A DNA stretch of 50,135 bases, taken from assembly GCA_020722015.1 (NCBI GenBank), contig DYLQ01000010.1, positions 1 to 50,135 on the forward strand, written 5' to 3'. Below the pieces are notes generated by a model. That model searched no databases and was not told the origin of the DNA. It saw nothing but the letters and a program-made list of their open reading frames with translations. Positions 1 to 50,135 of the stretch are shown in pieces. Numbering within the stretch: the first letter of the stretch is position 1; every line of letters starts with the position of its first letter. A program made the position numbers and the translations under genes. This DNA comes from Thermotoga sp. (GTDB taxonomy: Bacteria; Thermotogota; Thermotogae; Mesoaciditogales; Mesoaciditogaceae).

Positions 1-91
1 GAGTTAATCACGATTAACAATTCATAGAGTAGATCGAAATCAATCAAGCATTTTCTGCTTGCAAAAGCCGACAATTTAAATAATTTTGGTA
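1..91. other. Left-edge non-coding stretch
   Basis: No gene was recognised here. The stretch holds a small palindrome, GTTAAT-cacg-ATTAAC at 3-18, and a 6-bp hairpin, CAAGCA-ttttc-TGCTTG at 45-61. Neither is followed by a T tract on either strand, so neither is called a terminator. They may be operator-like sites for the gene that starts at 121. Confidence 0.3.
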
Positions 92-97
92 TATAAT
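68..97 (+). promoter_or_regulatory. Promoter of the Gfo/Idh-metH operon
   Basis: A consensus -10 TATAAT lies at 92-97. A weaker -35, CCGACA at 68-73, sits 18 bases upstream. Transcription would start near 104, just before the AAAGGAAGTGA ribosome binding site of the gene at 121. The -10 is good and the -35 is partial. Confidence 0.5.
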
Positions 98-120
98 TGA
101 TCTTAAAAGGAAGTGATTTC

Positions 121-1080
121 ATGAGATGGGCAATAATTGGTTTCGGAAGTATTTCCAAAAACAGATTTCTACCTGCCTTGAATGAAGCCGGCGGTATTTT
201 AACCGCCGTTGTTACGGGGAATCCCGAAAGGGTAAGGCATGAGGTCGGGAAAAATGTTAGGATCACGAATAAAATCGATGATCTTGAAGATGTAGATGTG
301 GTTTATATCGCTACGCCTAACTCACTTCATAAAGCACAGACCATTGAATGTGCCAAACGTGGTATAAACGTTTTTTGCGAAAAGCCCGTTGGTATGAACG
401 CAGATGAAGCAAGACAAATGGCTGAATTTTGCGATAAATCTGGCATAACCTTTGGTGTGGCACATATGGGAAGGTTTAACAGTTACAACGTACTTGCAAA
501 GGACATTTTAAAATCGAATGAACTTGGTAGGATTGGTATCGTCAAGGCAAGTTTTTCTTTTGTTAACACCGAAAGAGATAAATGGAGATACGATCCGTTT
601 TTAAGCGGTGGCGGAGCGATAATGGATATAGGCGTTCACATCATAAACTCTCTGAGATTTATGCTTGGGACGGAAGTTAAGGAGGTAACTGCCATAAATG
701 AAAATTTGGGATACCAAGTCGATCAAAATGCCACTGCCATAATGAAATTCGCAAATGGCACGCTTGCACTTGTCGATAGCAGTTTTGATACTTATCCAAG
801 TGTATCCTTTGAATTCCGCGGAGATAAAGGTATGATGTACGTCATGGACACGCTTTATCAAGACTACAAGGGCAGAGTTATCGTGGCCAAAAATGGTTCC
901 TTTGAATTGAGAGATTCAATAGACAAGAAACCATACGTGCTTGAGATAGAAGATATGGAGAAAGCGATCAAAAACCATACCAAGCCGGCAACCGACGGAT
1001 GGGATGCTTTAAAAGACATGCAAGTCATCGATGCATGGTACAAATCCGCAAAAGAGTCAAAGAAGGTTAAGGTCGGCTGA
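121..1080 (+). CDS. Gfo/Idh/MocA family NAD(P)-dependent oxidoreductase
   Basis: This 319-residue protein belongs to the Gfo/Idh/MocA family, cytoplasmic dehydrogenases that oxidise or reduce sugars, inositols and related compounds with NAD(P). The N-terminus carries the Rossmann motif AIIGFGSISKNRF. The family EKP motif follows at CEKPVG (about residue 87), and a catalytic-domain segment GGGAIMDIGVHIINSLR lies near residue 163. Length is normal. The ATG at 121 is chosen over an upstream in-frame codon because AAGGAAGTGA lies directly before it. The next gene begins 5 bases after the stop, so it is probably co-transcribed with the methionine synthase genes. The substrate cannot be read from the sequence, and no metabolic link to methionine is apparent. 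Confidence 0.85.
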   Translation: MRWAIIGFGSISKNRFLPALNEAGGILTAVVTGNPERVRHEVGKNVRITNKIDDLEDVDVVYIATPNSLHKAQTIECAKRGINVFCEKPVGMNADEARQMAEFCDKSGITFGVAHMGRFNSYNVLAKDILKSNELGRIGIVKASFSFVNTERDKWRYDPFLSGGGAIMDIGVHIINSLRFMLGTEVKEVTAINENLGYQVDQNATAIMKFANGTLALVDSSFDTYPSVSFEFRGDKGMMYVMDTLYQDYKGRVIVAKNGSFELRDSIDKKPYVLEIEDMEKAIKNHTKPATDGWDALKDMQVIDAWYKSAKESKKVKVG

Positions 1081-1084
1081 AAGC

Positions 1085-1681
1085 ATGGAAATAATTCAAA
1101 TTGTTCCGAACGAAGTTGCACTTCCGGAGAGGGCAATTGCAGCAAGAATGGGATTTAAAGGGCTTGGAAGTATACCTTCGGAGTTCAGAAAACAATATGA
1201 AAAAGCCATGTCAATTTCGATGAATTTAGCCAAGCCAGTCGTTGCAATTGAAAATTTCGTTCCATATCTTTCAAATGGTACGTTGGCAATGGACACGATT
1301 GAAATAAAGGGCACTCTTGCAAGATCACAGCTTGGAAAGAGCGTTGAGATAACGGCCATGCTCGTTACACTCGGAAGTGCTATCGATGATAAGATAACGG
1401 AATTGCACGAGGCGGGAGAAGAATTGGAATCATTCATGCTTGATGCCATAGGATCCGAACTTGTGGAATACGCGGCAAGACATGTGGATGAGAATTTAAG
1501 ATCCAAAACGTCACTTAAAGGCAGTGCAAGAATTGCGCCGGGATATGTCGATCTTCCGATAAATCTCAACGCATGGTTTGCATCCAAATTCGGAGAAGCG
1601 ATTTACGTTAGATCAGATCCTCAGTCTTTCACATTTTTACCAAGAAAAACCATATCTGCATTCATAGGGTGGTCGAATTGA
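1085..1681 (+). CDS. MetH activation-domain protein (stand-alone)
   Basis: This 198-residue protein resembles the C-terminal S-adenosylmethionine-binding activation domain of cobalamin-dependent methionine synthase, here as a separate polypeptide like Thermotoga maritima TM0269. Such domains support reductive remethylation of oxidised cob(II)alamin on MetH. The segments AARMGFKG, EVTAMLVTLGSAID-like (residues around 95) and SARIAPGYVDLP (about residue 160) fit the family; R-x-x-P-G-Y is the SAM-binding motif region. It starts 5 bases after the oxidoreductase stop and its TGA overlaps the start of the MetH core gene, so the two subunits are probably translationally coupled. Identification rests on these motifs and on the neighbour. 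Confidence 0.8.
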   Translation: MEIIQIVPNEVALPERAIAARMGFKGLGSIPSEFRKQYEKAMSISMNLAKPVVAIENFVPYLSNGTLAMDTIEIKGTLARSQLGKSVEITAMLVTLGSAIDDKITELHEAGEELESFMLDAIGSELVEYAARHVDENLRSKTSLKGSARIAPGYVDLPINLNAWFASKFGEAIYVRSDPQSFTFLPRKTISAFIGWSN

Positions 1682-3990
1682 AAAGAAAAGCATTCGCCGA
1701 TATTTTAAAAGAAAGAGTTTTGATCTTAGACGGAGCCTATGGCACTGAATTCATGAGAAGGGGCTTTAAAAAAAGTCCGGAAGAGATTTTAATCGAACAT
1801 CCGGAAGCGATAAAAAAACTTCACGAAGAATACGTTAAATTCGGAGCCAATGCGTTGCTGACGTCGACATTCGGTGCAAATCCTATAAAACTTTCAAAAA
1901 TAGGGCTTGAATCTCATCACGATGAAATAGTCAGAAATGCAGTAAGAATTGCGAAGAGCGTTTCAAAAGGTGCCCTTATCTTCGGAGACATAGGGCCGAC
2001 CGGAGATCTGCCATACCCGATAGGAGAACGCACATTCGATGAATATTACGAAAACTTTCAAAAGACAGCTAAGATACTTCTTGAGGAAGATGTTGACGCG
2101 ATAATTCTTGAAACTTTTACCGATATCTTAGAATTAAAGGCAGCATACTTTGCCGTGCGCGATCTTTCAAAAGACATCTTTTTGATAGCGCATCTTACCT
2201 TCGATGAAAACAGTCGAACCCTCACGGGAACGGATCCTGTGAATTTTGCGATCACCTTTGACGATTTAGACGTCGATGCCATAGGAATGAATTGTTCTTT
2301 AGGGCCTGAAGAGATGCTTCCAATTTTTGAAGAACTGTCCAAATACACGCATAAATTCTTAACCGTTGAGCCGGACGCCGGAAAGCCGATTCTCAAGGGA
2401 GACGTCGTCGAATATCCGATAAAACCCGATGAGTTTGCAATCCATATGGACTCATATTGGGAATCTGGAGCAAATATCATAGGTGCTTGTTGCGGATCCA
2501 ATCCGGCGCATACATCCAAAATATCCACCGTCATAGGAAAAAGAAGTCCGGTCGAAAGAGATGAAAAACATCTATTTGCCATTTCAAGCCCATCAAATGT
2601 CGTGAATTTCGATAAATTCATCATCATAGGCGAAAGGCTTAACCCTGCGGGAAAGAAAAAACTTACAGAAGCCATGCGCACGGAAAATGTGGATTACGTT
2701 GTAGATCAGGCAAGAGAACAGGTAGAAAAAGGAGCCCATGCGCTTGATGTGAACTTCGGCGTTGAACAGACGATATCCAAGAATTTCATGTCAAAGTCAG
2801 TGGCCTCAATAACTTATAAGACCGGCTCTCCGCTTTCGTTGGACATTCAAACGCCTGAATTACTGGAGTTTGTGATGAAAAGATACCCGGGCAGACCTCT
2901 TGTGAATTCGGCACGAGCCGTTGAGGACGAATTTTTAAAACGTGCCGATTTAATGAAGAAATATGGAGGAATTTTACTCGCACTTTCGATGGGAGAGCGG
3001 GTACCGGAAAATTTTGAAGACAGAAAAAAGTCGATAAGCCACATTTTGGATATGGCAGAATCAGTTGGATTGCCAAAAGATCGCATCATCTTCGATCCGA
3101 TCGTGCTCGCAATCGGTGCAGGTGCCGATGCACGAGAGACGATAAAGACAATTTCATACCTCGAATCTTTAGGACTTAAAAGTTCATTTGGACTTTCAAA
3201 TGTCTCATTTGGAATGCCGGATAGGTCTTACATAAACGGGGCTTTCCTGACGATGGCGATTTTAAATGGATTGAGTTCTGCGATAATGAACCCTCTCGAT
3301 GAAATTGTCATGGGAAATTTAAAGGCTTCGTTGTTACTTACGAAAAGATCTCAGATCGAAGTTGAAAAAGTACAAGGCACGGATGAACTTTTGAACTTAG
3401 TGCTGACAGGAGCCGAAGAGCGGTTGTTGAGCAAAGTTGATGAGCTTTTGAAAACTCAAGAGCCAGTTTCTGTCATAGAAAACCATCTTAAGCCTGTCAT
3501 GGACAAAGTTGGGGATCTTTACGGCGACGGAAAGATATTCTTACCTCAACTGATACTTGCAGCTCAGACGGCACAAAAATCTTTCGAGAAGGTTCAAAAG
3601 CTGATCCCTGCCGGTGGAAATTACGGAATATTCGTCATAGCAACGGTCAAGGGAGATGTTCACGACATAGGTAAAAACATAGTGGCAACGATAGTAAAAA
3701 GTGCCGGATACAAAGTACTCGATCTCGGGCGGGACGTTCCATCTGAAAAGATAGTCGATATCGCCGAAAGGGAAAAGCCCATGATGATAGGTCTTTCGGC
3801 CATGATGACGACAACCGCCCCGAGAATAAAAGACGTAACTGACGAAATGAAAAAAAGGCATCTCCAAATTCCCGTAATCGTCGGAGGCGCCTCGCTTAAC
3901 GAATCGCTTGCAAAAGCACTTGGTGCCGATTTTTACGCCAAAAGCGCAACGGATGCAATTAAATACTTGAAAACATTGAAGATATCTTAG
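1678..3990 (+). CDS. metH: Cobalamin-dependent methionine synthase core (no activation domain)
   Basis: This protein transfers the methyl group of 5-methyltetrahydrofolate to homocysteine through cobalamin. The 770 residues contain, in order: a homocysteine domain with the zinc ligands in GMNCSLGPEE and GACCGSNPAHT; a pterin-binding domain near residues 310-570 (IIGERLNPAGKKK, ALDVNFG); a helical cap domain; and a Rossmann B12 domain with the histidine-ligand motif KGDVHDIGKN near residue 660. E. coli MetH is about 1227 residues; here the activation domain is encoded by the preceding gene. I favour the TTG at 1678, which overlaps the upstream TGA and has GGGTGG four to five bases before it. 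A GTG at 1669 is the alternative. No metF or vitamin B12 genes are in the window. Confidence 0.93.
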   Translation: MKRKAFADILKERVLILDGAYGTEFMRRGFKKSPEEILIEHPEAIKKLHEEYVKFGANALLTSTFGANPIKLSKIGLESHHDEIVRNAVRIAKSVSKGALIFGDIGPTGDLPYPIGERTFDEYYENFQKTAKILLEEDVDAIILETFTDILELKAAYFAVRDLSKDIFLIAHLTFDENSRTLTGTDPVNFAITFDDLDVDAIGMNCSLGPEEMLPIFEELSKYTHKFLTVEPDAGKPILKGDVVEYPIKPDEFAIHMDSYWESGANIIGACCGSNPAHTSKISTVIGKRSPVERDEKHLFAISSPSNVVNFDKFIIIGERLNPAGKKKLTEAMRTENVDYVVDQAREQVEKGAHALDVNFGVEQTISKNFMSKSVASITYKTGSPLSLDIQTPELLEFVMKRYPGRPLVNSARAVEDEFLKRADLMKKYGGILLALSMGERVPENFEDRKKSISHILDMAESVGLPKDRIIFDPIVLAIGAGADARETIKTISYLESLGLKSSFGLSNVSFGMPDRSYINGAFLTMAILNGLSSAIMNPLDEIVMGNLKASLLLTKRSQIEVEKVQGTDELLNLVLTGAEERLLSKVDELLKTQEPVSVIENHLKPVMDKVGDLYGDGKIFLPQLILAAQTAQKSFEKVQKLIPAGGNYGIFVIATVKGDVHDIGKNIVATIVKSAGYKVLDLGRDVPSEKIVDIAEREKPMMIGLSAMMTTTAPRIKDVTDEMKKRHLQIPVIVGGASLNESLAKALGADFYAKSATDAIKYLKTLKIS

Positions 3991-4060
3991 CAAATAGATC
4001 AAGAGGCAAGCATGGATGTAGATGTTAATTTAAGAGATGATATTTTGACATCAACTAAAC

Positions 4061-4179
4061 CAATGCGATCCCCGATGAACTCGGGGATGACGTGGGGTGA
4101 TCCCCGACGGGTTTGAGAATGACATTCAACCACCTTACGCCTGATCGGGAATCCACCCTATCCGATGAAGTCAAATGAC
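4061..4179 (+). repeat. Dispersed palindromic repeat, copy A (with nested second palindrome)
   Basis: The stretch begins AATGCGATC and ends with CTGATCGGGAATCC followed by ATCCGATGAAGTCAAATGAC. The same two ends occur in reverse orientation at 37067-37127, and a degraded half occurs at 49841-49880. Between the ends this copy holds extra sequence: the perfect palindrome ATCCCCGA-tgaac-TCGGGGAT (4068-4088) and a second GATCCCCGACGGG unit at 4099. It sits between the convergent metH and ecfA genes and ends 4 bases from the ecfA stop codon. A REP-like or terminator-associated role is an inference. Confidence 0.65.
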
Positions 4180-4183
4180 TTCT

Positions 4184-5950
4184 TTAAAGGCTCTGCTCAT
4201 GCGTCAAAGTTTTATTAACTTCTTCTGCCGTCAGTATGATATCTTCAGAAATTCCCAATTTCATCATCTCTTTGGACAATCTCACTATCTGAGGTGCTCT
4301 CAAAGAAGCTTTTTCAAGCACTTCATCGTTTTTGAAAAGATCGAATGTACTTCCGTCGTAGACGATCTTTCCTTGGCTCATGACAACAGATCTTGGGCAG
4401 AATTCCGCGACAAGGCGCATATCATGTGTAATGACTATTATCGTCGTACCGTCTTCATTGAGTTTCTTTAACAATTCCATTATCTCTTTTGACATCTTGT
4501 AATCTTGACCCGTTGTCGGTTCATCCACTATTATTATCTCAGGATGCATCGCAAGTACGCTCGCAACTCCAAGCCTCCTTTTTTGGCCTCTTCCGAGAAA
4601 AAGCGGATCCTCTTTTATTTTGTCGATTAAATTAACGCTTTTCAAAACGGTGTTAACTCTTTCTTTTATCACAGGCTGTGAAACTCTCATGTTTTTAAGT
4701 CCGTAAGCAACCTCATCGTACACAGATCTGTTGAATATTTGATGATCCGGATTTTGAAAGACATACCCCACATGGCGTGGCATATTCCTTCTGTTTTTTA
4801 CGTCATGAAGGTCAAGACCGGCGATATTCACAACACCGTGAAAATTGCCTTCTATGCCTGATAATATCTTTGAAAGAGTGCTCTTGCCGGAACCGTTTTG
4901 ACCTATAAGCGCCAAAAGTTCGTTTTGCCTGACTTCGAACGAAAGCCCTTTCAGAGCCTGTGTTCCGTCTTCATAAGCAAATTTAAGATCTTTGACTTCT
5001 ATCAAAACAGGACTTTCTTCGTCAAAAACTTTATTCTCAGTACTTTTGAAATTCACGCCTTCGGGAATGCTTTCGATGAAAGATTTTATAGTGGTGCATC
5101 TTTTGGAATCATCACCACATTTAAGTTCGGCAATTTCCGGAGCATAGATGTTGTATTTCTCCACAAGATTGATATTCGAATATATTTCATCGGGCTTTCC
5201 CGTGGCCACTATTGTTCCTTCATTTAAAACTATCATTCTATCTGCAAAATCCTGCATGAGTTCGGGATTATGCTCAACAAGTATAACCGTTAAATCTCCG
5301 GCTTCTTTTAATTTTCTTATGGCCTCTATGATCTCTAACTTTCCGGCAGGATCGAGATCGGAAGTCGGCTCATCAAGAATGAGTATTTTAGGGCGCATTG
5401 CTATAAAAGCGGCTATTATAAGTCTCTGTTTTTGACCGCCGGAGAGCTCTGAAGGATGAATTTTATCTGCAATATCGTATATATCGACCATCCCGACACG
5501 ATCAAGGGCCTCTTTTATCCTTGATTCTATTTCCGCCATGCTAAAACTTAAAAATTGAAGTCCCAACGACAATTCTTGTTTAACACTCATTGTCAAAAAC
5601 TGGCTTTCAGGATCTTGCATTACGAGCCCTACCTCAGGTGCCATCACACCTTTTCCGATTATCTCATGCTTCCCATCCGTTTCTTTGACGGCGGTAACAG
5701 TCTCGCCAAAAACTTGAACTGTTCCACTTATATGCTGACGAGGATCTCTTTCGTTAAGTTGCATCTGATGAGGTATAAGACCGGCAATCGAAAAACAAAG
5801 CGAAGTTTTTCCGGCCCCGCTCGGGCCTGTTATTCCGAAAAACTCACCGTCTTTGATGGTAAGATTTATATTTTTAAGAGCAAAATCACTTGCCACACCG
5901 GCAAAATTAGGATATTTCCAATAAAAGTTCTTAATCGTGACCGCATCCAT
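4184..5950 (-). CDS. ECF transporter energy-coupling ATPase, two ATPase domains fused
   Basis: This 588-residue protein fuses the two ATP-binding subunits (EcfA1/EcfA2) of an energy-coupling factor transporter, which power uptake of vitamins or other small nutrients at the membrane. Domain 1 has Walker A GPSGAGKT, Q-loop VMQDPESQF, signature LSGGQKQR and Walker B ILILDEPTSDLD. Domain 2 starts near residue 315 with Walker A GQNGSGKST, Q-loop VFQNPDHQIF and Walker B IIIVDEPTTGQD, but its signature reads LGRGQKRR, a departure from LSGGQ. The ATG at 5950 follows a GAGGTGAT binding site that overlaps the end of ecfT. It is the last gene of a three-gene operon and is convergent with metH. Confidence 0.92.
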   Translation of the reverse strand: MDAVTIKNFYWKYPNFAGVASDFALKNINLTIKDGEFFGITGPSGAGKTSLCFSIAGLIPHQMQLNERDPRQHISGTVQVFGETVTAVKETDGKHEIIGKGVMAPEVGLVMQDPESQFLTMSVKQELSLGLQFLSFSMAEIESRIKEALDRVGMVDIYDIADKIHPSELSGGQKQRLIIAAFIAMRPKILILDEPTSDLDPAGKLEIIEAIRKLKEAGDLTVILVEHNPELMQDFADRMIVLNEGTIVATGKPDEIYSNINLVEKYNIYAPEIAELKCGDDSKRCTTIKSFIESIPEGVNFKSTENKVFDEESPVLIEVKDLKFAYEDGTQALKGLSFEVRQNELLALIGQNGSGKSTLSKILSGIEGNFHGVVNIAGLDLHDVKNRRNMPRHVGYVFQNPDHQIFNRSVYDEVAYGLKNMRVSQPVIKERVNTVLKSVNLIDKIKEDPLFLGRGQKRRLGVASVLAMHPEIIIVDEPTTGQDYKMSKEIMELLKKLNEDGTTIIVITHDMRLVAEFCPRSVVMSQGKIVYDGSTFDLFKNDEVLEKASLRAPQIVRLSKEMMKLGISEDIILTAEEVNKTLTHEQSL

Positions 5951-5955
5951 ATCAA

Positions 5956-6834
5956 TCACCTCATAATTCCCGATATGATCATCAAATTGATAAGGTAAGA
6001 TATTATCAAGACTAAGACGGAAAATGCAAGCAAAACTAAATCTCTTGAATGGAGAGTATCGCTTGCTTTCACAGATGTTACGTGGCCGGCTTTGCTAAAG
6101 CCTCGAGCTTCAAGTGCCGATGCCATATCGACGGATCTTTTTATCATAGCGGCTGTCAGCGGTATTGAAAGCGATATGAAATTTTTAGCGTTTTTGACTA
6201 TGCTTTTACCAGAATTTATACTTGCTCCTCTTGCAAATTGAGCGTGACGTATGGAATCGAAATCACTTTGCATCACATGGAAACTTCTCAATATCACCGA
6301 GATAAAGAAGGCTATCTTGAAAGGAGACTTAACCGCGCTCAGTGATTCTATTATGTCCGAATCTCTTGTGGTCATTATCACGAGCAACGTAAGAAATGCC
6401 ATCGAGGCATACCCTACTATTTTTGTTACGCCCACTTCCAAAGAAAGTGTGGTTATTTTGAATGGGATTCCGTACGGTATCAGTGAAAAAAGTACGTTAT
6501 TTCCCACCTGATTGAATATGAGCCACCATGCAAGCATCACGAGCAATGCGATTGGAAGTATGAGAAGATATGTTCTCACAAGAAACCTCAAAACGTCGGC
6601 ATTTTCCATGAACAAAAGCACAATACCGAGAATTATCAACGCCGAAAATAAATCCGGCGTTGATTCTGTCATAAACCTTATCACGGCAAGAGAAACGATC
6701 ACAAGTATGGCAAATTTTATAATCGCATTTAATTTCGTGAAAACGGAACCGCGTTTCGCGGAAAAAAGCAAAGTCTTTATATATTTTTTTTCGCCGCTTC
6801 TGTTTATCCTTGCCGCTTGAACATCTTCGGCCAT
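5956..6834 (-). CDS. ecfT: ECF transporter transmembrane subunit EcfT
   Basis: This 292-residue membrane protein is the EcfT scaffold that joins the substrate-binding S component to the ATPases. It has several hydrophobic spans between about residues 30 and 150, and both signature Ala-Arg-Gly motifs used by the family to couple to the ATPases: [10 protein letters not shown] and [11 protein letters not shown]. The ATG at 6834 overlaps the TAA of the upstream S-component gene (TAATG) and has AAAGGA upstream. An in-frame ATG at 6846 would add four residues. Order S-T-A in one operon suggests a dedicated (group I type) ECF transporter, not a shared module. Confidence 0.9.
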
Positions 6835-7472
6835 TATGAAATCCATCCTTTGTTCAAAAGACCGTATCTTTCAACTATCGGAGTCAAATATCTGCTCAGG
6901 AAAGGCATTAAAATCAAAACTATCGCATCACCGATTATCCACAACGCTGCACCGAGCCAGTACGCTTTAATAGGTACAAAACCGAGTTCCGTCAGCACCC
7001 ATACGCCCCACATTCCGCCGAATATGTTCGTGATGCCCATAACCCATACCACAAACCAAATAGTTGCGCCGCTTTTGGAAAATATATCGCGTCCAAACGG
7101 ATCAACGCCATGTTTTGCAAGGTATCCCCTGTAAAGGAGGAAAATCAAAAGTGCCGGAACAAGATCGCCTACGCTGAAGAACAAAGACGGAATGATGGGC
7201 AAGCCTGTCAACAGGCCGGCTCCGACAACACTTCCAACCCACGCACCAAGTATGCCCCATATACCCCACCAAAGCGTGAAAACAACGAAAAATGGGTATG
7301 CCCAGTAAAGAAACCCTATGCCAGGTCCGACAACAGGCGTGGCAACGGCGCCAAGCCACGAAAGTAGGATAACAACGGCAATCTGTACGGCATAAAGCAC
7401 GTACTTCGTTGTGGTTATTTTGCCCGGATTCCAGCCCAACGTGTAAACTTTGGACAGATCTTCTTCACTCAT
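6834..7472 (-). CDS. Putative ECF transporter S component, predicted purine uptake
   Basis: This 212-residue protein is almost entirely hydrophobic, with about six membrane spans beginning near residue 25, and is encoded directly before ecfT and ecfA. Size, topology and position fit the substrate-capture (S) component of an ECF transporter. I do not recognise it as a known vitamin-specific family such as RibU, ThiT, BioY or CbiM. Its mRNA leader has a guanine-class purine riboswitch, so the likely cargo is guanine, hypoxanthine, xanthine or a related purine. That is an inference from regulation only. A strong AAGGAGG lies about 7 bases before the ATG at 7472. Confidence 0.75.
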
Positions 7473-7504
7473 AAAAAACCTCCTTAATTAAGATAAGATA
7501 AAAG

Positions 7505-7531
7505 AAAAAAGATCACGTACAATCGTGATCT
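7505..7531 (-). terminator. Riboswitch-controlled intrinsic terminator
   Basis: Read on the minus strand, AGATCACG-attgta-CGTGATCT forms an 8-bp hairpin (7510-7531) followed by six T residues (7505-7510). Its promoter-proximal arm, AGATCAC (7525-7531), can instead pair with GTGATCT (7541-7547), which overlaps the outer base pairs of the riboswitch P1 helix. This is the expression platform of an OFF switch: bound ligand stabilises P1 and frees the terminator. Confidence 0.85.
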
Positions 7532-7544
7532 GATAAACAAAGAT

Positions 7545-7620
7545 CACTTCTTGTAGTCAGACAATTTAAGGTCATCTGGTAGAAACTCTTGAGCCATATT
7601 CCCAAGAATATACAGAAGTG
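7545..7620 (-). ncRNA. Purine riboswitch aptamer, guanine class
   Basis: On the minus strand the 76-nucleotide stretch matches the purine riboswitch consensus. P1 is CACTTCTGTA paired with TACAAGAAGTG (one bulged A). P2 is CTTGGG/CTCAAG closing loop AATATGG. The near-invariant AGTTTCTACC follows, and P3 is CAGAT/GTCTG closing a loop with CCTTAAA, which can make the loop-loop contact. The 3' junction reads TGACTAC; the C at the position equivalent to C74 of the xpt aptamer indicates guanine or hypoxanthine recognition, where adenine switches have U. It lies about 11 bases after the predicted transcription start and in front of a switchable terminator and the ECF operon. Confidence 0.93.
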
Positions 7621-7637
7621 CAAATGAATTTTGATTT

Positions 7638-7664
7638 ATTATATCATAAAAAAAGCTAAGTCAA
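7638..7664 (-). promoter_or_regulatory. Promoter of the ECF transporter operon
   Basis: On the minus strand a -35 TTGACT (7659-7664) precedes a consensus -10 TATAAT (7638-7643). The spacer of 15 is short; using TAATAA at 7636-7641 instead gives 17. Either start places the riboswitch aptamer within about a dozen bases of the 5' end. Confidence 0.6.
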
Positions 7665-7682
7665 TCATCCTAACATATAAAA

Positions 7683-7713
7683 AAACACAGTGCCCAAATC
7701 GGGCACTGTGTTT
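7683..7713 (-). terminator. Intrinsic terminator after the lipoprotein gene
   Basis: A 13-bp perfect stem, AAACACAGTGCCC (7683-7695) and GGGCACTGTGTTT (7701-7713) with a 5-base loop, is followed on the minus strand by a run of T. It lies 15 bases past the stop of the large lipoprotein gene and separates it from the ECF operon promoter. Confidence 0.9.
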
Positions 7714-7727
7714 ATGTATGCTTATTG

Positions 7728-10700
7728 TTACGGATTGACTGGTTTTGGTGCGGAAACATTTGTGAAGGTCACAGTCACAGGACCTGCAACCGGATTACCA
7801 CCAGCGCTTATGTACGATGCACCTACCGTGATCGTAACCGTGTTTCCAGCAAGCGGTAACACATTAACCGGCGATCCGGATGTCGTCTTAAGACCCCAGA
7901 TATGGAGCAAACCGGTATTATAAGATGTGACAGGAACGAATTCCTGAGATGCCGGATTGGACGTGTAGGTTAAGCCATTGCTCAACTGGAAGGTGACGAT
8001 GCTTGCAGCCACACTCTTGTTGGTTAACGTTGCCATACGTTCGCTGAATCCGAGATCGAAGTAGTAAAAGTTACCTGATTTATACAGCGTGTTGTTAGGC
8101 TGGAGCACAGGTTTCGTGACATCGTAGTAGAACGATGTCGCTGAGCTTGTTGTTCCGCCGTTCAGAGCATAGTCCGTAGCCGAAGCTGTCAGGCTGTACA
8201 ACCCTGTCGTTGAAACGTAAGGCGTGTTATTCAGGTTGAGTGTCAAAGTTGCTGCCGTTATACCACCATTCACAAGTGCGCTGCTTACCACGTTAAGTCC
8301 TGGTTGCGATACAAAGGATCCGCCGGATATGAATTGATACGGATTGCCATTAACGTAGAATGTGGCTGTTTGTATCGGAATACTGTTAGGATCTTTTACA
8401 ACAATGGTCGCGATGTAAGTCGGCGTACCATATTCAAGGTTTATGAAATGATTCATATGATTGTACGGTATCGTTGCTGGATTCGTCTGAAGCGTAACGG
8501 TAACAGTTGGGCTCGCTGTACCAATTACAACTGTCGCAGCTGTCGTGTTAGAGTTGGACAGTTTGTTAAGACCATCTGTTGCCAAAACTGTCAATGTGTA
8601 TTTAGTGTTAGTATGCGTCGCTTTAAATGTCACGTAAGATGCCGGCGTAGAAGTAACTGGTGACGGAGTAAGTGGTGTACCAGAACTTGTGCCAGTAGCA
8701 TACGTGGCTTTAACCGTTAATTCATACCCATAGACAGTAGCAACGACAGTTGGAGTTGCACCCGAATAAACGTAACCGTTTAAAGGTGTAAGTTTTGAAG
8801 TATCTTTGTAGAAGCTCACACTTATCGTTGGTTTTACAGCGTCAACCCAGATTTGTAATGCCGTAGCCTTTTGATTTCCGGCGTTATCGGTTACCGTTGC
8901 CGTCACGGTCCATGTTCCGCTGCTGGTAGGAGCATCCAAAGTAACGGTGTAAGTTCCACTAAGTGTCTGACCGTATAAGTCTGTTGCAGAAACAGTCTTC
9001 AAAGTCGCTTGAGTACCATTCACAACTACGGACTTAATTCCGCTGAGATTGTCCGTCGCTTCAATTGTGAAGGTTACAGGTGTTCCTGCAGCCGCAACGT
9101 ATTTTCCGTAGCTGTATATCGTTCCGGTAGCAGCAGTCAATGTTGCCGTCGGAGCAGTGGTATCGTAAACGAAGACCGTTGAATGTGTGGCTGCTTGATA
9201 CGCCATATCGGTTACAGTTGCCGTATATGTATAAGTGGCATTAGTTGCTGGCAGCGCATATGTCCAAGACTTCGTATACGGATAAGCCGTGTAACTGTTA
9301 GAGACAAAGGTTGCTGAGGATACCACAGTAGATGATGGCTTGCTAAATGTCAACGTTGCGGCAACATCGGACTCGTTGTTGACCGTAAAGCTGACAGTCT
9401 GTGTCGCTTTATTGGTAAATACAAGCGTTGAGGACGGTGTAAATGCAACATTCGGTGCGCCAGCGTTGTTATTTACGACGTAGCCCGTCTTACTGCCGGT
9501 ATTTCCGACTCCGCTCGTTGCCACAAGCTTTATGTTGTACTTGCCATCCGGCAAGGTATTAAGGTTTTTCCACAAGAAATCATAAGACACGCTCGTTGCG
9601 TTGTTCGCAGAGGTTGATCCGATCGTAACCCATGCTCCGTTGTCAGCACCGGTAGCACCAAGTGTCTGATAGGAAAGGGTCAATTGCGAAATTCCAGAAT
9701 ACACATCCGTCGCAGTTCCGAGTATGGTTATCGAAGATGCATCTGCGGTTAAATGCGTAGACGGAAGTTTTACCGTTGGCGTTGAGTTATCTATCTTCAC
9801 AACGTACGGAGCTTCAATCTGCGTTGCCCTTTGATCTGCATTGGTAAGAATTACAACCTTGTACGTCCCGGATGCAGATATTGTGAAGGCATAAGTAGAT
9901 GTGTAATTACCGGTTTGAGATGCAGAAACGGTCGTTCCGTTGTAAAGGTAAACTTTATTCATCGCATATATCCAATTCGGATTAACATTTGCCGTTATCG
10001 TCGCAGATTTAACGTACCCATTCACGGGAGCAGATGGAGTTGTCTCAAGAGAGGTTGTAAAGACATCCTGAATAGGTCTGTACACGTTGACCGTTGCAGG
10101 AGATGTCAAAGCAGTTGCAACGTTGAGAGCAAGATCTTCTGCACTTATCCATGACTTATAGGTGCCTGGCAATAGATTTGCCGTGTTAACAGTTGTCGTC
10201 CACAATCCAGTCGAATTTTGTGTAAGAGAGTACATATTAGTTGTAGCGCCATCCGTTTGAAGATTGAGAGTTACACTGCTAAGATATGGACTTGTCACGC
10301 TTGCCACAACCGTTATGGTTCCGGAGGCAGCATAGGAAACCGGTGAACTTGAAAGTCCGATCAGGTTAGCGTAATGGATGACTGGAGGTATAGCTACCCT
10401 TACAATCGTAAGATTAAGAGTCGAAGAAAGATTTGCGTAATTGACAACCTTTGCCGTGAACGATTCGGTTGCTCCATTCGAAAGACCAGAAACATCCGCC
10501 GTTACAGTGCCATTTTGTGTAAGAGAGAATGGCTGTGTTCCAAGCGTGGCCGATGATGTCATCCAGTATGGATCGTACGCGTAAACCTGGAAGGTTGTCG
10601 GATTGACTCCAACGTAGAGCGTATTTCCACTTGATTGAATGCCTTTGTAGGATGCCCTCAAAACAGGCGTGGCTTTTACAACAACATAAGTCCTTGACTC

Positions 10701-11720
10701 TGAAGCCACACTTCCATCTATGGATTTATCCTTGAACATAAATGTCGTCGATCCGGGAGATGTAAGCGCACTTGCAGGCACGGATATCGAATAGGATTTG
10801 TTGAGAACTGAAACGGCCGTTGCAACGTTCACGTAAGTCGCAAACGGAGTACCGTTTATGAGGAAGCCCTCATACTGAGAGGTGTAATCCGTCGCACCCG
10901 CAGTGAATGAAACGCCACTCAAACCGTTTATGTAATTGGTATTATAAAGCGGCGTTGCGGCACTGAGTGTTACTTTCTGTACTGCCGGATATGTTATGTA
11001 GAAGTTTCCCGGTTCGGAAGAGCCGATAAGTTGGCCTGCGTTTCCGTAGAAATTAACCCAGAAAGTGTGAGGTCCGACATGATTGGCAGAGATGCTGTAA
11101 AGGGCAACAAAACTCTTCTGAACTACGAATGATGTTCCAGCAATGGTGGCTTTGAGCACAGATGATAAGGTTGTTGGAGATGCAGGTATTGGCTGATTAT
11201 CAACGTAAACTGAAACTCCTCCAACCGCATTGGCACCATTACCCACATTCACCGTGAATATAACGGATTGGTTGTTGTTTTGCGCTGGATAGGTGTAAAC
11301 GTAAGGATATGGATTGTTAAGTCTAACAGCGTAGGTTATAGAACCAACTGACGTCAAAGGAGCAACATCAACTGTTTCAGTCGCAGATGCAGTTAAGCCA
11401 TTTTTACCGTACACGGTTATACCCAATGGATATAGACTTTCCGCTATAACGGTGGGTGCCGTGAAGGTAAAGGTTGCAGGATTTGATGTCTTTGTGACGG
11501 TCGATCCTTCAAATGTTGCAACTATTTTCGATATTCCACCGCCACCTCCGGCAGTCACCGCCAAATTAAACGGCTGTCCGGAATAAGCTGTTATAGTAGT
11601 CGGTGAGATGCTGATAAGCGACGGAGGCGTTTTCGGTTGAGGCAAAATACAACTCGATAACACCAACGCTAAAACTATCACCGACATCAAGAGCAGACCC
11701 AGTTTCCCCTTTTTACTCAT
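7728..11720 (-). CDS. Very large Ig-like repeat surface lipoprotein
   Basis: This 1330-residue protein starts with a lipoprotein signal peptide: basic MSKKGK, a hydrophobic core and the lipobox LSSC (cysteine near residue 24). The remainder is rich in Thr, Ser, Ala, Val, Asn and Tyr, with many beta-strand-like segments. Recurring motifs such as YDTTAPTATL, ATVTDNAGN, ATDYALNGG and YYDVTKPVL, about every 80-110 residues, are typical of tandem bacterial Ig-like domains. The C-terminal segment (FSERMAT) resembles an SbsA-like Ig domain. It is probably anchored on the cell surface or outer sheath; its ligand is unknown. The ATG at 11720 is used, though the strong GGAGG is 34 bases upstream across a hairpin. 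A TTG at 11726 is also in frame. Confidence 0.85.
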   Translation of the reverse strand: MSKKGKLGLLLMSVIVLALVLSSCILPQPKTPPSLISISPTTITAYSGQPFNLAVTAGGGGGISKIVATFEGSTVTKTSNPATFTFTAPTVIAESLYPLGITVYGKNGLTASATETVDVAPLTSVGSITYAVRLNNPYPYVYTYPAQNNNQSVIFTVNVGNGANAVGGVSVYVDNQPIPASPTTLSSVLKATIAGTSFVVQKSFVALYSISANHVGPHTFWVNFYGNAGQLIGSSEPGNFYITYPAVQKVTLSAATPLYNTNYINGLSGVSFTAGATDYTSQYEGFLINGTPFATYVNVATAVSVLNKSYSISVPASALTSPGSTTFMFKDKSIDGSVASESRTYVVVKATPVLRASYKGIQSSGNTLYVGVNPTTFQVYAYDPYWMTSSATLGTQPFSLTQNGTVTADVSGLSNGATESFTAKVVNYANLSSTLNLTIVRVAIPPVIHYANLIGLSSSPVSYAASGTITVVASVTSPYLSSVTLNLQTDGATTNMYSLTQNSTGLWTTTVNTANLLPGTYKSWISAEDLALNVATALTSPATVNVYRPIQDVFTTSLETTPSAPVNGYVKSATITANVNPNWIYAMNKVYLYNGTTVSASQTGNYTSTYAFTISASGTYKVVILTNADQRATQIEAPYVVKIDNSTPTVKLPSTHLTADASSITILGTATDVYSGISQLTLSYQTLGATGADNGAWVTIGSTSANNATSVSYDFLWKNLNTLPDGKYNIKLVATSGVGNTGSKTGYVVNNNAGAPNVAFTPSSTLVFTNKATQTVSFTVNNESDVAATLTFSKPSSTVVSSATFVSNSYTAYPYTKSWTYALPATNATYTYTATVTDMAYQAATHSTVFVYDTTAPTATLTAATGTIYSYGKYVAAAGTPVTFTIEATDNLSGIKSVVVNGTQATLKTVSATDLYGQTLSGTYTVTLDAPTSSGTWTVTATVTDNAGNQKATALQIWVDAVKPTISVSFYKDTSKLTPLNGYVYSGATPTVVATVYGYELTVKATYATGTSSGTPLTPSPVTSTPASYVTFKATHTNTKYTLTVLATDGLNKLSNSNTTAATVVIGTASPTVTVTLQTNPATIPYNHMNHFINLEYGTPTYIATIVVKDPNSIPIQTATFYVNGNPYQFISGGSFVSQPGLNVVSSALVNGGITAATLTLNLNNTPYVSTTGLYSLTASATDYALNGGTTSSATSFYYDVTKPVLQPNNTLYKSGNFYYFDLGFSERMATLTNKSVAASIVTFQLSNGLTYTSNPASQEFVPVTSYNTGLLHIWGLKTTSGSPVNVLPLAGNTVTITVGASYISAGGNPVAGPVTVTFTNVSAPKPVNP

Positions 11721-11727
11721 GGGCAAT

Positions 11728-11764
11728 CCTGGTTACTCGTTGAGCACCAGGAGACACCTCCTTT
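11728..11764 (-). promoter_or_regulatory. Hairpin between strong Shine-Dalgarno sequence and start codon
   Basis: On the minus strand AAAGGAGGTG (11755-11764) is the only strong binding site, but it is 34 bases before the ATG. A hairpin, CCTGGT paired with ACCAGG (11746-11751 and 11728-11733) with an inner CTC/GAG, fills the gap. If folded, it leaves about 10 unpaired spacer bases, which is near optimal. An in-frame GTG at 11747 is blocked by a TAA four codons later, so translation cannot simply begin next to the site. Confidence 0.55.
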
Positions 11765-11830
11765 ACAAAAATTTTATTTCTTCAAAAACCAACTCCCCCT
11801 GCGGGCGAGACAGAGGATGGATTATTGAAA

Positions 11831-11859
11831 ATTATACTATGTAAATTCAAGAATGTCAA
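11831..11859 (-). promoter_or_regulatory. Full-consensus promoter of the lipoprotein gene
   Basis: On the minus strand TTGACA (11854-11859) and TATAAT (11831-11836) are separated by exactly 17 bases, a perfect sigma-70/sigma-A type promoter. The -35 begins 2 bases after the rho stop codon. It implies strong independent expression of the surface lipoprotein, with a leader of about 100 bases. Confidence 0.88.
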
Positions 11860-11860
11860 G

Positions 11861-13183
11861 TTATCTTACAGCGTCTTTTTCATTTCTTAGTAAATCAAAG
11901 AAATCCTCGTTGCTTTTGGTTTCTTTGAGCTTTGACATCATAAGCGTTATTGCCTCTTCGGAGTTCATAGAACTTATAAATCTCCTCAACAACCAAACAT
12001 TTTTGAGTGTCTTTTCGTCGAAAAGCAATTCTTCTTTTCTTGTTCCCGAGAGATTGAGATCCATCGCGGGGAAGATTCTTTTGTTTGCGAGTTGCCTTGA
12101 TAAAACGAGTTCCATGTTGCCGGTACCTTTGAATTCCTCGAATATGACATCGTCCATCTTCGATCCAGTTTCAACAAGCGCCGTTGCTATTATGGTAAGA
12201 CTTCCGCCTTCTTCTATGTTTCTGGCAGCGCCAAAGAAGTGCTTAGGTTTATACAGTGCTGATGCATCAACTCCTCCCGAGAGCAATTTGCCGGATGGGG
12301 GCAGGTAAAGGTTGTAAGCGCGTGCGAGCCTTGTTATGCTGTCAAGCAAGATCACGACATCGTAGTGGTATTCAACGAGTCTTTTGGCTTTTTCAAGTGC
12401 GAGTTCGGCTATTTCGATTTGCTTTTCGGAAGGCATATCGAATGGAGCGGCTATTACTTCGGCCTTGACGGATCTTTGCATGTCCGTTACCTCTTCAGGC
12501 CTCTCGTCTATGAGAAGTACCATTCTTTCCGTGTTGGGATGATTCGCGGCTATGCCGTTGGCTATGTGCTTGAGTATGGTTGTCTTTCCGGCTTTAGGAG
12601 GAGAGACGATGAGGCCCCTTTGACCTTTGCCTATCGGAGAGAAGATGTCTATCAAGCGGGTATCAAAGTATTGAGGCTCTGTTTCAAGTACGAATCGTTC
12701 ATTTGGATAGAGTGCCGTGAGATCTTCGAAATTCACCCTTTCATTCGAGAAACTTATGTCTTTGTAATTTATAGCCTCGATTTTCAAAAGCGCAAAGTAT
12801 TTTTCTCCTTCTTTCGGAGACCTCGTCTGTCCGGAGACCGTGTCTCCGTCCAAGAGTCCAAACTTTTTTATTTGGGACGGTGAGACGTATATGTCATTTG
12901 GACTGGGCAAGTAATTATCGACTCTTAAAAGTCCGTACCCGCCTTCGTGAATTTTGAGTACCCCTTCTTTGAATTTATATCCCTTTGATTCCGTCTGAAT
13001 TTTGAGTATTTCCGAGATGAGGTCGTCTTTTCTGTACTGGGCAACTCTTTGAATTCCAAGACTCTTTGCTATTTCGTAAAGCTCTTTGATCTTCATCTCT
13101 TGAAGTTTTTTTATGTCTAAATCCGTAACGTCAAACTTTTTGGCTTTTTCTTGATCCTCGACCACAAAGAACTCCTTTCCCAT
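11861..13183 (-). CDS. rho: Transcription termination factor Rho
   Basis: Rho is the hexameric RNA-dependent ATPase helicase that ends transcription at factor-dependent sites. The protein (440 residues from the ATG at 13183) has an N-terminal Rho_N helical domain ([14 protein letters not shown]), a cold-shock-like RNA-binding domain ([19 protein letters not shown]), Walker [10 protein letters not shown], Walker [17 protein letters not shown], and the R-loop region [16 protein letters not shown]. The ATG overlaps the TGA of the upstream transaldolase gene (TGATG). An in-frame TTG at 13213 would add ten residues; neither start has a strong binding site. No terminator is visible after the stop, and the lipoprotein promoter follows directly. 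Confidence 0.95.
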
Positions 13184-13839
13184 CACTTTAAATTTTCTTG
13201 GTATTTCTTCCAATCATTCAAAAACCTTTGAAGTCCTACATCTGTTAACGTGTGCCTGAACATCTGCTTTATCACTTCAAATGGAATAGTTGCGATGTGA
13301 GCGCCAATTAAAGCTGCGATTCTAACATGTTCAGGACTTCTTATACTCGCCGCTATAACTTCCGTTTTATAGCCGTAATTGGAGTAAACACTGAGTATAT
13401 CGCTTAGAACATTCATGCCGTTGTTTCCTATATCGTCCAAGCGTCCGATGAACGGACTCACGAAGTTTGCTCCCGCTTTTGCCGCAAGTAAGGCTTGGTT
13501 TGCGCTGAATACGAGTGTAACATTCGTCTTTATGCCCATTTGAGAGAGAGTGCGCACGGCCTTCATACCATCTTCCGTCATGGGTATTTTTATCGTCACG
13601 TTATCCGCTATTTTTGAAAGGTCTTTTGCTTCTTTTACCATCCCATTGTAATCTGTCGAAACGACTTCAGCACTTACGGGGCCTTTGACGATATCGCATA
13701 TTTCCGCGATTCTCGTTTTGAAATCTATTTTCCCTTCTTTTGATACAAGCGTCGGATTTGTCGTAACGCCATCCAAGATACCCCACGCCGCCGCTGTTTT
13801 TATCTCATCAATGTTGGCGGTATCAATGAATATTTTCAT
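13183..13839 (-). CDS. Small transaldolase / fructose-6-phosphate aldolase family
   Basis: This 218-residue TIM-barrel protein belongs to the short transaldolase family (TalC/Fsa), which either transfers dihydroxyacetone units in the pentose phosphate pathway or cleaves fructose 6-phosphate. Visible motifs are [11 protein letters not shown] at the N-terminus, [13 protein letters not shown], the Schiff-base lysine segment [12 protein letters not shown] near residue 85, and [13 protein letters not shown]. Length is typical. Motifs alone do not separate transaldolase from aldolase activity, so no gene symbol is given. AGAGGTGATTT precedes the ATG. It lies between a small membrane protein gene and rho, probably in one transcript. 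Confidence 0.9.
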
Positions 13840-13853
13840 AAATCACCTCTTTT

Positions 13854-14120
13854 TCAATCTGCAACGTGGATTGCAAGTTCGTAAAGTACGATGTAAACGC
13901 CTATATTTTCGAATATGGCAAGTACGATAAAGTACAATTTGTAATCCCATTTTTTTGTTAAAACCGAAAGCAGAAGAATACCAAAAACTCCTCCAAAGAA
14001 CGTGTAAAGTATCTGATTGAATTTGCTAACTTTTAAAGAAGCATCCTCTTTACTTTTAGACCATGTCATAAAAGAAGAGATGATGTTTACAACAACGAAG
14101 AAGGTTATTGTTTGCCACAT
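13854..14120 (-). CDS. Small membrane protein of unknown function
   Basis: This 88-residue protein has about three hydrophobic spans (near residues 4-20, 35-57 and 62-84) and a short charged loop (SKSKEDASLK). I do not recognise the family. It begins directly after the terminator that follows rplQ and has no Shine-Dalgarno sequence before the ATG. It therefore depends on read-through, an unseen promoter within rplQ, or a later start. It ends 14 bases before the transaldolase gene on the same strand. Confidence 0.55.
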   Translation of the reverse strand: MWQTITFFVVVNIISSFMTWSKSKEDASLKVSKFNQILYTFFGGVFGILLLSVLTKKWDYKLYFIVLAIFENIGVYIVLYELAIHVAD

Positions 14121-14125
14121 AACGC

Positions 14126-14152
14126 AAAAAGACTACCCAAGACGGGTAGTCT
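14126..14152 (-). terminator. Intrinsic terminator at the end of the ribosomal protein operon
   Basis: A 9-bp perfect hairpin, AGACTACCC (14130-14138) and GGGTAGTCT (14144-14152) with a 5-base loop, is followed on the minus strand by five T residues. It lies 2 bases past the rplQ stop codon. Confidence 0.9.
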
Positions 14153-14154
14153 CA

Positions 14155-14514
14155 TCATGACTCTTTGACAAGTTGGAAAATTGCCATTTCGGCATCATCG
14201 CCCTGCCTTTTCTTCATCTTTATGATCCTGGTGTAACCGCCTTTTCTTCCGGCATACTTCGGGGCTATCTCATCTACAACTTTGTTGGTCAATTTCTCGT
14301 CGTTGAGAAATGTGTTTACGTACCTTCTCGCCGAAAGGTCTTTTGCGATGGCATGAGTTATCATCCTTTCGGCAAATATGGAGGCGGCTTTAGCCTTTTC
14401 CGTGGTTGTGATTATTGTTCCATGAATAAACAATTCACGCACTAAACTTCGCATCAACGCTTTTCTCTCGTCACTTGGTCTCGAAAGCGCATGCAATTTC
14501 ACTCTATGTCTCAT
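14155..14514 (-). CDS. rplQ: 50S ribosomal protein L17
   Basis: This 119-residue protein of the large subunit lies near the peptide exit tunnel. The N-terminus RHRVKLHALSRPSDERKA and the segment TTTEKAKA are hallmarks of L17. It is the last gene of the ribosomal block, directly after rpoA as in most bacteria, with GGAGG just before its ATG, and is followed at once by a terminator. Confidence 0.97.
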   Translation of the reverse strand: MRHRVKLHALSRPSDERKALMRSLVRELFIHGTIITTTEKAKAASIFAERMITHAIAKDLSARRYVNTFLNDEKLTNKVVDEIAPKYAGRKGGYTRIIKMKKRQGDDAEMAIFQLVKES

Positions 14515-14526
14515 TTCAATCCTCCG

Positions 14527-15528
14527 TTATTCAGCCTTGAGTTTAAGTCCAAGTTTACCAAGCTTTTCATTTATTTCTTCCAAAGATTTCGTTCCAAAAT
14601 TTTTTATCTTGAGAAGTGATTTTTCGTCTTTCTGAAGAAGTTCTCCTACCGTTTCTATTTTACCACGTTTCAAAGAGTTAAGTGATCTTACGGAAAGCTC
14701 AAGGTCTTCAATTCTCATTTTATCGTAAATCGCAAATGAATCTGAAGGCATTGGCTCTTCGAGAGTAGATGTTTCTTTTTCCTCTTTTTTGTCATTTTCA
14801 ACGACAACCTGATTTTCTTTCTGACCCTGAAGGTTGTTCAGCAGAAATTCAAAGTGCTCTATGAGAATGTCAAGGGCAGTTTTGAGAGCAGAAATAGGAT
14901 CTACAGATCTTTTTGTCCATATCTCAAGTATGAGCCTGTCATAGTCTATTTTCTTTCCCACTCTGAAATCTTCCGTGCGAAAGTTAACACGCACAACGGG
15001 AGTGAAAATTCCATCAACGGGCAGCATTTGAACGTCATTGCTTACGTCCATTTCAGATACGGGAAGATACCCTTTTCCTTTTTCGACGAAAAACTCCATG
15101 TAAAAATCGGCATCTTCGTTAAGCGTCGCTATTTTCAATTCAGGATTTGCTATTTTAATTTCAAGAGGACATTTTATGTCTCTTGCTCTGACTATGCCGG
15201 CACCTTTTTTCTGGACGGTCATGACGACCGGTTCTTCTTTGATCTGGACATTTTCTTTGACCTGAATCTGTTTAACGTTAAGGAGAATTTGGAGTATATC
15301 TTCTTTAACGCCTTTTACCGCATCGTATTCATGATAAACGTCTTTTATCTTAACGCGAGTTACCGCCAATGACGGAATGGAAGATAAAAGTATTCTTCTG
15401 AGGGCATTTCCAATCATCACACCATAACCGCGCTCGAGTGGTTGAACGGAATACCTTGCGTAAAGATATCCTCTGTCTTCTTTTTCCTCCTCAAGTATAA
15501 ACCTTTCAGGTTTAACGTAATTAAGCAT
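14527..15528 (-). CDS. rpoA: RNA polymerase alpha subunit
   Basis: The alpha subunit dimerises to nucleate RNA polymerase assembly and contacts promoter UP elements and regulators. The 333 residues show an N-terminal domain with GNALRRILLSSIPS near residue 42, then a charged linker around 235-260 (KENQVVVENDKKEEKETS). The C-terminal helix-hairpin-helix domain (IEDLELSVRSLNSLKR, LLKIKNFGTKSLEEI) follows. Length is normal. It lies between rpsD and rplQ, the usual alpha-operon position, with GAGGTGG before its ATG. Confidence 0.97.
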   Translation of the reverse strand: MLNYVKPERFILEEEKEDRGYLYARYSVQPLERGYGVMIGNALRRILLSSIPSLAVTRVKIKDVYHEYDAVKGVKEDILQILLNVKQIQVKENVQIKEEPVVMTVQKKGAGIVRARDIKCPLEIKIANPELKIATLNEDADFYMEFFVEKGKGYLPVSEMDVSNDVQMLPVDGIFTPVVRVNFRTEDFRVGKKIDYDRLILEIWTKRSVDPISALKTALDILIEHFEFLLNNLQGQKENQVVVENDKKEEKETSTLEEPMPSDSFAIYDKMRIEDLELSVRSLNSLKRGKIETVGELLQKDEKSLLKIKNFGTKSLEEINEKLGKLGLKLKAE

Positions 15529-15549
15529 TAAACCACCTCACGTGAATTC

Positions 15550-16176
15550 TCACTTGGAATACAACTCGACGATGTCTTGAACATCGAGTGGAAGTTCTAT
15601 TTCTTCTCTATCGGGCATCCTGACGAATTTCCCTCTGAAAAGATCGTAGTTTACCTCAAGCCATGGTGAAACCGTGTGGGTAGATCGAGTCTCTATCGCT
15701 TTTTTGACGTCAACGTTGCTTCTTATTTTCTCTTTAAGTTCTATCTCGTCTCCCGGCTTCAATTCGTAAGAAGGTATATCAATTCTCCTGCCATTCACCA
15801 CGATATGTCCATGATTGACGAGTTGACGAGCATGAGAACGCGATATCGCAAAGCCAAGTTTGAAAACCACGTTGTCGAGTCTCGCCTCGGCTTCTCTTAT
15901 CAGCATGGTACCTGTAACACCTTTTGTTTTGATGGCTTCATCAAAATATCTTCTAAATTGGCGCTCAAGCACACCATATGTCCTTTTCATAGTCTGTTTC
16001 GATCTCAATTGTCTTGCATACTGGGTCATCTTGAGACGATCTTTACCATGTTGGCCCGGCGCGTATGGCCTTTTTTCAACAGGACATTTCGGTGTGTAAC
16101 ATTTCTCCCCCTTCAGGAAGAGCTTCTTACCCTCCCGTCTGCACAATTTACAGACAGGATCTATGTACCTTGCCAT
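15550..16176 (-). CDS. rpsD: 30S ribosomal protein S4
   Basis: S4 (208 residues) binds 16S rRNA early in small-subunit assembly and in many bacteria represses its own operon. It starts MARYIDPVCKLCRREGKKL and carries cysteines C9, C12, C26 and C30, forming a zinc-binding knuckle as in the zinc-containing S4 type. The S4 RNA-binding domain follows (LDNVVFKLGFAISRSHARQL). GGAGG lies before the ATG. Confidence 0.97.
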   Translation of the reverse strand: MARYIDPVCKLCRREGKKLFLKGEKCYTPKCPVEKRPYAPGQHGKDRLKMTQYARQLRSKQTMKRTYGVLERQFRRYFDEAIKTKGVTGTMLIREAEARLDNVVFKLGFAISRSHARQLVNHGHIVVNGRRIDIPSYELKPGDEIELKEKIRSNVDVKKAIETRSTHTVSPWLEVNYDLFRGKFVRMPDREEIELPLDVQDIVELYSK

Positions 16177-16190
16177 TTATCAAAACCTCC

Positions 16191-16580
16191 TTACATTCTC
16201 CTCTTCTTTTTAGGACGACATCCGTTATGGGGGATTGGTGTTATATCTTTTATGCTTTGAACCTCTAATCCCGCAGCCTGAAGACCTCTAACGGCCGATT
16301 CACGACCTGGACCAGGTCCGTTGACAAACACATCAACTTTTCTTACTCCAAAGTTGATAGATTCTTTTGCAACTTTATCGGCAGCCATCTGAGCGGCAAA
16401 AGGAGTTGATTTCCTCGATCCTGAAAACCCAACGTCCCCACCGCTTGACCACGTTACGACATTTCCATCCTTATCGGATATCGTTATTATGGTGTTGTTA
16501 AAACTTGACAGGATATGTGCAACACCGTAATCAAAATGCACTCTTTTTTTTGAAGACGTTTTTTTCTTCTTTTCAGCCAT
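16191..16580 (-). CDS. rpsK: 30S ribosomal protein S11
   Basis: This 129-residue protein of the 30S platform is recognised by [30 protein letters not shown] and [14 protein letters not shown]. It has a short basic N-terminal extension ([10 protein letters not shown]). It lies between rpsM and rpsD, and AGGAGAG precedes its ATG. Confidence 0.97.
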
Positions 16581-16600
16581 TCGATAGTTCTCTCCTTTTA

Positions 16601-16966
16601 CTATTTTTTAGCACCGACACCATGCGATGGACCTTTTCTTGTTCTCGCATTTGTGCGTGTCCTCTGTCCCCTTACGGGCAATCCGAGTCTATGTCTTGTT
16701 CCCCTGTAAGAGCCTGTTTCGATCAAGCGCTTTATGTTTCTCTGTATTTCCATTTTGAGATCACCTTCAACTTTGTAGTGCTCATTTATGTATTGAGTGA
16801 TTTTTCTGATCTCATCATCGCTTAGATCTTTGATCTTCTTGTTAAGGGAGATACCCGTTGCGTCCAAAATTTCAATAGCCCTCGTTCTGCCTACACCATA
16901 AAGGTACGTAAGGCCTATAAATGCGTGCTTTTCATTTGGTAGATCAACACCAAGAATACGAGCCAT
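16601..16966 (-). CDS. rpsM: 30S ribosomal protein S13
   Basis: S13 (121 residues) sits in the 30S head and contacts the P-site tRNA and L5. It has a helix-two-turn-helix segment ([14 protein letters not shown]) and the conserved basic C-terminus [19 protein letters not shown]. It begins [13 protein letters not shown]. The gene follows rpmJ, the standard order. Confidence 0.97.
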
Positions 16967-16984
16967 TTATCCTTCAACCCCTCC

Positions 16985-17101
16985 TTATCCCTGTCTCTGA
17001 TTGTGCTTTGGGTTTTTGGAGCAAATGACCCTAATCACACCATTTCTTTTGACAATTCTACATGAATCACAGCGCTTCTTGACCGAAGCTTGAACTTTCA
17101 T
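16985..17101 (-). CDS. rpmJ: 50S ribosomal protein L36
   Basis: A short gene of 38 codons encodes a protein starting [19 protein letters not shown]. It has the zinc-ribbon ligands of L36 (CxxC, then a single C and a H in CSKNPKH) and ends NQRQG. GGAGG lies 8 bases before the ATG. It is the zinc-containing form and sits between infA and rpsM as expected. Confidence 0.96.
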
Positions 17102-17121
17102 GATCCAAACCTCCTTTTAAT

Positions 17122-17343
17122 CTATTTCTTTCTGTAAACTATTCTTCCCTTTTTTAAATCGTAAGGCGACAATTCAACTACAACTTTGTCCCCTGGGACG
17201 ATCTTTATGAAATTTTGCCTCATCTTTCCAGAGATATGGGCGAGTATTTCAAGATCGTTGTCTAAAACAACTTTAAACGTGGTGTTTGGAAGTGAATCAA
17301 CAACACGACCTTCTATTCTTATCATGTCTTTTTCTTCAGACAT
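17122..17343 (-). CDS. infA: Translation initiation factor IF-1
   Basis: IF-1 (73 residues) binds the ribosomal A site during initiation. It is a single OB-fold protein with the hallmarks [32 protein letters not shown] and [15 protein letters not shown]. Its ATG lies inside the last codons of map (8-base overlap), with GGAGGGA just upstream, so the two are probably coupled. Confidence 0.97.
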
Positions 17344-18100
17344 TCATTCCCTCCGGAATCGTCAATATTTCGACCTCCTTTTTGTGAAACACAACGGTGT
17401 TTTCGTAATGGGCGCTGGGCAATCCATCCAAAGTCACAACGCCCCAATTATCATCAAGAAGTTCTACTTTCCAATCTCCCATATTTACCATTGGCTCTAT
17501 CGCAATTACAAGCCCTTCCATGAGCGGAATCCCCCTGCCAGTTTTCCCAAAGTTCGGTACTTGCGGGTCTTCATGAAGAGCCCTTCCTATGCCATGGCCA
17601 ACGTAATCTCTTACGACAGAAAAACCGTTAGACTCGACAAAAGTTTGAATCGCATTGGATATATCGCCAAGTCTATTTCCCACTTTAAATTTTGATATGC
17701 CGGCAAAAAAAGACCCCCGAGTCACTTCTATGAGTTTACGTTTGTTTTCATCTATTTCACCCACAGCGTAAGTTCTCGCACCATCGCCGTACCATCCATC
17801 GTAAATTGTTCCGATATCTATTGAAACTATGTCTCCATTTTTCAAAACGACTTTTTTAGACGGTATACCATGAACTACAACTTCATTCGGACTTATGCAA
17901 GAAGCAGCAGGATAACCTTCATAATTTTTAAAGGCCGGAATAACACCTTTTTTTGTGAAATACTCTTCTATTATCCTGTCAAGATCGTAAGTTGTTACGC
18001 CATCTTTAACGTAGTCCTTTATGTATTCAAGGGCTTCTCCTACTATTTTGTTTGGATATCTCATGGCATCGATATCTGCTTCTGATTTCAATTTTACCAT
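17336..18100 (-). CDS. map: Methionine aminopeptidase, type I
   Basis: This enzyme removes the initiator methionine from nascent proteins and needs two divalent metals. The 254 residues carry the five expected metal ligands: Asp in [16 protein letters not shown] (two), His in [12 protein letters not shown], and Glu in IAIEPM and the C-terminal HYENTVV. No N-terminal zinc-finger extension is present. Its ATG overlaps the adk stop (TAATG), and its end overlaps infA. Confidence 0.96.
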
Positions 18101-18750
18101 TATTTACGTCCTTCGATCATTTCAATCAAATGTTTTTCAATATCTTTCATTTTCATAGTTCCATCTATCGCGAAAAGTGTACCTTTTTGTTTGTAATATT
18201 CTATGACAGGTGCCGTAAGCTCAAGATAAACTTCATATCGCTTTTTCACAGTTTCGGGCTTATCATCTTCTCGGGTTATAAGATGCACATGACAATCATC
18301 GCACATCTCATCTGCTTTTGGCGGATCCGTTATCATGTTGTAATTACGGCCACACTTTGGACACGTTCGCCTTGCCGACAATCTCTCAATTATGATTTTT
18401 TCAGGGACATCGACGTAAATGACACGATCTATTTTCTTTCTCATGGATTTCAGTATTTCATCTAAAGACTTCGCCTGATTCAGAGTTCTTGGAAAACCAT
18501 CAAGTATGAATCCGGAAATCGCATCTGGTTTTGAAAGCCTTTCTCTGACAATCTGATTCATTAAATTATCATCGACGAGTTTTCCCGATGTAACGATATC
18601 TTTTACCTGATTGCCGAGTTTACTTCCTGAATCCATTTCCGCACGCAACATGTCTCCAGTGGAGATATGCGGTATCTTAAAAGTTTTCGATACAATCTGA
18701 GCTTGTGTCCCTTTTCCTGCTCCGGGAGGGCCGACAAAGATGATGTTCAT
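18100..18750 (-). CDS. adk: Adenylate kinase
   Basis: This enzyme interconverts ATP, AMP and ADP. The 216 residues show the P-loop GPPGAGKGTQAQ, the AMP-binding segments STGDMLRAEM and GFPRTLNQA, and a long-form LID domain with a zinc site (CPKCGRNY, then CDDCH), common in thermophiles and Gram-positives. The second of two tandem ATGs (18750) is used because GGGAGG lies five bases before it; the first, at 18753, overlaps the secY stop region. Confidence 0.96.
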   Translation of the reverse strand: MNIIFVGPPGAGKGTQAQIVSKTFKIPHISTGDMLRAEMDSGSKLGNQVKDIVTSGKLVDDNLMNQIVRERLSKPDAISGFILDGFPRTLNQAKSLDEILKSMRKKIDRVIYVDVPEKIIIERLSARRTCPKCGRNYNMITDPPKADEMCDDCHVHLITREDDKPETVKKRYEVYLELTAPVIEYYKQKGTLFAIDGTMKMKDIEKHLIEMIEGRK

Positions 18751-20039
18751 CATATCCTCCCTTTGAGTTTGCCGCGTTTTATGAACCCTTCGTAATGGCG
18801 CATGATAAGATGGGCTTCCATCTGTTGAACAACGTCAAGGGCGACTCCAACGGCTATCATCATACCAACACCGCCGACAATCTGACCGGAATTGCTCCCG
18901 ACTATTGCGGCAGAAAGATTTGGCAAAAGTGCTATGATGACAAGTGCAAGGGCCCCTAAGAGTGTGATACGACTCAAAACTTTTGCGAGATATTGTTCAG
19001 TTGAAGCTCCCGGTCTTATACCTGGAATAAATCCTCCGTATTCTTTTATGTTATCAGAAACATCATGAACATCAAAGGTTATCGCACTGTAAAAATATGT
19101 GAAGAAGAAGACAAGCAACGCATAAATCACTATGTAAAAGACGGAATTAAACCCAAAAATGCTCTGAAGCGTGTAGTTATGTGCGAATTGAGCTATCATG
19201 GATGGAATCATGAGTATGGCAACGGCAAAGATTATAGGCAATACTCCACCCTGATTGACTTTCATGGGTATGTAACTTGATTGTCCGCCGTACATCTTTC
19301 TTCCGACAACCTTCTTTGCATATTGAACGTTTATCCTTCTTTCACCTTGCATTATGTATATCAAACCAAAAATGGTGACCACAAAGATGAGGAAGAACAA
19401 AGCCCAAGATGTCACAGACAGGTTAGATATTATCATCTGTCCCAAATAGAATGGATACGTGGCAACAACTCCGGCAAAGATGATTACGGATATTCCGTTT
19501 CCTATTCCTTTGTCCGTTATCATTTCACCAATCCACTGCAAAAACATGCTTCCGGCCATAAGGGAAACGGAAGAGAGTATTATGAAAGCAACTTTGTTAA
19601 GTCCCGGAGTAGCATGTGGCATGACAACAACAACTGTAAGTGCGAGCGCTTCTACGGCTGCAAGTAAAAGGGTAAGCTGTCTTGTGTATTTCTCGATCTT
19701 TTGTCTTCCCTGTTCTCCTTCTTTGGCGAGTTCTTTCAAACTTGGAACGACTGCCATCAAAAGTTGAAGTATGATAGATGCGTTTATGTAAGGTGTCACG
19801 CTCATGGCAAAAATCGACATGTTGCTGAGTGCCCCGCCGGCAAAAGCGTTAAGCAAGGTAAAGAATCCTCCGCCCGCTCCTGCAGAGACACCGTTGAAAA
19901 AGCTTGCCCAACTCGAAAGGCTTATACCGGGCACAGGTATGTAAACGCCAAATCTAAAAACGGCAAGCATCAAAAAAGTGAATATTATCCTGCTTCTTAA
20001 TTCAGGTATTTTGAAGGAGTTCCTAATCGCTTCCCACAC
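18750..20039 (-). CDS. secY: Preprotein translocase subunit SecY
   Basis: SecY is the central pore of the Sec translocon in the cytoplasmic membrane. The 429 residues contain ten predicted spans and the family signatures GVYIPVPGI near residue 33, NASIILQLL, WIGEMITDKGIGNG and GIRPG. Length is typical. It begins with GTG immediately after the rplO stop (TAAGTG), with GAGGTGAT overlapping the end of rplO, so translation is likely coupled. Confidence 0.97.
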   Translation of the reverse strand: MWEAIRNSFKIPELRSRIIFTFLMLAVFRFGVYIPVPGISLSSWASFFNGVSAGAGGGFFTLLNAFAGGALSNMSIFAMSVTPYINASIILQLLMAVVPSLKELAKEGEQGRQKIEKYTRQLTLLLAAVEALALTVVVVMPHATPGLNKVAFIILSSVSLMAGSMFLQWIGEMITDKGIGNGISVIIFAGVVATYPFYLGQMIISNLSVTSWALFFLIFVVTIFGLIYIMQGERRINVQYAKKVVGRKMYGGQSSYIPMKVNQGGVLPIIFAVAILMIPSMIAQFAHNYTLQSIFGFNSVFYIVIYALLVFFFTYFYSAITFDVHDVSDNIKEYGGFIPGIRPGASTEQYLAKVLSRITLLGALALVIIALLPNLSAAIVGSNSGQIVGGVGMMIAVGVALDVVQQMEAHLIMRHYEGFIKRGKLKGRI

Positions 20040-20480
20040 TTATATCACCTCTACCTGCCCACCGGCAGACTCTATCTTCTCCTTTGCAGAAGCACTGAAA
20101 GCATTTGCCGTTATCTTTAAAGGCTTTTTAAGTTCCCCATTGCCAAGAATTTTAACACCGTCTTGAATCTTCTTGACTATACCTGATTGAATCAGCATGG
20201 CAACTGTAACATTTGAATTATCCTCAAAAATGTTGAGATCTCCAACGTTGACAGGCGTGTAAAACTTATGATTGATGTTTTTAAATCCACCCTTTGGCAG
20301 TCTTCTGTACAGCGGTGTCTGTCCGCCTTCAAAGCCAGTCCTTACGTTTCCGCTTTTTCTCGATCCCTGACCGTTCATACCGCGGGTAGATGTCTTGCCA
20401 TGACCGGTAGCCTTTCCCCTGCCAAGCAACTTAGATTTTCTTCTCGATCCTGGCGTCGGAGTTATATCTTCAAGCTTCAT
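20040..20480 (-). CDS. rplO: 50S ribosomal protein L15
   Basis: L15 (146 residues) is a late assembly protein of the 50S subunit. It has a Gly/Lys/Arg-rich N-terminus ([20 protein letters not shown]) and the [17 protein letters not shown] motif. The ATG at 20480 ([12 protein letters not shown]) is chosen because GGAGG lies eight bases before it; an upstream in-frame codon would add ten atypical residues. Confidence 0.96.
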
Positions 20481-20493
20481 ACGAATTCCTCCC

Positions 20494-20673
20494 TTATTGC
20501 GCTTCTTCAACTCTCACGAGATGCGAGATCTTTCGAATCATTCCGAGAATTTGTGGCGTCTGTTCGACAACAACCATGTCATGCATTTTTTTCAAGCCAA
20601 GCGCTTTTGCAGTTTCTCTCTGATCGTATTTGTAGCCTATCGGACTTTTCACGAGTTCTATCTTAACTTTCAT
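20494..20673 (-). CDS. rpmD: 50S ribosomal protein L30
   Basis: A 59-residue protein starting [15 protein letters not shown] and containing [15 protein letters not shown] and [10 protein letters not shown], as in bacterial L30. It lies between rpsE and rplO and overlaps the rpsE stop by four bases (ATGA). Confidence 0.95.
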
Positions 20674-21248
20674 GACTTGGTAACCTCCTCGCCGTGGAAC
20701 AGCTGTCTTAAAGATATCCCACGAAGTTTAGCGTAGTATTCGGGTGGCTTGATCTCGTCAAAAGCCTTGAAAACAGCCCTCAAAATGCCCAAAGGCGTGT
20801 TAGATCCGAGTGACTTACAAAGCACATTTTTTATGCCGGCAAGTTCCAGAGCGGGTCTTGCCGTGTTACTCGCTATTATGCCAGTACCGGGTGCAGCGGG
20901 TTTTAAAAGCAACTTTGAAGAATCGAATTTGACTTCTAAGGCGTGTGGAATGGTGTCGTTGACGACGTTAACATCAACCATATTTCTTTTTGCAAGGTTT
21001 GAAGCCTTCCTTATGGCATCGACAACTTCACGTCCGCTTGCCACTCCGAGACCAACTTTGCCATTTTTATTTCCAACAACGACTATTGCACGAAAGCTCA
21101 AATTTTTACCACCCTTGACAACTTTTGCGACACGTCTAACCTCGACGACTTCTTCTTGAAATTCCGTCTCGGGTTCCACGATTTCTAAATTTCTATCTCT
21201 TCTTTTGAATTCCTTATTTTCATCTTCTTTATGAAGATCTTGCGGCAT
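20670..21248 (-). CDS. rpsE: 30S ribosomal protein S5
   Basis: S5 (192 residues) lies on the solvent side of the 30S subunit and affects decoding accuracy. It has the double-stranded RNA-binding-like domain ([39 protein letters not shown]) and the C-terminal domain ([20 protein letters not shown]). A charged N-terminal extension of about 35 residues precedes the core. GGAGG lies upstream of the ATG. Confidence 0.96.
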
Positions 21249-21259
21249 CTTTTGCCTCC

Positions 21260-21631
21260 TTAAAATTTCAATCCGCTCTCCCGAGCACCATCGGCAATTT
21301 CCTTTATTCTACCATGGTAACGGAAACCGCCTCTGTCAAAAACGACTTCTTTTATGCCCGCCTCGATCGCACGCGTTCCTATCTCTTTTCCCACAAGATG
21401 TGCGGCAACTTTGTTCCACGTTTTACTTTTCAGAGATTCTTTCAAACTTTTCTGCAAAGTAGAAGCACTGACAAGCGTCGTTGCGCTATCATCGTCTATG
21501 ATCTGGGCATAAGCATGTTTATCACTTATGAAAACGGAAAGTCTTGGAACACCATGTGTACCGTGCATTTTTCTTCTTATCGCAAGATGTCTCAAATTTC
21601 TCTTGTTTTTCTTATCAAAAGGCTGAATCAC
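21260..21631 (-). CDS. rplR: 50S ribosomal protein L18
   Basis: L18 (123 residues) binds 5S rRNA. Typical segments are RKMHGTHGVPRLSVFISDKH, YAQIIDDD and VVFDRGGFRYHGRIK. The start is GTG, with GGAGG nine bases upstream. The gene lies between rplF and rpsE. Confidence 0.96.
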   Translation of the reverse strand: MIQPFDKKNKRNLRHLAIRRKMHGTHGVPRLSVFISDKHAYAQIIDDDSATTLVSASTLQKSLKESLKSKTWNKVAAHLVGKEIGTRAIEAGIKEVVFDRGGFRYHGRIKEIADGARESGLKF

Positions 21632-21645
21632 GACAGATTACCTCC

Positions 21646-22200
21646 TTAAACTTTCTTGACTTCTTTGAGTCTGACGACTTCTCCGGCATATCTCACACCT
21701 TTACCCTTGGCAAATACCATAGGTTCACGTGTTTTGCGTATTTTAGCGGCAACTTGACCAACAAGTTCTTTGTCTATGCCTTTGACTATTACCTGATTAG
21801 GTTTTGGAACTTCTATCGTTATGCCATCAGGAGGATCTATCTTAACAGGCTGAATGTAACCAAGGTTAAGGATCAAAGATTTCCCTTGAAGTTGTGCCCT
21901 GTAACCAACGCCCTCAACTTCAAGTGCTTTTTGAAATCCTTTGGTAACTCCTTCCACCATGTTTCTCATAAGAGCCCACCTTGTTCCTATCATGGATTTA
22001 TTTTTCTTTATGACCCTCGGCGGAAGATCGAGATTTTCTTTCTGAGAAATCCACAAATTGTCACCATCAAGTTTGAAATCTACGAAAAGATAATTCATCG
22101 TAAGTTTACCAAGCGGTCCCTTAACCGTTATCATGTTCGGTTCTACTTTAACATCAACGCCTTTTGGAATTTGTATCGGCTTTTTTATCAATCTCGACAT
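21646..22200 (-). CDS. rplF: 50S ribosomal protein L6
   Basis: L6 (184 residues) lies near the sarcin-ricin loop and the factor-binding site. The two-domain protein begins MSRLIKKPIQIPKGV and contains the family motif YAGEVVRLKEVKKV at its C-terminus. The ATG at 22200 follows GGAGGT; an in-frame upstream codon would add fifteen residues overlapping rpsH. Confidence 0.96.
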   Translation of the reverse strand: MSRLIKKPIQIPKGVDVKVEPNMITVKGPLGKLTMNYLFVDFKLDGDNLWISQKENLDLPPRVIKKNKSMIGTRWALMRNMVEGVTKGFQKALEVEGVGYRAQLQGKSLILNLGYIQPVKIDPPDGITIEVPKPNQVIVKGIDKELVGQVAAKIRKTREPMVFAKGKGVRYAGEVVRLKEVKKV

Positions 22201-22213
22201 GTCATACCTCCGC

Positions 22214-22627
22214 TTACCATACGTAAGCGATGACTTCCCCGCCAACCCCGAGTGTACGTGCTTCTTTATCAGTGATAACTGGTCTTTCAGGATTGGAAGT
22301 GGAAAGAATCGCTATTCCAAGTCCACTGTTGACAACAGGCAACTTATCTTTGGAAACGTATATTCTTCTGCCAGAATGAGAAACTCTCACTATTGAGTTT
22401 ATGATTCTGATCTTAGTCCTCTTCTGCCCGGCATATTTCATGAAAATTCTTAACACGCCCTGTTTTCCGTCTTCTATGTATTTGTAGTCTTTTATGAAAC
22501 CTTCCCTTTTGAGTATATCAAGTATAGCTTTCTTTATGTTTGACGCCGGTACGTCAACAACTTCTTTATAAACCATATTTGCATTTCTTATTCTTGTAAG
22601 CATATCGGCTATTGTATCAGTGTACAT
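22214..22627 (-). CDS. rpsH: 30S ribosomal protein S8
   Basis: S8 (137 residues) is a primary 16S rRNA-binding protein and in E. coli the translational repressor of the spc operon. It begins [18 protein letters not shown] and ends with the hallmark [28 protein letters not shown] precedes its ATG. Confidence 0.97.
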
Positions 22628-22639
22628 TTTATCACATCC

Positions 22640-22825
22640 TTACCAACTGGCTTTTCTTATGCCAGGCAGTTTTCCTTCTAACGCTAATTTCCTGAAGCAA
22701 AGTCTGCAAATTCCCAATTCTCTGTAAACGGCATGCGGTCTTCCGCAAATCTTGCACCGCGTGTACTGGCGGGTTTTGTATTTTGCCACTGCGTTAGTCT
22801 TATTTATAAGCGCTTTACGGGCCAT
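22640..22825 (-). CDS. rpsZ: 30S ribosomal protein S14, zinc-binding type Z
   Basis: A 61-residue short S14 of the zinc-containing kind: [18 protein letters not shown], then CKICGRPH and CRLCFRKLA, whose four cysteines bind zinc, and the terminal [11 protein letters not shown]. The ATG at 22825 is preceded by GGAGAGTGAT. An in-frame upstream start would overlap rplE. Confidence 0.96.
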
Positions 22826-22838
22826 TTCATCACTCTCC

Positions 22839-23384
22839 TCAATAATCCTTGCTAAACGGCATTCCAAGTTTCTCTAAAAGATATCTTGCTTCTCTATCAG
22901 TTTTGGCAGTTGTCACTACGGTGATGTCCATTCCCTGAACCCTTGAAATTTCTCCGGTTATTTCAGGGAAAATTGACTGCTCAGATACGCCCATCGAAAA
23001 ATTTCCTCTGCCATCAAAAGAATTGGGATTAATTCCCCTGAAATCACGTATTTTGGGCATTGCTATGTTGAAAAATTTGTAGAGAAAGTTGTACATTCTC
23101 TCTCCTCTGAGTGTAACCTTTATTCCGACAGGCATGCCCTGTCTTATCTTGAAGTTAGAAACGCTTTTCTTTGCCTTTGTTATAACTGCTTTCTGTCCTG
23201 CTATGTTCGTGAGTTCTTGAATATGCTTGTCTATTATAGCCTGATTTCTTGAACCTTCTCCAACTCCCATATTCAAAATGACCTTGTTCACTTTTGGAAC
23301 TGCCATCTTGTTTTTGTATCCAAGTTCCTTGATGAAGAAGGGTACAATTTCTTTTTCATACATCTCTTTTAAAGTAACGGACAT
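22839..23384 (-). CDS. rplE: 50S ribosomal protein L5
   Basis: L5 (181 residues) binds 5S rRNA and contacts S13 and the P-site tRNA. Motifs include [31 protein letters not shown] and [21 protein letters not shown] lies before the ATG. It lies between rplX and rpsZ. Confidence 0.97.
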
Positions 23385-23402
23385 GTCATACCTCCTCTCG
23401 CA

Positions 23403-23735
23403 TCATAGTTTATCGATGCTTTCTCCGCACTTTTTGCAAATTCTGATATTCATCCCATCTTCGGTTCTTTTGTGCGACACGCGCGTGGGAGCATTACAAT
23501 TCGGACAGATGACCATGATCTTAGATTCGTAAATCGGAGATTCCCTTTCGACAATTCCTCCCTCTCTGACAGAGGCAGTAGGTCTCTGATGCTTCTTGAT
23601 CATGTGAATCCCCTGAACTATAACCTTTCCTTCATCGGGAAGTACTTTTATGACTTTCCCTTTTTTCCCTTTGTCCTCACCGCTTATGACAACAACGGTA
23701 TCATCTTTTCTTATGTTCAAAGTATGCTTTTTCAT
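23403..23735 (-). CDS. rplX: 50S ribosomal protein L24
   Basis: L24 (110 residues) starts large-subunit assembly. It has a KOW-type N-terminal domain (DDTVVVISGEDKGKKGKV) and a C-terminal pair of CxxC motifs (CPNCNAPTRV, CKKCGESID) as in the zinc-ribbon-like form. GAGGTG precedes the ATG. Confidence 0.96.
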   Translation of the reverse strand: MKKHTLNIRKDDTVVVISGEDKGKKGKVIKVLPDEGKVIVQGIHMIKKHQRPTASVREGGIVERESPIYESKIMVICPNCNAPTRVSHKRTEDGMNIRICKKCGESIDKL

Positions 23736-23744
23736 TTCAACACC

Positions 23745-24113
23745 TCACAAAACTTCCGGAGCAAGGGACACGATCTTCATGTAACCTTTTTCTCTTAATT
23801 CTCTGGCAACGGGACCGAATATCCTTGTTCCACGCGGCTCATTCTCTTTATCTATGAGAACTGCTGCGTTATCATCAAACCTTATGAAAGAACCATCAGG
23901 TCTTTTTATCTCTTTTCTCGTTCTTACTATCACTGCCTTGACTATTTCGCTTTTCTTGATATCTGTATGCGGTACGGCCTCTTTTACGGCCCCCACGACC
24001 ACATCACCAATACTTCCCCTTTTTCTGTTTGAACCACCAAGTACCCTTATGACAAGAATGCTACGAGCCCCTGAGTTGTCTGCCACGTTAAGTATACTTT
24101 CCTGCTGGATCAT
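23745..24113 (-). CDS. rplN: 50S ribosomal protein L14
   Basis: L14 (122 residues) lies at the subunit interface. It begins [18 protein letters not shown] and contains [14 protein letters not shown] and ends [11 protein letters not shown]. Its ATG overlaps the rpsQ stop (ATGA), the join of the S10 and spc gene clusters. Confidence 0.97.
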
Positions 24114-24400
24114 TGAGGAGCACCTTCTTCCTTACTTACCTGAGTTTCCTCAACCTTTAAGATGTTCTTTTTCACGATCGAGACAAGTACCCAGTTCTTT
24201 TCGCGACTTAATGGTCTTGATTCTTCTATCTCAACGATGTCCCCAATGTTAGATTCGTTATTTTCATCGTGAGCCTTGTATTTGGAAGTTTTGGTTATGA
24301 TTTTTCCGAAATTTGGATCTCTTGTTGTTTCTTTTACAAGCACAACTATGGTCTTTTTCATCTTGTTGCTTACAACTTCACCTACCAGATGTTTTTTCAT
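24110..24400 (-). CDS. rpsQ: 30S ribosomal protein S17
   Basis: S17 (96 residues) is a primary 16S rRNA-binding OB-fold protein. Typical segments are [36 protein letters not shown] and the motif [18 protein letters not shown]. It overlaps rpmC upstream and rplN downstream by four bases each. Confidence 0.96.
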
Positions 24401-24627
24401 TTCCGATTCCCCTTCTTATCAGAATTAACGGGCTCAAGACCAAGTTCTCTTTCTCTTATAAGTGTCTTTATCCTTGCTATATCCCTTTTTGTTTGGATTA
24501 TTTGAGATGTATCCTGAAGTTGAGAAAGTTCAAGTTGAAATCTTAACTTGTAAAGTTTTTCTTTTTGATCTTTCACAAGAGCCGTTAGTTCATCGATGGT
24601 CATTTCTCTCAAATCTTTAGCCTTCAC
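24397..24627 (-). CDS. rpmC: 50S ribosomal protein L29
   Basis: L29 (76 residues) is a helical hairpin at the peptide exit, where it helps bind trigger factor and SRP. It begins [18 protein letters not shown] and contains [18 protein letters not shown] and [14 protein letters not shown]. The start is GTG overlapping the rplP stop, with GAGGTGA upstream. Confidence 0.95.
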
Positions 24628-25052
24628 AGTGATTCACCTCCAAAAGAGGTTCTTTCAACGAATTTCGTCTTTATAGGCAATTTGGAAGAGGCTAATCTCA
24701 GCGCTTCTTCTGCCACTTCCCTGTTTACACCACCGATTTCAAACATAATCTTACCAGGTTTAACAACACACACCCATTTTTCGGGATTCCCCTTACCGCG
24801 TCCCATTCTGCTCTCGGCCGGATGGATCGAAATCGGCTTATCCGGGAAAATCTTTATCCACAGCATTCCGGATTTTTTGAGACTTCTCATTATCGAAACA
24901 CGGCAGGCCTCTATTTGTTTGTTCGTTATCCACGCCGGTTCAAGTGCTTTAAGACCCCAATCACCGAAATTTATCTCACTGCCACCTTTCGCAAGGCCTC
25001 TCATTCTTCCCCGCTGTTGTTTTCTATACTTAACCCTTTTAGGGATCAGCAT
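24624..25052 (-). CDS. rplP: 50S ribosomal protein L16
   Basis: L16 (142 residues) helps shape the A-site tRNA path. It begins [19 protein letters not shown] and has [39 protein letters not shown] and MFEIGGV. The ATG at 25052 with GGAGGT upstream is preferred over an in-frame codon at 25073 that would overlap the end of rpsC. Confidence 0.97.
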
Positions 25053-25077
25053 CTTTGCAAACCTCCTTATCAACGAA

Positions 25078-25722
25078 TCAGGCTGATTTCACCAGCGAAT
25101 TCTCTTTGATGAATATCCATACTTTAACACCAAGCACACCATATTTGGTGTGTGCAATCGCAAATCCATAATCAACACGTGCACGCAGTGTCTGTAAAGG
25201 GACTCTACCTTCCCTGTACCACTCGGATCTTGCTATTTCTGCACCGTTTATTCTCCCACCAACCATGGTTTTAACGCCAAGTGCGCCTTTTTTCAGAGCA
25301 AATTGGATGCTTCTTTTCATAGTACGTTTGTAAGAAGCCCTTTTCTCAATCCTGCCGGCTATGAATTCTGCCGTCAATTGTGCATCCAACTCGGGCGTTC
25401 TAACCTCTTCTATATTTATGACGATTTCTCTTTCCGGAGAAACGACGGATTTGACAAAATTCTTTATGTTGACTATTTCGGAACCTTTTTTACCTATCAA
25501 TATGCCGGGTCTCCCAGTAACTATTATGACGTTAATGCGATTCCCGGATCTCTCTATTTTCACTTTGGATATTCCTGCGTGAAAATATTCTTTTTTTATC
25601 ACATTCCTTATCTTTTCGTCTTCTAAAAGGTATTCAGAATAATGTTTTTCGTTAAACCACTTTGATTGCCAATCCCGAGAAACACCAAGTCTGAAACCAA
25701 TTGGATGCGTCTTCTGACCCAT
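25078..25722 (-). CDS. rpsC: 30S ribosomal protein S3
   Basis: S3 (214 residues) lies at the mRNA entry channel and contributes to mRNA helicase activity. It begins [18 protein letters not shown], contains a KH domain ([19 protein letters not shown]) and the C-terminal domain ([20 protein letters not shown]). Its ATG overlaps the rplV stop by one base. Confidence 0.97.
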
Positions 25723-26204
25723 TACTGCACCTCGCTCTCGTTGGAAGGTTGAATTTCCTGACCTTCTACCGGTTTTGCCGTTGTATTGAGTGGTTCTTCC
25801 TTGGATCTGTCTCTTACAACGATCGTTATGTGGGAAAGCCTTTTGAACATCATCGAAGCACGCCCGCGAGCCATGGGATTAAGCCTTTTCAACCTCGGAG
25901 CATCGTCAGCCATACATCGGGAAACGTAAAGAGAATCCACATTGAGTTTAAAGTTATTCTGTGCATTGGCCACAGCACTGTTGAGTATCTTTTGAACAAG
26001 ACGCGCACTTTTTTTGTTTGTGAATTCAAGTGTTTGCAAAGCATGACTGACATCTTTACCCCGTATGGTGTTGAGTACAGATCTGACTTTGTAAGGACTT
26101 ATTCTAAGGTACATCCCACGAGCAGTGGCTTCAATCGGTTGGAGAGCAGATGCTTTCCTTTCTCTATGAAAAACGGATCTTTTTGGCCTCTTATTTTCAG
26201 CCAT
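25722..26204 (-). CDS. rplV: 50S ribosomal protein L22
   Basis: L22 (160 residues) lines the peptide exit tunnel, and its beta-hairpin segment ([17 protein letters not shown]) can affect macrolide sensitivity. The C-terminus extends about 28 residues (from RSKEEPLNT) beyond the core. The ATG at 26204 has GAGGTGA five bases before it. An upstream ATG at 26222 overlaps the rpsS stop (ATGA) and would add six residues; both could be used. Confidence 0.95.
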
Positions 26205-26218
26205 CGATTTCACCTCTG

Positions 26219-26506
26219 TCATTTCTTGATCTCTCCCTTTATAGCTTTTTTCTCCGTGTGACCTCCAAAACGTCTTGTGGGAGAGAATTCTCCAAGTCTA
26301 TGACCAACCATTGCTTCCGTTATGTATACCGGTATGTGTTTTCTTCCATTATGAACGGCTATGGTATGCCCTATCATATCAGGCAGTATCATCGACGCCC
26401 TTGACCATGTTTTCACAACACGTTTCTGACCCATTTCATTTAAACTCTGTATTTTTTTGATCAATTTAGCATCCACAAAAGGACCTTTTTTGGTTGAGCG
26501 ACTCAC
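26219..26506 (-). CDS. rpsS: 30S ribosomal protein S19
   Basis: S19 (95 residues) lies in the 30S head next to S13. It begins [18 protein letters not shown] and has [19 protein letters not shown] and [15 protein letters not shown]. It lies between rplB and rplV, the standard order. Confidence 0.97.
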
Positions 26507-26536
26507 GCTATCTTCCTCCTTTTCCCGTGGCTTTCA

Positions 26537-27379
26537 TCATTGATTTCCTCTGCTGTCATTTTTTCTTCTGACTATAAACCTATCAGATCTTCTTCTTCCA
26601 CGGCGTGTTTTGTAACCCTTTGCAGGTGTACCCCATGGACTTTGAGGAACATTTCCACCTTTTGTTTTTCCTTCTCCACCACCCATCGGATGGTCGACAG
26701 CGTTCATCGTCATTCCTCTCACGGCAGGCCTTATGCCTAACCATCTGCTTCTTCCGGCCTTACCGAATGATTCGTTCATATGTTGTTCGTTACCGACCAC
26801 ACCAATTGTTGCCATGCAATTTTCTCTGACCCTTCTTAATTCACCAGAAGGCATCTTCAAAAGCGCGTATCCTGATTCCCGCGCCATCAACTGTGCGGAA
26901 TTGCCTGCGCTTCTGGCTATTTTACCACCGGTTCCTGGCATGAATTCTATGTTATGAACAAAAGTTCCAATCGGTATTTTCGTTAAAGGTAAAGCGTTCC
27001 CTGGCTTTATATCGGCATCAGGTCCGGATACAACCATGTCTCCAACATTTAAGCCTTGCGGGGCTATTATATATCTTTTTTCACCATCAACGTAATACAA
27101 AAGCGCTATTCTCGCACTACGATTCGGATCGTACTCTATCGAAAAAACTTTCGCCGGTATCCCAGTTTTATCTCTTCTGAAGTCAATGATTCTGTACTTA
27201 TCCTTATGGCCGCTACCGCGATGTCTTACGGTTATTCTTCCATCGGAATTCCTGCCGGCCTTAGATTTTGTGCCTAAGGTAAGAGATTTTTCGGGTTTGT
27301 CTTTTGTTATTTCCGAAAAATCGGATCTTATCATGTGTCGAACTCCAGGAGAGGTTGGTTTAAAACTTTTAAGTCCCAT
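26537..27379 (-). CDS. rplB: 50S ribosomal protein L2
   Basis: L2 (280 residues) is essential for subunit association and peptidyl transfer. It begins [16 protein letters not shown]. The OB and SH3-like domains are visible ([17 protein letters not shown]), and the catalytic-histidine region reads [22 protein letters not shown] precedes the ATG. Length is normal. Confidence 0.97.
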
Positions 27380-27406
27380 AAAATTACTCCTTTCGATCCG
27401 CCAAAA

Positions 27407-27706
27407 TCAAATTAAACCTTCAAGTTCCTGGATCTTGAATCCCGTTTTCAACTGAACGATGGCCTTCTTGAAAGATCTCGAATATCCTTCAGATCTGCCA
27501 TATCTTTTAGGCTTTCCTTTGACGTTTATTATCCTTACATCCGAAACCTGAACGTTGTAAAGCCTTTCAACGGTATTTCTGATGATATGCTTGTTTGACC
27601 TTACATCCACCTCAAACATATAAGTTGCATTTTTTACATTGGAAAGAGCTTTCTCTGTTATTAAAGGCCTCACCAAAATGTCATGAGGTGTCGTCTCATT
27701 TGGCAT
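27407..27706 (-). CDS. rplW: 50S ribosomal protein L23
   Basis: L23 (99 residues) lies at the exit tunnel and docks trigger factor and SRP. It contains DILVRPLITEKALSNVKN, NKHIIRNTVERLYNVQV and VRIINVKGKPKRYG. The second ATG, at 27706, is preferred because GGAGG lies nine bases before it; the ATG at 27712 is only three bases from the site. It overlaps the end of rplD. Confidence 0.96.
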   Translation of the reverse strand: MPNETTPHDILVRPLITEKALSNVKNATYMFEVDVRSNKHIIRNTVERLYNVQVSDVRIINVKGKPKRYGRSEGYSRSFKKAIVQLKTGFKIQELEGLI

Positions 27707-28367
27707 TACCATACACCTCCGTTATCTTCTCTATCGTGTGCTTCGTGAGAACAACCCAGTCAAATTTGATCAGATCGTAGACATTCAGTCCGTCGACGTT
27801 GATTTTACCTTTGCCGGGATTGTCCGCTATTATGACCTTTGCCGATTTTAAATTTCGAGAAGAAAGTTTGACATTCATTTGTTTGTCATTTTTTGTATCA
27901 AGTACGACAAAAGCGTTGTCAGACGGAACGATTTTCTTTAAAATATTAACAAATTCCTTCGATTTAGGCGCTTCCATCTCGAATTTATCAACGACCAATA
28001 TCTTGCCATCTTTCAACTTTGCAGAAAGCGCAGATTTAATCGCACCGACTTTCATCTTTTTGTTCAATCCTTCAGACCAATCTCTCGGTCTTGGCCCAAA
28101 AACAACTGCACCGTGGCGCCACAAAGGAGATCTTATAGATCCAGCCCTCGCACGTCCTGTGTGCTTTTGAGCCCATGGTTTTCTTCCACCACCGGAAACC
28201 TCTCCTCTGATTTTCGTAGAGGCTGTTCCCGCCCTTTTATCGGAGAGTTGCTTATGAATGTATCTGAAAAGCAAGTCTTTATTGGGTTCCAATTCAAAAA
28301 TGGACGAATTTAAAGAAATGGTTCCGACTTCTTTTCCTTCGATGTCTAAAACTTTTAACTCTGCCAT
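27696..28367 (-). CDS. rplD: 50S ribosomal protein L4
   Basis: L4 (223 residues) reaches into the exit tunnel and in E. coli regulates the S10 operon. The long loop is visible (RAGTASTKIRGEVSGGGRKP, WAQKHTGRARAGSIRSPLW). The ATG at 28367 (MAELKVLDIEGK) is seven to eight bases after AAGGTG. An ATG at 28373 overlaps the rplC stop and is less well spaced. Confidence 0.96.
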   Translation of the reverse strand: MAELKVLDIEGKEVGTISLNSSIFELEPNKDLLFRYIHKQLSDKRAGTASTKIRGEVSGGGRKPWAQKHTGRARAGSIRSPLWRHGAVVFGPRPRDWSEGLNKKMKVGAIKSALSAKLKDGKILVVDKFEMEAPKSKEFVNILKKIVPSDNAFVVLDTKNDKQMNVKLSSRNLKSAKVIIADNPGKGKINVDGLNVYDLIKFDWVVLTKHTIEKITEVYGNAK

Positions 28368-28369
28368 GA

Positions 28370-28999
28370 TCATTTCACCTTCCAGTTTTTGGCAGAACTT
28401 ATGTAAATCAAAGACCCACGAGCGCCGGGAACCGCACCTTTGACGGCGATAAGAGAATTATCTTTGTCAATTCTCACTATTTTGAGATTTGACATGGTTC
28501 TGTTAACATCTCCCATATGACCAGCCATATGCATTCCCTTCAGCACCTTAGCTGGTTCTGTGTGCATGCCTGTTGATCCATGTCTTGGAAATTTTGTACC
28601 ATGGGTTTTATCATGGCCGCCAAAATTCCATCTCTTAACTGCTCCCTGGAAACCTTTTCCCTTTGTTTTTCCCGAAATATCAACATGGTCTCCTTCGTTG
28701 AAAACAGATACATCTAAATTCTGGCCTATTTGATAATTCGCAACATCGTCAGTTCTCACTTCTTTAAGATGTCTTAGAGGGGAAACATTTGCCTTTTTGA
28801 AATGACCAAGCATCGGCTTAGTGACATGTTTTTCTTTAACAGGCTCAAATCCTATCTGAATGGAATTATACCCATCACTTTCGACTGTCTTTTTCTGAAC
28901 AACCACACACGGTCCGGCTTTAAGCACGGTAACAGGCACTGCACGGCCATCTTTGAATATCATCGTCATGCCAATTTTTTTGCCAAGTAACGCTTTCAT
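28370..28999 (-). CDS. rplC: 50S ribosomal protein L3
   Basis: L3 (209 residues) nucleates 50S assembly near the peptidyl transferase centre. It begins MKALLGKKIGMT and contains the signature FNEGDHVDISGKTKGKGFQG and RHGSTGMHTEPAKVLKGMHM. The ATG at 28999 has GGAGGTG upstream; an in-frame GTG two codons earlier is not needed. Confidence 0.97.
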   Translation of the reverse strand: MKALLGKKIGMTMIFKDGRAVPVTVLKAGPCVVVQKKTVESDGYNSIQIGFEPVKEKHVTKPMLGHFKKANVSPLRHLKEVRTDDVANYQIGQNLDVSVFNEGDHVDISGKTKGKGFQGAVKRWNFGGHDKTHGTKFPRHGSTGMHTEPAKVLKGMHMAGHMGDVNRTMSNLKIVRIDKDNSLIAVKGAVPGARGSLIYISSAKNWKVK

Positions 29000-29018
29000 C
29001 AACACACCTCCAGCCGTT

Positions 29019-29327
29019 TCAAAGTTTCAACTCTACTTCAACACCAGCCGGAAGATCCATTTTCATCAAAGATTCGACCGTTTGGGGTTGAACTTCTATT
29101 ATATCGATCAACCTCTTGTGAACTATTTTTTCGAAATGTTCTCTTGAATCTTTATCAATATGAGGAGATCTCAAAACACAATAAACTGTTCTCTCACTTG
29201 GAAGTGGTATCGGTCCTGAAACCTTTGCGTTGGTCTTTTTAACAGTTTCAACGATCTTCCTGGCTGATTGATCCAACAATTCGTAATCGTAAGCCTTCAA
29301 TTTTATTCTTATTCTGGATTTCGCCAT
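29019..29327 (-). CDS. rpsJ: 30S ribosomal protein S10
   Basis: S10 (102 residues) lies in the 30S head and also acts as the NusE antitermination factor. It begins [19 protein letters not shown] and has [24 protein letters not shown] lies before the ATG. It is the first gene of the S10 cluster, directly after tuf. The 46-base gap holds a small inverted repeat (GAGAGG/CCTCTC, 29349-29369) without a T tract. Confidence 0.97.
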
Positions 29328-29373
29328 TCGAAAAACCTCCTTAAGCCAGAGAGGAATTCATCCCCTCTCACAA

Positions 29374-30570
29374 TCATTCAAGTATCTTAGAAACAACACC
29401 GGCTCCAACTGTTTTTCCACCTTCACGAATGGCAAACCTCATACTTTCCTCAAGGGCAACAGGCTTGATGAGTTCAACTGTCATGACCGTATTATCACCG
29501 GGCATGACCATTTCAACGCCATCCGGAAGTTTGGCTATCGTACCGGTAACATCTGCCGTCCTTATGAAAAATTGAGGTCTGTATCCTGGAATGAATGCCG
29601 TATGGCGTCCACCTTCTTCTTTTTTCAAAACGTAGACGTTGGCTTCGAATTTCGTATGAGGCGTTATCGTGCCAGGTTTAGCAAGCACCTGCCCTCTTTC
29701 GACTTCTTCCTTTTTAATGCCTCTTAAAAGGCAACCTATGTTGTCACCGGCCATACCTTCATCAAGCAATTTTCTAAACATTTCTATACCGGTAACGACT
29801 GTTTTCTGGGTCGGCCTCAAGCCAACAAGTTCAACTTCATCGTTGATGTGAATTTTACCACGTTCAACTCTGCCGGTTACGACTGTTCCGCGACCTGTTA
29901 TCGTGAAGATATCCTCAACTGGCATCAGGAAAGGCTTTTCGGTCTCCCTTTTTGGTTCGGGTATGTAAGTATCAGCGGCATTCATCAAATCAATGATGCC
30001 CTTCGCCCATTTATCATCAAGACTTGTCGCATCAAGTGCTTTCAAGGCGCTACCACGAATGACGGGAACTTCGTCACCCGGATACTGGTACTTTGTGAGC
30101 AATTCTCTTACTTCCATTTCAACAAGATCCACGAGTTCAGGGTCGTCAACGGCATCAACTTTATTTAAAAACACTATCATCGCTGGAACATTGACTTGAC
30201 GTGCGAGCAATATATGTTCTCTTGTTTGCGGCATAGGCCCATCGACGGCAGAAACGACGAGAATGGCTCCATCCATCTGGGCCGCTCCCGTTATCATGTT
30301 CTTTATGTAGTCGGCATGTCCAGGGCAGTCTATATGAGCATAGTGTCTTTTATCCGTTTCATATTCAACGTGGGAAACGTTTATCGTTATACCTCTTGCC
30401 TTTTCTTCCGGAGCCTTATCGATCTGATCAAACGGGACATATTCGGATTCTCCTTTCATAGAAAGGATCTTGGTTATCGCGGCTGTAAGTGTAGTCTTAC
30501 CATGATCTATATGTCCTATCGTCCCAATGTTAAGATGCGGCTTGTTTCTTACAAATTTTTCCTTTGCCAT
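29374..30570 (-). CDS. tuf: Translation elongation factor Tu
   Basis: EF-Tu (398 residues) carries aminoacyl-tRNA to the ribosome. The GTPase motifs are G1 [10 protein letters not shown]2 KARGITIN, G3 DCPGHADY, G4 NKVD and G5 GSALKA, followed by domains 2 and 3 ([30 protein letters not shown]). G1 is typical for bacteria except Ile for Val. GGAGG precedes the ATG. Only one tuf copy is in this window. Confidence 0.98.
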
Positions 30571-30592
30571 TTAATTCTACCTCCTTGAACAA

Positions 30593-32674
30593 TTATTTAA
30601 CTTTTATAATTTTATCGGCAAAACTCTGTGGAACTTCAGAGTAATGTGAAAATTTCATCGTGTAAACTGCCCTTCCCTGACTCAAAGACCTTAAGATCGT
30701 TGCATAACCAAAAAGTTCTCCCAACGGCACCAATGCCTTTATTATTCTTGCATTGCCACGATTGTCAAAACTGGTTATCTGCGCTCTCTTGGAATTCAGA
30801 TCTGCAACGACATCTCCCATGTATTCAGTCGGTGTGGTTATCTCAAGTTCCATAATAGGCTCCATCATCTTTGGCTTTCCTTTAGTCAAAGCCTCTTTTG
30901 TGGCAAGAGAACCTGCTATCTTAAAGGCTATTTCCGAAGAGTCGACTTCATGATACGATCCATCGTAAAGCGTGGCTTTAATATCAACAACAGGATAACC
31001 ACCAAGGCTGCCTGAAGAAAGAGCTTCTTTTATCCCATCTTCCACTGCAGGAATATATTCCTTCGGAATTGTACCACCGATTATTTTGTTTTCAAAGGTA
31101 AATCCGCTTCCTCTTTCTAAAGGTTCAAATTTAACCCTTACATGCCCATATTGTCCTCTTCCGCCGCTTTGCCTTATATACTTACCTTCAGCATCAACTG
31201 GTACGGAAATGGTTTCCCTGTAAGCAACCTGAGGTTTACCGACCTGAGTTTTAACGTTGAATTCACGTAACAACCTATCTATGATTATCTCAAGATGCAG
31301 TTCCCCCATGCCAGCAAGAATTGTCTCACCGCTTTCCGGATCGATCAAAACCCTAAAAGTGGGATCCTCATCCATCAATCTCACAAGTGCGTCTTTCAGC
31401 TTTTGCTCGTCGTCTTTGCTTTGAGGCTCGACAGCTATCGATATGACGGGGTCCGGCACTTCGAGAGATTCAAGGATGATGGGATTATCTTCATCGCAAA
31501 GTGTATCTCCAGTCCTTGTATTTTTCAAACCTATGCAGGCAACTATATCACCCGGGCCGACGTAATCTATATCTTCTCTTTTATCTGCAAACATCAAAAG
31601 CAGGCGGGATACTCTTTCCTTTGTCCTTTTCGTCGAATTGTAAACGTAACTTCCCTTTTCAAGAATCCCTGAATATACTCTCAAATAAGTCAATTTCCCA
31701 ACGTATGGATCAGAAAATATCTTGAAAGCCAAAGCCGAAAACGATTCGTCTGCCGATGGCGTTCTGATGATGTCCTTACCGTCTGGGTCCTTTCCAAAAA
31801 CAGGAGGAAGATCCAAAGGGGAAGGCAGATAGTCAACGGCAGCATCGATAAGAGGCTGTACCCCTTTATTTCTGAAAGAAGATCCACAAAGTACGGGGAA
31901 GAACCTCGACTCTATGGTTCCCCGCCTTATGACGGATTTTATCTTTTCTATGGGCACATTTTCACCATCGAGATACAGCTGAAGTATTTCATCATCGATG
32001 TCGGCAAGTTGTGTCATAAGTTCGTCTCTCAATTCTTCAACTTTTTCGGAGAGGTTTGAAGGTACGTCTGAGTATTCCATCTGTGTACCAAGTTCATCGG
32101 TCCATCTTATGGCTTTCATGTTTATTATGTCGACAACACCTTCAAATGCACTTTCTGCTCCTATTGGATATTGGATGACAAGAGGTTTAGCACCGAGCTT
32201 GTCTATCATCGATTTGACAGACATATCGAAATCGGCTCCCATTTTGTCCATCTTGTTCATAAAAGCAATCCTTGGAACTCTGTATTTCGAAGCCTGATGC
32301 CAGACGGTTTCGGATTGAGGTTCAACTCCCGCAGAAGCATCAAAGACCGCGATTGCCCCGTCAAGTACTCTAAGTGAACGTTCTACCTCAATTGTGAAGT
32401 CCACGTGTCCGGGCGTATCGATAAGGTTAAAACGATGACCTCTCCAGTCAAAAGATATAGATGCCGAAGTTATGGTTATACCACGTTCTCTTTCCTGAAT
32501 CATCCAGTCCGTCGTGGTATTGCCATCGTCAACATTACCCATCGCGTGTTTTTTACCGGCATAGAAAAGAATTCTTTCCGTAGTCGTTGTTTTACCGGCA
32601 TCTATATGTGCCATTATTCCTATATTTCTCAACTTCTCAAGTTGAAGAACTTTTTCAGGCATTTTTACGTTCAT
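30593..32674 (-). CDS. fusA: Translation elongation factor G
   Basis: EF-G (693 residues) drives translocation on the ribosome. It has the GTPase motifs [31 protein letters not shown] and NKMD, followed by domains II to V, including [10 protein letters not shown] (domain IV) and the C-terminal [16 protein letters not shown]. The ATG at 32674 overlaps the rpsG stop (TGATG); another ATG six bases earlier is also possible. Neither has a strong binding site, so coupling to rpsG is likely. Confidence 0.97.
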
Positions 32675-33141
32675 CACCATCTGTAATGGGCAAAAGCTCT
32701 GTTTGCTTCTGCCATCTTTTGAACATCTTCGCGCTTCTTAACGGCTGTTCCCGTGTTAGAGTAAGCATTGAGGATTTCCTCAGCCAATTTTTCACTTATA
32801 GGCTTTCCTTTCCTGGCCCTTGCTGCATCGACTATCCATCTTACACCCAAAGAAGTCTTTCTTGGATCCTGAACTTCTATTGGCACTTGATAAGTTGCTC
32901 CTCCAACTCTTCTTGGTCTGACTTCAATAATCGGGGCAACATTTTCAAAAGCTTTTTTCAAAACCTCAAGCGGTTCTTTGCCACTCTTCTCTTTTATTAT
33001 ATCAAGAGCGGTGTAAAAATCTTTTTGGGCGACACTTCTTTTCCCATCCCACATTATCTTATTTATGAATCTTGTGACCAATTCATCATGATAAACGGGA
33101 TCAGGTGAAACTTTTCTTACTTCAGCCCTTCTCCTTCTCAT
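32674..33141 (-). CDS. rpsG: 30S ribosomal protein S7
   Basis: S7 (155 residues) nucleates the 30S head and in E. coli regulates the str operon. It begins [19 protein letters not shown] and contains [20 protein letters not shown] and [18 protein letters not shown] precedes the ATG. It lies between rpsL and fusA. Confidence 0.97.
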
Positions 33142-33167
33142 TTAAATACCTCCAAAGATCAAGCCGT

Positions 33168-33542
33168 TTACTTTTTTGGGCGTTTAACACCGTAACGGCT
33201 TCTTGCCTTTTTCCTGTTTTCAACACCCTGAGCATCCAATGTACCCCTTATTATCTTGTATCTTATTCCTGGCAGATCCTTTACCCTTCCACCTCTGACA
33301 AGTACAACTGAGTGTTCCTGAAGGTTGTGTCCTTCGCCGGGAATATAAGAGGTAACTTCAGCACCGTTAGTTAACCTTACCCTCGCTATCTTTCTCAAAG
33401 CGGAATTAGGTTTTTTTGGCGTCATGGTAGAGACACGAATACAAACCCCTCTTTTCTGAGGGTTACCACCGAGCGCCGGAGACTTGCTTTTGGTTTTTAA
33501 TCTTTCTCTTCCTTTTCTAATTAACTGATTAATAGTAGGCAT
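33168..33542 (-). CDS. rpsL: 30S ribosomal protein S12
   Basis: S12 (124 residues) lies at the decoding site. It begins [19 protein letters not shown] and has the conserved loops [15 protein letters not shown] and [20 protein letters not shown]; the lysines linked to streptomycin sensitivity in other bacteria (PKKPNS and GRVKDLPG) are present. It is the first gene of the block. GGAGG lies fourteen bases before the universal ATG, which is long; an in-frame TTG at 33566 exists but precedes that site. Confidence 0.96.
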
Positions 33543-33591
33543 TTGATGACTCTTTGCCTCCTTCAAATTCGAAATTTGTTAACACTCAAGT

Positions 33592-33621
33592 ATTCTACAA
33601 CATAAGTGCACACTCAGTCAA
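33592..33621 (-). promoter_or_regulatory. Promoter of the str-S10-spc-alpha block
   Basis: On the minus strand TTGACT (33616-33621) and TAGAAT (33592-33597) are separated by 18 bases, about 50 bases before rpsL. No other comparable promoter was noticed inside the block, though it was not searched exhaustively. Confidence 0.7.
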
Positions 33622-33672
33622 GCACCTGTTTTGTACTAAATCTTTTTCAAATGCTTTGCAGATGGCTTCTCT

Positions 33673-35070
33673 TTATGACTTGCGCACCGTTTTCCTATAA
33701 GAGTCCCTTGTTTTACCAAATTTCGAGTATTTCTTTGAGTTATTCTGACGAGACTCATTTGAATATTCACGAACTTTTTCTATTGCTTTGAACTCTCTTT
33801 TTCTGAAATTCTTTTCGCTGATCTTCAAAAGTGCCGCAATCACATCAACTTCAGGAAATTTTTCAACCAATCCCTTAGCTTTATTGAGATATATCTTGTA
33901 ATTTTCGTCCGTAAGTTCGACTTTGATGCGATTGACAAGCACAGATTGACTTTTACTTTCGATCTCTTCTATTGAAGGTATTTCAAGTTTTTCCACCTTT
34001 GTTTTGGCATATCTTTCTATCTCATGCAGTTTGTAAATTTCCCTGCCTGTTACGAATGTAAAAGAAAGACCCGGTTTCCCCATTCTACCCGTGCGTCCTA
34101 TTCTGTGAATATAATATTCATTGTAATTCGGAAGGTCATAATTTATAACCATCTCAACATTTTTAATATCAAGTCCTCTTGCCGCCACATCGGTTGCAAC
34201 AAGTATTTTTGTGTTTCTTGACCTGAAAGTGCTCATAACCCTGTCTCTCTGACTTTGCCTTATATCACCGTGAATTGCATCAGCAGAGTAATGATTTTCT
34301 TTGAGAATTGTGACAAGGTCATCCACACCTTTTTTGGTGTTGCAAAAGATCATGGCACTTTGGGGATCGTAAATGTCGAAAAGTCTGAAAAGTAGTTCGC
34401 TCTTATCACTTTCTTTTACCAAAAAGTAATGTTGATCGATATTTTCAACTGTCAGTTCTTTTGAAGGCACTTTTATGAATATCGGAGATCTCTGAAATTT
34501 CTTTGTCAAATCCATTATTGGTTTTGGCATCGTTGCTGAAAACAAAACCGTCTGCCTTTCAGCGGATGTCTCATTCAAAATTGCCTCTATATCTTCTATA
34601 AATCCCATGTCAAGCATGTCATCGGCTTCATCTATCACAACGATCTTAACACTACCTAATTTAAGCGTTTTTCTTCTTATGTGATCAAGAATTCTTCCCG
34701 GTGTTCCGACGACTATTTCCGCTCCCCTTTTCAAAGCCTTTATTTGGTAAACTATTTCTTGTCCACCGTAAATTGCCACAACTTTTTGAGAATCCACAAT
34801 TTTTCTGAATTCATCGGCAACCTGAATTGTCAATTCCCGCGTTGGACACAAAACAAGAACTTGAAGATTTTCTCCTTTAAGATTTTCAATCGCCGGCAAA
34901 GCGTAAGCTAAGGTCTTCCCTGTTCCCGTTTGTGCTTGTCCTATAATATCTTTCCCCTCGAGAATAACAGGAATTGCCATAGATTGTATGGGAGTTGCCT
35001 CTTCAAATCCCATTTTCTCCAATGCCTTCAAAGTCTTTCCCGACAGGTTCAAATCTGAAAATTTACTCAT
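33673..35070 (-). CDS. DEAD-box RNA helicase
   Basis: This 465-residue ATP-dependent RNA helicase unwinds structured RNA, probably in ribosome assembly or RNA decay. Motifs in order: Q-motif (FSDLNLSG through PIQ), motif I AQTGTGKT, Ia PTRELTIQV, Ib TPGRILDH, II VIDEADDM, III SAT, IV MIFCNTKKG, V ATDVAARGLDI and VI HRIGRTGRMG. After the helicase core comes a short basic tail (NNSKKYSKFGKTRDSYRK). It lacks the RNA-binding domain of long DeaD proteins. The ATG at 35070 follows AAGGAAAGGA. It is transcribed toward rpsL with its own promoter. Confidence 0.93.
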   Translation of the reverse strand: MSKFSDLNLSGKTLKALEKMGFEEATPIQSMAIPVILEGKDIIGQAQTGTGKTLAYALPAIENLKGENLQVLVLCPTRELTIQVADEFRKIVDSQKVVAIYGGQEIVYQIKALKRGAEIVVGTPGRILDHIRRKTLKLGSVKIVVIDEADDMLDMGFIEDIEAILNETSAERQTVLFSATMPKPIMDLTKKFQRSPIFIKVPSKELTVENIDQHYFLVKESDKSELLFRLFDIYDPQSAMIFCNTKKGVDDLVTILKENHYSADAIHGDIRQSQRDRVMSTFRSRNTKILVATDVAARGLDIKNVEMVINYDLPNYNEYYIHRIGRTGRMGKPGLSFTFVTGREIYKLHEIERYAKTKVEKLEIPSIEEIESKSQSVLVNRIKVELTDENYKIYLNKAKGLVEKFPEVDVIAALLKISEKNFRKREFKAIEKVREYSNESRQNNSKKYSKFGKTRDSYRKTVRKS

Positions 35071-35197
35071 ACTTTTTTCCTTTCCTTTTTGTGAACTACC
35101 CTCAAACAAATTAGAACAAATGCAAATCATTCTACATGCACATGCACGTAATTCTCATCTCTTCATTAGAAATAGAGGGTCCTTCCATTCCTGATTA

Positions 35198-35226
35198 ATT
35201 ATACAGACAAAATAATTCGTTAACAA
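35198..35226 (-). promoter_or_regulatory. Promoter of the DEAD-box helicase gene, inside a direct repeat
   Basis: On the minus strand a consensus TATAAT (35198-35203) lies 17 bases after TTGTTA (35221-35226). The -35 falls within one copy of the repeat TTCGTTAACAA (35216-35226), found again at 35244-35254. The leader is about 120 bases long. Confidence 0.6.
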
Positions 35227-35252
35227 TTTTTATCGATTAAGAGTTCGTTAAC

Positions 35253-35277
35253 AAAGGCCGCCTGACTGGCGGCCTTT
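35253..35277 (-). terminator. Terminator hairpin after the 5'-nucleotidase gene
   Basis: A perfect 10-bp stem, AAAGGCCGCC (35253-35262) and GGCGGCCTTT (35268-35277) with loop TGACT, lies 12 bases past the stop. On the minus strand only TTTG follows, so the U tract is short. The stem is strong and GC-rich. Confidence 0.75.
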
Positions 35278-35289
35278 GATCATATGACT

Positions 35290-36861
35290 TTACTTGACTT
35301 CGGTCCACCTTGGTGTGAATGGATATGAATTTATCGGACTTATACTTTGTATGTATTCCTTAACCACATCGGCAAGCACATAACCCGTGTTGTAAGCTTG
35401 AGCATTTTTGAGCATAGAATAGTTATCCCCGCCGTTTGCCATGTAATCATTCGTGGCTATCATGTAGATCGTATCGGGGTCTATCGGTTTACCCTGCAAA
35501 AGGATATTTTCAACGCCATTTGGCGTTACCGTGTAAGTTAATCCCCATTCGTTCAACCTCGCACCGGTATCTTCAGGGTGTGCCACGGCTCCCCATTGAA
35601 TTGCCTTTAAAAGATCGGATCCTTTTATCTTCAATATGACAACAGTATTACCGAATGGAAGCACGGATAAAACAGTCTTATAGGTTATCGTACCTGCTGG
35701 AATAGGTGCACGAATCCCTCCGCCATTCATGAAAACTGCTTGAACTCCCATGCTTCCAAATTTCCATGCCACGGCATCCGTTATGAAGTGGCCTATAAGA
35801 GTATCTGATTTCCTTGGGCTATCATTCGCATTGGCAAAATCAACCTTTGAAAATCCTATTGGTTCGTTCAATTTTTTAGCACCGACAAGTTGGTAAGCCG
35901 TTAAAAGATCTGCTATGGCCACATCCGGCTTTATATCCTTAGAAACCGTTATCAATTTGTAAGTGTAACTCGCCACCTTGCCATTCTCGATTGTTAAATC
36001 AAGTCTCGCTATGTATTTTGAATAAGAGCCTGCTTGAATTATCAATGCACCGTTGACATCAAGAGGAGAAGTTACAGCCGTATGGCTATGACCGTCGAGG
36101 ATGACAGCCAAACCTGAAACACTCTGGGCAAGAGACACACTTCCGCCGTAAGGATTATCGGGAGGATCAAGTTTTTCAATTTTTGAAACGACAGAAGGAC
36201 TACCGGCAACACTTTGCTCGCTGTATCCGAAGATTCCAAGATGCGTTAAGGCTATGACTATGCCATCAGGCCCTACCATCTCGTGAAGCTTTGGAACGTA
36301 CTGCTGTGCAACTGCATCTGGAGAGAGAAAATCATAACCTTTGACGTATTCGGGATTACCTATGTACTCTGTCGTCTTTGTCGTTAAACCGAGAATGGCG
36401 ACCTTCAGGTCCGGAAAACTCTCGATCACGTAAGGGACACCGACAGTTTTATCCGTGCCTTTGTAAACGATATTGGCAGAAAGAAACGGAAAATCAGCCC
36501 ATGCCATTTGTCTTGAAAGTACCGACCACGGATGATCGAATTCGTGGTTGCCTATTGTCATAGCGTTAAGACCCATCATGTCAAGAGCAAGGATATCGGG
36601 TCTCGCGTAAAGCATGTCAGATTCGGGAACGCCTGTGTTGACATCACCTGCGTTAAGAAAGAGGAAATCCCACCCATTTGCCTGTGCTTCTGATCTTATC
36701 TGGTTTACGATCGTTGCCATTGCGGCAAATCCACCGTAATTTCCGTAAGGCCATGCATGACCGTGTGTGTCGTTGATTTCGAGAATGACGAGATGAGCTG
36801 ACATCGCCATAATGGACACGATCAAAAGCAAGATCGTGAAAACAACAAAAGCTTTTTTCAT
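35290..36861 (-). CDS. Exported 5'-nucleotidase / cyclic phosphodiesterase, UshA family
   Basis: This 523-residue secreted metallophosphoesterase probably hydrolyses extracellular nucleotides to nucleosides. It has a signal peptide (MKKAFVVFTILLLIVSIMAM). The metal ligands appear as EINDTHGHAW, LNAGDVNTG, TIGNHEFDHP, ALTHLGIFG and DGHSHTAV. The substrate-binding C-terminal domain has NGGGIRAPIPAG and NDYMANGGDNYSM. Length fits the family. It lies behind a tRNA gene and a terminator, with no clear promoter of its own in the 17-base gap before the ribosome binding site. Nucleoside salvage would fit with the purine transporter elsewhere in the window, but no direct link is seen. Confidence 0.92.
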   Translation of the reverse strand: MKKAFVVFTILLLIVSIMAMSAHLVILEINDTHGHAWPYGNYGGFAAMATIVNQIRSEAQANGWDFLFLNAGDVNTGVPESDMLYARPDILALDMMGLNAMTIGNHEFDHPWSVLSRQMAWADFPFLSANIVYKGTDKTVGVPYVIESFPDLKVAILGLTTKTTEYIGNPEYVKGYDFLSPDAVAQQYVPKLHEMVGPDGIVIALTHLGIFGYSEQSVAGSPSVVSKIEKLDPPDNPYGGSVSLAQSVSGLAVILDGHSHTAVTSPLDVNGALIIQAGSYSKYIARLDLTIENGKVASYTYKLITVSKDIKPDVAIADLLTAYQLVGAKKLNEPIGFSKVDFANANDSPRKSDTLIGHFITDAVAWKFGSMGVQAVFMNGGGIRAPIPAGTITYKTVLSVLPFGNTVVILKIKGSDLLKAIQWGAVAHPEDTGARLNEWGLTYTVTPNGVENILLQGKPIDPDTIYMIATNDYMANGGDNYSMLKNAQAYNTGYVLADVVKEYIQSISPINSYPFTPRWTEVK

Positions 36862-36885
36862 ACTCCTACCTCCCTATCAAAATTA

Positions 36886-36928
36886 AAATCCAGCATCAAC
36901 TCATCTTGATCAGATGAACGCTGGATTT
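36886..36928 (-). terminator. Terminator after tRNA-Pro
   Basis: On the minus strand AAATCCAGC (36920-36928) pairs with GCTGGATTT (36886-36894), and an inner stem TCATCT/AGATGA extends it. The stem is followed by TTAATTTT. It begins 5 bases past the tRNA CCA end and lies only about 25 bases before the 5'-nucleotidase start codon. Confidence 0.75.
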
Positions 36929-36933
36929 CGTTA

Positions 36934-37008
<75 letters not shown>

Positions 37009-37018
37009 TGTTGAAAAA

Positions 37019-37047
37019 AGTATACCATAAGATATCCAAAAAGACAA
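37019..37047 (-). promoter_or_regulatory. Promoter of tRNA-Pro, extended -10
   Basis: On the minus strand TTGTCT (37042-37047), a 17-base spacer and TATACT (37019-37024) are visible. TGG directly before TATACT makes an extended -10. Transcription would start a few bases before the tRNA 5' end. Confidence 0.75.
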
Positions 37048-37066
37048 TAGTACCTGATCAACTTTA

Positions 37067-37127
37067 AAATGCGGTCATTTGACTTTATCGTATGGGATTC
37101 CCGATCAGGTCGGGAACGATCGCATTT
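37067..37127 (-). repeat. Dispersed palindromic repeat, copy B
   Basis: In the minus orientation this copy runs AATGCGATCGTTCCCGA, then CCTGATCGGGAATCC, then CATACGATAAAGTCAAATGAC. It is the uninterrupted version of copy A at 4061-4179. It holds a 7-bp palindrome, TTCCCGA-tcagg-TCGGGAA, and its outer ends AAATGCG (37067) and CGCATTT (37121) are inverted repeats. It begins 5 bases past the stop of the SAM hydrolase gene, on the same strand. Confidence 0.7.
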
Positions 37128-37132
37128 GGCCT

Positions 37133-37912
37133 TCACTGCAACTTTTCTATCACTATCTTGTCTCTTTTTTTCAATCCTAAAATTTCACATGCCCTACCGG
37201 CATTTGACGATATTTCAATGTAATTTGAACTGTCGATGTGTGCAAGAATCAATTCATGCTTTCCTTCAGAATAATTATTCGTCAGAATTGCCCTTTTCCC
37301 ATTTACAAGTATGTAATTTCCGGATAAGCCAGCCATTTGAAGTGCTTTCAACGGTATGGTTGTTTCTATATTTCCAAAGCCATCGATGTACGCTACCGTA
37401 CTTTCTATCTTACCTTCTTCAACAGAAATCTCTTCAATTTCTATGGTTTTAAGATCTCCAACGATTTTACCGAATTCGCTCGGTTCTACTCCTATGTCTA
37501 TGTAAGCAGCGGCCGGTGCGAAAATATCTCTTCCGTGGAAAGTGGACGATGGCGGATATTTGTACATGTATTTCGGGTTTTCTATCGCATAAGCCGATTT
37601 TACGCCTTTCAACTCTATCAGCCTTGTAAGTACACCGTTATCCGGTGCGACGCAATATTTTCCGTCTATGTTGGCGATGATGGCCTGTCTTTCAGATCCA
37701 ACTCCCGGATCGACAACGCAAAGTAAAACGGAAGGCTTCGGAAGATCGTCGAAAACCCTTTCGATCACGTGTGCTGCTTCCTGTATGTCGAACGGAGATA
37801 TGTCATGCGTTATGTCTACAACTTTTGAATTCGGAGAAATTGAGTATATAACGCTTTTGGCTATTCCGACGTAATACGATTTGTATCCCCAATCGGAGAT
37901 GAAGGATATCAT
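37133..37912 (-). CDS. SAM hydroxide adenosyltransferase (SAM hydrolase) family
   Basis: This 259-residue protein belongs to the former DUF62 family, related to bacterial fluorinase/chlorinase, whose characterised members split S-adenosylmethionine into adenosine and methionine with water. Family segments are FISDWG, DITHDISPFD, CVVDPGVGSER, CVAPDNGVLT, FHGRDIFAPAAA and YIDGFGNIETTI. The Asp-Arg-His set of the water-using enzymes may correspond to D in DPGVGS, R in HGRDIF and H in FHGRD; this needs alignment. The ATG at 37912 follows AGGTAGGTG at the end of acpS. It is the last gene of the mal operon string. Confidence 0.9.
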   Translation of the reverse strand: MISFISDWGYKSYYVGIAKSVIYSISPNSKVVDITHDISPFDIQEAAHVIERVFDDLPKPSVLLCVVDPGVGSERQAIIANIDGKYCVAPDNGVLTRLIELKGVKSAYAIENPKYMYKYPPSSTFHGRDIFAPAAAYIDIGVEPSEFGKIVGDLKTIEIEEISVEEGKIESTVAYIDGFGNIETTIPLKALQMAGLSGNYILVNGKRAILTNNYSEGKHELILAHIDSSNYIEISSNAGRACEILGLKKRDKIVIEKLQ

Positions 37913-37916
37913 TTTT

Positions 37917-38285
37917 TCACCTACCTTCTGTTTTTCCATCTTCGATAATGACAACGGCAACCACCATGCCGTTGTCATGAGAAAGCGATGAGTGAACGAA
38001 GTCAAAACCGTATTTTTTCTTCAAAGAATTAACCTCTTCATTTTCGAAAAGATGCAAAGATCCCAAATCATCTGGAATGAAAGAAATGGAAGACAATTCA
38101 ACATCTCTTATCCCCGTTCCCAGTGCCTTAAAGAAAGCTTCTTTTAGTGCAAATCTCCCGGCCAAAAATGATTGGTTTTTTCGTTTTTGCCATATTTTCA
38201 TCTCTTCTTCGGAAAATATCCTTTGAGCAAGCTTTTCGTCAACTCTGGAAATTTCGAGGATATCAATTCCTATACCTTTTATCAT
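37917..38285 (-). CDS. acpS: Holo-[acyl-carrier-protein] synthase
   Basis: AcpS transfers 4'-phosphopantetheine from CoA to acyl carrier protein. The 122 residues show the magnesium-binding Asp in GIGIDILEISR, the FSEEEMKIW segment and the hallmark LAGRFALKEAFFKALG with its catalytic Glu. The C-terminal SSLSHDNGMVVAVVII is also typical. It overlaps the upstream membrane-protein gene by four bases (ATGA). Confidence 0.94.
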   Translation of the reverse strand: MIKGIGIDILEISRVDEKLAQRIFSEEEMKIWQKRKNQSFLAGRFALKEAFFKALGTGIRDVELSSISFIPDDLGSLHLFENEEVNSLKKKYGFDFVHSSLSHDNGMVVAVVIIEDGKTEGR

Positions 38286-38887
38286 TTCAAATGCTCCATA
38301 ACCGTGTAATCAAGATCGAGGTGTGAAACGTATTCCCTTGTTATCATGGCAAGATAAACGTAAATGTATATAGTCAAAGTCAAAATCGAAAGAATCAAAA
38401 AAACAAAACTATTCCTTTTTTTGAAGGACGAAACGGTTGAAGAAGAAGCGTTTATATCGTGGTTTAAATCATTTTCGATCAGCTGATGAACGTAGAATCT
38501 CCTCGATATAACGTCAACAAGGATGACAAGGAAGAAAAAGTTGATCAGAACGACCAATACAATCGGCATCGGTATAGAAAGATTTTGGAGATTTATCGGA
38601 TATATCGAACCCATTAAAAACTCAAAAAAACCGGAAAGCAAAAACAGCCAGTAATAACTTATCGTCGTAGTTGGAAAATCGTCTAAATCCTTTTTAAGAT
38701 CGGCAGGAATTTTTTCCGTGTAAGATTTGTACAGCGCTTTCTTGTGCTTCACATGATCGTCGACCGATCTTGAAATTTTGTACATCACATAATAAATGAC
38801 AAAAGGGACAAAGATCGCAAGAATTATCCAAATGTAATTAACCGAATTTTTAATGTCTTGCTCATGGTATTCTTCCATTTTATCCAT
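38282..38887 (-). CDS. Hypothetical membrane protein
   Basis: This 201-residue protein has four hydrophobic spans, near residues 18-37, 78-95, 105-125 and 160-182, separated by charged cytoplasmic-type segments (SRSVDDHVKHKKALYKS, SFKKRNS). I do not recognise the family. It sits between the phosphodiesterase gene (stop directly adjacent) and acpS (4-base overlap), so it is probably translated from the same mRNA. Confidence 0.7.
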   Translation of the reverse strand: MDKMEEYHEQDIKNSVNYIWIILAIFVPFVIYYVMYKISRSVDDHVKHKKALYKSYTEKIPADLKKDLDDFPTTTISYYWLFLLSGFFEFLMGSIYPINLQNLSIPMPIVLVVLINFFFLVILVDVISRRFYVHQLIENDLNHDINASSSTVSSFKKRNSFVFLILSILTLTIYIYVYLAMITREYVSHLDLDYTVMEHLK

Positions 38888-40051
38888 TTAAATCACGAAA
38901 AGCGGGATGTCCATTTCTTCTTGAGATAGCCCTCCATGTTTTCCTTTCATCTGGTGTTCATTTCCCGTATATTTTACCACAAAAGAATAATCGCCTCTTG
39001 GAATGGCTATCAGATCTCCTATGCGCGTTATATATTTTAGGTTGGGATTACCAGGGCCGAATAACCCTTCATTAAGAAGCGTTTCTGAAGGATAAAAATC
39101 AACATTCGATCCGAATATTCGCTCTCCCTCCTCGATGGTCTTTTGGGGATCTTTGGTGTAAAGATACATTATTCTCGGCTCGCCTGTAGGCAAAATTTGT
39201 AAAGTCGAGACGAATTCATCTTCCGATTTTATATGAAATTCATGTTGCCATGGTGTATGGATCTGTCCATGATCTGCCGTTATGATGAAAACCGTATCAT
39301 TTTTTAATTTATCTGGCAACCTTTCGTAAACAATATCTTCAAAAGTTTTGAGCACAAATGTCGATTCTTCGATGTATTCTTCAGAGGTCGGTCCGTAAAT
39401 ATGTCCCATTGCATCAACCATTGGCCAATAAGCGTAGATGTAAGAAAATTTTTCAGATTCAAGGCTGCTTCTGATTTTAATCATCATGTCAATTATATCA
39501 AAGTAACCCTGAACCGCAGATCCGTGATTGTGAATCTTTGAAAGACCGCTTTCTTTGAAAGAAGAAGGTATTATTATAAGGGGACTTGCACCGTAATTCC
39601 TTAAAGGTTCGTAAATCGTATTGACATTGAGAAAATTTGAAGGATTTGCGCCTCTCGATATCAAACTATCGCGAGACATGCCTATCGGTGAAAAATCTAT
39701 CATATTTGCAATAGTACCGAATTCTTTAAGGTAAAGTATATACCCCAACATGCCATGCTCGACAGGAGAAGCTGCTGTTGCAAGTGTCGTAAGCACGTTA
39801 ACCGTTGTTGAAGGGAAAATGGACGATATTTTTTTCGGCTCTCCGATGTATTTGAATTTTGAACGCTGAAATACATTCAAAGCGGCATCGTATCCCAATG
39901 CATCTACCAAAATCATGACGACTTTCTTTGCATCTTCAAATTTTTCCCCAAGGTACGCTTTTGGCAAAGGCTTGTGCAAAGGTACGACGCCAAATTTTGA
40001 GATGATGGAATTTATCAAACCAAGGATGGATTTTTCGTAATCTACTTTCAT
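38888..40051 (-). CDS. Alkaline phosphatase superfamily phosphodiesterase
   Basis: This 387-residue protein resembles type I phosphodiesterase/nucleotide pyrophosphatase-like members of the AlkP superfamily. Two metal sites are visible: ILVDALGYDA near residue 45, with the nucleophile Thr in FPSTTVNVLTTLATAASP, and D/H ligands in TADHGQIHTP and KGKHGGLSQEEM. The segment PVEHGMLGYILYLKE is common in such proteins. No signal peptide is seen, so it is likely cytoplasmic. The substrate is unknown. The ATG at 40051 overlaps the malG stop (ATGA), making it part of the mal operon. Confidence 0.85.
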   Translation of the reverse strand: MKVDYEKSILGLINSIISKFGVVPLHKPLPKAYLGEKFEDAKKVVMILVDALGYDAALNVFQRSKFKYIGEPKKISSIFPSTTVNVLTTLATAASPVEHGMLGYILYLKEFGTIANMIDFSPIGMSRDSLISRGANPSNFLNVNTIYEPLRNYGASPLIIIPSSFKESGLSKIHNHGSAVQGYFDIIDMMIKIRSSLESEKFSYIYAYWPMVDAMGHIYGPTSEEYIEESTFVLKTFEDIVYERLPDKLKNDTVFIITADHGQIHTPWQHEFHIKSEDEFVSTLQILPTGEPRIMYLYTKDPQKTIEEGERIFGSNVDFYPSETLLNEGLFGPGNPNLKYITRIGDLIAIPRGDYSFVVKYTGNEHQMKGKHGGLSQEEMDIPLFVI

Positions 40052-42849
40052 CCTTTCACCGATCCTTGCGTTAACCCTCCGACTATAAATCTTTGTAAAC
40101 TGAGGAAGAGCACCAATATAGGGATCATTCCGATTAAGGCGGCTGCCGTTATAAGGCTCCAATTAGCAGAGTATTGGCTGGTGGAAAATGATTGAAGTCC
40201 GACTGCAAAGGTGTAATGGTTTATACCGGACATCACTATGGATGCAAGTATGTAATCTCCGTAATTACCTATAAAGCTCAATATCGTCGTTACCGCAAGC
40301 ACTGGCGCCGAAAGCGGAAGTACTATCCTCCAAAATGTTTGAAATCTCGTTGCACCGTCGACCATTGCCGCTTCTTCGAGTTCTGTTGGAATTGTATCGA
40401 AAAATCCTTTTATAAGCCATGAATTGAAAGCGATACCACCACCTATGTAAAGGAAGGCAAGTCCACCAAGGGAGTTAAGCCCCAAGAACGGAACGAAATG
40501 ACCTATGTAACTAAGCAGAAGGTAAAGTGCGACCATCGCCATCATCGTCGGAAACATCTGTACAAGTAATATACTTATCAGCCCGTACTTCCTTCCAGGA
40601 AATTTGAGCCTTGAAAATGGATATGCCATCAAGGCAGATAAGAAAACGGTTATAACGGCAGCACTTCCTGCAACGATTATGCTGTTCAAAAGCCAAAGTA
40701 GGAATGGAGGCACGTATTTTACCTGCCAGTCTTGAGTTAAGTAATAGGATGTGTTGTTTATTGAACCCAATCTTCCACTTATATCTTTGAAATAAGGCAA
40801 CATCGCAAGTTCATTCGTTCTTCTTGAGATCATCCCAAGTGCCGGTGCTATCGTGGAGACATATTGATTTTGATAGAGATTGTTCATGGCGTTTAACTCA
40901 TTGACGCTGAAAGGAAAGCCAAGCAGACTTATGCCTATGTATGCATTACTTCTATCCTTGAGATTGGTCACATAATTACCGTACTGTTCGTTGAAAATAT
41001 TAAATTGCTTAGTCGTCTGGAGAGTAAGTCCAATTGTATCTATAAGCTTTTGTGTGTTAAAAAATTGATCATATCTTGACGAAGAAGGAATAGGTTGAAT
41101 ATCTTTGTAAATCGAAGAATTTGCAAGTGTACCGTAATATGAATTGAGCGCGTTTAAAAAAGCAGCAGCATCCTCAAAGGGACCTATTTTCGTTTCATCA
41201 GCCTTTATGACAGGGATCACCAACATAGTTTTAAAATACAAAGCAGATAAAACCATCCTCGAATTTATATTGTTTAGTTTCTGCTGTATGAGCGAAATTT
41301 TCGACGAGATCTCTGAAATATTTTTGTTGATCTGAGGTATTTCAGATGCTATCGCATTGTATCTTTGAGATGAAAGAGCGTAATTCTGAAGTACAGAACT
41401 GGACATGGAAAGACCGGATTGTAATTTCAAAAGTGCTATTGGAAGTGCAGATTTAACATTTGAAATTGCGTTTGAATTCCTGTTCGCGTACAGCAGAGAT
41501 TGGTTATTTTGAATATATTCAAGATCATCAAGAATCTTATTGACCTGTGCAGTTATAGGATCAAAAACGTGGTATTTTGAGGAAATGTCAAGCCAATTTT
41601 TGACCTGAGAAATATAGGACGAAACATCGTAAAAGATACCACTTTGCGTCGATGAAACGGTTTTCTCATTCAACACATCTTTCACGACAGAGACCATGCT
41701 GTCAATTGCCATGGCTGTTGGTACTATGTTATTTGAGAATATGGAAATTTGAGACGCATCGTAAGACATTGAACTAAGCAATGCCGTAGAACTTGCCATC
41801 ATCGTACTCAATTTGGTTTGAAGTGCCGAATAGGTGTTGTTAAGATTAGTCAGCGAGGCTTGAATTGTACCCGTAAGATCACTTCTTATACTTTGAACTT
41901 TTGAAATCGCATCGTTTACACTTTTATCGTAAATTGATTGAGCTGTATTAACCTTTTGAATTGAAGAAAAAACAGAAACTTTTATATCTTGAAGTTGTTG
42001 GCCTTTTGTTCCAAGGGCACTCGAAAGGTTTATCGTGTCCATGTTTATCCGTCTTAAGTAAACAGGGGCAAACCATTGACCATAGTTAAAAGATCCATCT
42101 TTAAGAGAATCGACTGTTTCCTGATAAGCCTCGACGAGATCCTTTGCCATTTTGTTATCGACATTACTTTCCAAAAGGATCTGTGAAACCTCGCTTGGAA
42201 CATTGGAAAGCGATGAAGCAACCGAATTCATGACGTTAACGAATGTTGCCTTAGATGTTGGAATCTCTGGAAAATATTGACCAGCGATCTGTATTGCCTG
42301 TTGAGTTGGGGAGGCTTCAATGCCCTTAAGCGTATCGTAAAGACCGGCCAACTTGTAATTTTGATCAAGAGCATCGAATTTGTTTGAAAGATACGCAGAA
42401 ATCGTTGAGAGATACGTCATATCCAAGTTGACATTCGATTTGACATTTTCAACTGCCATTGATTTTGCCTTTGGAATGAAATTGACGGATATCCACGATG
42501 CGTTAGAGGTTATCGAATTGTTCATCTTAGAAGTATCTTTGAAATAACCTTCAAATGCCTTAAAATCATCGTTCAGTCTATTCAAAATTTGATCTTTGTT
42601 CATCTTGTTGTAAGGACTTCCAAGACTGTATATGTTTGCTATTTCGTTGTAAATCGCAGGTACATTTTTCCCTTCAAAGATTAGATCCACGTAATTTTGC
42701 CACGTTGTTTGGCCCGAGAATAAATTCGGACTTATAGATGAATTATCCCTTCTTATCGATGTGGTAAAGATCCAAAGAACAGGAAATAACACAATTACTA
42801 TTACGATTATCATCATGATGTGTCTTAAGGGATGGACTTTGAACATCAT
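40048..42849 (-). CDS. malG: Maltodextrin-type ABC permease MalG with giant extracytoplasmic insertion
   Basis: The C-terminal ~225 residues (from about 707) are a normal sugar ABC permease: spans such as LLNSIIVAGSAAVITVFLSA and the EAA loop ELEEAAMVDGATRFQTFWRI that contacts the ATPase. The first span lies at residues 11-31. Between them is an insertion of roughly 640 residues, rich in Ser, Asn, Gln, Leu and Ile with long helical, coiled-coil-like stretches, which must lie outside the cytoplasm. E. coli MalG is about 296 residues; I recall Thermotoga MalG also being enlarged. Start ATG overlaps the malF stop (ATGA), with GAGGTG upstream. No ATPase gene (malK/msmX) is in the window. Confidence 0.88.
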   Translation of the reverse strand: MMFKVHPLRHIMMIIVIVIVLFPVLWIFTTSIRRDNSSISPNLFSGQTTWQNYVDLIFEGKNVPAIYNEIANIYSLGSPYNKMNKDQILNRLNDDFKAFEGYFKDTSKMNNSITSNASWISVNFIPKAKSMAVENVKSNVNLDMTYLSTISAYLSNKFDALDQNYKLAGLYDTLKGIEASPTQQAIQIAGQYFPEIPTSKATFVNVMNSVASSLSNVPSEVSQILLESNVDNKMAKDLVEAYQETVDSLKDGSFNYGQWFAPVYLRRINMDTINLSSALGTKGQQLQDIKVSVFSSIQKVNTAQSIYDKSVNDAISKVQSIRSDLTGTIQASLTNLNNTYSALQTKLSTMMASSTALLSSMSYDASQISIFSNNIVPTAMAIDSMVSVVKDVLNEKTVSSTQSGIFYDVSSYISQVKNWLDISSKYHVFDPITAQVNKILDDLEYIQNNQSLLYANRNSNAISNVKSALPIALLKLQSGLSMSSSVLQNYALSSQRYNAIASEIPQINKNISEISSKISLIQQKLNNINSRMVLSALYFKTMLVIPVIKADETKIGPFEDAAAFLNALNSYYGTLANSSIYKDIQPIPSSSRYDQFFNTQKLIDTIGLTLQTTKQFNIFNEQYGNYVTNLKDRSNAYIGISLLGFPFSVNELNAMNNLYQNQYVSTIAPALGMISRRTNELAMLPYFKDISGRLGSINNTSYYLTQDWQVKYVPPFLLWLLNSIIVAGSAAVITVFLSALMAYPFSRLKFPGRKYGLISILLVQMFPTMMAMVALYLLLSYIGHFVPFLGLNSLGGLAFLYIGGGIAFNSWLIKGFFDTIPTELEEAAMVDGATRFQTFWRIVLPLSAPVLAVTTILSFIGNYGDYILASIVMSGINHYTFAVGLQSFSTSQYSANWSLITAAALIGMIPILVLFLSLQRFIVGGLTQGSVKG

Positions 42850-44555
42850 TTATTCACCTCTTTGAAGGAGCCAGATAATTTGAAGTTCACGGCACTTATA
42901 GCCGCTATTATGACGAATATGAGTATGGATATCGCCGCTGCGAGACTGTAATCGCGCCCGGCCACACCACCGAATGCAAGGTTGTACGTGTAGCTTAAAA
43001 GTATATCCGTTTGTCCGGCAGGCGTGATCGAATTGGGAATTGGAGGATTTCCTCCCGTCAAGAGATATATGACGTTGAAGTTGTTAAAGTTGTAAGCGAA
43101 TGAGGCTATAAGTAAAGGTGCAAGAGGCGTCATCAAAAGTGGGAAGGTTATCGTCCAGAAAGAATGCCACCTTGAAGAACCGTCTATTGAAGCTGCTTCG
43201 TAGAGATCGTCGGGGATAGATTGCAGAGCTCCTAAAGCTATCACCATCATGTAGGGAAATCCAAGCCATGTGTTGACCAAAAACAAAGCGACCTTTGCCC
43301 AAAAAGCATCACCAAACCAGTTTATAGGTGCAAGGTGCAGCCATTCTCCCAAAAATATCCTGTTTATTATTCCAAAGCTCACGTTAAAGAAGCCAACTCT
43401 GAAGATTATTATCGATATAAAGCCTGGGATAGCCCATGGAATTATAAGAAGAGTCCTGTAAATCGATCTTAATCTCATATTTCTGTTATTCAAAACTATT
43501 GCAAGAATCAACCCAACGGAAAAAGTGAAGAAAACACTTAAGGCTGCCCACTCGAATGTCCAGATGAAAACTGTCAAAAATGGAGAGGTTATCTGCTTAT
43601 TCGTCAAAAGGGAGGAAAAATTCGAAAGACCCGCATTACCGTAATAACCTATTATCATGGTTTGTTTCCCGGTAGTTGGATCTACGTTCCAAAAAGCATG
43701 ATCGTGTTCGACAACGGGTTGTTGCGTCAGCGTGTTGACAAGCACGGTTTTTTCAACGTTATGACCATTTTCAATGACGGGAATAGTCGAGAGTGTGTAT
43801 TCGTATTTGGCCGTAACCAATTTGTTAAAGCCATAAGTTGTCGTGAAAAACAGGGTGCCAAATTGAGGGTTTATGAATTCTGTGTTGCTCAATTCAGGTC
43901 CGTAATTGACGTTGAAAAATTTCAAATTCGGAAAGGTCGTTTGATCTGAAGGACTGTAAAAATAATTGTAATTTTGGCCATTGACTGAGATCGCTATTAT
44001 CTGTGACGGATCCTTTAAAGATCTCACAAGTGAATAGTCAATTCCATTTATGGAAACTGAACCATTTGTTATCATCTCAAAATTGCCGATGTATTTGTTA
44101 TTTCCGGTTTTAACAGGAGAACTTGCCACGTACAAATTACCGCTTGCATCTTTCAAAAGCATCACGAAATTGTCAGTTGGTTTGTAATCTTTGTAAAGTG
44201 TGTAAATAGAATAATCAAAAAATTTTGGGTTAGGACTTATGACTATGGTGTCCAACATTATGTTAACTGCCTGATCACGCGTCCACATGTATCCCGTTTC
44301 GTAATTCTGAAATGCAAGTTGAACGGTGAAATATATGGGATAAACGGTTAATATCATCATGAAGATAAGGGCAGGTATCATGTATTTGAAAGGATATCCT
44401 TTCGGATTTATGAGAGCATAATCTATAAAGACGAGAAGAAGTATCACTATTACACCCAGACCATACGAACCGTTAACCATCAATACCATTATAGACCACG
44501 CAAGAATTGCATCTATTATGGCGGTAGAAGTCCACAAAATCATTTTTTTAAACAC
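42846..44555 (-). CDS. malF: Maltodextrin-type ABC permease MalF
   Basis: This 569-residue membrane protein has N-terminal spans within residues 8-80, an extracytoplasmic domain of about 240 residues (roughly 90-330) like the P2 loop of MalF, then the permease core (TPFLTVFIWTFEWAALSVFF onwards). The EAA loop reads DLYEAASIDGSSRWHSFWTI. It pairs with MalG to form the channel for sugars delivered by MalE. The start is GTG (44555), with GGAGG seven bases upstream. It is separated from malE by a terminator hairpin. Confidence 0.9.
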   Translation of the reverse strand: MFKKMILWTSTAIIDAILAWSIMVLMVNGSYGLGVIVILLLVFIDYALINPKGYPFKYMIPALIFMMILTVYPIYFTVQLAFQNYETGYMWTRDQAVNIMLDTIVISPNPKFFDYSIYTLYKDYKPTDNFVMLLKDASGNLYVASSPVKTGNNKYIGNFEMITNGSVSINGIDYSLVRSLKDPSQIIAISVNGQNYNYFYSPSDQTTFPNLKFFNVNYGPELSNTEFINPQFGTLFFTTTYGFNKLVTAKYEYTLSTIPVIENGHNVEKTVLVNTLTQQPVVEHDHAFWNVDPTTGKQTMIIGYYGNAGLSNFSSLLTNKQITSPFLTVFIWTFEWAALSVFFTFSVGLILAIVLNNRNMRLRSIYRTLLIIPWAIPGFISIIIFRVGFFNVSFGIINRIFLGEWLHLAPINWFGDAFWAKVALFLVNTWLGFPYMMVIALGALQSIPDDLYEAASIDGSSRWHSFWTITFPLLMTPLAPLLIASFAYNFNNFNVIYLLTGGNPPIPNSITPAGQTDILLSYTYNLAFGGVAGRDYSLAAAISILIFVIIAAISAVNFKLSGSFKEVNK

Positions 44556-44585
44556 TTAGTTCCCTCCATACCATACAGTGTAAAA

Positions 44586-44618
44586 CAAAAAGTAAGACGG
44601 GGAGATCCCGTCTTACTT
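44586..44618 (-). terminator. Intercistronic terminator between malE and malF
   Basis: A perfect 12-bp stem, AAGTAAGACGGG (44590-44601) and CCCGTCTTACTT (44607-44618) with a 5-base loop, is followed on the minus strand by TTTTTGTTTT (last stem pairs included). It lies 6 bases after the malE stop and before malF. Partial termination would give more binding protein than permease. Confidence 0.85.
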
Positions 44619-44624
44619 GGTATC

Positions 44625-45806
44625 TTACTTAGATATCGCCTGTTTTATCTGTTGAACAGCCGTCGTTAAAGCTGCCTGCGAAGATTCCTTTCCGCTGACA
44701 GCAAGGTTAATGGCATTTGTCCACGCGTTCCATACGGAGGCCATTTGAGGAATATTTGGCATAGGAGTTGTATTGCTCAGAGCCTCAACGAATCCTTTAA
44801 GCCATGGCGCAACTGCCTCGGCCTTTGCGGCAACATCATATCTTGCCGGAATTCTTGGATCGGCTTGCCATATCTTGTACATCGTATCAGGTGTGTTTAT
44901 GTAATCTGACATGAATTCCATTGCCTGTATTTGGTTTGGAGATTTTGAATTTATCATGAAACCCTGGACTCCGACAAATGGTTTACCGCCGGGTATCGGC
45001 GCAACTCCAAAGTTGATTCCGGCCTGTTGAACAGCGGGTACTTCCCATTCGCCGTTTATCATCATGGCGGCTTTACCGGACGTGAAGAGGTTAGCAGCTG
45101 TGTTGTAATCTTCGCCTTGCGGAATAATTCCCGAGGTAAACAACTTAACTATGTAGTTAAGACCTGCTACTGCGCCGGCATTATCAAGGCCTATGTCATT
45201 CGGATTAAGAGCGCCGTCCTTTGTTGTCCCAAAGACATATCCACCAAACCCCTGAACAAATGGAGCAGAAAAATATGGATCACCGTAAACGGCATAGGCG
45301 AGGCCGTAGAATCCACCAGCAGTCATCTGCTTGGCCATTGTGAAAAGTTGATCCGGAGTTGTAGGAGGATTGGTAACGTAATCTTTGTTGTAGAACAAAG
45401 CAAGCACGTCTATACCGTATGGAAGACCGTAAAGCTTACCTCCATAGGAGAATGCCGCAAGAGACGAAGGAGCGAATTGTTTTAATTGACTGGAAGAAAG
45501 AAAAGTGATAGGAGTCAAAAGCCCATCCGCTGCGAATTCCCCAACCCAGTCGTTTGCACCAACTATGATATCCGGCCCTTCATTTGCAGCAGCTGCGGTG
45601 ATGAATTTGGTCCTGATATCACCGAAGTTCATTTCCACAACCTTAACAGGTATACCGTAAACGGCCTGAAATTCGTTACCAAGTTGTTTTAAAATAGGTG
45701 CTCTTGTTGAATCTGCCCAGATAAGTAACTGTCCAGGAGTAGCGGCAAACACGCTCATCGTCAGAAGTGCAAGAATGACGATTGAAAGAACCACCAAACG
45801 TTTCAT
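44625..45806 (-). CDS. malE: Maltose/maltodextrin-type substrate-binding protein
   Basis: This 393-residue secreted solute-binding protein captures oligosaccharides for MalFG. The signal peptide is MKRLVVLSIVILALLTMSVFA. The mature part starts with GQLLIWADSTRAPIL and has the MalE-type segments DIIVGANDWVGEFAADG, YGLPYGIDVLALFYN and MMINGEWEVPAVQQAG. There is no lipobox cysteine, so it is periplasmic. The ATG at 45806 follows GGGAGG. The sugar may be maltose, maltotriose or another glycan; the divergent GH13 amylase supports an alpha-glucan. Confidence 0.92.
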   Translation of the reverse strand: MKRLVVLSIVILALLTMSVFAATPGQLLIWADSTRAPILKQLGNEFQAVYGIPVKVVEMNFGDIRTKFITAAAANEGPDIIVGANDWVGEFAADGLLTPITFLSSSQLKQFAPSSLAAFSYGGKLYGLPYGIDVLALFYNKDYVTNPPTTPDQLFTMAKQMTAGGFYGLAYAVYGDPYFSAPFVQGFGGYVFGTTKDGALNPNDIGLDNAGAVAGLNYIVKLFTSGIIPQGEDYNTAANLFTSGKAAMMINGEWEVPAVQQAGINFGVAPIPGGKPFVGVQGFMINSKSPNQIQAMEFMSDYINTPDTMYKIWQADPRIPARYDVAAKAEAVAPWLKGFVEALSNTTPMPNIPQMASVWNAWTNAINLAVSGKESSQAALTTAVQQIKQAISK

Positions 45807-45846
45807 CTGAATTCCTCCCTTCAAAATATGAATTTAAAGTAAAATC

Positions 45847-45858
45847 GCCTTGATAGGC
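45847..45858. promoter_or_regulatory. Small palindrome at the malE transcription start
   Basis: GCCT-tgat-AGGC lies directly after the malE -10, covering the predicted transcription start. It could be an operator half-site or a 5' mRNA hairpin. Its short length makes the call weak. Confidence 0.35.
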
Positions 45859-45865
45859 AAATAAT

Positions 45866-45894
45866 ATAATACCACTAAAATCATTTTATTTCAA
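45866..45894 (-). promoter_or_regulatory. Promoter of the malE operon
   Basis: On the minus strand TTGAAA (45889-45894) and TATTAT (45866-45871) are separated by 17 bases, about 60 bases before the malE ATG. Both boxes differ from consensus at one position. Confidence 0.65.
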
Positions 45895-45987
45895 TATAGA
45901 GCAAAGATGAAAACGATTTAGAATGTATTTCTGAATGCCATTTAGCACATGCGATTACGGGTGAATTTTCGGTATAGAACAATCTTA

Positions 45988-45996
45988 TGTTAAAAT
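45988..45996 (+). promoter_or_regulatory. Extended -10 promoter of yitT-amylase-GT2
   Basis: TGTTAAAAT is an extended -10 (TGn followed by TAAAAT at 45991-45996). No good -35 is visible (TTCGGT at 45968). The predicted transcription start, near 46003, almost coincides with the first possible start codon, GTG at 46004. Confidence 0.5.
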
Positions 45997-46003
45997 TCCA
46001 TCG

Positions 46004-46882
46004 GTGATAAGTTTGAAAAGATCTAAATCTTTGTCGTTTACAAAAGAGTATTTGCTTATAACAACAGGGGATCTCATAACCGCAGTTGGGGTGGTATCGT
46101 TTCTTGTGCCATATAATATAGCGGCAGGAGGCGCAAGTGGACTTGCCATCATTCTTCATGGCCTTTTGCCTTTGATCCAGATTGGCGTATGGATGTACAT
46201 AATAAATGGCCTTCTGATACTCATGGCCATTTTGATCTTAGGCATAGATTTCAGTTTCAAAACGATATACTCGACATTCGTGCTTTCCTTCTTTGTAGAT
46301 CTTTTTAACAACATATTTCCAATACCTGTTTACAACGGCGGAGATCTTATGCTTGCAACGATCTTCGGCTCGATAATAACGGCTTTCGGAATGGCACTGG
46401 CTTTTTCGCAGAATGGAAGTACCGGAGGAACAGACATAGTCGCAAAACTTTTCAACAGATTTTTCGCCATTCCACTCGGTCAGGGAGTTTTGATCGCAGA
46501 TATTGTCATAGGCATAATTTCCGGCTTTCAATACGGCATAAACATAGGAATGTACGCAATTCTTGCCATAGTTTTGAATGGACTTTCAATAGATTTTCTT
46601 ATGCGCGGTATGGAAATGAACAAACAACTTTTCATAATTTCAACCAAAAACGATGAAATAGCAGATTACATAGGTAAAAAAATGAGTCGTGGTGTCACTT
46701 ACGTTCCGACGATAGGTGCGTACACAAATGAGGCGTACAAAATGATAATGGTCGTCATCAAAAGAAGAGAAATAGCGGAACTTTTAAGCGCTATAAAGCA
46801 GATAGATCCGAAAGCCTTTGTCGTAGTCGAAGACATAGACAAGGCCTTTGGGGAGGGATTTAACGATATAAGCAAATTGTGA
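46004..46882 (+). CDS. YitT-family membrane protein (DUF2179 C-terminal domain)
   Basis: This protein of about 292 residues has five to six membrane spans between residues 15 and 205 (GDLITAVGVVSFLVPYNIAA, GGASGLAIILHG, GTDIVAKLFNRFF). A soluble C-terminal domain starts near residue 208 (KQLFIISTKNDEIADYIGKK, DPKAFVVVEDIDKAFG). The family is widespread, but its role is unsettled. The start is unsure: GTG at 46004 would suit a nearly leaderless mRNA, while TTG at 46013 has GGTGAT four bases upstream. It is followed closely by the amylase gene. Confidence 0.85.
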   Translation: MISLKRSKSLSFTKEYLLITTGDLITAVGVVSFLVPYNIAAGGASGLAIILHGLLPLIQIGVWMYIINGLLILMAILILGIDFSFKTIYSTFVLSFFVDLFNNIFPIPVYNGGDLMLATIFGSIITAFGMALAFSQNGSTGGTDIVAKLFNRFFAIPLGQGVLIADIVIGIISGFQYGINIGMYAILAIVLNGLSIDFLMRGMEMNKQLFIISTKNDEIADYIGKKMSRGVTYVPTIGAYTNEAYKMIMVVIKRREIAELLSAIKQIDPKAFVVVEDIDKAFGEGFNDISKL

Positions 46883-46890
46883 GGTGTGAA

Positions 46891-48177
46891 ATGATTTACC
46901 AGATATTCGTCGATAGATTCGCAAGTTTAGATCAAAAGTGCAACGTCAAACCGTGGGACTTGCCAGTTGAAGGTGCGGCAAATGAGTTTTATGGCGGAAA
47001 CCTCAAAGGTATAATTTCCAAAATCGATCATATATCCAGTTTGGGTGCAGATGCCATCTACATAACGCCAATTTTCGAGTCAAAAACGTATCACAGATAT
47101 GATATACTTGATTATTTCCAGATAAGTCCCATGGTTGGAGATGAAAGAGATCTCGAGAATTTGATAAAAGCTTTTCATTCAAGGAAAATAAAGATCTTTC
47201 TCGATGGGGTCTTCAACCATGTAAGTTCTGAATCCAAAATGGTTTCGAATATGGGAACGAAGAGAAAATGGAGAGGCTTCGGTGAACTCACAGAATTAGA
47301 CTTAGACAGACCTGATGTGATGAAATTCATTTTAAATGTCGTGGAATATTGGATGAAAAAAGACATAGACGGATTCAGAATCGACTGTGCCAATGATGTG
47401 GGAATGAGCCATCTCGATGAGATCATGAGCAAAATTCATGAATTCGGCGGTCAGATGGTAGGTGAAGTTATGACATACGCAAAAGACTGGTTGTATCACA
47501 TGGATGGTGTGATGAATTACTTTTTCAGGCAATCAACGCTTTTGACGCTGAATAGTGAAATTACGCCAGATGATTACGTTACTTACTTGAATTGGATGAT
47601 AAATGAATATCCTCAAGAAAAATTGCTGAACTCGTGGACGATACTTTCTTCTCACGATACCCCGAGACTTTCCAATGTGCTTCAAAATGAAAAGAAAATT
47701 CGTTTGGCAATTGCCATTCAACATGCCTTTCCTGGAATTCCCATGATTTATTACGGTGAAGAAGTAGGCATGAACGGAGGGCCGGATCCTTTTAACAGAG
47801 CACCAATGAATTGGGAGCAAAAAAGCGAACGGTGCGAATTTTACCAAAAGATGAACAATTTAAGAAAAGAGTTCGATGTACTTTCCAAGGGAAAAACTAA
47901 AATATGGATAAATGGAGATATCCTGTCTATCCTAAGATACGATGAATGGGAGAGATTTGTGCTTTTTGTCGCTAACCCTACTGGCATGACAAACGTTGCA
48001 AATGTTATAATACCATATTCATATGCGTTTGATGGATTGGAGATGAGGGATGTGATCTCAAATCGTATTGTGAAAATCAATTCTGGCTCCATTTTTATCG
48101 ATCTTGAACCGTTTGATTTCACTTTTTTTGTACCAAAGGGTGACATATCAAACTATTCTTTCTTCAAGAAAAGATGA
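46891..48177 (+). CDS. Cytoplasmic GH13 alpha-amylase family glycoside hydrolase
   Basis: This 428-residue enzyme hydrolyses alpha-glucosidic bonds in maltodextrins or related sugars. The GH13 regions are DGVFNHVS (region I), DGFRIDCAND with the Asp nucleophile (II), MVGEVM with the acid/base Glu (III) and LSSHDTPR (IV). It starts directly in the barrel (IYQIFVDRFASL), has no signal peptide and lacks the N-terminal starch-binding domain of neopullulanase-like enzymes. The ATG at 46891 follows GAGGTG. It is divergent from malE, consistent with breakdown of imported maltodextrins. Confidence 0.92.
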   Translation: MIYQIFVDRFASLDQKCNVKPWDLPVEGAANEFYGGNLKGIISKIDHISSLGADAIYITPIFESKTYHRYDILDYFQISPMVGDERDLENLIKAFHSRKIKIFLDGVFNHVSSESKMVSNMGTKRKWRGFGELTELDLDRPDVMKFILNVVEYWMKKDIDGFRIDCANDVGMSHLDEIMSKIHEFGGQMVGEVMTYAKDWLYHMDGVMNYFFRQSTLLTLNSEITPDDYVTYLNWMINEYPQEKLLNSWTILSSHDTPRLSNVLQNEKKIRLAIAIQHAFPGIPMIYYGEEVGMNGGPDPFNRAPMNWEQKSERCEFYQKMNNLRKEFDVLSKGKTKIWINGDILSILRYDEWERFVLFVANPTGMTNVANVIIPYSYAFDGLEMRDVISNRIVKINSGSIFIDLEPFDFTFFVPKGDISNYSFFKKR

Positions 48178-49019
48178 AAATCATAACTGTCGTTGTAACA
48201 TACAACAGATTAAATTGGCTAAAGAAAAACATCGACGCACTTTTATCTCAAACAAGGCGCCCCGATGAGATAATAGTCGTTGACAACGCAAGCACCGATG
48301 ACACATATGAATTTCTGAAGAATTTAGATGGTATTAAATTCAAAAGACTTAACGAAAATATTGGAGGAGCCGGAGGATTTGCTTATGGCTTAGAATGTGC
48401 AATTGACGATGGAGCAGATTGGGTTTGGATGATGGACGATGATGCACTTCCTTATAAAAATGCCCTTGAAGAACTTGAACGTGCTATCTTAGAAAATCAA
48501 AAATCAAATGTGGGCGTTTTTCTCAGCAAATTGGCAAACAAGGATAATTCAAAATCGACAAATAAAATATCAAGGGCTCCGACGGGCACTTTTGTTGGTT
48601 TTACCGTAAAAAAAGAGGTCGTTGAAAAAGTCGGTCTTCCAGATGCAGATTTCTTCATCTATGCCGATGATTACGATTATTCCATGAGAATACAAAGGGC
48701 TGGCTTTAAGATACTGAGAGTATATTCAAGTTTGATAGAACACAAAGATTGGATAAGGCAAAAACGCGTCTTTCGTTTTCCATTTTCGAAACCAAATGTT
48801 CCTCCGTGGAAAACTTACTATCTTTTCAGAAACCCAATTCTTGCAACTAAAAATTCAAAGATAGTCAATTTAGGCGTTAAAATTTACCTTTCAATTGATA
48901 GATACATATGGTCATACGTTTCTCCAGAGGCTAAACCTTACATCTTTAGCGGATATAAAGATGGGAAAAATGGTGTGAAGGGGAAAAAAGTAGATCCCAA
49001 AAAACCTTTATTTTCTTGA
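48174..49019 (+). CDS. Family 2 glycosyltransferase
   Basis: This 281-residue protein is a GT-A fold inverting glycosyltransferase. Motifs: VVTYNRLNWLKKNI at the start, VVDNASTDDTYEFL, NIGGAGGFAYGLE and the metal-binding triad in WMMDDDALP. The NxGGAGGF segment is common in rhamnosyl- and galactofuranosyl-transferase-like members. The acceptor is unknown; surface polysaccharide or glycolipid is plausible. Its ATG overlaps the amylase stop (ATGA), and its 3' end overlaps the convergent dehydrogenase by 12 bases. Confidence 0.9.
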   Translation: MKIITVVVTYNRLNWLKKNIDALLSQTRRPDEIIVVDNASTDDTYEFLKNLDGIKFKRLNENIGGAGGFAYGLECAIDDGADWVWMMDDDALPYKNALEELERAILENQKSNVGVFLSKLANKDNSKSTNKISRAPTGTFVGFTVKKEVVEKVGLPDADFFIYADDYDYSMRIQRAGFKILRVYSSLIEHKDWIRQKRVFRFPFSKPNVPPWKTYYLFRNPILATKNSKIVNLGVKIYLSIDRYIWSYVSPEAKPYIFSGYKDGKNGVKGKKVDPKKPLFS

Positions 49020-49787
49020 AATCTGCCCAATCGCAACAAAATGCGCAGCCGTACTTTTCGGAATAAATCTGAGTGCGAAGGCCGTGAGTTTGTTTACAAA
49101 ACCCGGCAGGATGATTAATTTGCCCTTTTTTAAACCTTTATAACCTATAAGTGCGACTTTTTGAGCACTCATGCTTTTTATACTGAAAGTTTCTGCGCTT
49201 GTAAGGCCGATCCTTTTTTGAAAGTTCGTATCGGTTGGTCCAGGGCATAAAGTTGTCACTGAAACACCCGTACCTTTCAACTCCTCATTTAGCGCTACTG
49301 AAAAGGACAGAACATATGCCTTCGTCGAATAGTAAACGTTCATGTAAGGGCCCGGCGGAAAAGCCGCTAAAGATGCGATGTTAAGAATTTTGCCTTTACC
49401 GTTTTTGACCATTTCCGGCGCAAAAAGACGCGTTAAATGTGTGAGCGCTGTGACATTGACTTGAATCATCTCAAGCGAGGTTTTTAAGTCCGTTTTTATG
49501 AAAGCCCCATAACTACCAAAGCCGGCATTGTTGACAAGCGCATCAATAACGATGGAATTCTTCTTTAATTCGTCAAATATTTCATCGGGCGCTGAAGGGG
49601 AAGAAAGATCTTTGGGTATGATCATCGTTGAGATGCCGAATTCGTTTGACAATTCGTCAGAAACGATTTCAAGCGTTTTTTCATCTCTTGCAACAAGCAC
49701 AAGATCATGACCGTCCTTTGCAAATAATTTTGCCAATTCCTTCCCTATCCCGCCGGATGCACCCGTTATGAGTACAACATCTTTCAT
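49008..49787 (-). CDS. Short-chain dehydrogenase/reductase
   Basis: This 259-residue classical SDR is an NAD(P)(H)-dependent oxidoreductase. It shows the cofactor motif TGASGGIGKELA, NNAGFG, the catalytic Ser in ILNIASLAAF and YxxxK as YYSTK, followed by CPGPTDTNF. The sequence around it (GGIGKELAKLFAKDGHDLVL) resembles the DltE/YqjQ-like group. The substrate is not known. GAGGTGAAC lies before the ATG. It stands alone on the minus strand, convergent with the GT2 gene. Confidence 0.9.
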   Translation of the reverse strand: MKDVVLITGASGGIGKELAKLFAKDGHDLVLVARDEKTLEIVSDELSNEFGISTMIIPKDLSSPSAPDEIFDELKKNSIVIDALVNNAGFGSYGAFIKTDLKTSLEMIQVNVTALTHLTRLFAPEMVKNGKGKILNIASLAAFPPGPYMNVYYSTKAYVLSFSVALNEELKGTGVSVTTLCPGPTDTNFQKRIGLTSAETFSIKSMSAQKVALIGYKGLKKGKLIILPGFVNKLTAFALRFIPKSTAAHFVAIGQISRK

Positions 49788-49805
49788 AGTTCACCTCATT
49801 AAAAG

Positions 49806-49814
49806 ATTATATCA
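49806..49814 (-). promoter_or_regulatory. Promoter of the SDR gene, extended -10
   Basis: On the minus strand TGATATAAT is a full extended -10 (TGn plus TATAAT at 49806-49811). No good -35 is visible 16-18 bases upstream. The start codon is about 20 bases downstream. Confidence 0.6.
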
Positions 49815-49840
49815 CGAAGTTGTGAACTATGAATTATTCT

Positions 49841-49880
49841 CGATCTGATCAAGAATCTCATCCGATAAAGTCAATAAAAT
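49841..49880 (+). repeat. Dispersed palindromic repeat, copy C (degraded)
   Basis: CGATCTGATCAAGAATCTC followed by ATCCGATAAAGTCAA aligns with the end CCTGATCGGGAATCC...GATRAAGTCAAATGAC of copies A and B. The stem is eroded (CGGGAA has become CAAGAA). Confidence 0.55.
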
Positions 49881-49927
49881 GGGAAGTAAGCCTTTTATAC
49901 CAAAGCATGTCCAAAAGTCAAAAGGAA

Positions 49928-50005
49928 TTACTTTGATTTTTCAAGTTCTTCTTCGCGATCGTACAAATTTTCTCTCGACCTTTTCGGCTCGATTGAAAAG
50001 TACAA
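49928..50005 (-). pseudogene. Truncated 5' end of an archaeal-type ATPase gene (probable)
   Basis: On the minus strand, a TTG at 50005 preceded by AAGGGAC opens 25 codons reading MYFSIEPKRSRENLYDREEE and then LEKSK and a stop. The pattern 'YF..KP..RE.LYDREEEL' is the typical N-terminus of archaeal-type P-loop ATPases (PF01637 family), which continue for about 350-450 residues with a Walker A near residue 40. Here the frame stops at once, and no P-loop follows in any frame of the minus strand before the SDR promoter. The match is recalled, not searched. Confidence 0.5.
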
Positions 50006-50016
50006 ATTCTTGTCCC

Positions 50017-50058
50017 TTGAGTAACTCAATGTGGGTTGAGTTACTCAACCCACATTGA
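50017..50058. repeat. 33-base near-perfect palindrome with overlapping 13-base palindromes
   Basis: A 16-base arm (50026-50041, TCAATGTGGGTTGAGT) and its exact complement (50043-50058) surround a single T. Inside and beside it are TTGAGTAACTCAA (50017-50029) and its complement TTGAGTTACTCAA (50036-50048), so two alternative foldings exist. It lies just upstream of the broken ATPase gene start. There is no T tract after it. Confidence 0.8.
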
Positions 50059-50135
50059 TTATGCACCAAATCTTTTTCAATTTACCAAACACGATCCCCG
50101 ACGTTTCCATTCCTTATAGGTACGATAAAAACTCA

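Follow-up and report, generated by a model that had tools for sequence, protein, structure and literature searches.

A guanine-class riboswitch in front of an ECF transporter operon that probably imports purines in Athalassotoga and acidophilic archaea

What does an ECF transporter carry when its S component belongs to an uncharacterised family and its leader contains a purine riboswitch? We asked this of a locus in the window, which is the whole 50,135-nucleotide stretch of DNA that was analysed and that we assign to Athalassotoga. It is likely, in our judgment, that the ECF transporter here imports purines into a purine auxotroph under the control of a guanine OFF-switch, and that the operon is common to bacteria and archaea. 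The features of the locus are given in Table 1. Most of the genomes compared are MAGs, but complete records exist for Athalassotoga saccharophila NAS-01 and Ca. Micrarchaeum A_DKE.

Table 1. Features of the riboswitch leader and the ECF operon, in window coordinates.
Feature	Position	Strand	Basis
Candidate -35 TTGACT, 15-nt spacer	7659-7664	-	Sequence; kept in G001 leader, missing in G002
Extended -10 TGATATAAT	7638-7646	-	Identical in three orthologous leaders
Purine riboswitch aptamer RF00167, guanine type	7534-7635	-	78.9 bits, gathering score 37, E = 1.5e-12
P1 5' strand	7611-7620	-	Covariance model alignment and fold
P2 stem-loop	7587-7607	-	Covariance model alignment
J2/3 GUUUCUAC, invariant ligand-pocket strand	7579-7586	-	Covariance model alignment
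P3 stem-loop	7558-7578	-	Covariance model alignment
Specificity base C, C74 in xpt numbering	7556	-	J3/1 = GACUAC
P1 3' strand; end 7547-7541 doubles as antiterminator 5' arm	7545-7555	-	Covariance model alignment and fold
Predicted antiterminator, 7547-7541 paired with 7531-7525	7525-7547	-	7 contiguous pairs; growing-chain fold
Predicted intrinsic terminator, hairpin 7531-7510 and U-rich tail	7500-7531	-	Fold and terminator scan
Ribosome-binding site AAGGAGG	7479-7485	-	Sequence
S component, 212 aa, orphan family	6834-7472	-	AlphaFold2 and Foldseek; no Pfam or NCBIfam match
EcfT, CbiQ family PF02361	5956-6846	-	68.4 bits, cutoff 25
Fused EcfA-EcfA' ATPase	4184-5959	-	TIGR04520 and TIGR04521 above cutoff, two stretches

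By its sequence, the leader aptamer is a typical guanine-class RNA and a putative binder of guanine or hypoxanthine. The whole window was searched against all Rfam families. The purine model RF00167 matched the minus strand from 7635 to 7534 over its full length (model positions 1-102). The original prediction had named a full purine aptamer within 7505-7664 and suggested this covariance search as a check. The search was passed widely (78.9 against 37 bits), the match runs end to end, and the span was accurate. The J2/3 letters are GUUUCUACC, which is the canonical pocket. The J3/1 letters contain a C at the specificity position, as had been claimed. A C at this position defines the guanine/hypoxanthine subclass of purine riboswitches. 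The aptamer resembles the xpt-pbuX-type guanine riboswitches (RF00167, C74) in its three-way junction, its J2/3 and J3/1 letters and its specificity C. It also resembles them in an antiterminator that sets P1 against the terminator. The RNA shows no difference of note; the gene set behind it, an ECF importer, was not described with this class in the papers found.

The predicted expression platform is mutually exclusive with P1. The 3' strand of P1 (7547-7541) is nearly a copy of the 3' arm of the terminator, so the terminator's 5' arm (7531-7525) has two possible partners. The original prediction had this competing pairing and its overlap with P1 exactly right. It had also named a hairpin and a T run, and both were found. 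The terminator stem contains 8 pairs with a 6-nt loop, and U residues follow it. The 341-base region contained 2 terminators, against 0.1 expected from shuffles. Folds of the growing chain passed from the closed aptamer to the antiterminator and then to the aptamer with the complete terminator. The antiterminator was the minimum-energy state at chain lengths of about 121-127 nt. Competing hairpins are predicted in 3 of 3 Athalassotoga leaders. The two orthologous leaders (L034 and L035) contain the same competing elements in different letters, and their ligand-free full-length fold favours the antiterminator. Two of the three orthologous leaders share the candidate -35 TTGACT, and all three share the -10. 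The standard promoter scan, which covers 16- to 18-nt spacers, did not flag the -35.

This layout is that of a standard OFF-switch, with the direction of switching read from the predicted structures. When guanine or hypoxanthine is scarce, the P1 3' strand would pair with the 5' arm of the terminator, and RNA polymerase would enter the S-T-A genes. With ligand bound, P1 would stay closed, the terminator would form, and transcription would end. Shutdown of the transporter by purine excess, as the original prediction proposed, would be the expected logic, and it would fit the loss of purine synthesis from the genus.

The S-T-A ECF operon extends from 7472 to 4184 downstream of the riboswitch, and its three genes overlap. 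An ECF operon had been predicted at this place, and it was confirmed by a CbiQ-family T component, two ECF ATPase domains and an S-component fold. The sequence family of S is uncharacterised. S has no Pfam or NCBIfam match, its archaeal relatives L041 and L048 have no Pfam match, and neither single-sequence nor profile searches found a relative in the PDB. An AlphaFold2 model was built from 17 window and locus sequences, with a mean pLDDT of 82.5 and a pTM of 0.77. The seven best Foldseek matches in the PDB were all ECF S components (BioY, ThiT, FolT, RibU and others), so the assignment of the modelled S protein to this fold is good. The best match was BioY, with a probability of 1.00, TM scores of 0.57/0.63 and an E-value of 0.019; the E-values are weak, but the ranking is consistent. 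The transporter resembles the Group II-like ECF transporters (BioY/ThiT/FolT/RibU with EcfAA'T) in its S fold, its CbiQ-family T and its two ECF ATPase domains. It differs from them in that its S component lacks a Pfam or NCBIfam model, its ATPases are fused, its own T and A are encoded in one operon, and its probable cargo is purine.

Two other parts of the window were annotated. A gene upstream of the leader (7728-11726, minus strand) encodes a probable secreted protein of 1,332 aa with bacterial Ig-like matches (Big_13 and DUF7743). The terminator that follows it, at 7713-7683, is strong. One CRISPR direct repeat (50103-50132; RF01315, 45.3 bits) lies at the extreme end of the contig. No further copies were found within 48000-50135, and an array probably continues past the contig end.

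Among 103 Thermotogota genomes, S was found in three, all of them Athalassotoga, and each copy lies behind a purine riboswitch. The orthologous riboswitches of the two other genomes scored 84.6 and 81.3 bits and lie upstream of the same operon. Four Athalassotoga genomes were searched; the fourth (G003, 83% complete) contained no ECF S gene. It contains a purine-riboswitch-like element (L138 5622-5723; G003:C12:21621-21722) of 67.9 bits, with an A in place of C74 (GAATAC). This element has a weakened P3 and a terminator but no gene behind it, and it is a decaying or altered orphan.

Relatives of S were also retrieved from archaea. They were present in 15 of 295 genomes of the Micrarchaeota phylum search and 4 of 293 genomes of the Thermoplasmatota phylum search, and the complete A_DKE record carries one. 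Among the genomes searched, relatives of S are limited to Athalassotoga and acidophilic archaea (Micrarchaeota and Thermoplasmatota). No copy was found on a plasmid or viral contig. Where identities to the window were measured, they were 69-76% for S, 42-60% for T and 54-62% for A across archaeal operon copies, so S is the most conserved part of the operon. Control of the archaeal copies by a purine riboswitch was considered and rejected. RF00167 matched none of 12 archaeal loci, and no purine riboswitch was found in 196 Micrarchaeota-phylum genomes.

In trees of S only and of concatenated S-T-A, the branches to Athalassotoga, to L036-L038 and to the remaining archaea meet at an open fork. Monophyly of the archaea within the operon clade is not rejected by the AU test (p = 0.30). 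The deeper S branches (L048, L049, L124, L125 and L126) are all archaeal. The presence of the operon in Athalassotoga and archaea, with a riboswitch in the bacteria only, implies an exchange of the operon between domains, presumably by horizontal transfer.

Athalassotoga seems to be a purine auxotroph, as judged by its missing pur genes. PurC is missing from all four genomes and present in both sister-genus genomes tested. Matches to PurE and PurH were rejected as proof of purine synthesis in the genus. The AIRC matches examined (G000 and G002) are LarB, with 292 and 283 bits, and not PurE. PurH is represented by a truncated paralogue far below cutoff. This paralogue of about 440 aa (L154 on G000:C140 and L155 in G002) lacks the N-terminal part of the model, and it has been kept although purine synthesis seems lost. 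HGPRT is present in Athalassotoga. No NCS2 permease was found in the family. The Micrarchaeota that carry S lack PurE and PurH, and both Thermoplasmatota-type genomes tested contain PurE.

Sister genera keep riboswitch-controlled pur genes. RF00167-class switches in relatives precede purE/purC/purQ/purL operons, guaA and an xpt-like gene, and also NCS2-type permeases and BMP-type ABC operons; these genes were named by reading their sequences. Purine-riboswitch control extends to a BMP-type ABC operon for purine nucleosides in G002 and G003, both Athalassotoga, and to one in G012. RF00167 did not match at the homologous operons of G000 and G001 (L065 and L069 compared with L136 and L137). These BMP-family/NupA-type importers share purine-riboswitch control and the presumed role with the ECF operon. 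They differ in being extracytoplasmic binding-protein ABC systems, and their proteins are unrelated to those of the ECF transporter.

The archaeal neighbourhoods also contain nucleotide metabolism genes. L036-L038, the archaeal group nearest to Athalassotoga, encode S-T-A and then a phosphoribosyltransferase as a fourth operon gene. The nearest solved relatives of the L036 enzyme are the purine phosphoribosyltransferases GPT-2 (E = 2.5e-13) and GPT-1 (E = 2.2e-12), which we take to be from Sulfolobus. It is not a full member of any NCBIfam equivalog. Distant S homologues (L048, L049/L123 and L124) adjoin genes for RpiB, a nucleoside phosphorylase and an amidohydrolase. In L048, the best match of the phosphorylase is 5'-methylthioadenosine phosphorylase 1jds (E = 2.6e-62), and the amidohydrolase belongs to the MTA/SAH or guanine deaminase superfamily. 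These distant Micrarchaeota homologues (L123, L124, L048 and L049) have no T or A gene next to them, which is what one would expect of S components that draw on a shared energising module. L124 also lies near an NCS1-like nucleobase permease.

The cargo, which the original prediction did not name, is probably purines. Three independent lines, namely the riboswitch class, the archaeal neighbours and the auxotrophic need, point to it. The S component would bind 6-oxopurine bases or their nucleosides, and the importer would supply purine salvage via HGPRT in a genus without purine synthesis. Somewhat less firmly, we favour a wider reading. An undescribed ECF S family would import purines (bases or nucleosides), and it would be common to a purine-auxotrophic thermoacidophilic bacterium and to DPANN and Thermoplasmatota archaea of like habitat, with the guanine riboswitch in the bacterium only.

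A genuine riboswitch might instead control an importer of general nucleosides or of a pyrimidine such as thymidine, with purine control as one input. Six Micrarchaeum-group loci have a thymidine kinase gene beside the operon (identity checked for L042), ThyA and DHFR lie near the operon in L133, and a gene that resembles CTP synthase on sequence inspection follows it in L127. The thymidine kinase neighbours could leave room for a broader nucleoside range, including pyrimidine nucleosides. The kinase is, however, encoded on the opposite strand and outside the operon, whereas the in-operon gene of the nearest archaeal group is a purine phosphoribosyltransferase, and the leader is of the guanine type in all three Athalassotoga genomes that carry the operon. 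We consider this reading unlikely. An unrelated vitamin or a deazapurine (queuosine precursor) as cargo has a still smaller chance of being right. It would require a chance rearrangement behind an existing purine riboswitch, which could have been retained as its downstream genes were exchanged. The flanks of the operon in G000 and G002 differ from those in G001, so the locus has moved, and most characterised ECF cargo consists of vitamins, metals or, for QueT/QrtT, queuosine precursors (PMC11130926). Against it, the riboswitch was kept in all three species despite the differing flanks, which argues that riboswitch and operon travel together. The archaeal neighbours point independently to purine salvage, and S matches none of the known S families. 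It is highly improbable that the aptamer is decaying or does not switch and that the operon is no longer regulated. The altered copy of the fourth Athalassotoga genome, with C74 changed to A and no gene behind it, speaks for this reading. The three leaders in front of the operon, in contrast, score 78.9-84.6 bits, have intact pocket letters and conserve the terminator and antiterminator. Purine import under a guanine OFF-switch remains our preferred reading.

We know of no earlier ECF transporter for canonical purines. The open-access literature that we searched described neither an ECF transporter for purines or nucleosides nor a purine riboswitch with an ECF operon, which is weak evidence given the incomplete coverage. 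The closest parallel in function is offered by the ECF S components QueT/QrtT, which serve queuosine precursors (PMC11130926, PMC5372724). They are alike in the ECF import of purine-like bases, but their cargo is 7-deazapurines, and the operon described here has a purine riboswitch, not a preQ1 riboswitch, and purine salvage neighbours.

New here are the probable cargo of an orphan transporter family and the occurrence of its operon in two domains. A routine riboswitch serves as a label that gives a cargo to an uncharacterised transporter family, and the archaeal neighbourhoods agree independently. One transporter operon is found on both sides of the domain boundary, with an RNA switch in the bacteria and none recognised by Rfam in the archaea. 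If the reading is true, canonical purines would join the list of ECF cargo, and a genus without purine synthesis would have its supply route. The import of nucleic-acid building blocks by Micrarchaeota is poorly known. The operon would give these archaea, which also lack PurE, a testable purine-uptake system.
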